Source: Alphaproteobacteria bacterium (GTDB lineage Bacteria; Pseudomonadota; Alphaproteobacteria; UBA2966). From it: a DNA stretch of 33,768 nucleotides. This document shows positions 1-33,768 of the stretch, in pieces; the stretch's first letter is position 1; every line of letters begins with the position of its first letter. The position numbers and the translations under genes were made by a program. The stretch is from assembly GCA_030740435.1 (NCBI GenBank), contig JASLXG010000132.1:1-33768 (forward strand). Reading direction: 5' to 3'. The notes beneath the pieces were generated by a model. It searched no databases, was not told the DNA's origin, and saw nothing but the letters and a program-made list of their open reading frames with translations.

Positions 1-31
1 ACGAAACGTCCAATCCGGCATAGTACTTCAT
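1..31 (-). CDS. IS110-family transposase, N-terminal 10 codons (runs off left edge)
   Basis: On the minus strand an ATG at 31-29 opens a frame reading MKYYAGLDVS before the window ends. This is the characteristic N-terminus of IS110-family DEDD transposases, where the Asp of GLDVS is the first acidic residue of the RuvC-like catalytic domain. A good ribosome binding site (AAGGAG, positions 44-39) lies 7 bases upstream. The rest of the protein, including the C-terminal Tnp_20 domain with its catalytic Ser, lies outside the window, so it cannot be told whether the copy is intact. Only ten residues are visible, but the motif, the ribosome binding site and the leader sequence agree. Confidence 0.75.
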   Translation of the reverse strand, partial: MKYYAGLDVS

Positions 32-47
32 GGCTGCTCTCCTTAAC

Positions 48-170
48 GCTTCTTGTGGCTGGAACATCCAGACCACGTTCCAAAAGCTCGGAGAGTAGCC
101 ACCCTCAGCGCCGATTACCCCATCTCTGTGGTCAATTCTCCGTGCTTCAAGTGGCCTGTACTCGAGGATG
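48..170 (-). ncRNA. Candidate IS110 bridge RNA in the transposase leader
   Basis: In IS110 elements such as IS621 the non-coding end upstream of the transposase is transcribed into a structured bridge RNA that base-pairs with donor and target DNA. Here the corresponding stretch is non-coding and contains a hairpin: TGGAAC at 60-65 pairs perfectly with GTTCCA at 77-82 around an 11-base loop. The ends given are approximate. The position follows from family knowledge and the hairpin is seen; the presence of a functional RNA is inferred. Confidence 0.35.
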
Positions 171-217
171 TGGGCATGTCTCAACCCGCCTGCGTGGAGG
201 GTGGGGGGCGGTTCGCC

Positions 218-769
218 CTATTCCGCGGGCAGAGGAAACTCGTCCAGATACTTGAGATACCCCTCCTCGACGTCGATCTCGAGGCTGGCCAAAATACGTA
301 CGACGCCGTTGTAGAAGCCGATGGTCAGCACCAGGTCGGTGAGGCATTCGCTGTCGAGGTCCTGCGCCAGCGCGGCATAGGTCTCTTCCGAGATGGCCAA
401 GTCCGTGGTCATCTCGCGGGCCGCCTTCAGCACCCAGCGCGCCAGCGGCTCGAGCTCGCTCTCGCGGCCGGCGCTTTCCTCGGCCAGGGCGGCCAAGTCG
501 TCGTCCGTGACGCCGAAGTCGCGGCCGATCTCGATGTGGTGGCTGTATTCGTAGAGCGAGCGCGTGAGGTAGCCGACTTGCAGGATGGCGAGCTCGCGCA
601 ACCGGGTATCGAGCGGGCTTTCATAGCGGATGTAGCGGCCCATGCGGCCGAAGTTGCGGGCCCCGCCGGGGCTGTTGGCGATCGCCTTGTAGATGTTGAG
701 GTCGCGCGCCAGCAGGTCCTGGTCGTCGGCCGAGAGATCGGCTTTCGTGATGTAGGGGATTCTCGCCAT
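218..769 (-). CDS. Carboxymuconolactone decarboxylase family protein
   Basis: 183 residues, all-helical CMD/AhpD-fold protein. The start is the ATG at 769 (MARIPYITKADLS); the longer open frame upstream is low-complexity Arg/Gly and overlaps the preceding SDR gene. The core has the family pattern of a long hydrophobic helix (LRELAILQVGYL) followed by YEYSHHIEIG, where AhpD-type proteins have CxxC. Both redox cysteines are absent, so a peroxidase function is unlikely and a gamma-carboxymuconolactone-decarboxylase-like or unknown hydrolytic role is more likely. It is the last gene of a three-gene minus-strand set with an SDR (11 bases upstream) and an SMP-30-type lactonase, a combination typical of sugar-acid or aromatic catabolism. 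The substrate is unknown. Confidence 0.88.
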   Translation of the reverse strand: MARIPYITKADLSADDQDLLARDLNIYKAIANSPGGARNFGRMGRYIRYESPLDTRLRELAILQVGYLTRSLYEYSHHIEIGRDFGVTDDDLAALAEESAGRESELEPLARWVLKAAREMTTDLAISEETYAALAQDLDSECLTDLVLTIGFYNGVVRILASLEIDVEEGYLKYLDEFPLPAE

Positions 770-780
770 GGCTTCGGTTC

Positions 781-1593
781 CTAACCTTCGGCGTCGCGTT
801 CGGGCGCCAGCAGAGTCACGCCGCCGTCGACCACGAGGGTCTGGCCGGTGATGTAGCGGGCCTGGTCCGAGAGCAGGAACCTGACCGCCTGGCCCACGTC
901 CCAACCCGTGCCCTCGATCTTCAGGACGGAAGCCAGGCGGCGCGCCTCACGGGCCTTCTGGCTCATGCCGCCGGTGTAGACCATGGGCGTGTAAACCGGT
1001 CCGGGCGCCACGCAATTGACGCGGATGCCTTGGCCACCGTGATCGACGGCCATGGCTTTGGTGAGCGCGATGACGGCGCCCTTGGAAACGCTATAGGCGG
1101 TCAGGCCGCGAGGCCTCAGCGCCGAGATCGAGGAGACGTTGACGACGGCGCCGCCACCGCTCTCGACCATCGCCGGGATGGCGTGCTTGGCCGCCAGGAA
1201 CATGGTCTCGACGTTCAATTGCATGACCTGGCGCCAGGTCTCGGGGTCTTCCTCGACGACGCTGCCGCGGCTGGCGATGCCGATGTTGTTGTCGAGAAAA
1301 TCGAGCCGGCCGAAGCGTTCAAGCGTCGCCGTCACCATGTCGCGGCAGTCGTCCTCGTCGCTCACGTCGGCGGCGAAGGCGATGGCCTCGCCGCCCTGCT
1401 CGGCGATCATCTCGACGGTGCGCTCGGCCGCCTCGGCCAAGCGGTCGACCACGCAGACCTGGCAGCCGGCCCGGGCCAGCAGTATGGCCGCGGCGCGGCC
1501 GTTGCCGATATCGTCGCCGGCGGCGCCGCCGCCGGAAACGATGGCGACGCGGCCTTTGAGGCCGTCTCCATCTGGAACTTGCATGTCGCTCAT
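781..1593 (-). CDS. SDR-family NAD(P)-dependent oxidoreductase
   Basis: 270-residue classical short-chain dehydrogenase. The glycine-rich cofactor loop is SGGGAAGDDIGNGRA near residue 20, longer than the standard TGxxxGxG and typical of an SDR subfamily with an extended loop. Other motifs are DNNIG (NNAG-type), the catalytic Ser in NVSSISA and the YxxxK pair in YSVSKGA, with a C-terminal GQTLVVDGG. An acidic residue at the end of the second strand (VVDR) favours NAD. The gene lies 9 bases downstream of the SMP-30 gene and 11 bases upstream of the CMD gene, so all three are probably co-transcribed. A sugar, polyol or hydroxyacid substrate oxidised to a lactone or ketone would fit the lactonase neighbour, but this is inference. 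Confidence 0.92.
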   Translation of the reverse strand: MSDMQVPDGDGLKGRVAIVSGGGAAGDDIGNGRAAAILLARAGCQVCVVDRLAEAAERTVEMIAEQGGEAIAFAADVSDEDDCRDMVTATLERFGRLDFLDNNIGIASRGSVVEEDPETWRQVMQLNVETMFLAAKHAIPAMVESGGGAVVNVSSISALRPRGLTAYSVSKGAVIALTKAMAVDHGGQGIRVNCVAPGPVYTPMVYTGGMSQKAREARRLASVLKIEGTGWDVGQAVRFLLSDQARYITGQTLVVDGGVTLLAPERDAEG

Positions 1594-1602
1594 GACGTCT
1601 CC

Positions 1603-2451
1603 TTACGGTAATCCGGCGCCGGGGACGGTGACGCGGACGGCGTCGATCTGCCCGTACTGGGTGGCGGCCGCGGCAGGGCCCGAATCGACGTTGGTGCAGA
1701 CATAAAGCGTCCGGCGGTCGTCGCCGCCCAGCATGCAGGCATAGGAGCCGCGCTCGCCGGTCGAGATGGTCCGGGCTATGCGGCCGCCGTCGAAAACCCT
1801 GACCAGGCGCTTGCCGCGGGGGTCGGCGATCCACACCGCACCTTCGGCATCGAGGCAGATGCCGTCGGGAAAGACGTCGTCGAACTGGGCGAAGGTGCGG
1901 CGCCCGGTTAGGCCCCCGTCGGCCTCGATATGGAAGGCGGTGAGCCGGTTGGCGAAGGTCTCGGCGACGATCAGCGTGGTGCCGTCGGGGGTGATCGCCG
2001 TGCCGTTGGGAAACAAAAGCCCGTCGGCCACGGCGCGGCTGGAGCCGTCGGGGTCGACCCGGACCAGGCAAGTGGTGCGTTCGGCCTCGCCCTGGTGGCG
2101 GTCGAAGCCGAAGTTTCCGACATAGGCGCGGCCGGCCCCATCCACCACCATGTCGTTGCAGGGACCGCTGGCCAGATGGCCGAGATCGGCCACCGTCTCG
2201 AGGCCGCCGGTGTCCAGGCGCAACAGCCGGCGATCGAGCATCGAGACCACCAGCAGTTTGCCCTCGGGCGTCCAGCCCAGGCCCGAGGGCCGGCCCGGCA
2301 CTTCCACGATGGTCTCGATCCGGCCCTCGCCATCCAGGGTCAACACCCGGTGGGAGTAGAAGTCGGAAAACCAGAGTTTTCCCTCGTGCCAGCGTGGTCC
2401 CTCGGCGAAAGTCAGGCCATCGACCAGGGTTTGAATGCCGTCATCGCTCAT
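1603..2451 (-). CDS. SMP-30/gluconolactonase/LRE family protein
   Basis: 282-residue six-bladed beta-propeller of the SMP-30/gluconolaconase family, a metal-dependent lactonase. The residues expected at the central metal site are visible: Glu in FAEGPRW near residue 17, Asn in CNDMVVD, Asn in LLFPNGTAI and Asp in DVFPDGICLD. No signal peptide is seen, so it is cytoplasmic. It is first in the SMP-30, SDR, CMD operon. Such enzymes hydrolyse sugar lactones such as gluconolactone; an SDR making a lactone and this enzyme opening it would be a sensible pair. The 92-base gap to the divergent transglutaminase gene probably holds promoters for both directions, but no clear boxes are seen there. Confidence 0.9.
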   Translation of the reverse strand: MSDDGIQTLVDGLTFAEGPRWHEGKLWFSDFYSHRVLTLDGEGRIETIVEVPGRPSGLGWTPEGKLLVVSMLDRRLLRLDTGGLETVADLGHLASGPCNDMVVDGAGRAYVGNFGFDRHQGEAERTTCLVRVDPDGSSRAVADGLLFPNGTAITPDGTTLIVAETFANRLTAFHIEADGGLTGRRTFAQFDDVFPDGICLDAEGAVWIADPRGKRLVRVFDGGRIARTISTGERGSYACMLGGDDRRTLYVCTNVDSGPAAAATQYGQIDAVRVTVPGAGLP

Positions 2452-2543
2452 GCCGCCCTCCGCACGCCTGCGCTACGCCCGAGTATCCCCTTGGGCCAAA
2501 GGATGATAGGTAAGACGGCCCCCAACAACCAGCCCGACGGACT

Positions 2544-3230
2544 ATGACCGAAGAACAGTACCTCGCAGCCACCTATTTCCTCGATTGGGACAACCCGGCG
2601 ATTCAGGACTTTGCCAACCAGGCCACGAACGGTGCCGCAAAAGGCCCAAACCACGACATCGACCGTGCCTGCCGGCTCTTTTACGCCGTGCGCGACGGCA
2701 TCCGCTACGACCCCTACAACGTCGAGATCTCGCGCCAAGGGCTGCGGGCCAGCTATTGCCTGCAGAACGGCTACGGCTTTTGCATCACCAAGGCGGCGGT
2801 GCTGGTGGCTTCGGCCCGATCACTGGGCATCCCCGCCCGTCCCGGTTACGCCGACGTGCGCAACCACCTGACCAGTCCGCGGCTGAAGAAGCTGATGAAC
2901 GGCTCCGACGTTTTCGTCCACCACGGTTACGCCGAATTGAAACTGGAAGGACGCTGGATCAAGACCACGCCGACCTTCGACAAGCGGCTTTGCGACAAGG
3001 TGGGCATCGGCGTACTGGACTGGGACGGCCGCCAGGACGCCATGTTCCATCCCTTCGATCTCTCGGGCCAGCGCCACATGGAATACATCCGCGACCACGG
3101 CCCCCGCCCCGACCTGCCCTTCGAGGAGGTCATGAATTCCTGGATGGCCGAGTACGGCCACGTCTTCGAGCCCGAACGCATGCAGGGCAAGGGCGACTTC
3201 GCCGAGGAAGCCGAGGCCGTGACCCGGTGA
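2544..3230 (+). CDS. Transglutaminase-like domain protein
   Basis: 228 residues with a Transglut_core domain (papain-like fold). The likely catalytic triad is Cys80 in GYGFCITKA, His127 in VHHGYAEL and Asp146 in TTPTFD. The preceding GIRYDPYN is also typical of the family. There is no signal peptide. Bacterial members are usually cysteine proteases or amidases of unknown substrate. The gene stands alone: it is divergent from the SMP-30 operon, and it ends 10 bases before the stop of the convergent sensor kinase. Family assignment is firm; the substrate is unknown. Confidence 0.88.
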   Translation: MTEEQYLAATYFLDWDNPAIQDFANQATNGAAKGPNHDIDRACRLFYAVRDGIRYDPYNVEISRQGLRASYCLQNGYGFCITKAAVLVASARSLGIPARPGYADVRNHLTSPRLKKLMNGSDVFVHHGYAELKLEGRWIKTTPTFDKRLCDKVGIGVLDWDGRQDAMFHPFDLSGQRHMEYIRDHGPRPDLPFEEVMNSWMAEYGHVFEPERMQGKGDFAEEAEAVTR

Positions 3231-3240
3231 GAAAACCGGG
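3223..3240. terminator. Possible weak bidirectional terminator between convergent genes
   Basis: CCCGGT at 3223-3228 and ACCGGG at 3235-3240 form a perfect 6-bp inverted repeat around a 6-base loop. It spans the stop codon of the transglutaminase-like gene and abuts the stop of the convergent kinase gene. There is no T-tract, so a terminator role rests mainly on its position. Confidence 0.3.
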
Positions 3241-4997
<1,757 letters not shown>

Positions 4998-5022
<25 letters not shown>

Positions 5023-5087
5023 GGATACTCGACGCCGCTGATCTTGCCGACGCCCTGGCGCATGGTCTCATACCGCCCCTCAGACAT
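4998..5087 (-). CDS. Possible 29-residue micro-ORF coupled to the cyclase gene
   Basis: An ATG at 5087 overlaps the end of the cyclase gene in the arrangement ATGTCTGA (cyclase stop 5082-5080) and opens a 29-codon frame ending at 4998. The peptide starts MSEGRYETMRQG and ends VEYPWIIKAYD. It overlaps the GTG start of the kinase gene by 25 bases. I do not recognise it. It is rich in aromatic residues and lacks the Arg/Pro/Ala bias of shadow frames here, and its position suggests translational coupling. It could instead be a chance frame or the tail of a lost gene. Confidence 0.3.
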
Positions 5088-6888
5088 CGCTTTCGATGCC
5101 GCCCTTGACGAGGCCGTCGACGATGCGGGCCGGCAGTGTGGGATCGGTGTAGGGCCAGATCTTCATGCGCTGGGCCAGCGAATAGTCGGGATTGAACTTT
5201 AATAGCTCGGCCCATTCCGCCTGGGCTTCATCTGGCCGTCCCTGGTGGCCGTGGATGGCGGCCAGGAAGAGATGCGCCGTGTCGGTGTTGGGGTTGCGCA
5301 TGATGCGGCGGCGGAAGACGTCGGCGGCGCGCTCGAGATCGCCGGCCATGAAGCAGGCCTGGCCCAGGAACTGCAGCACCAGGTCGGGGTAAAAGGGATC
5401 GAGCAGCATGGATTTCTCCGCCGCCTCGATGGCGCGCTGGGAATTGCCGGCATAGTGCTCGGAATTGGCCAGCAGCTTGTAGCCGTCCGAGTTGTTGGGA
5501 TCGAGCTCCAGCATGCTGTGGGCCGCCGCAGCCGTCTCCTCGGGCCGGCGTTGCCACATGCGCACCACGCCCAGCGCCAGATGCGAGAGAGGTTCCTCGG
5601 CATCCGCAGCCAGGGCGCGGGCCGCTGAGGCGTCGGCCTGGGCCAGCGTGGCCACGGGATCGGAGGTCCACTGGTTGGTGAATTGGGCGACGCCGATGAT
5701 GGCCTTTGCGGCCAGCGCCTTGGCGTAGTCGGGATCGATGGTCAGGGCCTGGTCGATGTAGCCCAGCGCGTCACGGTTGGCTTCCTTGGTGCCCTGGTAC
5801 ATCAGCTCGCGGCAACGCAACAGGAAGTCGTAGGCCTCGGGATCGTCGGTGCCGCGCTTCAGGACGCGGCTTTCTTCCTGGGGCGAGAGCTCGATCTTGA
5901 GGGCGCCGACGATCTCGGCCGTGACCTCGTCCTGGACGGCAAAGATGTCGTCGAGCTGGCGGTCGTAGCGCTCGGCCCAGAGGTGGCCGCCGGTGCCGCC
6001 ATCGATGAGCTGGGCGTTGATGCGCACGCGGTTGCCGGCCTTGCGTACGCTGCCCTCGAGGGCATGGCTGACGCCGAGCTCGGCGCACACCTCGGGGACG
6101 TTGACGGTGCGGCCCTTGTAGGTGAAGACCGAGTTGCGGGCGATCACGAAAAGTCCCGAAACCTTCGAGAGATCGGTGATGATGTCTTCGGTGATGCCGT
6201 CGGAGAAATATTCCTGCTCGGGGTCGTTCGACATGTTGTCGAAGGGCAGCACGGCGATCGAGGTGCGATCGGTGGCCGCCGGCGACGGCGCTACAGGCGG
6301 GGCGGTAGCGGCGGGCGGAGCCGCCTGTGCCGCAGCCGTTTCGCCCTCGGCTTCGATATCGAGTAGCAGCCGGTAGGTGCGCACCGGCTCGGCGATGTTC
6401 TTGACCTGCTGTTCGCCCATGGACTGGCAGTTGAAATCGGGCTTGGAGCGGATCTGCTCGTAGACGCTGCCCGAGATGCAGATACCGCCGGGCTCGGCCA
6501 GGGCTTCGAGCCGGGCCGCGATGTTGACGCCGTCGCCGTAGATGTCCTCGTCGTCGGCCATGATGTCGCCGAGGTTGATGCCGATGCGGAAATCCATGCG
6601 CCGCTCGGCCGCCACGCCCTGGTTGCGCACCGCCATATCGCTCTGCATCGAGACGGCGCAACTGGCGGCCTCGAGGACGGAGGAGAACTCGGCCAGGAAG
6701 CCGTCGCCGGTGTGCTTGACGATGGTGCCGCCGTGGCCCGCCACCAGGGGATCGATGACCTCGCGGCGGTGCGACCACCAGGCCTCCATGGTGGCGTCCT
6801 CGTCGCTGCTCATGAGGCGCGTATAGCCGGCCACGTCGGCCATCATCAGGGCCGCCAGCCGCCGCGCGATGGGTTTCTTGTCGCTCAT
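5080..6888 (-). CDS. Class III adenylate/guanylate cyclase with FlgO/TolB-like and TPR domains
   Basis: 602 residues. The N-terminal catalytic domain (about 10-175) has the two metal-binding aspartates, Asp18 in MADVAGYTRLM and Asp62 in KHTGDGFLAEF, and GDGVNIAARLE further on. An Ala/Pro linker (about 182-212) leads to a FlgO/CadC-type domain (IAVLPFDNMSND, then SDGITEDIITDLS, and LWAERYDRQLDDIFAVQDEV). The C-terminal third consists of tetratricopeptide repeats. No membrane segment is seen, so it should be a soluble enzyme making cAMP (or cGMP) from ATP (or GTP). This architecture is common and multi-copy in Rhizobiales and Rhodospirillales. It is directly upstream of the degenerate kinase gene on the same strand, with only 57 bases between them, which suggests co-expression and possibly a signalling partnership. 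Confidence 0.93.
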   Translation of the reverse strand: MSDKKPIARRLAALMMADVAGYTRLMSSDEDATMEAWWSHRREVIDPLVAGHGGTIVKHTGDGFLAEFSSVLEAASCAVSMQSDMAVRNQGVAAERRMDFRIGINLGDIMADDEDIYGDGVNIAARLEALAEPGGICISGSVYEQIRSKPDFNCQSMGEQQVKNIAEPVRTYRLLLDIEAEGETAAAQAAPPAATAPPVAPSPAATDRTSIAVLPFDNMSNDPEQEYFSDGITEDIITDLSKVSGLFVIARNSVFTYKGRTVNVPEVCAELGVSHALEGSVRKAGNRVRINAQLIDGGTGGHLWAERYDRQLDDIFAVQDEVTAEIVGALKIELSPQEESRVLKRGTDDPEAYDFLLRCRELMYQGTKEANRDALGYIDQALTIDPDYAKALAAKAIIGVAQFTNQWTSDPVATLAQADASAARALAADAEEPLSHLALGVVRMWQRRPEETAAAAHSMLELDPNNSDGYKLLANSEHYAGNSQRAIEAAEKSMLLDPFYPDLVLQFLGQACFMAGDLERAADVFRRRIMRNPNTDTAHLFLAAIHGHQGRPDEAQAEWAELLKFNPDYSLAQRMKIWPYTDPTLPARIVDGLVKGGIESDV

Positions 6889-6948
6889 GCCCCGGGTTTC
6901 CTTGCCGCTCGACAGACTAGCCCCCCGGCGCCCCAGGGTGAAGCGGCT

Positions 6949-8271
6949 TCAAACGCGGATCTGCGACCAGGCGCCGCGCCGCCACAAGAGCGCGAAGACC
7001 ACGGTCTGCAAGATACGGTAGCCGGCCAGCGAGAGCCAGGTAGCGGTCAGGCCAAGCCCCATTACCGGTCCCACCAGCCAGGCCAGCGGCAGGCCGATGG
7101 CCCACTGGCTGACCACCGCGACGACCATCACCTGACGCGCCGCCCCGGCGCCCAACAGCGCGTGCATGAGCACCAGGCCGACGCCGTCGATGGCGATCAG
7201 CAGGCCGACCAGGCGCAACGAGGTCTCGCCCAGCGCAATCACCGCCGCCTCGTGGGCGAAGCCCGAGAGCAAAACCCCCGGTGCCAGTATTGCCGGCAGG
7301 CCCAAAAGCGCCATCAGAAAGCAGGCCAGGCCGGCCACCTGCCAGCCCCAGCGCGCGGCGTCGGCAACCTGCTTGCGGCCGAGCGCCTCGCCGACCAGCG
7401 TCAGCGCCGCGATGCCCAGTGCCATGCCGGGCAGGATGGCCACCAGCATGAGATTGAGAATGACGTTGGAAATCGCCAACTCATCGGTACCGATGTGGCC
7501 GACGATGACGAAGAAGGCGGTCAGGCCGGCGGCAAAGAGGAATTGCTGCAACGCCGACGGCACCGCCAGGCGCAGCATGGTCAGCATGGTCTGGCGCCCT
7601 GGCAGCCGGCTGAGGAAGCCCTGCCCCCGGGCCAGCCTGAGCGCCAGCACGAAATGCATGGCGCTGCCCAGCCCGAGCGCCAGCGTCGTGCCCATGCCGG
7701 CCCCGGCGGTGCCCAGCGCCGGCAGTCCCAGCTTGCCGAAGATCAGCACGTAGCTGATGGCCACGTTGGCGATCTGGATGGTGAGCAGGGTGTAGAGGTA
7801 GATGCGGGTGCGGCTCACCCCGGCCCAGTAGCCCCGGAAACAGAAATTGAAACCCACCGCGACCAGGCCGATGAGGCGCCATTCGAAATAGGGCAGGCCC
7901 TCGCGGATCACCGCCGGGTCGCTGTTGACCAGCGGCAGCAGCAGCGGCGCCAGCGCCACCAGGACCAGGCTCAGGGGCAACCCGACGACCAGCGCCAGGG
8001 CCAGGCCGCCGGTCAGCGGCACCGCCGTTTCCTCCGCGCGCCCCTCGCCCACGCGCCGCGCTGCCATGGCCTGGACGCCGGTGGAAAACCCCATCACCAC
8101 GGCGGTGGCCATGAAGGTGGTGAAGCTGGCGATGCCGACGGCCGCCAACTGCGCCGTTCCCAGCACCCCGACCATGGCCGTGTCGACCAGGTTGAGGACG
8201 TTCTGCGACACCATGCCGCCGATGATGGGCAGCGCCAGGTCGCTGATCCTGCGCAGACGGTGTCGGCTCAT
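6949..8271 (-). CDS. MATE-family efflux transporter
   Basis: 440 residues, about twelve membrane segments, inner membrane. The N-terminal half has the family signatures LALPIIGGMVSQNVLNLVDTAMVG and, later, FSTGVQAMAARRVGEG. MATE proteins export cationic drugs or metabolites in exchange for Na+ or H+. Length is normal for the NorM/DinF-like branches. It lies 19 bases downstream of dctM on the same strand, so it may be transcribed with the TRAP transporter. The substrate cannot be inferred. Confidence 0.92.
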   Translation of the reverse strand: MSRHRLRRISDLALPIIGGMVSQNVLNLVDTAMVGVLGTAQLAAVGIASFTTFMATAVVMGFSTGVQAMAARRVGEGRAEETAVPLTGGLALALVVGLPLSLVLVALAPLLLPLVNSDPAVIREGLPYFEWRLIGLVAVGFNFCFRGYWAGVSRTRIYLYTLLTIQIANVAISYVLIFGKLGLPALGTAGAGMGTTLALGLGSAMHFVLALRLARGQGFLSRLPGRQTMLTMLRLAVPSALQQFLFAAGLTAFFVIVGHIGTDELAISNVILNLMLVAILPGMALGIAALTLVGEALGRKQVADAARWGWQVAGLACFLMALLGLPAILAPGVLLSGFAHEAAVIALGETSLRLVGLLIAIDGVGLVLMHALLGAGAARQVMVVAVVSQWAIGLPLAWLVGPVMGLGLTATWLSLAGYRILQTVVFALLWRRGAWSQIRV

Positions 8272-8290
8272 GGCGGGGTCGCCGGCTGGG

Positions 8291-9586
8291 TTAGCGGAAC
8301 ATCAGTGAGGGCAGGTACGTCGAGAGCCAGGGTATGTGAACCAGGATGGCCAGGCGCACCACGTCGGCCAGACAAAAGGGCAGCACGCCGCGGATCAGCG
8401 TCGCCGTCGAAACATCCGGCAGCACGGCGCGCAAGACGAAGATGTTGATGCCCACCGGCGGCGTGATCAGGCTCAGTTCGGTGACGCAGACGACGATGAT
8501 GCCGAACCAGATCATGTCGAAACCCAGGTCGGCCACCAGGGGGAAGAAAATGGGCACCGTCAGCAGCACCATGGAGATGCTCTCGAAGACGCAACCGAGC
8601 ACGATGTAGATCACCAGAATGGTCCAGATCACCACCCAGGGCGACAGCGAAAAGCCGGTGACCAGGTCCTTGAGGGCCGCCGGCAGGCCGGCCGCGTTGA
8701 CGAAGTTGGCGAACACCAGGGCGCCGATCAGCACCATGAACAGCATGGCCGTGGTGTAGGCGCTGTCGGCCAAGACCTCGAAGAACGAGCGCCAATCCAG
8801 GGTGCGGCGCAAAAGTGCCAGGGCCAGCGCCCCGACGGCGCCGATGCCGGCCGCCTCGGTGGGGGTGAAGATGCCGCCGTAGATGCCGCCCATGACCAGG
8901 GCAAACAGCACCAGCACGCCCCAGACGTCGCGCAGCGCCCGCAACCGTTCCGGCCAAGCGGTGCGTTCCGCCGCCGGACCGGCCTCGGGGCGAAAGCGGG
9001 TCACGGCGCGCACCGCCAGGGCGTAGCAGGCGATGGCCACCAGGCCCGGCAGAATGCCGGCGGCGAACAAGCGTCCGATGCTCTCCTCGGTGAGCAGGCC
9101 GTAGATCACCAGCAGGATGCTGGGCGGAATCAGGATGCCCAGCGTGCCGCCGGCGGCGATCGAGCCGGCGGCCAGCGAATCGGCGTAGCCGTAACGCCGC
9201 ATCGAGGGCATGGCGACCTTGGCCATGGTTGCCGCCGTCGCCACTGATGATCCGCAGATGGCCCCGAAACCGGCGCAGGCCACCACGGTGGCCATGGCAA
9301 GGCCGCCGCGGTAGTGACCGAGGAAGGCGTTGGAGGCAGCGAAGAGGTCGTCGGAGAGGCGCGCCCGGGCCACCAGGCCGCCCATCAGGATAAACAGCGG
9401 CACCACCGAAAGGCCGTAGTCCAGCGCGGCGTCGCTGGCGATGTAGGCGACCTGGGCCAGCGAGGCCGACCAAGTCACCATCAGGCCAAAGCCGGCGAAG
9501 CCCACCAGCCCCATGGCGAAGGCGATGGGCACCCTGAGCAGCGCCAGCCCGAGCACCGCGGCGAGGCCGATAAGCGAGGCCGTCAT
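8291..9586 (-). CDS. dctM: TRAP transporter large permease subunit
   Basis: 431 residues, the usual length for DctM, with about twelve membrane segments. Typical motifs are RVPIAFAMGLVGFAGFG near the N-terminus, VPLFILMGGLVARARLSDDLFAASNAFLGHYRGGLAMATV, GSSVATAATMAKVAMPSM, GTLGILIPPS and FTPTEAAGIGAVGAL. It is the Na+-coupled transport subunit of a tripartite ATP-independent periplasmic transporter. It follows dctQ by 7 bases in a dctP-dctQ-dctM operon. The substrate class is probably an organic acid, as for most DctP-type systems. Confidence 0.95.
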   Translation of the reverse strand: MTASLIGLAAVLGLALLRVPIAFAMGLVGFAGFGLMVTWSASLAQVAYIASDAALDYGLSVVPLFILMGGLVARARLSDDLFAASNAFLGHYRGGLAMATVVACAGFGAICGSSVATAATMAKVAMPSMRRYGYADSLAAGSIAAGGTLGILIPPSILLVIYGLLTEESIGRLFAAGILPGLVAIACYALAVRAVTRFRPEAGPAAERTAWPERLRALRDVWGVLVLFALVMGGIYGGIFTPTEAAGIGAVGALALALLRRTLDWRSFFEVLADSAYTTAMLFMVLIGALVFANFVNAAGLPAALKDLVTGFSLSPWVVIWTILVIYIVLGCVFESISMVLLTVPIFFPLVADLGFDMIWFGIIVVCVTELSLITPPVGINIFVLRAVLPDVSTATLIRGVLPFCLADVVRLAILVHIPWLSTYLPSLMFR

Positions 9587-9593
9587 GGCGTCC

Positions 9594-10148
9594 CTAGGAA
9601 GACCGCCGCAGGGCGCCGGCCAGCGTCAGCGCCAGCGCCGCCAGCGAGAGCGCGCAGGTGAACCAGGCCAACAGGCTCATCAGTTGAACCACGGGATGGA
9701 TGGGGATACGCAGGTATTCGGTGACGTCGCCGTAACCCTTCATCGTCATCGCCAAGCTCCATAGCTCGGCCGCCAGGCCGGCCAGCACGAGCGCCGAGAG
9801 AGCCTGGACCAGGGCCCCGCCCCAGAGCGCCAGCCAGGCCGGCGTGACGTGGTCCAAGAGATCGATGGTGATGTGCGAGCCCCGCCAGGTGATGACCGGG
9901 AGGGCAGCGAATATCATCACCCCCATGGTCAGTTCGGTCAGCTCGTAGGCGCCCGGGATGGGCGCATTGAAGGCATAACGCGCCCAGACGTCGATAAAGG
10001 TGATCAGCGCCAGCGCCAGCATGGCCAGCGCCGCCAGGCCGCCCAGCGTGTGGTGCAGCCGGCGCTGAACGGTTTCGCCGGGGCCCTCGGCGCCGAGCGT
10101 CCCGGGGCCAGGGGCCCCGGGACGATCCTGCTGCAGGCTTTCGCTCAC
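9594..10148 (-). CDS. dctQ: TRAP transporter small permease subunit
   Basis: 184 residues with four membrane segments. The family motif DVWARYAFNAPIPGAYEL followed by MGVMIFAALP is present. Its start codon overlaps the dctP stop in an ATGA arrangement (10148-10145), indicating translational coupling. The first 28 or so residues are a Pro/Gly-rich cytoplasmic extension, and the DNA encoding it contains a strong perfect hairpin (listed separately). It forms the membrane complex with DctM. Confidence 0.94.
   Translation of the reverse strand: MSESLQQDRPGAPGPGTLGAEGPGETVQRRLHHTLGGLAALAMLALALITFIDVWARYAFNAPIPGAYELTELTMGVMIFAALPVITWRGSHITIDLLDHVTPAWLALWGGALVQALSALVLAGLAAELWSLAMTMKGYGDVTEYLRIPIHPVVQLMSLLAWFTCALSLAALALTLAGALRRSS
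10098..10124 (-). other. Strong 12-bp perfect hairpin just inside dctQ
   Basis: CGTCCCGGGGCC (10098-10109) and GGCCCCGGGACG (10113-10124) are perfectly complementary around a three-base loop, all but two pairs being G-C. On the mRNA it forms about 24 bases after the dctQ start and just after the dctP stop. Such structures after a binding-protein gene can protect its mRNA from 3' exonucleases and lower expression of the permease genes. That role is inferred. Confidence 0.6.
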
Positions 10149-11170
10149 TCGCTTTTGAGGGCCTTGAGCTGGGCCGCGAAGTAGGCCAGCGCGGCCTGGC
10201 CGTCGACGCCCTTCTTGTTGGCCGCCGCTACCCAGGCTTCGTTGAAGCCGCCGAGCTTGCTCTTGAGCGCCGCCCGCATCTCGGCGCTGGCGGTCTGCAC
10301 CTTGACGCCGTTCTGCTTGGCCAATTCGATGACCGGCGGATCGGCCTCGTCCCAGACCTTGCCGGACATGCGCACGAAGGCCTCGCCCGAGGCCCGCATG
10401 ACCGCGTCCCGATCCTGCTTGGCCAGCTTGTCGAAAGCGCCCTGGTTCATGATCAGGTAGAAGCCCGAGTAATAAAGCCCCTCGGGCACCAGCGTCATGT
10501 GCTTGGTCACTTCCATCAGGCGGAAGGTCTTGGCGGTCTCGGGCGGCATCAGCACGCCGTCGACCACGCCCTGTTGCAGCATGGTGTAGACCTTGGGTGC
10601 CGGGGCGCCCACGGGCACGATGCCGAGGCGCTGGGCCACTACCTTGGCGACGCCACCGGGCACCCGGAACTTGCGGCCTTGGAGGTCGGCAAGCGTTTGT
10701 AGCGGGAACTTGGTCTGAAAGACGCCGCCCGTGGTGACCATGAAGCCCAGCAGCTTGACGCCGCGGTGCTCGCCGGCTTTGACGAAATACTTCTGGTGGG
10801 TGCGCCAGTGCGCCATGGCGATGTGGGTGGCGCTGGCGCCCCAGAACGGCAGCTCAGGTAGCTCGGCCAGCTTGAAACGCCCGGGCGTGTAGTCGTGCAG
10901 GCTCCAGCCGGCGTCGGCAACGCCGCTGGCGACGCGGTCGAAGACCCGGGGCGGCGGCATCTTCGGTGGGTGGCTGATCTCGACCTCGATCCGCCCCTGG
11001 CTGGCTTCTTCCACCATCTTCTTCCAGCCCGGCATGATCATCGAGTTGATGTGGTGCTTGGGCGAGGCCCAGGTATGCAAGCGGATCTTCGATTTGGCCG
11101 CGGCCGGCAGGGCCCCGCCGACGGCCAGGGCCAGCGCCGCAGTGGCCAAAATGACGGTTCTATGCTTCAT
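10145..11170 (-). CDS. dctP: TRAP transporter substrate-binding protein
   Basis: 341 residues. An N-terminal Sec signal peptide ends near AAAK (residue 26), so the protein is periplasmic. The DctP fold is shown by IRLHTWASPKHHINSMIMPGW, the central GRKFRVPGG containing the Arg that usually salt-bridges a substrate carboxylate, and the downstream VYTMLQQGVVDGVLMPPE. It is first in the operon, with a strong ribosome binding site (GGGGAGG) and a 110-base region upstream shared with the divergent hydrolase gene. The ligand is probably a carboxylic acid; the neighbourhood does not identify it. Confidence 0.94.
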   Translation of the reverse strand: MKHRTVILATAALALAVGGALPAAAKSKIRLHTWASPKHHINSMIMPGWKKMVEEASQGRIEVEISHPPKMPPPRVFDRVASGVADAGWSLHDYTPGRFKLAELPELPFWGASATHIAMAHWRTHQKYFVKAGEHRGVKLLGFMVTTGGVFQTKFPLQTLADLQGRKFRVPGGVAKVVAQRLGIVPVGAPAPKVYTMLQQGVVDGVLMPPETAKTFRLMEVTKHMTLVPEGLYYSGFYLIMNQGAFDKLAKQDRDAVMRASGEAFVRMSGKVWDEADPPVIELAKQNGVKVQTASAEMRAALKSKLGGFNEAWVAAANKKGVDGQAALAYFAAQLKALKSE

Positions 11171-11223
11171 GATTGCCTCCCCTTTAGGATCTTTTTGTTC
11201 GTCCGGGCCCGATGCTACCCGAT

Positions 11224-11259
11224 TTGGCGCTCGCGATCGCGCCCCTCCGGCAGCGCCAA
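11224..11259. promoter_or_regulatory. Inverted repeat between divergent dctP and hydrolase genes
   Basis: TTGGCGCT (11224-11231) and AGCGCCAA (11252-11259) form perfect 8-bp arms around a 20-base spacer that itself begins with the palindrome CGCGATCGCG (11232-11241). It lies 22 bases before the hydrolase start and about 55 bases upstream of dctP. Its position in a divergent promoter region suggests an operator; no regulator gene is adjacent. Confidence 0.35.
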
Positions 11260-11280
11260 TGAGGGCTGTATGATGCTGCC

Positions 11281-12048
11281 ATGTTGCGTCTCGCGGTCTG
11301 CCTGTTGTTGGCGCTCGGCGCCGCCTGTGCCGCGCCGCCGCCGCCCGGCGAGCTCTCGGCCCTGCTGCGGCCCCACGACGTAGTCCACCGGCCGGCCGGC
11401 GAGGGCCCCTTTCCCGCCGTCGTCGTGCTGCATGGCTGCGGCGGGCGCAAGGATTGGCACGGCGGCCGTTGGGGACGCTGGCTGGCGGCCCGGGGCTATC
11501 TGGCGCTGGAGGTCGACAGCCTGACGCCGCGCGGGCTCGAATCCCGGACTGTCTGCCAGGGCCTTGCGCTGTGGGGCTCGAGCCGCGCCGCCGACGTTTG
11601 GGTCAGCCTGGCCGATTTGCGTCGTCATCCCGACGTCGATCCCCAGCGCCTGGCGCTGCTCGGCTTCTCGCACGGCGGCTGGGCCGCGCTCGACAGCTTG
11701 ACGCTGGCCCAGCCCGGCCAATTGGACGGCCTCGGCGCCGTCGCGGTGCTCTATCCCTACTGCGGCGCCGCGGCCAGCCACCGTGCCGGCTGGTCGGTGC
11801 CGCTGCCGGTTCTGATGCTGCTGGCCGGCGCCGACCGCGAGGTCTCGAGGCCGGCCTGCGAGGAGGTGGCCCGGAGCCAGATCAAGCGCGGCCAACCGCT
11901 CGAGCTCCACGTCTATGCCGGTGCCGGCCATGCCTTCGACGCCGAGGCCGAGGCCCGGCTCACCGAAGATGCGCAAAATCGCGTGCAGCGCTTCCTCAGC
12001 CGCACTATTAAGGGTCGGCAACAGAACGAAAAGCGAGGCAGGCGATGA
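11281..12048 (+). CDS. Dienelactone hydrolase-like alpha/beta hydrolase, exported
   Basis: 255 residues. The N-terminus (MLRLAVCLLLALGAACAAPP) is a signal peptide whose GAAC could be a weak lipobox, so it may be a lipoprotein; otherwise it is periplasmic. The triad of the dienelactone-hydrolase type is visible: Ser130 in GFSHGG, Asp185 in LLAGADREVS and His217 in GAGHAFD. HGCGG near residue 51 is the oxyanion-hole segment. The stop overlaps the start of the next gene (ATGA at 12045-12048), so the two are translationally coupled. The natural substrate is unknown. Confidence 0.85.
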   Translation: MLRLAVCLLLALGAACAAPPPPGELSALLRPHDVVHRPAGEGPFPAVVVLHGCGGRKDWHGGRWGRWLAARGYLALEVDSLTPRGLESRTVCQGLALWGSSRAADVWVSLADLRRHPDVDPQRLALLGFSHGGWAALDSLTLAQPGQLDGLGAVAVLYPYCGAAASHRAGWSVPLPVLMLLAGADREVSRPACEEVARSQIKRGQPLELHVYAGAGHAFDAEAEARLTEDAQNRVQRFLSRTIKGRQQNEKRGRR

Positions 12049-13028
12049 AAGCAGTGCTGTGCGAAGGCTTCACGGGGCCCGGCGGTTTGGCGATCCGCGA
12101 CATCGACGAGCCCGAACCAGCCCCCGATCAGGTGCTGGTCGAGGTCCACGCGGCAACCGTCAATTTCATGGACCACCTGATCGTCAGCGGCCTCTACCAG
12201 ATGAAGCCCGAGCTGCCCTTCGTCGCCGGCACCGATGCCGCCGGCGTGGTGCTGGCGGTAGGCAGCCAGGTCGCAGGCCTGGCGCCCGGCGACCGCGTGG
12301 CCTGCTTCAACTGGACCGGCGCCTTCGCCGAACGCATGGTGGCCGACGCGCACCGCAGCTTCCGCCTGCCCGACGGCGTCGACTTCGGGCCCGGCTCGGG
12401 TATTTTGCATGCCTACACCACCGGGCTTTACGCGCTGCGCGAGCGCGGCCAGCTGCAGGCCGGCGAAGTGCTGCTGGTCAACGGCGCCGCCGGCGGCGTC
12501 GGTCTGGCCGCCGTCGACATCGGCCGCCATATGGGGGCCCGGGTGATCGCCGCCGTGGGCTCCGACGAAAAGGCCCCTATCGTGCGCCAGTATGGTGCCG
12601 AGGCGGTGATCAACTACCAGCGCGAGAGCCTGAAGGAACGCGTGCGCGAGTTGACCCAGGGCGCCGGGGCCGACGTCATCTACGATCCCGTGGGCGGCGA
12701 CGTCTTCGATCAATCGGTGCGCAGTGTGGCCTTTGGCGGCCGCATTCTGGTGGTCGGCTTCACCAGCGGCCGCATTCCCGAATTGCGCATGAACCAGCCG
12801 CTGCTCAAAAGCTGCTCCATCGTCGGTGTGCTCACGGGCAACTGGGGCGACCGCTTCCCGGACGAACACGACGCGCTCTGCCGCGATGTCCTAGACTGGG
12901 TGGCGGCCGGCCACTTGACCCCGCTGGTCTCGGAAACCTTGCCGCTGGAGGGCGTGGTCGAGGCCCTCGAACGCATCGCCGCCCGCCAGGTCCAGGGGCG
13001 CATCGTGCTGGAAGTGCGGTCGCCTTAG
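12045..13028 (+). CDS. NADPH:quinone oxidoreductase family (MDR) protein
   Basis: 327 residues, zinc-independent medium-chain dehydrogenase/reductase. It has an N-terminal GroES-like domain (PFVAGTDAAGVVLAVG, then LAPGDRV) and a Rossmann domain with VNGAAGGVGLAAVDIG near residue 150. Zinc-binding Cys and Glu ligands of alcohol dehydrogenases are lacking. It is coupled to the hydrolase gene upstream. Its stop codon overlaps the stop of the convergent acyl-CoA ligase gene by four bases, leaving no room for a separate terminator. It probably reduces a quinone or an alpha,beta-unsaturated carbonyl or acyl-CoA. Confidence 0.92.
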   Translation: MKAVLCEGFTGPGGLAIRDIDEPEPAPDQVLVEVHAATVNFMDHLIVSGLYQMKPELPFVAGTDAAGVVLAVGSQVAGLAPGDRVACFNWTGAFAERMVADAHRSFRLPDGVDFGPGSGILHAYTTGLYALRERGQLQAGEVLLVNGAAGGVGLAAVDIGRHMGARVIAAVGSDEKAPIVRQYGAEAVINYQRESLKERVRELTQGAGADVIYDPVGGDVFDQSVRSVAFGGRILVVGFTSGRIPELRMNQPLLKSCSIVGVLTGNWGDRFPDEHDALCRDVLDWVAAGHLTPLVSETLPLEGVVEALERIAARQVQGRIVLEVRSP

Positions 13029-14584
13029 TTGATGGCCCGGTCCGTGCCCTGCCAATAAGGCTTGCGCAATTCCGTCTTGAGGATCTTGCCGGCGCCCGAG
13101 AGCGGTAGCGGATCGTCCACGAAAGCGACGCTCTGCGGGCACTTGTAGCCGGCGATCAGTTGCTTGCAGTGTGCCGTCAACGCCTCGTCCGCCAGCGTTT
13201 CGCCTTCCTTGCAGCGCACCACGGCGTGGACCTGCTCGCCCCACTTTTCGTGCGGGATGCCGATGACGGCGCACTCGGCCACCGCCGGGTGCTGGTAGAT
13301 GGCGTCCTCGACCTCGGCCGAATAGACGTTCTCGCCGCCCGAGATGATCATGTCCTTGACGCGGTCGACGAGAAAGACGAAGCCGTCCTCGTCCATGTAG
13401 CCGCCGTCGCCGGTGTGCAGCCAGCCGCCGCGCAAGGTTTGGGCGGTAAGCTCGGGCTGCTTCCAATAGCCCTGCATGACGTTGTCGCCCCGGCCGCAGA
13501 TCTCGCCCACGGTGCCGCGCGGCACCTCGTTGTCGTCGGCGTCGAGGATTCTCATCTCGACACCGGGAACGGCGCGGCCGGCCGAGCGGATCTTGCCCGC
13601 CATGGGCCCGCTGGTGACGTGGTATTCGTGCTCCATCACGGTCAGTACGGGGGAGGATTCGGTCTGGCCATAAGCCTGCATGAAGCGGGTCTGGGGGATG
13701 GTCTCCAGCGCCTTGGCGATCACCGCCTCGGGCATCGGAGAGGCGCCGTAGAGGATGTGGCGAAGCGAGGAAAGATCGGCATTGGCGGCCTCGGGGTGAT
13801 TGATCACCATGTTGATCATGGTCGGGATCAGCATCGTAATGGTGACCTTTTCGCGCTCGATGGCAGCCAGCACCTCGGCCGGGTCGAAGGCGGTGATCAT
13901 TGTCGAGCCGCCGGCCACGCTGGTCACGGCGAAGGTGGCGGCGCCATTGGCGAGGTGAAACATGGGGGCGGCGTGGAGATAGTTGCTGTCGGACCGGAAA
14001 CCGGCGGCGGCGCTGAACTGCAAGGGATTGAGCAGCAGGTTGTTGTGGCTCAGCATGACGCCCTTGGGGCGTCCGGTGGTGCCGCCGGTGTAGAAAAGAC
14101 CGGCCAGCTCGTCGCCACCCTGGTCGCGGGGCTCGATGGGGTTGGCCTCGGCCAACAGGGCCTCGTAAGACAGCAGGCCCTCGGGCGCCGCGCCGGTGCC
14201 GACGTGAATGACCGGGCCCAGGCTTTCGATCTGGTCCCGAAAGCGCGGCAGCATTTCCAGGAAATGGTCATCGACCAGCAGCACCGAGGCTTCCGAATCG
14301 TTGAGCCAGTGGACGATCTCGGGCACCGCCAGGCGCGTGTTGATGGGCACGAAGACGGCGCCGGCCCAGGGCACGGCAAAGAAATATTCGAGATACCAGT
14401 CGCTGTTGAGACCCAGCATGGCGACCCGGTCGCCGGGCTTGACGCCAAGCTCGACCAGCGCCGCGGCCAGCCGGGCCACGCGCTCGCCGAACCGGTTCCA
14501 GCTTTGCCGCCGCCCCTGATAATTGGTGGCCAGCCCCGGGCCGTTGACCTGCACCGCACGCCCCACCACCGAACTGATGCGCAT
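13025..14584 (-). CDS. Acyl-CoA ligase (ANL superfamily)
   Basis: 519 residues. The AMP-binding P-loop motif YTGGTTGRPKG is at about 165-175, the A5-type motif YGQTESSP in the middle, the hinge region TGDGGYMDEDGF follows, and the C-terminal catalytic Lys is in GAGKILK. It activates a carboxylic acid to its CoA thioester through an acyl-adenylate. It resembles medium/long-chain fatty acid and aromatic-acid ligases; chain-length preference cannot be read from the sequence. It is last in the minus-strand set acyl-CoA dehydrogenase, SDR, SDR, ligase, so it likely feeds that pathway. Confidence 0.93.
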   Translation of the reverse strand: MRISSVVGRAVQVNGPGLATNYQGRRQSWNRFGERVARLAAALVELGVKPGDRVAMLGLNSDWYLEYFFAVPWAGAVFVPINTRLAVPEIVHWLNDSEASVLLVDDHFLEMLPRFRDQIESLGPVIHVGTGAAPEGLLSYEALLAEANPIEPRDQGGDELAGLFYTGGTTGRPKGVMLSHNNLLLNPLQFSAAAGFRSDSNYLHAAPMFHLANGAATFAVTSVAGGSTMITAFDPAEVLAAIEREKVTITMLIPTMINMVINHPEAANADLSSLRHILYGASPMPEAVIAKALETIPQTRFMQAYGQTESSPVLTVMEHEYHVTSGPMAGKIRSAGRAVPGVEMRILDADDNEVPRGTVGEICGRGDNVMQGYWKQPELTAQTLRGGWLHTGDGGYMDEDGFVFLVDRVKDMIISGGENVYSAEVEDAIYQHPAVAECAVIGIPHEKWGEQVHAVVRCKEGETLADEALTAHCKQLIAGYKCPQSVAFVDDPLPLSGAGKILKTELRKPYWQGTDRAIN

Positions 14585-14614
14585 ATTTCTTTCCCTATGC
14601 TGGTGTTGCCGGCT

Positions 14615-15457
14615 TCAGACCTCGCTGATGCCGAAGGCGGTACGCATTTGCGCCAGGCTCTCCTGCTGCGGCGACCACATGCGGCCGCCGACCACGCCGC
14701 CGTCGACCACCAGATCGTGGCCGTTGATGAAGCTCGAGGCGTCGCTGGCCAGGAAGACGGCGGCCTGGGCGATGTCGTCCGGCAGGCCCGAACGCGGGAT
14801 GGGCTGCAAGGCGGCCAGGCCCACCTTGACCGCCTCGACGGTGCCCTCCGCCGCCTCGTCGTCGAGTCCCATGACCTTGCCGAATATGCCGGTGGCGATG
14901 CCGCCCGGCGAGATGGTGTTGACGCGCACGCCGTCTTCGCCGAGTTCCATGGCGACGGAGCAACTCAGCTGCACCACCGCCGCCTTGGCCGCGCCGTAGG
15001 TCATGGACGACGAGAGGCCGGCGCGGCGCGCCGCCACGGAGCCGTTGCTGATGATGGAGCCTGATTTCTGCCGCCGCATCACCGGCGCCGCGTGCTTCAG
15101 GCCGAGGAAGACGCTGCTCAACAGCACCTTCAGCGCCGCCTCGAAGCCGTCCAAGGGAATCTCCTCGATGCGGCCCGAGGGCGCCGGGGCGCCGGCGTTG
15201 TTAAAGAGGCAATCGAGGCGGCCGTGCCGGGCCACTACGTGGTCGATCATGCCCTTGACGTCGGCCTCGCGCGTCATGTCGCCGGCCATGAACTCGCAGC
15301 GATCGCCGAGCGCCTCGGCGATCTCGTTGCCTTCCTTCCGCCGCCGCCCGGTGATCAGTACCTGGGCGCCTTCGGCCACGAAGACCTCGGCCGTGCAGCG
15401 CCCGATGCCGCTGGTGGCACCGGTGATGATGGTGATCTTGCCGTCAAGCTTGCCCAT
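14615..15457 (-). CDS. SDR-family oxidoreductase
   Basis: 280-residue classical SDR. The cofactor motif TGATSGIG is near residue 13, with NNAG further on, and the YxxxK motif is in YGAAKAA. A basic residue after the second strand (TGRRR) favours NADP(H). A C-terminal tail of about 25 residues follows the usual VDGG end. It sits 30 bases upstream of the ligase gene and 27 bases downstream of a second SDR on the same strand. In a beta-oxidation-like set, a 3-hydroxyacyl-CoA or alcohol substrate is plausible but not shown. Confidence 0.92.
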   Translation of the reverse strand: MGKLDGKITIITGATSGIGRCTAEVFVAEGAQVLITGRRRKEGNEIAEALGDRCEFMAGDMTREADVKGMIDHVVARHGRLDCLFNNAGAPAPSGRIEEIPLDGFEAALKVLLSSVFLGLKHAAPVMRRQKSGSIISNGSVAARRAGLSSSMTYGAAKAAVVQLSCSVAMELGEDGVRVNTISPGGIATGIFGKVMGLDDEAAEGTVEAVKVGLAALQPIPRSGLPDDIAQAAVFLASDASSFINGHDLVVDGGVVGGRMWSPQQESLAQMRTAFGISEV

Positions 15458-15484
15458 CTCTCGCTCCCGTTTTTCCGTTGTTCC

Positions 15485-16255
15485 TTATTGCGCCGTCCAG
15501 CCACCGTCGACGACCAGCGTGGCGCCGGTGATCAGAGCGGCTGCCGGCGAGGCCAGAAAGACCACGGCACCGACCATATCCTCGACCTGACCGAGCCGTC
15601 CCATGGGGATGCGGGCCAGTACCGATTCCTTGACCGAATCGCCGGACGCCATCAGGGCATCGATCATCGGCGTCTGGGTCACCGTCGGCCCCACCGTGTT
15701 GACCCGGATGTTCTTGGGCGCGAGCTCCACCGCCATGGATTTGCTCAAGCCCACGATGAAGTGCTTGGTCGCGGCGTAGATCGAATTCCCCGGCGCGCCC
15801 ACGATGCCGTATTGCGACGAGATATTGACGATCGAGCCGCCGCCGTGGCGGTCCATCAGGCGGGCCGCCTCCTGAGCCACCACGAAGACGGCGCGGGCGT
15901 TGAGCCCGAGCATGGTGTCGAGGGCCGTGTCGTCGAAGTCGAGAAAGGGGCCCATGATGGCGGTGCCGGCGTTGTTCACCAGCACATCCAAGCGCTCCAG
16001 GCCATTGATGGCCTGGCGCACCTTGGGCGTCTCGGTGACATCGCAAACCAGGGCCCGGGCGGTGCCGCCCTTGGCGCCGATCTCGGCTGCCAGGGCTTCG
16101 ATTTCGGCCGCCGTGCGGCTCATGGCGATGACCTCGGCTCCGGCTTCGGCCAGGGCCAGGGCGCAGCCCCGGCCGATGCCCCGGCCGGCGCCGGTGACCA
16201 GGGCGATTTGGCCGTCGAGCCGCATCGAGGGCAGCACTGTGGCGGGCCCGGTCAT
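15485..16255 (-). CDS. SDR-family oxidoreductase (FabG-like)
   Basis: 256 residues from the ATG at 16255 (MTGPATVLPSMRLDGQ); the open frame continues upstream but would overlap the dehydrogenase gene and encodes low-complexity sequence. Motifs are TGAGRGIG near residue 21, NNAG, the catalytic Ser in NISSQYG, YAATK and the C-terminal GATLVVDGG. It is 8 bases downstream of the acyl-CoA dehydrogenase gene, which implies co-transcription. A 3-hydroxyacyl-CoA dehydrogenase or 3-ketoacyl reductase role fits the neighbours. Confidence 0.92.
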   Translation of the reverse strand: MTGPATVLPSMRLDGQIALVTGAGRGIGRGCALALAEAGAEVIAMSRTAAEIEALAAEIGAKGGTARALVCDVTETPKVRQAINGLERLDVLVNNAGTAIMGPFLDFDDTALDTMLGLNARAVFVVAQEAARLMDRHGGGSIVNISSQYGIVGAPGNSIYAATKHFIVGLSKSMAVELAPKNIRVNTVGPTVTQTPMIDALMASGDSVKESVLARIPMGRLGQVEDMVGAVVFLASPAAALITGATLVVDGGWTAQ

Positions 16256-16263
16256 GGCCCTCC

Positions 16264-17430
16264 TTAAAGCCCCAGCACCGCTTTGGCGATGATGCCGCGC
16301 TGGATCTCGTTGCTGCCACCGAAGATGGTGGCGGCCCGGGCGTAAAGGTGCGCCGCCACCACGTTGCCCACGTGCTCGGGCACCAGCGGGTTGTTGCTGC
16401 CCCACTCGCTGGCCGGGATGGGGTAGGGCAGCGTGTGGTAGCCCAGCGTCTCGATGCTGAGCTGGAACACGGCCTGGGTCAGTTCCGAGCCCTTGATCTT
16501 GAGCAGCGAGGCTTCCGGCCCCGGCGACTGGCCGGCCTGTTCGGCCGTGAGGACGCGCAGTTCGGTATATTCCAGGGCCATCAGGTCGAGCTCTAGCTGG
16601 CCGATGCGGGCGCGCTGCTCGGCCTCCAGGTCCCGGGTGTTTTCCTTGAGCTTGCCGATCAGCTTGCGCGAACGCTGCACGCCGGCGATGCCGGTGCGCT
16701 CATGGCCCAGCAGGAACTTGGCGTAGGTCCAGCCCTTGCCCTCCTCGCCGATGCGATTGTGCTTGGGCACGCGCACGTCCTCGAAAAACACCTCGTTGAC
16801 GTAGTGCCAGCCGTCGAGCGTGATGATGGGGCGCACCGTAATGCCGGGCGTTTTCATGTCGACGAGCAGGAAGGAAATGCCCTGCTGCGGCTTCACCTCC
16901 GGGTCGGTGCGCACCAGCATGAACATCATGTCGGCCCAGTGACCCTGACTGGTCCAGGTCTTCTGGCCGTTGATCAGGTAATGATCGCCATCGTCCTCGG
17001 CCCGGCTGCGCAAGGATGCCAGGTCCGAGCCCGAGCCCGGTTCGGAATAGCCCTGGCACCAGAAGTCGTCGGACGAAAGAATGCGCGGCAGGTAGCGGGC
17101 TTTCTGTTCATCCGTGCCGAAGGTGTAGATCACCGGCCCCACCATGCGCAGCCCGAAGGGCACCACCGTGGGCGCCCAAGCATCGGCCGAGGCGCGCTCG
17201 AAGATATAGCGCTGCGTCGGCGTCCAGCCGGGGCCGCCGTATTCCTCGGGCCAGGCCGGGGCGATCCAGCCCTGGTCGAAAAGAATGCGCTGCCAGCGGT
17301 AGAAGTCTTCTTTCTCCAGGTGGCCGCCGCGCTTTACCTTGGCGCTCAGTTCGGGCGGCAACTCGCGCTCGAGGAAATCCCGCACCTCGCCCTGGAAGGC
17401 CAGGTCCTGGTCGCTGAATTGAAGATCCAT
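16264..17430 (-). CDS. Acyl-CoA dehydrogenase (FadE-like)
   Basis: 388 residues from the ATG at 17430 (MDLQFSDQDLAF). FAD-dependent, with the three-part ACAD fold: the N-terminal helical domain, the middle beta domain with QGYSEPGSGSDLASL and WTSQGHWAD, and the C-terminal helical domain ending in IFGGSNEIQRGIIAKAVLG. The usual catalytic Glu of MCAD-type enzymes (YEGT) is Gly here, as in a large FadE-like subgroup, so the base may lie elsewhere. It is first of four minus-strand genes and divergent from the CaiC-like ligase gene across a 73-base region. Confidence 0.93.
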   Translation of the reverse strand: MDLQFSDQDLAFQGEVRDFLERELPPELSAKVKRGGHLEKEDFYRWQRILFDQGWIAPAWPEEYGGPGWTPTQRYIFERASADAWAPTVVPFGLRMVGPVIYTFGTDEQKARYLPRILSSDDFWCQGYSEPGSGSDLASLRSRAEDDGDHYLINGQKTWTSQGHWADMMFMLVRTDPEVKPQQGISFLLVDMKTPGITVRPIITLDGWHYVNEVFFEDVRVPKHNRIGEEGKGWTYAKFLLGHERTGIAGVQRSRKLIGKLKENTRDLEAEQRARIGQLELDLMALEYTELRVLTAEQAGQSPGPEASLLKIKGSELTQAVFQLSIETLGYHTLPYPIPASEWGSNNPLVPEHVGNVVAAHLYARAATIFGGSNEIQRGIIAKAVLGL

Positions 17431-17503
17431 GGCGCTTGATTCTCTTTGTGGCCGGACCGCAAGATGATGGCACACCCGGCGCTCACATGGCGAATAATCC
17501 CCG

Positions 17504-19105
17504 ATGGACGATGCAAATCAACTGATCCTGGCCCGCCTGATAGCCGCCTGGAGCCAAAGCGATCCCGAGCGCGATGTGCTGACCTTCGTCAACGTCGAAG
17601 CGGACGGTGCTTTGACCGGCATCGAGCGCACTTATGGCGAGCTTTGGCTAGAGGGCCAGCGGCTGGCCCGGGGCCTGATCGAGGAAGGCATGGCGCCGGG
17701 CGCAAGCTTCGCCATCGTCATGCAGAACCACCCCGAATTCGTCGACGCCATGGTGGCGTCCTCGATCGCCAACACGGTGTTCGTGCCCATCGATCCGCGC
17801 ACCCGTGGTGCCAAGCTCGCCTACATGCTCGACTTCGCCGAATGCCGGGGTGCGGTGGTGGCGGACTATGCGCTGGCGCAGTTTTTGGAGATTCAAGACG
17901 GGCTCTCGAGCCTGGAGTGGCTCTGGGTTCTGGATACCGGCTTAGCGGTCGAGCTGCCGGCGATGCCCCGGGCGCGGCGGCTCTCCCAGGTGCTGGCCGA
18001 CGGCAAAGGCCCCGATCTGGAGATCCGGGCCTGCGATCCGGAGCAGCCCATGCAGATGCTCTATACCTCCGGCACCACGGGCGATCCCAAGGCCATCCTC
18101 GCGCCCTACACCCGCTTCGGCGAGATCGCCTCGCTGGGCTCGGCCATCGGCTTGCAAGCGGGCGACCGGCCCTATACCGGCCTCTCGCTGAGCCACGCCA
18201 ACGCCCAGATCATCACGCTGGGCAATGCCCTGATGGGCGGCTATCGGGCGGTGATCAGCCGCAAGTTCAGCAAATCAAGGCTCTGGGACATCACCCGGGC
18301 CTATGGCTGCACCAGCTTCAACCTGCTGGGCGGCATGACGACCGCTATTTACGCCGAGCCGCAGCGCCACGATGATGGCGACAACCCGGTGCGCTTCGTA
18401 TTCTCGGCGGGCATGCCGGCCGCTATCTGGGAGGATTTCAGCCAGCGCTTCCAAGTCGAGATTTTCGAATTCTACGGCACCGCCGAGGGCGGCATTACGC
18501 TCAATCCGCCGGGTGATGGGCCCATCGGCTCGATGGGCCGGGCGCCGCCGACGCTGGTTTGCAGCATACGCGACCAGGACGACAAAGAGTGCCCGGAAGG
18601 CGAGCCCGGCGAGATTTGCTTCCGCAACGCCGACGGCCCGGCCTCGCCGGTGGCCTACCACAAGGAGCCGGAGGCCTCGGCCGCCAAGACCCGCGACGGC
18701 TGGTTCCGCTCCGGCGACATCGGCCACATGCGGGACGGCTGGGTCTATTTCGCCTACCGCCGCGGCAGCGCCATCCGGCGCAACGGCGACTTCGTCAACC
18801 CGGCCTTCGTGGAAAAGGTCCTGGCCGAGGTCGCCGCCGTCTCGGACGTTTTCGTCTACGGCCTGGCCACGGCCGGCAATGCGCCGGGCGAAAAGGAAGT
18901 GGTGGCGGCCATCGTGGCGGCGGCGGATTTCTCGGCCGATGCTGTGTTCGCGGCCTGCCGGGCCGGGCTGGAAGCCAATTCCGTGCCCGGTTTCCTGCAA
19001 CTAGTCGACGAGATCCCCAAGACGGCTTCGGAAAAACCGCAGGAGCGGTTCCTGGCCGAAGCCTTCGATCCGGGCGCCGGGAACGTCTTTTCCGCCGGCG
19101 GCTGA
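17504..19105 (+). CDS. CaiC-like acyl-CoA ligase (ANL superfamily)
   Basis: 533 residues. The P-loop motif LYTSGTTGDPKAI is at about 186-198, FYGTAEGG is the A5-type motif, and RSGDIGHMRDGW precedes the C-terminal domain. Overall pattern (NHPEFVDAMVASSIANTVFVPIDP) is like crotonobetaine/carnitine-CoA ligases. The C-terminal catalytic Lys region reads PKTASEKPQERF, where GK is more usual than EK. It activates a carboxylic acid with ATP and CoA. It precedes the PrpD-MaoC-ACAD-MaoC-CaiB operon by 78 bases on the same strand and may supply it with a CoA ester. The substrate is unknown. Confidence 0.9.
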   Translation: MDDANQLILARLIAAWSQSDPERDVLTFVNVEADGALTGIERTYGELWLEGQRLARGLIEEGMAPGASFAIVMQNHPEFVDAMVASSIANTVFVPIDPRTRGAKLAYMLDFAECRGAVVADYALAQFLEIQDGLSSLEWLWVLDTGLAVELPAMPRARRLSQVLADGKGPDLEIRACDPEQPMQMLYTSGTTGDPKAILAPYTRFGEIASLGSAIGLQAGDRPYTGLSLSHANAQIITLGNALMGGYRAVISRKFSKSRLWDITRAYGCTSFNLLGGMTTAIYAEPQRHDDGDNPVRFVFSAGMPAAIWEDFSQRFQVEIFEFYGTAEGGITLNPPGDGPIGSMGRAPPTLVCSIRDQDDKECPEGEPGEICFRNADGPASPVAYHKEPEASAAKTRDGWFRSGDIGHMRDGWVYFAYRRGSAIRRNGDFVNPAFVEKVLAEVAAVSDVFVYGLATAGNAPGEKEVVAAIVAAADFSADAVFAACRAGLEANSVPGFLQLVDEIPKTASEKPQERFLAEAFDPGAGNVFSAGG

Positions 19106-19183
19106 GGATACAGCCGGGCCCGGTGGACGACGCTTGCGAATCCCGCCAGACTGACTGAAAACCAGGATCCGGGGAGAAATTCC

Positions 19184-20560
19184 ATGTCCAGCGCCGACGC
19201 CGTCGCGCCGCTGCCCGAGAGCGACATCACCGCCGCCATTGCCGAACGGGCGGCGGCCTTGCGCTTTGCGGACCTGACGCCCGATGCCGTCAGCGTGGCC
19301 GGGCAATGCCTGCTCGACTGGTTCGCCGTCACCATTGCCGGCGCCAGCGAGCCGCTGGTCCGGATGCTGGTGGCCGAGGCCATCGAGGAAGGCGGCATCG
19401 AGCGCGCCAGCCTGATCGGTGCCGGCCGCGGCACGCTGGCCCAGGCGGCGCTGATCAACGGTGCGGCAGGCCACGCTCTGGATTACGACGACGTCCACCA
19501 GGCCATGAAGGGCCACCCCACGGTGCCACTGGTGCCGGCCATTTTGGCATTGGGCGAAAGTTTGGGCGCCAATGGGCGAGACCTGGTCACCGCCTTCGTG
19601 GCGGGCTACGAAAGCGAATGCCGCATCGGCCTGCTGGTGGCGCCGGGGCACTACGGCCGGGGCTTTCACGCCACCGCCACCATCGGCTGCTTCGGGGCGG
19701 CGGCGGCCAGCGCCAACCTGATGGGGCTCGACGCCGAGGCCACGGCCCGGGCGCTGGGCATCGTGGGCACGCAAGCGGCCGGGCTGAAGTCGCAGTTCGG
19801 CACCATGTGCAAGCCCCTGCACGCCGGCCACGCCGCGGCCACGGGCCTGCAGGCCGCCCGCCTGGCGGGGCGGGGCTTCACCAGCCGCCCTGACATCCTC
19901 GAGGTCGAACAGGGTTTCGCCGACACCCACAGCGACGATTTCGACGCCGAGGCGGCGTTGGCCGATCCGCCCGAGGGCTTTTTCCTGCGCGGCAATTTGT
20001 TCAAGTACCACGCCGCCTGCTACCTCACGCATTCGACCATCGAGGCCCTGGCCGGACTCCGGCAGGACCACGATCTCGAGCCGGACCAGTTGGCCGCGGT
20101 GACGCTGGAAGTCGATCCCGGCCACCTCAAGGTCTGCCACATCGAAGAGCCCGCCAGCGGCCTGGAAGTAAAATTCAGCCTGCGCCACACCGCCGCCATG
20201 GCGCTTTCGGGCATCGATACCTCCAACCCCGAGACCTACACCGACGAGCTTGCCGGCCGGCCCGATCTGGTGTCGCTGCGCCGCCGCGTCGAGGTGCAGC
20301 CGAGCGGCGGCCCGGGGACGTTGGCCACGGCGGTGGTGACGCTAGGGGACGGCCGCCGGCTCGAATCCTCGATCGACGTCGGCATTGCGGCCGCCGACCT
20401 CGAGGCCCAGGGCGCGCGCCTGCGGGCTAAATTCGAAAGCCTGGTCATACCCTTGCTGGGCAGCGAAGCCAGCGCCGCCCTGATGGCCGAGCTGGCGGCG
20501 CTCCCGGATCTTGCCGACGCCTCCCAGCTCACTCGCCACCTCAGCAACTGGACCGCCTGA
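19184..20560 (+). CDS. MmgE/PrpD family protein
   Basis: 458 residues, full length for the family that includes 2-methylcitrate dehydratase (PrpD) and cis-aconitate decarboxylase. Characteristic segments are LLDWFAVTIAGASEP near residue 45, NGAAGHALDYDDVHQ near residue 100, HATATIGCFGAAAA near residue 165, and FGTMCKPLHAGHAA near residue 210. It has a ribosome binding site (GGGGAGAA) just upstream. It is the first of five tightly packed genes; its stop overlaps the next start (TGATG). A PrpD-like gene is also part of the P. aeruginosa itaconate locus, where its role is unclear. Here it could act on a tricarboxylic or C5 acid. Confidence 0.93.
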   Translation: MSSADAVAPLPESDITAAIAERAAALRFADLTPDAVSVAGQCLLDWFAVTIAGASEPLVRMLVAEAIEEGGIERASLIGAGRGTLAQAALINGAAGHALDYDDVHQAMKGHPTVPLVPAILALGESLGANGRDLVTAFVAGYESECRIGLLVAPGHYGRGFHATATIGCFGAAAASANLMGLDAEATARALGIVGTQAAGLKSQFGTMCKPLHAGHAAATGLQAARLAGRGFTSRPDILEVEQGFADTHSDDFDAEAALADPPEGFFLRGNLFKYHAACYLTHSTIEALAGLRQDHDLEPDQLAAVTLEVDPGHLKVCHIEEPASGLEVKFSLRHTAAMALSGIDTSNPETYTDELAGRPDLVSLRRRVEVQPSGGPGTLATAVVTLGDGRRLESSIDVGIAAADLEAQGARLRAKFESLVIPLLGSEASAALMAELAALPDLADASQLTRHLSNWTA

Positions 20561-21069
20561 TGACCGAGCCCACAAAGCCGATCGAACCGGCCAAGGATTT
20601 CCGCGGCCAGGCCAAGCTCTGGGCCAAGGGCAACTGCTACGAGGATTTCGAGCCCGGCCGGGTCTTTCACCACCACTGGGGACGCACCATCACGGGCGGC
20701 GACAATTCGCTCTTTTCCAGTCTCACACTGAGCTACAACCCGCTTTACTTCAATGCTCCCTACGCCCAGGCCCACGACCACCCCGGCGTCGTGGTCAACC
20801 CGCTGCTGGTCTTCAACACGGTCTTCGGCATGACCGTCGAGGACCTCAGCGAAGGCGGCGGGCCCTTCCTCGGCGTCGATGGCCTGAGCTACCACAGGCC
20901 GGTCTACGTCGGCGATACGCTAAGCGCCGTCAGCACGGTCGAGGACCGGCGCACCTCGGCCAAGTTCGAGGGCTACGGCATCGTCACCTGGCACAGCGAA
21001 GGCTTCAACCAGCACCAGGTTTGCGTCGTCGACTACCGGCGCACCAACCTGGTGCGCTTCAGGGACTGA
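20560..21069 (+). CDS. MaoC-like hot-dog protein, catalytic residues replaced
   Basis: 169 residues, one hot-dog domain. The N-terminal YEDFEPGRVF and the segment TITGGDNSLFSSLTLSYNPLYFN are MaoC-type. At the two catalytic positions of R-hydratases (Asp or Asn, then His five residues on), this protein has Ser58 and Tyr63, so it is probably inactive alone. The second MaoC gene in the same operon keeps Asn46 and His51. A heteromer of one active and one inactive half, as in ChsH1/ChsH2 or two-domain hydratase 2, is a reasonable model. It overlaps the PrpD gene by one base and ends 2 bases before the dehydrogenase gene. Confidence 0.87.
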   Translation: MTEPTKPIEPAKDFRGQAKLWAKGNCYEDFEPGRVFHHHWGRTITGGDNSLFSSLTLSYNPLYFNAPYAQAHDHPGVVVNPLLVFNTVFGMTVEDLSEGGGPFLGVDGLSYHRPVYVGDTLSAVSTVEDRRTSAKFEGYGIVTWHSEGFNQHQVCVVDYRRTNLVRFRD

Positions 21070-21071
21070 CC

Positions 21072-22265
21072 ATGGACGCAGAAAGCCTGAGCGGCGACGG
21101 CCGCGGCTACATGACCGAGGAACGCCGCCTGATCCAGGATACGGCCCGCGATTTCGCCATGAAAGAGGTGCTGCCGGTGGCCAACGAACTGGACCCGGTG
21201 CAGGGCGACATCCCCATGGAGTTGCGCGACAAGATGGCGGAGCTCGGCTTCTTCGGCATCACCATCGCCGAGGAATACGGCGGCCTGGGCCTGGGCTGCT
21301 TCGAATACTGCCTGGTCACCGAGGAACTGGCCCGGGCCTGGATGAGCGTGGCCAGCATCGTGGCGCGGGGCAACGGCATCTTCGGCCAGAAGGCCATGTC
21401 CGAGGAACAGCGCCGCAAGTGGCTGCCGCGGGCGGCCCGGGGCGAATTCCTGGCCGCCGCCTCGCTGAGCGAGCCCGCGGCCGGATCCGACCTGGCGGCG
21501 ATCTCCTGCCGGGCGCGGCGCGATGGCGACGAATGGGTGATCAACGGGGCCAAGTACTGGTGCACCTTCGCCGACGGTGCCGATTATCTGCTGCTCTTTG
21601 CCCGCACCGGCGAAAGTCCCGACGCCAAGCGCCGGCATTTGGGTATCTCGGCCTTCATCATCGAGAAGCCGCGGGGCGAATTGCCGCCGGGCTGCTCCGG
21701 CAACCCGATTCCCAAGATCGGCTATTTCGGCTGGAAGACCTATGAGCTCGCTTTCGATGATTGCCGCATCCCGGCCGATTGCCTGATCGGCGAGCAGGGC
21801 AAGGCCTTCTACATCATGGCCGGCGGCCTCGAGGTGGCGCGGGCCCATACGGCGGCGCGCTCGGTGGGCCTGGCCCGGGCGGCGCTGGAGGACAGCCTGG
21901 TCTATGCCCAGCAGCGTGAGCAGTTCGGCCAACCCATCGGCGCCTTCCAGGCCGTGCGCTTCAAGCTCGCCACCATGGCCACGGAGGTCGAGGCGGCCCG
22001 GCAGTTGCTCTATTACGTCTGCAACGAGATCGACCAGGGCCGGCGTTGCGACAAGGAGGCCTCGATGGTCAAGTATTTCGCCTCCGAGATGTCCGAACGC
22101 GTCACCAGCGAGGGCCTGCAGATCCACGGCGGCGCCGGCTACACCAAGCTGCACGCGGTGGAACGCCACTGGCGCGACGCCCGCCTGACCAAGATCTTCG
22201 AGGGCACGTCCGAGATCCAGCAGCGCATCATCTCGGACAACCTGCTGGGAAAGACGGCGGGGTAG
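21072..22265 (+). CDS. Acyl-CoA dehydrogenase
   Basis: 397 residues from the ATG at 21072 (MDAESLSGDGRGYMTEERRL); the frame is open further upstream only as a shadow of the MaoC gene, and an internal ATG 13 codons later is an alternative start. Motifs are SLSEPAAGSDLAAI, WCTFADGADYLL, YAQQREQFGQPIGAFQAV and the C-terminal KIFEGTSEIQQR, where Glu377 is the expected catalytic base. FAD-dependent and short/branched-chain-like. Its place in a C5-dicarboxylyl-CoA-like operon recalls methylsuccinyl-CoA or glutaryl-CoA type dehydrogenation, but the substrate is not shown. A similar gene is in the Pseudomonas itaconate locus. Confidence 0.94.
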   Translation: MDAESLSGDGRGYMTEERRLIQDTARDFAMKEVLPVANELDPVQGDIPMELRDKMAELGFFGITIAEEYGGLGLGCFEYCLVTEELARAWMSVASIVARGNGIFGQKAMSEEQRRKWLPRAARGEFLAAASLSEPAAGSDLAAISCRARRDGDEWVINGAKYWCTFADGADYLLLFARTGESPDAKRRHLGISAFIIEKPRGELPPGCSGNPIPKIGYFGWKTYELAFDDCRIPADCLIGEQGKAFYIMAGGLEVARAHTAARSVGLARAALEDSLVYAQQREQFGQPIGAFQAVRFKLATMATEVEAARQLLYYVCNEIDQGRRCDKEASMVKYFASEMSERVTSEGLQIHGGAGYTKLHAVERHWRDARLTKIFEGTSEIQQRIISDNLLGKTAG

Positions 22266-22269
22266 CGCC

Positions 22270-22758
22270 ATGGCCTTGAAAACCAGCGAGCTCACCGGCG
22301 CCGACAACTACTTCGAGGATTTCGAGGTGGGCGCCGTCTTCCGTCATGCCCGGGGCAAGACGGTCGAGGCCATCGACAACGTGCAGATCACCAACCTGGT
22401 GCTCAATACCGCCCAGGCCCACTTCAACGAAGATTCATTGCGCGACAACCCGATGTTCGACCAGCGCGTCTCCTTCGGCGGCGTGACCATTGCGCTGGTG
22501 GTGGGGTTGGCCATGCAGGATACCGGCGAACAGGCGCTGGCCGAGCTGGGCCTGGACAAGATCCGCCTCAAGGCGCCGGTCTTCCACGGCGATTCGCTTT
22601 ATGCCTACAGCCAGGTGCTGGCGCTCGATGATGCCGAACGCGACGACGCCGGCATCGTCAGTTTCCACCACTGGGGCGTCAACCAGGACGACGTGGTGGT
22701 CTTCGAGGGCGACCGCCGGGTGCTCTTGAAGCGGCGCAGCCACTGGGCCGGGCGATGA
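22270..22758 (+). CDS. MaoC-like dehydratase/hydratase
   Basis: 162 residues, one hot-dog domain with YFEDFEVGAVF and DNVQITNLVLNTAQAHFNED. Asn46 and His51 occupy the catalytic pair positions, as in mesaconyl-CoA-hydratase-like MaoC proteins, so it should be the active subunit of the two MaoC proteins here. It would hydrate a 2-enoyl-CoA such as itaconyl- or mesaconyl-CoA. It lies 4 bases after the dehydrogenase gene, and its stop overlaps the CaiB start in an ATGA arrangement (22755-22758). Confidence 0.9.
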   Translation: MALKTSELTGADNYFEDFEVGAVFRHARGKTVEAIDNVQITNLVLNTAQAHFNEDSLRDNPMFDQRVSFGGVTIALVVGLAMQDTGEQALAELGLDKIRLKAPVFHGDSLYAYSQVLALDDAERDDAGIVSFHHWGVNQDDVVVFEGDRRVLLKRRSHWAGR

Positions 22759-23978
22759 ACGATTCGGCCGGCGGGGCGTTGGCCGGCTTGCGCGTCGTCG
22801 ACCTGACGCAGATGCTGGCCGGGCCCTATTGCGCGATGCTGCTGGCCGACCAGGGCGCCGACGTGGTCAAGATCGAGCCCCCCGAGGGCGACGTGACGCG
22901 CCGCCTGGGACCCTTTTTGCCGGGCGACGAGGCCAAGGCCTACAGCGGCTATTACCAGAGCATCAACCGCAACAAGCGCGGCATCGTGCTCGATCTCAAG
23001 CAGGCCGAAGGCAAGGCCGTGCTGCGCCGCCTGGCGGCCGCGGCCGACGTGGTGATCGAGAACTATCGCGTCGGCGTCATGGAGCGCCTGGGCCTCAGTT
23101 ACGAGCAGTTGGCGGCCGAAAACCCGCGCCTGGTCTATGCCGCGGTGCGCGGTTTCGGCGATCCCCGCACCGGCGAGAGCCCTTACGCCGAGTGGCCGGC
23201 CTTCGATGTCGTCGCCCAGGCCATGGGCGGCATCATGGGCATTACCGGTCCCGACGCCGAGACGCCGCTGAAGGTGGGGCCCGGCGTCGGCGACATCGTG
23301 CCGGCCATGTTCGCCACCGTCGGCCTCTTGTCGGCGGTCTATCGGGCGCAAAAGACGGGCCGGGGCCAGTTCGTCGACGTCGCCATGTACGATGCCGTAC
23401 TGGCCATCTGCGAGCGCATCGTCTACCAGCAGGCCTACACCGGCAAGACGCCGCACCCCGAAGGCAACGGCCATCCCATGCTCTGCCCCTTCGGCATCTT
23501 TGCCGCCCGCGACGGCTGGGTCTCGATCGCCTGCCCGCACGACGATTTCTGGGCCGTGCTGGCCGAATGCATGGGCCGGCCCGAGCTGGCCCGGGACCAG
23601 CGCTATGCCAGCAACCCGGACCGGGTCGAGCACGCGGCCGAGGTCATCGCGCTGATCAACGACTGGAGCGGCGGGCGCAGCAAGGCCGAACTGGTCGAGA
23701 TCCTGGGCGGCCGCATTCCTTTCGGCCCGGTGCAGGGCGCCGACGAGATCATGGCCGATCCCCACATGGCGGCGCGCCGGATGCTGGCGACCTTGGAGCC
23801 GGAAGGTTTGGGTGAGGCCATCACCATCGCCGGCAGCCCCATCCGCATGACCGAGACACCGGGCGGCGTGCGTAACGCCGCGCCGCGCCTAGGCCAGCAC
23901 ACCGACGAGGTGTTGGCGGCGGCCGGTTTCGAGCCCGCCGAAATCGCCGAACTGCGCAGCACCGGCGCCGTGGCCTGA
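22755..23978 (+). CDS. CaiB/BaiF (family III) CoA-transferase
   Basis: 407 residues. LRVVDLTQMLAGPYCAMLLA and GADVVKIEPPEGD near the N-terminus, NRNKRGIVLDLK, and the catalytic Asp151 in WPAFDVVAQAMGG are all standard. Family III enzymes move CoA between carboxylic acids through an aspartyl-CoA anhydride. Family members include formyl-CoA transferase, crotonobetainyl-CoA transferase, succinyl-CoA:itaconate CoA-transferase and mesaconyl-CoA C1-C4 transferase. With a MaoC hydratase upstream and a CitE-like lyase downstream, the last two are the best models. It ends the five-gene operon and converges on the DUF3237 gene with only 3 bases between. Confidence 0.94.
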   Translation: MNDSAGGALAGLRVVDLTQMLAGPYCAMLLADQGADVVKIEPPEGDVTRRLGPFLPGDEAKAYSGYYQSINRNKRGIVLDLKQAEGKAVLRRLAAAADVVIENYRVGVMERLGLSYEQLAAENPRLVYAAVRGFGDPRTGESPYAEWPAFDVVAQAMGGIMGITGPDAETPLKVGPGVGDIVPAMFATVGLLSAVYRAQKTGRGQFVDVAMYDAVLAICERIVYQQAYTGKTPHPEGNGHPMLCPFGIFAARDGWVSIACPHDDFWAVLAECMGRPELARDQRYASNPDRVEHAAEVIALINDWSGGRSKAELVEILGGRIPFGPVQGADEIMADPHMAARRMLATLEPEGLGEAITIAGSPIRMTETPGGVRNAAPRLGQHTDEVLAAAGFEPAEIAELRSTGAVA

Positions 23979-23981
23979 GCC

Positions 23982-24434
23982 TTACAAGACCTCGAAAGCC
24001 TCGATAGTGACCCGATCGGGATCGCGCCGGCCGCTGCCCAGCGCCAACACCCGGTTGAGCCATTCGTACTTGCCCGCGGGCGCCTCGAACATGATGGCCT
24101 CGCGAAAATAGTATTCCGCCGGGTCCACCTCCTCGCCCCGGGCCAGGCGCTCGAGCACCTCGGCCGGGCCGTGGCGCAGGCCCCAGCCTTTCATGAATAC
24201 GATGGGGCCATCGTCGCACTGCAGCGAGACCCTGACGTCGAGCTCCGCCACCCCGTCGGCCCGCACCAACTGCCAATCGGAGCTGCCGTCCAACAACACG
24301 CCTTTCAGCCGCTCGCCCGTGAAGGTGCCCTCCGAGACGTGAATGAAACGGCGCTCGCCGAGCGGTGCGCCGGCTGCCACTCGGGGTTCGTCGACCTGGG
24401 CTTCGAGGCGAAACAGCGGGCGGAGTTCGATCAT
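23982..24434 (-). CDS. DUF3237 family protein
   Basis: 150 residues, matching the usual length of DUF3237, a beta-barrel-like family of unknown function. Recognisable features are the N-terminal LRPLFRLEAQV, FIHVSEGTFTGERLKGVLLDGSSDW, the middle YYFREAIMFEAP and the C-terminal WLNRVLALGSGRR. No signal peptide. It is inverted between the CoA-transferase and lyase genes and has its own ribosome binding site (AAGGAA). DUF3237 genes often sit in catabolic clusters for organic acids and aromatics. No function is assigned. Confidence 0.88.
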   Translation of the reverse strand: MIELRPLFRLEAQVDEPRVAAGAPLGERRFIHVSEGTFTGERLKGVLLDGSSDWQLVRADGVAELDVRVSLQCDDGPIVFMKGWGLRHGPAEVLERLARGEEVDPAEYYFREAIMFEAPAGKYEWLNRVLALGSGRRDPDRVTIEAFEVL

Positions 24435-24572
24435 GGTTCGGATTCCTTCTTGTGGCCTGGAGCGATGGTCCCGCCCGGGGCGGATTCGGTCAAGCGCTTT
24501 TCGCGCGCCCCTTTACGGCACCCAGCGGCGCTGGCACCCTGTGCCGGCCTCATTGCCAGGAGAAGCGAGATC

Positions 24573-25490
24573 ATGAGCCAACGACCCCAGCGCGCCCGGC
24601 GCTGCCAGCTTTCGGTGCCCGGCAGCAGCGAGAAAATGATGACCAAGGCGGCCGGCCTGGGCATCGATCACGTTTTTCTCGACCTCGAGGACGCGGTGGC
24701 GCCGGCGGAAAAGCCCGCCGCCCGGGGCAAGGTGGTGGAGGCGCTGAACAGCCTCGACTTCGGATCCTCGGTGCGCTGCGTGCGCATCAACGACCTGGAG
24801 ACGCGCTGGGCCTACAAGGACGTCATCGAGGTGGTAAGCGGCGCCGGAGCCAACCTCGACACCATCATGATCCCCAAGGTCAAGTACGCCCACGACGTGG
24901 TTTGGCTCGATATCATGTTGAATCAGCTCGAGCTCGATCTCGGGCTCGAACGCCGCATCGGCATCGAGCTCTTGATCGAGGAGGTCGAAGGCATGCAGAA
25001 CATCGACGCCATCGCCCAATCCACCCCGCGCCTCGAGGCCATGGTCTTCGGCATGGGCGACTATTCGGCCTCGCAGGGCGTCAACATCGGGGTCGCCATG
25101 GGGGCTGATTCGGACAGCTATCCCGGCGATCTCTGGCACTACCAGCGCCAGCGCCTGGTGGTGGCCTGCCGCGTCGCCGGCATCGACCCCATCGACGGGC
25201 CCTTCGCCAACTTCAAGGACGCAGACGGCTACCGCCGCGAATGCCGCCGTGCCATGATTCTCGGTTGCGTCGGCAAGTGGGCCATCCATCCGGCCCAGGC
25301 CGCACCCTCGACCGAGATCTTCTCGCCCACCGCCGACGAGGTCGAGCACGCCCGCAAGATCGCCGCCGCCTACGACGAGGCCGTGGCGCGGGGCGAGGGC
25401 GCGGCCCAGGTCGACGGCGTGATGATCGACGCCGCCACCGTGCGGATCCTGCAAAACACGCTGGACAAGGCGGACCTCTACGGCCTTTAG
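24573..25490 (+). CDS. CitE/HpcH-type lyase (malyl-/citramalyl-CoA lyase-like)
   Basis: 305 residues from the ATG at 24573, preceded by AGGAGAAG. It is a TIM barrel of the citrate lyase beta/HpcH family: VFLDLEDAVAP near residue 35, substrate-binding Arg71 in CVRIND, metal ligands in GIELLIEEVEG (about 131-140) and in FGMGDYSAS (Asp163), and GCVGKWAIHPAQ near the C-terminus. The long DGPFANFKD segment resembles L-malyl/beta-methylmalyl-CoA lyases more than CitE proper. It would cleave a 3-hydroxyacyl-CoA such as malyl-, methylmalyl- or citramalyl-CoA into acetyl- or propionyl-CoA plus glyoxylate or pyruvate. Its neighbours make citramalyl-CoA cleavage to acetyl-CoA and pyruvate likely. Confidence 0.9.
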   Translation: MSQRPQRARRCQLSVPGSSEKMMTKAAGLGIDHVFLDLEDAVAPAEKPAARGKVVEALNSLDFGSSVRCVRINDLETRWAYKDVIEVVSGAGANLDTIMIPKVKYAHDVVWLDIMLNQLELDLGLERRIGIELLIEEVEGMQNIDAIAQSTPRLEAMVFGMGDYSASQGVNIGVAMGADSDSYPGDLWHYQRQRLVVACRVAGIDPIDGPFANFKDADGYRRECRRAMILGCVGKWAIHPAQAAPSTEIFSPTADEVEHARKIAAAYDEAVARGEGAAQVDGVMIDAATVRILQNTLDKADLYGL

Positions 25491-25499
25491 GGCAGCCCG

Positions 25500-26288
25500 A
25501 TGTCGGACGACAGGCTTTATCACGAGGTCCACGGCAGCACCGGCCCCTACCTGCTGCTGGTCCACGGCATGCTCTCGAGCCGCAGCCAGTGGCGCCTCAA
25601 TCTGGCGGCCCTGGCGGAATTCTGCCGGCCGGTGGTGGTCGAGCTCTGGGGCCATGGCCGCTCGCCGGCACCCGAGGCGGACGAGAGCTACCATCCCGAC
25701 GGCTACGTTGCCGCCTTCGAGGCGCTGCGCCGCGACCTGGGAGTCGAGCGCTGGTGGATCTGCGGCCAGTCCTTCGGCGCTGCGCTGACGCTGCGCTACG
25801 CGCTCGATCATCCCGACCGTATCGCCGGTCAGATTTTCACCAATTCAAGTTCGGCCCTGGCCGATGCCGACACCGTGGCCCAGCGCATGGCCTCGATCGA
25901 AGAGTGGATCCCGGCCATGGCCAGCGACGACTGGAGCTTGCAGCGCCTGCCCATTCATCCCGTGCACGCCAAGCGGCTGCCCCCGGCGGTGCAGCAGGAG
26001 ATGCTGGCCGATTGCGAGCTCCACGATACCGCGAGTGTGGTCCGGACCTTCCGCTTCACCCAGCCCCACCTCTCGGTGCGCCAGCGCATTGTCGACAACC
26101 AGGTGCCGGTGCTGCTGGTCTGCGGCGAGCGTGAAGAGCGATTCGCTCCTTTTCGGGCCCACGCCGAAGCCTTTCTGCCGCACCTGCAGGTGGCCCCGGC
26201 CGAGGCCGGCCACGCCGTCAACATCGAGGCCGCGGAACACTTCAACCAGGCCGTGGCGGACTTCATGCGGGCCAGTAAAGAAATTTAA
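25500..26288 (+). CDS. Alpha/beta hydrolase
   Basis: 262 residues. HGMLSSRSQW is the oxyanion segment, Ser91 in CGQSFGAAL the nucleophile, and His in AEAGHAVNIE near residue 237 the triad base. The acid position is in CGEREERF, where Glu stands for the usual Asp. It is soluble, with no signal peptide. It starts 9 bases after the lyase gene, so the two are probably co-transcribed. It could be a thioesterase or ester hydrolase in the same pathway; the family is too broad for more. Confidence 0.88.
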   Translation: MSDDRLYHEVHGSTGPYLLLVHGMLSSRSQWRLNLAALAEFCRPVVVELWGHGRSPAPEADESYHPDGYVAAFEALRRDLGVERWWICGQSFGAALTLRYALDHPDRIAGQIFTNSSSALADADTVAQRMASIEEWIPAMASDDWSLQRLPIHPVHAKRLPPAVQQEMLADCELHDTASVVRTFRFTQPHLSVRQRIVDNQVPVLLVCGEREERFAPFRAHAEAFLPHLQVAPAEAGHAVNIEAAEHFNQAVADFMRASKEI

Positions 26289-26364
26289 TTCAATAACATT
26301 TCGCGCATAAATCCTTGCGATATCGAGCTTTCTGATCGTAGTGAGGATTTTTAGTGAATAAGAT

Positions 26365-26393
26365 TTGTTTAATAGCGTGGGACTCGCCATAAT
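26365..26393 (+). promoter_or_regulatory. Predicted sigma70 promoter of the enoyl-CoA hydratase/carboxylase operon
   Basis: TTGTTT (26365-26370) and CATAAT (26388-26393) are separated by exactly 17 bases, inside an AT-rich 138-base gap that stands out against the GC-rich surroundings. The start point would be near 26400, about 27 bases before the hydratase ATG. Confidence 0.5.
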
Positions 26394-26404
26394 CGACCGG
26401 TCGA
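26393..26404. promoter_or_regulatory. Candidate TetR operator (12-bp perfect palindrome)
   Basis: TCGACCGGTCGA is a perfect palindrome that shares its first base with the predicted -10 box and covers the expected transcription start. A TetR-family gene is the second gene of the operon, so autorepression and release by an acyl-CoA ligand is the natural model. I saw no second copy of this 12-mer elsewhere in the window. Confidence 0.5.
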
Positions 26405-26426
26405 ACCAGCCGAATCGGAGTCCCTG

Positions 26427-27218
26427 ATGTCCGACGACGTGCTCATCGAACCCCGCGGCCCGGTGATGTGGATCACCATCAACCGGCCCGAGCGGCGCAA
26501 CGCGCTCAACGAATCCGTCATCGCCGGCATCGGCGAGGGCATCCGCCAGGCCCTGGCGGCGACGGCTGACGACGGCATCCGGGCCATCGTGCTGACCGGC
26601 ACGGGCGACAAGGCCTTTTGCGCCGGCGGCGATTTGCAGCCCAACGCCGAGGGCACGCCCTTCGAGGTCGACCCGGCCCGGCCCAAGCACTACGTGATCG
26701 AACTTTTCAAGCAGATCGAGAGCTGCGATTTGCCCCTCATCTCCCGCGTCAACGGCCACGTGCTGGCCGGCGGGCTCGGCCTCTTGTGCGCCTGCGACAT
26801 GGCGGTGGCCACCACGGCGGCGCGCTTCGGCACGCCGGAGTCGGGCGTCGGCCTCTTTCCCATGATGATCCTGGCCCACATGCAGCGCGTGCTGCCCAAA
26901 CGTAAATTAATGGAGCTTTGCATCACCGGCGAGCCCTTCACAGCCGTTGAGGCGCTGGAGATGGGTCTGGTCAACTACATCGCGCCGCCCGACGAGCTCG
27001 ACGCCAAGTTCGACTGGCTGCTGGGGCGCACCATCGACAAGTCGCCCACCGCCATTCGGCTGGGCAAGCAGGCCTTTCACGCCATCCAGGACATGACCAT
27101 CGTGCAGGCCTTCGAATACACCCAACTCATGCTGCCCAGCATGGCCCGCACCCAGGACGCCCGCGAAGGGTTCGCCGCCTTTCAGGAGAAGCGCAAGCCG
27201 GAGTGGACGGGGAACTGA
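26427..27218 (+). CDS. Enoyl-CoA hydratase/isomerase family protein
   Basis: 263 residues, crotonase fold. The oxyanion-hole segments are KAFCAGGDLQ near residue 65 and NGHVLAGGLGLLCACD near residue 112, and the catalytic Glu is probably in GTPESGVGLFP near residue 138. It hydrates or isomerises a 2-enoyl-CoA. As first gene of an operon with a TetR regulator and a biotin-dependent carboxylase, it may act on the carboxylase product, as methylglutaconyl-CoA hydratase does in leucine degradation. Its 3' end overlaps the TetR gene start by 16 bases if the GTG at 27203 is used. Confidence 0.93.
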   Translation: MSDDVLIEPRGPVMWITINRPERRNALNESVIAGIGEGIRQALAATADDGIRAIVLTGTGDKAFCAGGDLQPNAEGTPFEVDPARPKHYVIELFKQIESCDLPLISRVNGHVLAGGLGLLCACDMAVATTAARFGTPESGVGLFPMMILAHMQRVLPKRKLMELCITGEPFTAVEALEMGLVNYIAPPDELDAKFDWLLGRTIDKSPTAIRLGKQAFHAIQDMTIVQAFEYTQLMLPSMARTQDAREGFAAFQEKRKPEWTGN

Positions 27219-27916
27219 ACGTGGAGACTGCCCGGCGAAAGGGCCGCCGTGCGGCCACCCGGCTGCCCCGGGCCCAACGCGTCGCCGATATCCTGGCGGC
27301 GGCCCGCACCGTGTTCTCCGAAGGCGATTACGAGGAATCCTCGATCTCCGAGATCGCCGCCCGGGCCGGCGTCGTCGAGGGCACGATTTACAAGTTCTTC
27401 GCCGGCAAGCGCGACCTGCTGCACAAGGTCATCGACGACTGGTACGAGGGCATGCTGGCCGACTACCAGAACCGCCTCGCCGGTATAGAGGGCACCCGCA
27501 ATCGGCTGCGCTTCGTGATCCGGAGCCATCTCGCGTCCATCGAACGCAGCCCCGGTCTTTGCCGCCAGGTGTTCAACGAGGTACGCGGGCAGAAGGATTA
27601 TTTTTCCTCCTCCGTCCATGACCATCACCGGCGCTATACCCAGTTCGCGCTCGACGTGCTGCGGGACGGCATCGCCGCCGGCGAGGTGCGGCCGGAGATC
27701 CCGATCACGCTGGTGCGCGACATGATCTACGGCGCCGCCGAGCACCTTTCGCTGGCTTACATCTGCGGCCAGGGATCGTTGGACACAGAAGGCGCCGCCG
27801 ACCAGCTCACCGACATGGTACTGGCCGGCGTATTGCTGGCCGAGGCGGAAGGCAGCGACGCCAGACTCGAGCGCATCGAGGTCAAACTGGACCGCGCCCT
27901 GGCAGCCGGAAGCTGA
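27203..27916 (+). CDS. TetR-family transcriptional regulator
   Basis: 237 residues from a GTG at 27203; a second GTG at 27221 just after the hydratase stop is an alternative and would shorten it by six residues. The N-terminal helix-turn-helix (about residues 29-75) reads DILAAARTVFSEGDYEES then ISEIAARAGVVEGTIYKFF. The C-terminal ligand domain is unique to the subfamily. It lies between the hydratase and carboxylase genes and probably controls the operon through the palindrome at 26393-26404. By analogy to other acid-catabolism TetR proteins the ligand may be an acyl-CoA. Confidence 0.92.
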   Translation: MDGELNVETARRKGRRAATRLPRAQRVADILAAARTVFSEGDYEESSISEIAARAGVVEGTIYKFFAGKRDLLHKVIDDWYEGMLADYQNRLAGIEGTRNRLRFVIRSHLASIERSPGLCRQVFNEVRGQKDYFSSSVHDHHRRYTQFALDVLRDGIAAGEVRPEIPITLVRDMIYGAAEHLSLAYICGQGSLDTEGAADQLTDMVLAGVLLAEAEGSDARLERIEVKLDRALAAGS

Positions 27917-27931
27917 GAAGGAAACCCATAC

Positions 27932-29401
27932 ATGATCACATCCGTCCTGGTGGCCAATCGCGGCGAGATTGCGAGCCGCATCTTCAACACCCTGAAAACC
28001 ATGGGCATCCGCGGCCTGGCGCTGGTTCACGAGGCCGACCGGGGCAGCGTCTTCCATCGTGGCGCCGACGAGGTGGTGGCGCTCGACGGCGAGGTCGCCA
28101 CCAGCGCCTACCTCGACATTCGCCAGATCGTCGAGATCTGCCGCCGCCAGGGTGTCGATGCCGTGCATCCGGGCTATGGCTTTTTGGCCGAAAACGCCAA
28201 TTTCGCCGCCGCCTTGAACGAGGCCGGAATTACCTTCATCGGGCCCGAAGCCGAGACCATGCGCCTGATGGGCGACAAGATCGCCTCGCGCGACTTCGTC
28301 GCCGGCCTGGGTGTGCCGCTGGCGCCCTCGGCCACCCAGGAAGGCGGCATGGAGGGTTTCTTGGCTGCGGCCGGAAAGATCGGCTTCCCGCTGCTCATCA
28401 AGGCGGCGGCGGGCGGCGGCGGCCGCGGCATGAGTATCGTGCACGAGGCCGGCGAGCTCGAGGCCCGGGCGGCGGCGGCGGCCAGCGAGGCTGAGCGCTA
28501 CTTCGGCGACGGCCGGGTCTACGCCGAGCGCTACGTCGAACGCCCGCGCCACATCGAGGTGCAGGTGCTGGGCGACGGCCAGGGCAAATGTCTCCACCTT
28601 TTCGAGCGCGAGTGCTCGGTGCAGCGGCGCTACCAGAAAATCATCGAGGAGACGCCGGCCGCCAACCTGGAGCCGGATTTGCGCGACGCCATGTGCCGCG
28701 ACGCCGTGCGCATCGCCAGCGAGGTCAACTATCGCGGCGCCGGCACGGTCGAGTTCATGGTCACGCCCGAGAACGAATACTTTTTCCTCGAGATGAACAC
28801 GCGTTTGCAGGTCGAGCATCCGGTGACCGAGATGGTCACCGGCATCGACCTGGTGCGCGAGCAGGTTCTGGTGGCGGCCGGGGAGGCACTCGGTTATGGC
28901 CAGGACGACATCGAGCGCCGGGGCCACGCCATCGAGTGCCGCATCTGCGCCGAGGACGCCGACAACGACTTCCTGCCGGCGATCGGCAGCGTGCTGCGCT
29001 ACCAGGCACCCGGTGGCCCGGGGGTTCGCCTGGACAGTGGCGTCGCCGCCGGGCAGCAAGTCACCACGGCTTTCGATTCGCTGCTCGCCAAGCTGGTCGT
29101 GCATGGCGACCATCGCGGCCAGGCCATCGAACGGGCGCGGGCGGCGCTCAAGGAATTCGTGCTGCTCGGCGTCACCACCAACACCGCCTACCTGGAACGC
29201 CTGCTGGGGCATGAGCGCTTTGCCGCCGGGCACCTCGACACCGGCTTCGTGGTCGACCAGGCCGAGGACCTGGCCTGGCGGCCCGCGCCCGGAGATCGCG
29301 ACCTGGTGTTGGCGGCGGCGGCGCTCTCGGCCCGCGACGTGGGCACGATGCTGGCCGAAGTGCCACCGGTCTACGCCGCCATTTCGGCCTGGCAGAATTG
29401 A
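27932..29401 (+). CDS. Biotin carboxylase subunit of an acyl-CoA carboxylase
   Basis: 489 residues, full length for a free biotin carboxylase subunit. SVLVANRGEIASRIF opens the biotin-carboxylase N-domain; the ATP-grasp glycine loop is AAGGGGRGMS near residue 165; ECSVQRRYQKIIEE and FLEMNTRLQVEHPVTE follow. The biotinyl domain is not fused: it is encoded by the next gene. It carboxylates biotin using ATP and bicarbonate. It has a ribosome binding site (AAGGAAA) 15 bases after the TetR gene. With the following two genes it forms a three-subunit acyl-CoA carboxylase. Confidence 0.95.
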   Translation: MITSVLVANRGEIASRIFNTLKTMGIRGLALVHEADRGSVFHRGADEVVALDGEVATSAYLDIRQIVEICRRQGVDAVHPGYGFLAENANFAAALNEAGITFIGPEAETMRLMGDKIASRDFVAGLGVPLAPSATQEGGMEGFLAAAGKIGFPLLIKAAAGGGGRGMSIVHEAGELEARAAAAASEAERYFGDGRVYAERYVERPRHIEVQVLGDGQGKCLHLFERECSVQRRYQKIIEETPAANLEPDLRDAMCRDAVRIASEVNYRGAGTVEFMVTPENEYFFLEMNTRLQVEHPVTEMVTGIDLVREQVLVAAGEALGYGQDDIERRGHAIECRICAEDADNDFLPAIGSVLRYQAPGGPGVRLDSGVAAGQQVTTAFDSLLAKLVVHGDHRGQAIERARAALKEFVLLGVTTNTAYLERLLGHERFAAGHLDTGFVVDQAEDLAWRPAPGDRDLVLAAAALSARDVGTMLAEVPPVYAAISAWQN

Positions 29402-29424
29402 GCCCATAGGTAAGGAAAAGAAAA

Positions 29425-29928
29425 ATGCGCTGCGAATTCAGCATTGCCGGCGAAGCACGGACGGTCGGCGTCAGCCGCCGCCAGGAAGGCTTTGCCCTGC
29501 ATCTCGGCGAGCGCACCATCAGCGCCGCCTGGGAGCCTTTGGGCAACGGTCGCTTTCGCCTCGCTCTCGATGGCCGTACGGCCGAGCTGACGCTGGCCTC
29601 TTCCGGCGACACCACCTTCGTCCACCTCGACGGTCAAACCTGGGAGATCGAGCGCCGCGATCCGGCCCAGGCGGCGGCGGCCGGAGAGGGCGGCGGCGCC
29701 GGCAGCGTCATCGCCCCCATGCCCGGCACCGTCATCTCGGTCGCCGTCGAGCCCGGTGAGAAGGTGGTGCGCGGCCAGGCCCTGATGGTCATCGAAAGCA
29801 TGAAGCTGGAAACCACCATCAGCGCCGATGCCGACGCCGTGGTCGGCGAGATCCACTACCAGGTCGGCGATACCTTTCCCCTCAAGGCGGCGCTCATCAG
29901 CCTCGAGCCGGCCGCCGGCGACGATTGA
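29425..29928 (+). CDS. Biotin carboxyl carrier protein subunit
   Basis: 167 residues. The C-terminal 75 residues form a biotinyl domain with SVIAPMPGTVISVAVEPG and the biotinylation site ESMKLE (Lys127). The N-terminal 80 residues are beta-rich and resemble the BT (biotin carboxylase to carrier linker) domain of acyl-CoA carboxylases. An Ala/Gly linker joins the two parts. It has a good ribosome binding site (AAGGAAAAG) in the 23-base gap after the biotin carboxylase gene. In LiuD-type enzymes this part is fused to the carboxylase; here it is free. Confidence 0.93.
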   Translation: MRCEFSIAGEARTVGVSRRQEGFALHLGERTISAAWEPLGNGRFRLALDGRTAELTLASSGDTTFVHLDGQTWEIERRDPAQAAAAGEGGGAGSVIAPMPGTVISVAVEPGEKVVRGQALMVIESMKLETTISADADAVVGEIHYQVGDTFPLKAALISLEPAAGDD

Positions 29929-29950
29929 TCCAGATCCCAGGCAGGAATCC

Positions 29951-31549
29951 ATGCAACGCATCGAAAGCAAGATCGACACCCGCAGCGAGCTCTTCGCCGC
30001 CAACCGGGTCTATCACGAAAACCTCATCGCCGAGTTCCGTGAGCGCCAGATCGCTGCCCGCCACAGCCGGCCCGAACGCGATATCGAACGCCTCAGGCGC
30101 CAGGACAAGCTGCTGGTGCGCGAGCGCCTGGAATTGCTGCTCGACCCCGGCACGCCCTTTTGGGAGTTCTCGACCCTGGCCGCCAACGACCTCTACGACG
30201 GCGATTCGCCGGGCGCCAGCGTGGTTACCGGCATCGGCTTGGTCTCCGGCCGCGAGGTAGTGATCCATGCCGACGATTCTTCGGTCAAGGGCGGTGCCTG
30301 GTATCCCATGTCGGTACAAAAGATCGTCCGGGCCCTCGATATCGCCGTCGAGAACCGGCTGCCGGTGATTCACCTTTGTGATTCGGCCGGCGGCTTTCTC
30401 GAGGACATGTCGGGGGTTTTCGTGCCCGGCGGCCGGGTCTTTCGCAACCAGTGCATGCTCAGCAAGCTGGAGGTGCCTCAGGTCGCCATCGTGGTCGGCC
30501 ATTGCACGGCCGGCGGCGCCTACGTGCCGGCACTTTGCGAGCACACCATCATGGTGCGCGGCCTGGGCGCCATCTTTTTGGGCGGGCCGCCGCTGGTCAA
30601 GGCGGCGACCGGCGAGGAAGTGACGATCGAGGCGCTGGGCGGTGCCGACATGCACACCACCATCAGCGGCACCGCCGACTATGCCGTCGACAGCGAGGCC
30701 CAGGCCATCGCGCTGGCCCGCAACATCGTGCGCGAATTCCGTCCCCGCCAAAAGGCGGTTGCCCAGACCTGTGAACCCGAGGCGCCATATTATGATCCGG
30801 CCGAGCTCTACGGCATCCTGCCGGCCGACATCAAGGTCCAGTTCGACATGCGCGAGGCCATCGCCCGCATGGTCGACGGCAGCCGGTTCCTCGAATACGG
30901 CCCCGACTACGGCACGACTTTGGTAACAGGTTTCGCTCACATCTTCGGTTACAAGGTGGGCATCCTGGGCAACAACGGGGTGCTTTTCAGCGATTCCTCG
31001 CTGAAAGCCGCCCACTTCATGCAGATCTGCAACCAAAACCGCGTGCCCTTGCTGTTTTTGCAGAACACCACGGGCTACATGGTCGGTCGGCAGTACGAAG
31101 AACAGGGCATCACCAAGGACGGCGCCAAGATGCTGATGGCCCAGGCCTGCGGCTCGGTGCCCAAGTTCACGGTGCAGACCAACGCCGCCTTCGGGGCCGG
31201 CTACTACGGCATGTGCGGCCGCGCCTGGGATCCCCGCTTCGTGGTCTCCTGGCCCAATTCGCAAATGGGCGTGATGGGCGCCGAACAGGCGGCCAACACG
31301 CTGGCCACCGTCAAGCTGGCGCAAATGCGCCGGAACGGCATCGAGGCCAGCGACGAAGACGTGGCCGAGCTCCACGCCCGCGTCCGCGAAAAAGCCGACC
31401 GCGAGGTGAGTGCCTACTATTCCACCTCGCGGCTCTGGGACGACGGCGTGGTCGATCCCCTGGACACCCGCAACGTGCTCGGCGTGGCTATATCGGCGGC
31501 GCTGAATGCGCCGATTGATGAGCCCAGCTACGGGGTGTTCCGGGCTTAG
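29951..31549 (+). CDS. Acyl-CoA carboxylase carboxyltransferase subunit (MCC beta-like)
   Basis: 532 residues from the ATG at 29951 (MQRIESKIDTRSELFAANR), with AGGAA upstream. Both crotonase-like halves are present: DDSSVKGGAWYPMSVQKIVRA and CDSAGGFLEDMSGVFVPGG in the N-half, IFLGGPPLVKAATGEEV at the interface, and FLQNTTGYMVGRQYEEQGI with NAAFGAGYYGMCGRAWDP in the C-half. The ending NVLGVAISAALNAPIDEP is complete. These features match methylcrotonyl-CoA and geranyl-CoA carboxylase beta subunits rather than propionyl-CoA carboxylase. It transfers the carboxyl group from biotin to an acyl-CoA, probably at the gamma carbon of a branched 2-enoyl-CoA. Which of the two substrates it uses is unresolved. 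Confidence 0.94.
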   Translation: MQRIESKIDTRSELFAANRVYHENLIAEFRERQIAARHSRPERDIERLRRQDKLLVRERLELLLDPGTPFWEFSTLAANDLYDGDSPGASVVTGIGLVSGREVVIHADDSSVKGGAWYPMSVQKIVRALDIAVENRLPVIHLCDSAGGFLEDMSGVFVPGGRVFRNQCMLSKLEVPQVAIVVGHCTAGGAYVPALCEHTIMVRGLGAIFLGGPPLVKAATGEEVTIEALGGADMHTTISGTADYAVDSEAQAIALARNIVREFRPRQKAVAQTCEPEAPYYDPAELYGILPADIKVQFDMREAIARMVDGSRFLEYGPDYGTTLVTGFAHIFGYKVGILGNNGVLFSDSSLKAAHFMQICNQNRVPLLFLQNTTGYMVGRQYEEQGITKDGAKMLMAQACGSVPKFTVQTNAAFGAGYYGMCGRAWDPRFVVSWPNSQMGVMGAEQAANTLATVKLAQMRRNGIEASDEDVAELHARVREKADREVSAYYSTSRLWDDGVVDPLDTRNVLGVAISAALNAPIDEPSYGVFRA

Positions 31550-31572
31550 CGCGGGTCTCGCCGTTCGGTGCC

Positions 31573-31710
31573 ATGGCCAACAATGTCAAGGAGTCGCGGG
31601 GCAGCGCCTACTTCCGGCTGGCGGTCGGCGCCGATCGCGTTATCTTCTCGATCGCGGGCGAGCGGCTGATAGTCGAGGCGGTGCAGCCTCGCGGAAAGGC
31701 ATACCGATGA
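31573..31710 (+). pseudogene. RelE-family toxin, C-terminal remnant
   Basis: A 45-codon frame beginning MANNVKESRGSAYFRL and ending EAVQPRGKAYR matches the C-terminal half of RelE/ParE-type toxins (about 85-95 residues), including the conserved RVIF strand and the final PRGxxYR with likely catalytic Arg and Tyr. The N-terminal half is missing: upstream the frame runs into the end of the carboxyltransferase gene. Its stop overlaps the antitoxin start as ATGA (31707-31710), so translational coupling survives. It is likely inactive as a toxin. Confidence 0.65.
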
Positions 31711-32105
31711 ACACCGAGCCCCAATTCATCAGAAACAAAAACGGCGACCCGGCTTACGTCGTTCTGCCCGTGGCCGAATACGAGGCGCTGGTGAGCGCCC
31801 TCGAGGACGCCGAAGACATTGCCGCCGCCGACGCCGCCCAGGCTGCCCGAACTCGTGGCGAAGAACTCGTGCCCGGCAAGGTGGTTTCCCGCCTGCTGGC
31901 CGGCGACAACCCGGTGCGGGTCTGGCGCAACCATCGCGGCTTGCGTCAAAGGGACCTGGCCCAGGCCGCCAAGATCGGCCAGTCCTATCTTTCGCAAATC
32001 GAGTTGGGCGCCCGCGAAGGCACCCTCGAGACCATGGCCAAACTGGCCCGCGCGCTGGGGGTTGATCTCGACGATCTGGTGCCGGCACTCCAGGACGAGG
32101 ACTGA
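31707..32105 (+). CDS. XRE-family antitoxin with Phd-like N-terminus
   Basis: 132 residues from the ATG at 31707. The N-terminus (FIRNKNGDPAYVVLPVAEYEAL) is of the Phd-like type seen in RelE-partner antitoxins. A Cro/C1 helix-turn-helix follows from about residue 68 (VWRNHRGLRQRDLAQAAKI then SYLSQIELGAREGTLETM). It is the intact half of a toxin-antitoxin operon whose RelE partner, just upstream, is truncated. Alone it may act as a DNA-binding regulator of its own region. Confidence 0.88.
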   Translation: MNTEPQFIRNKNGDPAYVVLPVAEYEALVSALEDAEDIAAADAAQAARTRGEELVPGKVVSRLLAGDNPVRVWRNHRGLRQRDLAQAAKIGQSYLSQIELGAREGTLETMAKLARALGVDLDDLVPALQDED

Positions 32106-32131
32106 CACAGCCCCCTCCACCGCAGCCGTCG

Positions 32132-32178
32132 CAGCTTTGGGACGACGGCCTGATCGGTCCCCTCGATACCCGCAACGT
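32132..32178 (+). pseudogene. Relic of a carboxyltransferase gene 3' end
   Basis: From 32135 to 32178, 38 of 44 bases match 31433-31476 near the end of the adjacent carboxyltransferase gene. In the same frame this reads QLWDDGLIGPLDTRNV against RLWDDGVVDPLDTRNV. The match stops at the hicAB promoter. It is either a local duplication that has drifted or the tail of a lost paralogue. Confidence 0.6.
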
Positions 32179-32181
32179 CTC

Positions 32182-32210
32182 TTGGCATTTCGCCAGAAGT
32201 TGTGTATAAT
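32182..32210 (+). promoter_or_regulatory. Near-consensus sigma70 promoter of hicAB
   Basis: TTGGCA (32182-32187), exactly 17 bases, then a perfect TATAAT (32205-32210). It is the best promoter match in the window. Transcription would start at about 32217, leaving a very short leader before hicA. Confidence 0.75.
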
Positions 32211-32218
32211 TTACACAA
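32200..32218. promoter_or_regulatory. hicAB operator palindrome over the -10 box
   Basis: TTGTGTATAATTTACACAA has perfect 7-bp arms around a 5-base centre and contains the -10 box. HicB proteins with a C-terminal DNA-binding domain repress their own operon at such sites, and the HicB encoded here has a ribbon-helix-helix-like tail. Confidence 0.7.
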
Positions 32219-32235
32219 TATTGGGAGTCTGGGCC

Positions 32236-32427
32236 ATTCTCAGCAGTCGGGAGATCATCAAGAAACTCCGCCAGGCTGGCTGGGTTCTGGATACCGTCAA
32301 CGGTAGCCATCACCACTTTCGGCATCCGGCGCGCGCCGGCAAGGTAACCGTGACGCATCCCGCCAAGGACACGCCGATCGGCACGATCCGTTCGATCGAA
32401 AAGCAATCCGGCGTCAAACTGAGGTAG
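32236..32427 (+). CDS. hicA: HicA-family toxin (mRNA interferase), no ATG start
   Basis: 63 residues if started at the ATT at 32236. The body, SREIIKKLRQAGWVLDTVNG then SHHHFRHP and KDTPIGTIRSIEKQSGV, is a typical HicA double-stranded-RNA-binding-like fold, and the catalytic His lies in GSHHHF. Where other HicA proteins have Met before SSREII-type starts, this gene has Ile-Leu. No ATG or GTG is in frame nearby. A Shine-Dalgarno-like GGGAG (32223-32227) is correctly spaced for the ATT; the only other candidate is a TTG at 32221, almost at the predicted transcription start. Either a rare start codon is used or toxin translation has been lost. hicB follows after 12 bases. Confidence 0.75.
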   Translation: MLSSREIIKKLRQAGWVLDTVNGSHHHFRHPARAGKVTVTHPAKDTPIGTIRSIEKQSGVKLR

Positions 32428-32439
32428 AGGAGAGGAACG

Positions 32440-32835
32440 ATGGAAACCGCTTTCTACGTCGGCATCATCGAACGCGGCGAGAGTAATTTCGGGATATTCT
32501 TTCCTGATTTTCCCGGCTGCACATCGGTCGCTGACAGTGTGCCTGAAGTTGCGGCGAGCGGTAGCGAGGCGCTCCGCCTCCATGTCGACCTCATGCTGCG
32601 CGACGGCGAGGAGATCCCAGCGGCCACCAACCCTGCCGACATCGAGACCGACCCCGACAACGACGTGGTGACCCCGTTGCTGGTACCGCTCAACCTGCCG
32701 GGCAAGGCTGTACGGCTCAACGTCAGCGTCGAGGAAAGCCTGCTTGCGGCCATCGACGCGGCGGCCGCAGCCGAGGGACTGAGCCGTTCGGCCTACCTGG
32801 CCGAAGCTGCCCGCCAGCGCCTGGCCAGGAACTGA
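32440..32835 (+). CDS. hicB: HicB-family antitoxin
   Basis: 131 residues with a strong ribosome binding site (GAGGAGAGG). The N-terminal domain (VGIIERGESNFGIFFPDFPGC, then SGSEALRLHVDLMLRDGEEIP) is the degenerate RNase H-like HicB fold that binds HicA. The C-terminus (VRLNVSVEESLLAAIDAAAAAEG, then SRSAYLAEAARQRL) is a ribbon-helix-helix DNA-binding domain, expected to bind the palindrome at 32200-32218. It neutralises HicA and represses the operon. Confidence 0.93.
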   Translation: METAFYVGIIERGESNFGIFFPDFPGCTSVADSVPEVAASGSEALRLHVDLMLRDGEEIPAATNPADIETDPDNDVVTPLLVPLNLPGKAVRLNVSVEESLLAAIDAAAAAEGLSRSAYLAEAARQRLARN

Positions 32836-32909
32836 TAGCGATAGCGGATGGCGAGAAATCCGGGCTAAGCTTGGCGATCTCTCATCGTCAGCAGAGTTGG
32901 AGACCTCCC

Positions 32910-33083
32910 ATGCCCCTGGAAAGCGATGACCTCCGCGAAACCGTCGAGCAGTTGGGCGCGTCGATCGCCGCCGCCCAGGTTGCCGCGGCTATCGTCCGCA
33001 ACCGCGAAATCATCAGCCCCGACACGGCGGCCGTAGTCTACCGAGACGTGCGCAACGCGCTGGCGAAAAGGGCCGGCGGCTAG
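32910..33083 (+). CDS. Small protein of unknown function
   Basis: 57 residues from the ATG at 32910 (MPLESDDLRETVEQLGAS) with GGAG 8 bases upstream; the frame is open 13 codons further but without a ribosome binding site. It is predicted mostly helical, acidic at the N-terminus and basic at the end (NALAKRAGG). I do not recognise a family. Residue use is like a real protein rather than a shadow frame. It lies between two Hic-type modules. A strong inverted repeat spans its stop codon. Confidence 0.55.
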   Translation: MPLESDDLRETVEQLGASIAAAQVAAAIVRNREIISPDTAAVVYRDVRNALAKRAGG

Positions 33084-33100
33084 ACCCCTTCCGCCGGCCC
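33070..33100 (+). terminator. Stem-loop across the stop of the small gene, possible terminator
   Basis: GGGCCGGCGG (33070-33079) pairs perfectly with CCGCCGGCCC (33091-33100) around an 11-base loop that contains the TAG stop. The stem is very stable, but no T-tract follows, so it may be a Rho-aided terminator or mRNA-stabilising structure. The 147 bases from 33101 to the next start hold no other gene I can support. Confidence 0.45.
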
Positions 33101-33247
33101 AGAGGGCTTGGGGTAAGGGCGGTAAACTTTGCTGCGCTGCAACAAGCGAGATCTTGTCCAGGTTCCCGACAGGAGCCATATTTATGGTACAAAAGGAATT
33201 GTGCTGTACGTTCTAGGATATCGAGATCGGCAGCTTGGGAGGGGTAC

Positions 33248-33556
33248 ATGCCGCGTGTGCTTCGGTGCTACGCCGAAGGTCAGGACGATGGCTGGGAAGC
33301 CATCTGCCTCGACCTCGACCTGGCCGCCCAGGGCTCAACTTTCGAGCACGTCTACCATGAGATGACCGAGGCGATTGGCCTCTACCTCGATACCGTGGCC
33401 GAATTGCCGGAAGCTGAGCGCCACCGCCTGCTCTACAGGCCGGCATCTCTTGGGGTGCGGCTGAAATTCCTTTGGCATGCGTTGCGGGCGGTGCTCCACG
33501 ACGACACGAAAAATCCGAAACTGCGGGCCGAATTCACCACAATCTGCCCCGCCTGA
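33248..33556 (+). CDS. HicB-like antitoxin family protein
   Basis: 102 residues with a strong ribosome binding site (GGGAGG). The N-terminal half (WEAICLDLDLAAQGSTFEHV, then YHEMTEAIGLYLD) is a HicB-like fold. The C-terminal half (YRPASLGVRLKFLWHALRAV, ending in ICPA) is typical of a longer HicB-like group that lacks a clear DNA-binding domain. Its stop overlaps the start of a broken hicA, giving a hicB-hicA order opposite to the module at 32236-32835. It appears intact. Confidence 0.75.
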   Translation: MPRVLRCYAEGQDDGWEAICLDLDLAAQGSTFEHVYHEMTEAIGLYLDTVAELPEAERHRLLYRPASLGVRLKFLWHALRAVLHDDTKNPKLRAEFTTICPA

Positions 33557-33684
33557 AATATCGCGAAATTATCCGCCTGCTCGACGCGTACGGTTTCAAG
33601 GTCGTGCGCCGACGCGGCACGCATCGCCAATATCGCGGCACGGTCAACAGGTGCCCGGTAGAGGCGAGTTTCGTCTTGCACTAA
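33553..33684 (+). pseudogene. HicA-family toxin, broken
   Basis: 43 codons starting at a CTG that overlaps the TGA of the HicB-like gene, where ATG would be expected (ATGA-type coupling). KYREIIRLLDAYGFKVVRRR followed by GTHRQYRG is a clear HicA N-terminal two-thirds with the catalytic His in GTHRQ. After GTVN the sequence departs from the family and ends early, consistent with a frameshift; the conserved GTL-type C-terminus is absent. With no normal start codon and no C-terminus, it is likely inactive. Confidence 0.65.
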
Positions 33685-33730
33685 TAACGAGAGTCAATAG
33701 GATGATTTCTCTATCATAATGGGGAGGGGG

Positions 33731-33768
33731 ATGATGCTCGGATTTCCATTGGTGGTTTTGAAAATAAT
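33731..33768 (+). CDS. Possible gene start, runs off right edge
   Basis: An ATG at 33731 follows a very strong purine-rich ribosome binding site (GGGGAGGGGG) and opens a frame reading MMLGFPLVVLKI to the window end. The hydrophobic beginning could be a signal or membrane segment. Twelve codons are too few to identify it. A second ATG is directly adjacent at 33734. Confidence 0.25.
   Translation, partial: MMLGFPLVVLKI

What the first reader, a model, noticed from the sequence alone, without database searches (positions are those of the whole stretch)
1..175. IS110 transposase start with a candidate bridge-RNA leader
Seen: ten N-terminal codons of a GLDVS-type transposase on the minus strand, a good ribosome binding site, and a leader of up to 186 bases containing a 6-bp hairpin at 60-82. 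Known: IS110 elements encode a programmable bridge RNA in this leader. Inferred: the leader here carries one whose loops would predict the target sequence.
Basis: partly seen in the sequence, partly recalled or inferred. Interest (0 to 1): 0.6.

Follow-up and report, generated by a model that had tools for sequence, protein, structure and literature searches.

The report
IS1111-type insertion element's left end
The window starts inside the left end of a multicopy mobile element whose short leader probably limits production of its own transposase, while the RNA that guides the element to its target (a repeated CACAGAG motif) is encoded at the other end, outside the window; it is a well-preserved member of a known kind.

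Summary
Confirmed: window 1-31 (minus strand) starts an IS110-family transposase (MKYYAGLDVS) with a good Shine-Dalgarno at 38-44; the frame runs off the contig edge. The same left end recurs on 14 other contigs of this draft genome. Uninterrupted sites put the element's tip at 123: the leader is 92 nt, not 186, and 124 onward is host target DNA.

Not supported: a bridge RNA in the leader. The anatomy is IS1111-group: short left end, long right end, 8-bp subterminal inverted repeats. Right ends were recovered from ten contig ends. A covariance model from 33 relatives' right ends finds the bridge RNA there (67.7 bits, E 1e-16) and nothing credible on the leader's coding strand. Its guide reads CACAGAG+AT, matching the octamer repeat interrupted at all 16 left junctions. 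Across 42 elements, target and donor guides match their own element in the right end (p 2e-4) but not in the leader.

The leader instead forms a conserved stem hiding the Shine-Dalgarno; its antisense strand carries a hairpin shaped like the bridge RNA's donor-side hairpin. This resembles ISPpu9, where an antisense RNA (Asr9) is thought to open the leader. New member of a known kind; the conserved antisense hairpin is the least expected part.

The parts
1..31 (-). first ten codons of the transposase, MKYYAGLDVS; the frame runs off the contig
   Evidence: extended to MKYYAGLDVSLKE by other contig ends; same start as a full-length homologue
32..123 (-). left-end noncoding region (leader), 92 nt; tip of the element at 123
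   Evidence: shared block boundary in 16 left junctions against uninterrupted sites
38..44 (-). Shine-Dalgarno AAGGAGA
   Evidence: sequence
32..42 (-). 3' arm of the leader stem, GGAGAGCAGCC, covering the Shine-Dalgarno
   Evidence: fold; arm pairing conserved across 51 leaders, p 5e-4; covariation
90..100 (-). 5' arm of the leader stem, GGCTACTCTCC
55..76 (+). antisense hairpin GTGGCTGGAACATCCAGACCAC, shaped like the bridge RNA's donor-side hairpin
   Evidence: 11.3 bits at 38-76 +; same place and strand in five relatives; strict motif count
111..118 (-). left subterminal inverted repeat GTAATCGG, partner of CCGATTAC in the right end
124..130 (-). left half of the target, CACAGAG (core AG at 124-125); host DNA
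   Evidence: uninterrupted sites; left guide CACAGAGAT in the right-end RNA
131..197 (.). host palindromic repeat into which the element inserted
   Evidence: repeat matches without the element at C2, C7, C26, C35, C99, C134, C199, C210

Best explanation
The window begins in one copy of a multicopy IS1111-group element of the IS110 family. SHOWN by sequence: its left end is 92 nt, its right end (outside the window) carries a predicted bridge (seek) RNA, and the copies interrupt the octamer array ACCACAGAG|GCACAGAG. INFERRED from family anatomy and published work: the right-end RNA binds the transposase; [quoted passage not shown] another (UUUAGUGCC, the 5' one) pairs with the right target G|GCAC; a third (ACAGAAG) reads the donor right tip; strands are exchanged at the shared AG core. 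INFERRED: the leader in the window is a translation control. Its outer stem hides the Shine-Dalgarno and keeps the transposase low, and an antisense RNA from the leader, like Asr9 of ISPpu9, may open it. The antisense hairpin at 55-76 resembles the bridge RNA's donor-side hairpin, which could let the two RNAs pair.
For: 16 left junctions and 9 of 10 right junctions at one position of the octamer array; 8-bp subterminal inverted repeats and a right end longer than the left; covariance model of 33 relatives, own element excluded, hits the own right end at 67.7 bits, E 1e-16, with two-sided changes in 12 of 15 pairs; guide tests in 42 elements p 2e-4 each with null opposite-strand controls and null in leaders; shared core dinucleotide in 41 of 42; leader arm pairing p 5e-4 and 9 of 16 leader pairs with two-sided changes; ISPpu9 precedent for a leader hiding the ribosome-binding site (PMC8450116).
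Against: The transposase beyond 13 codons and any complete copy are missing from the assembly. The right target guide of this element matches only 5 of 8 bases and is not significant by itself (rank 0.62). One right end (C29) lies at another sequence. The leader fold of this one sequence is only modestly better than shuffles (z -1.8). No expression or transposition data exist here.
Confidence: 0.88

Rival explanations
1. One reading: the leader itself encodes the bridge RNA, as in IS621 and other IS110-group elements.
For: The leader is structured and most IS110-group elements carry the RNA in the left end (PMC11208160).
Against: No guides in leaders of 42 elements; model hits the right end, not the leader's coding strand; left end short, right end long.
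Confidence: 0.03
2. The leader's conserved stem matters as DNA: inverted hairpins at both ends are binding or folding sites for the transposase, not a control of translation.
For: The same hairpin shape lies in inverted orientation at the two ends.
Against: The outer arm abuts the start codon and covers the Shine-Dalgarno in most relatives, and in ISPpu9 weakening such a structure raised translation 26-fold (PMC8450116).
Confidence: 0.12
3. The element recognises the folded shape of the palindromic host repeat, and the CACAGAG match in the RNA is incidental.
For: The arrays are palindromic pairs, and IS1111 elements are known in REPs and attC sites (PMC11187229); the right guide fits only in part.
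Against: The 9-base match falls exactly in the guide column that in relatives matches each element's own left flank.
Confidence: 0.06

Closest known systems
ISPpu9 of Pseudomonas putida KT2440 (IS110 family, in REP sequences; PMC8450116)
   Same: Inserts at one position of a palindromic host repeat with AG at the junction; leader folds over the ribosome-binding site; an RNA is encoded downstream of the transposase gene.
   Different: Different target; longer 5' UTR there (244 nt); the antisense RNA Asr9 was detected there, here only a conserved antisense hairpin is seen.
IS1111-group elements with seekRNA, such as ISEc11, ISPa11, ISKpn4 (PMC11187229)
   Same: Subterminal inverted repeats, RNA in the right end, top-strand guide 5' of bottom-strand guide.
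   Different: Own guides and target; no RNA sequencing here; transposase body not assembled.
IS621 and IS110-group bridge RNA elements (PMC11208160)
   Same: DEDD transposase family; RNA with target and donor guides; shared core dinucleotide.
   Different: There the RNA is in a long left end and repeats are 2-3 bp; here it is in the right end with 8-bp repeats; core AG instead of CT.
Related alphaproteobacterial elements found here (L093, L101, L107-L186)
   Same: Same end motifs, same RNA layout; most share the leader stem.
   Different: Each has its own guides and target; a pattern for ACCACAGAG beside this type of leader found nothing in 84,980 species genomes.

Membership tests
IS110 family (DEDD transposase) | Transposase with DEDD_Tnp_IS110 and Transposase_20 domains | tested here: inconclusive
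   Only 13 codons are held for this element; full-length relatives with the same ends have both domains
IS110 family (DEDD transposase) | Site-specific insertion without long target duplication, shared core dinucleotide | tested here: met
   16 left and 9 of 10 right junctions; AG on both sides
IS1111 group | Subterminal inverted repeats of 7-17 bp | tested here: met
   GTAATCGG / CCGATTAC, 8 bp
IS1111 group | Long noncoding right end carrying the guide RNA, short left end | tested here: met
   92 nt left; at least 254 nt right with a 67.7-bit RNA match
IS1111 group | Top-strand guide 5' of bottom-strand guide in the RNA | tested here: met
   Order met in the 42-element set; in this element the 5' guide matches only 5 of 8
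IS110 group (IS621-like, RNA in left end) | Bridge RNA in the leader | tested here: not met
ISPpu9-type regulation | Leader stem covering the ribosome-binding site | tested here: met
   (by prediction and covariation)
ISPpu9-type regulation | Antisense RNA transcribed across the leader | not testable with these tools
   Conserved antisense hairpin seen; no expression data

The most novel reading that the evidence does not exclude
In this IS1111 clade the leader's antisense strand encodes a conserved small RNA whose hairpin mimics, and can pair with, the donor-side hairpin of the bridge RNA, so that guide-RNA supply and transposase translation are coupled in one circuit.
Probability: 0.3. Interest if true: 0.6.

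Novelty: new member of a known kind. Interest (0 to 1): 0.3.

Why it matters
It shows how a contig-edge fragment of such an element can mislead: the leader is the control region and the guide RNA is at the far end. It adds a natural, high-copy example in which a guide RNA's target reading can be checked against many insertion sites, and about 40 relatives with mapped ends in which donor and target guides can be read off directly. The conserved antisense hairpin, if expressed, would tie the published ISPpu9 antisense control to the bridge RNA itself.

Tried and rejected
GCCTCT, 3' of CACAGAG in the right-end RNA, was first taken as the right target guide; the relatives showed that guide lies 5' instead, so it was dropped. 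An apparent stop codon (GTT TAG) in the right end was first read as the transposase end; alignment with relatives puts it inside the RNA region. Plain sequence similarity between antisense leader and right end: none above shuffles and no own-versus-other signal, so the resemblance is of shape, not sequence. Rfam: no family in the window or right end. Exact end motifs in viral contigs and right end in plasmids: none. Right end in 385 class members: only the own genome convincing. Same-target pattern in 84,980 species genomes: none. A MITE reading of C133 was considered; it looks more like a fold-back of the left end, but was not settled.

Full report
What is at the coordinates. The minus strand of window 1-31 reads MKYYAGLDVS and runs off the contig; AAGGAGA at 38-44 is a good Shine-Dalgarno. 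The window is contig C132 of a 236-contig draft genome. The window's first 132 bases recur at the ends of 12 other contigs, with partial or rearranged copies on two more (C121, C133), and contigs end a near-constant distance inside the shared block: the usual break of a short-read assembly at a multicopy element. The longest end reads MKYYAGLDVSLKE. The transposase body is not in the assembly.

Where the element ends. Uninterrupted copies of the flanking repeat read TTGACCACAGAG|GCACAGAGRCACAGAG, whereas all 16 left junctions read ACCACAGAG|ATGGGGTAATCGG. The tip is window 123 and the leader is 92 nt. Searching for the octamer array showed contigs that carry it about 125 bases from their end; these begin with the right end...TTGACATCAACCAACCGATTACAGAAG|GCACAGAG. 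Ten right ends were found, nine at the octamer target and one (C29) at GCCGCAG. GTAATCGG and CCGATTAC form 8-bp subterminal inverted repeats. The 11-mer CACAGAGGCAC occurs 60 times in the genome, the reversed control not at all.

What family. A homologue with the same first 13 residues led to full elements in other genomes; those tested carry DEDD_Tnp_IS110 and Transposase_20 and pass the cut-off of the NCBI IS110 RNA-guided transposase model. A genome-collection search gave 80 more. After mapping both ends by their inverted repeats, 42 distinct elements (this one included) remained: left ends median about 115 nt, right ends median about 261 nt, and the last two bases of the left flank equal the last two of the right end in 41 of 42 (AG in 37, AC in 4). 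This is the IS1111 arrangement described in PMC11208160 and PMC11187229.

Where the bridge RNA is. For each element, the left flank plus AT, the reverse complement of core plus right flank, and the last bases of the right end were sought in that element's right-end RNA and compared with the other elements' RNAs. All three match their own element better (p 2e-4 each, the floor of 5000 permutations); the opposite-strand controls do not (p 0.68, 0.85). The permutations do not correct for relatedness of the elements. The same tests in the leaders are null. The order in the RNA is top-strand guide, hairpin, bottom-strand guide, donor guide, the order reported for IS1111. A covariance model from 33 relatives, this element excluded, shows two-sided changes in 12 of 15 pairs and hits this element's right end at 67.7 bits. 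In the window it finds nothing with default filters; with filters off the leader's coding strand gives only scores below 0 bits.

What this element's guides read. CACAGAGAT, followed by TGG, sits at the bottom-strand guide position; CACAGAG is the left half of the target. TTTAGTGCC at the top-strand position fits G|GCAC contiguously and the rest poorly (5 of 8); this guide alone would not have been recognised (rank 0.62). ACAGAAG at the donor position equals the right tip. Together the guides cover CACAGAG|GCAC. That pairing drives target choice is inferred from published work on relatives, not shown here.

What the leader does. Its two arms, window 90-100 and 32-42, pair across the Shine-Dalgarno; across 51 leaders the arm next to the start codon pairs with its own leader better than with others (p 5e-4), and in the leader alignment 9 of 16 predicted pairs change on both sides. 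In ISPpu9 mutations weakening such a leader raised translation, an antisense RNA (Asr9) from the same region is proposed to open it, and a downstream RNA (Ssr9) pairs with Asr9 in vitro (PMC8450116). I infer the same kind of control here. That Ssr9 corresponds to the bridge RNA is my inference from its position.

An unplanned observation. The bridge-RNA model gives an 11.3-bit match on the antisense strand of the leader at 38-76; in five relatives the best hit in 600 bases is at the same place and strand, with scores of 4.4 to 10.4 bits. The strict shape (4 pairs, one base, 3 pairs, loop, 3 pairs, GA, 4 pairs) occurs in 22 of 51 antisense leaders, 1 of 51 sense leaders and 6.9% of shuffles, and in 30 of 42 right ends. 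The leaders are related, so these are not independent events. Sequence similarity is absent. The shape fits the reported Asr9-Ssr9 pairing, but its role is not shown.

Verdict.

Noticed in passing
L016 1522-1660 (C133:1782-1920): The left end occurs as an inverted pair, 46-bp arms 91% complementary, 47 nt apart: a fold-back of the leader or a small nonautonomous derivative.
   Followed up: partly
window 55-76, + strand; relatives L118, L128, L146, L159, L175: The antisense strand of the leader carries a hairpin shaped like the donor-side hairpin of the bridge RNA; role unknown.
   Followed up: partly
C2, C7, C8, C26, C35, C37, C41, C74, C98, C99, C128, C134, C170, C199, C210: The host genome holds many palindromic pairs of CACAGAG octamer arrays, several just after stop codons; their origin and function were not studied.
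   Followed up: no
L081 (C29:15401 end): One right end is followed by GCCGCAG instead of the octamer array: an off-target insertion or a later rearrangement.
   Followed up: no
All left and right junctions of the own genome: Insertions lie only after the first octamer unit (ACCACAGAG), never after a later GCACAGAG unit that the guides should also accept; the reason is unclear.
   Followed up: no
L028 (C179:74-1105) and L029/L030 (C61 start, C3 end): The genome carries two other IS110-family elements, unrelated in sequence to this one.
   Followed up: no
window 225-780 versus C21:27398-28044 (L002): The gene next to the insertion has an 84% identical second copy elsewhere in the genome.
   Followed up: no
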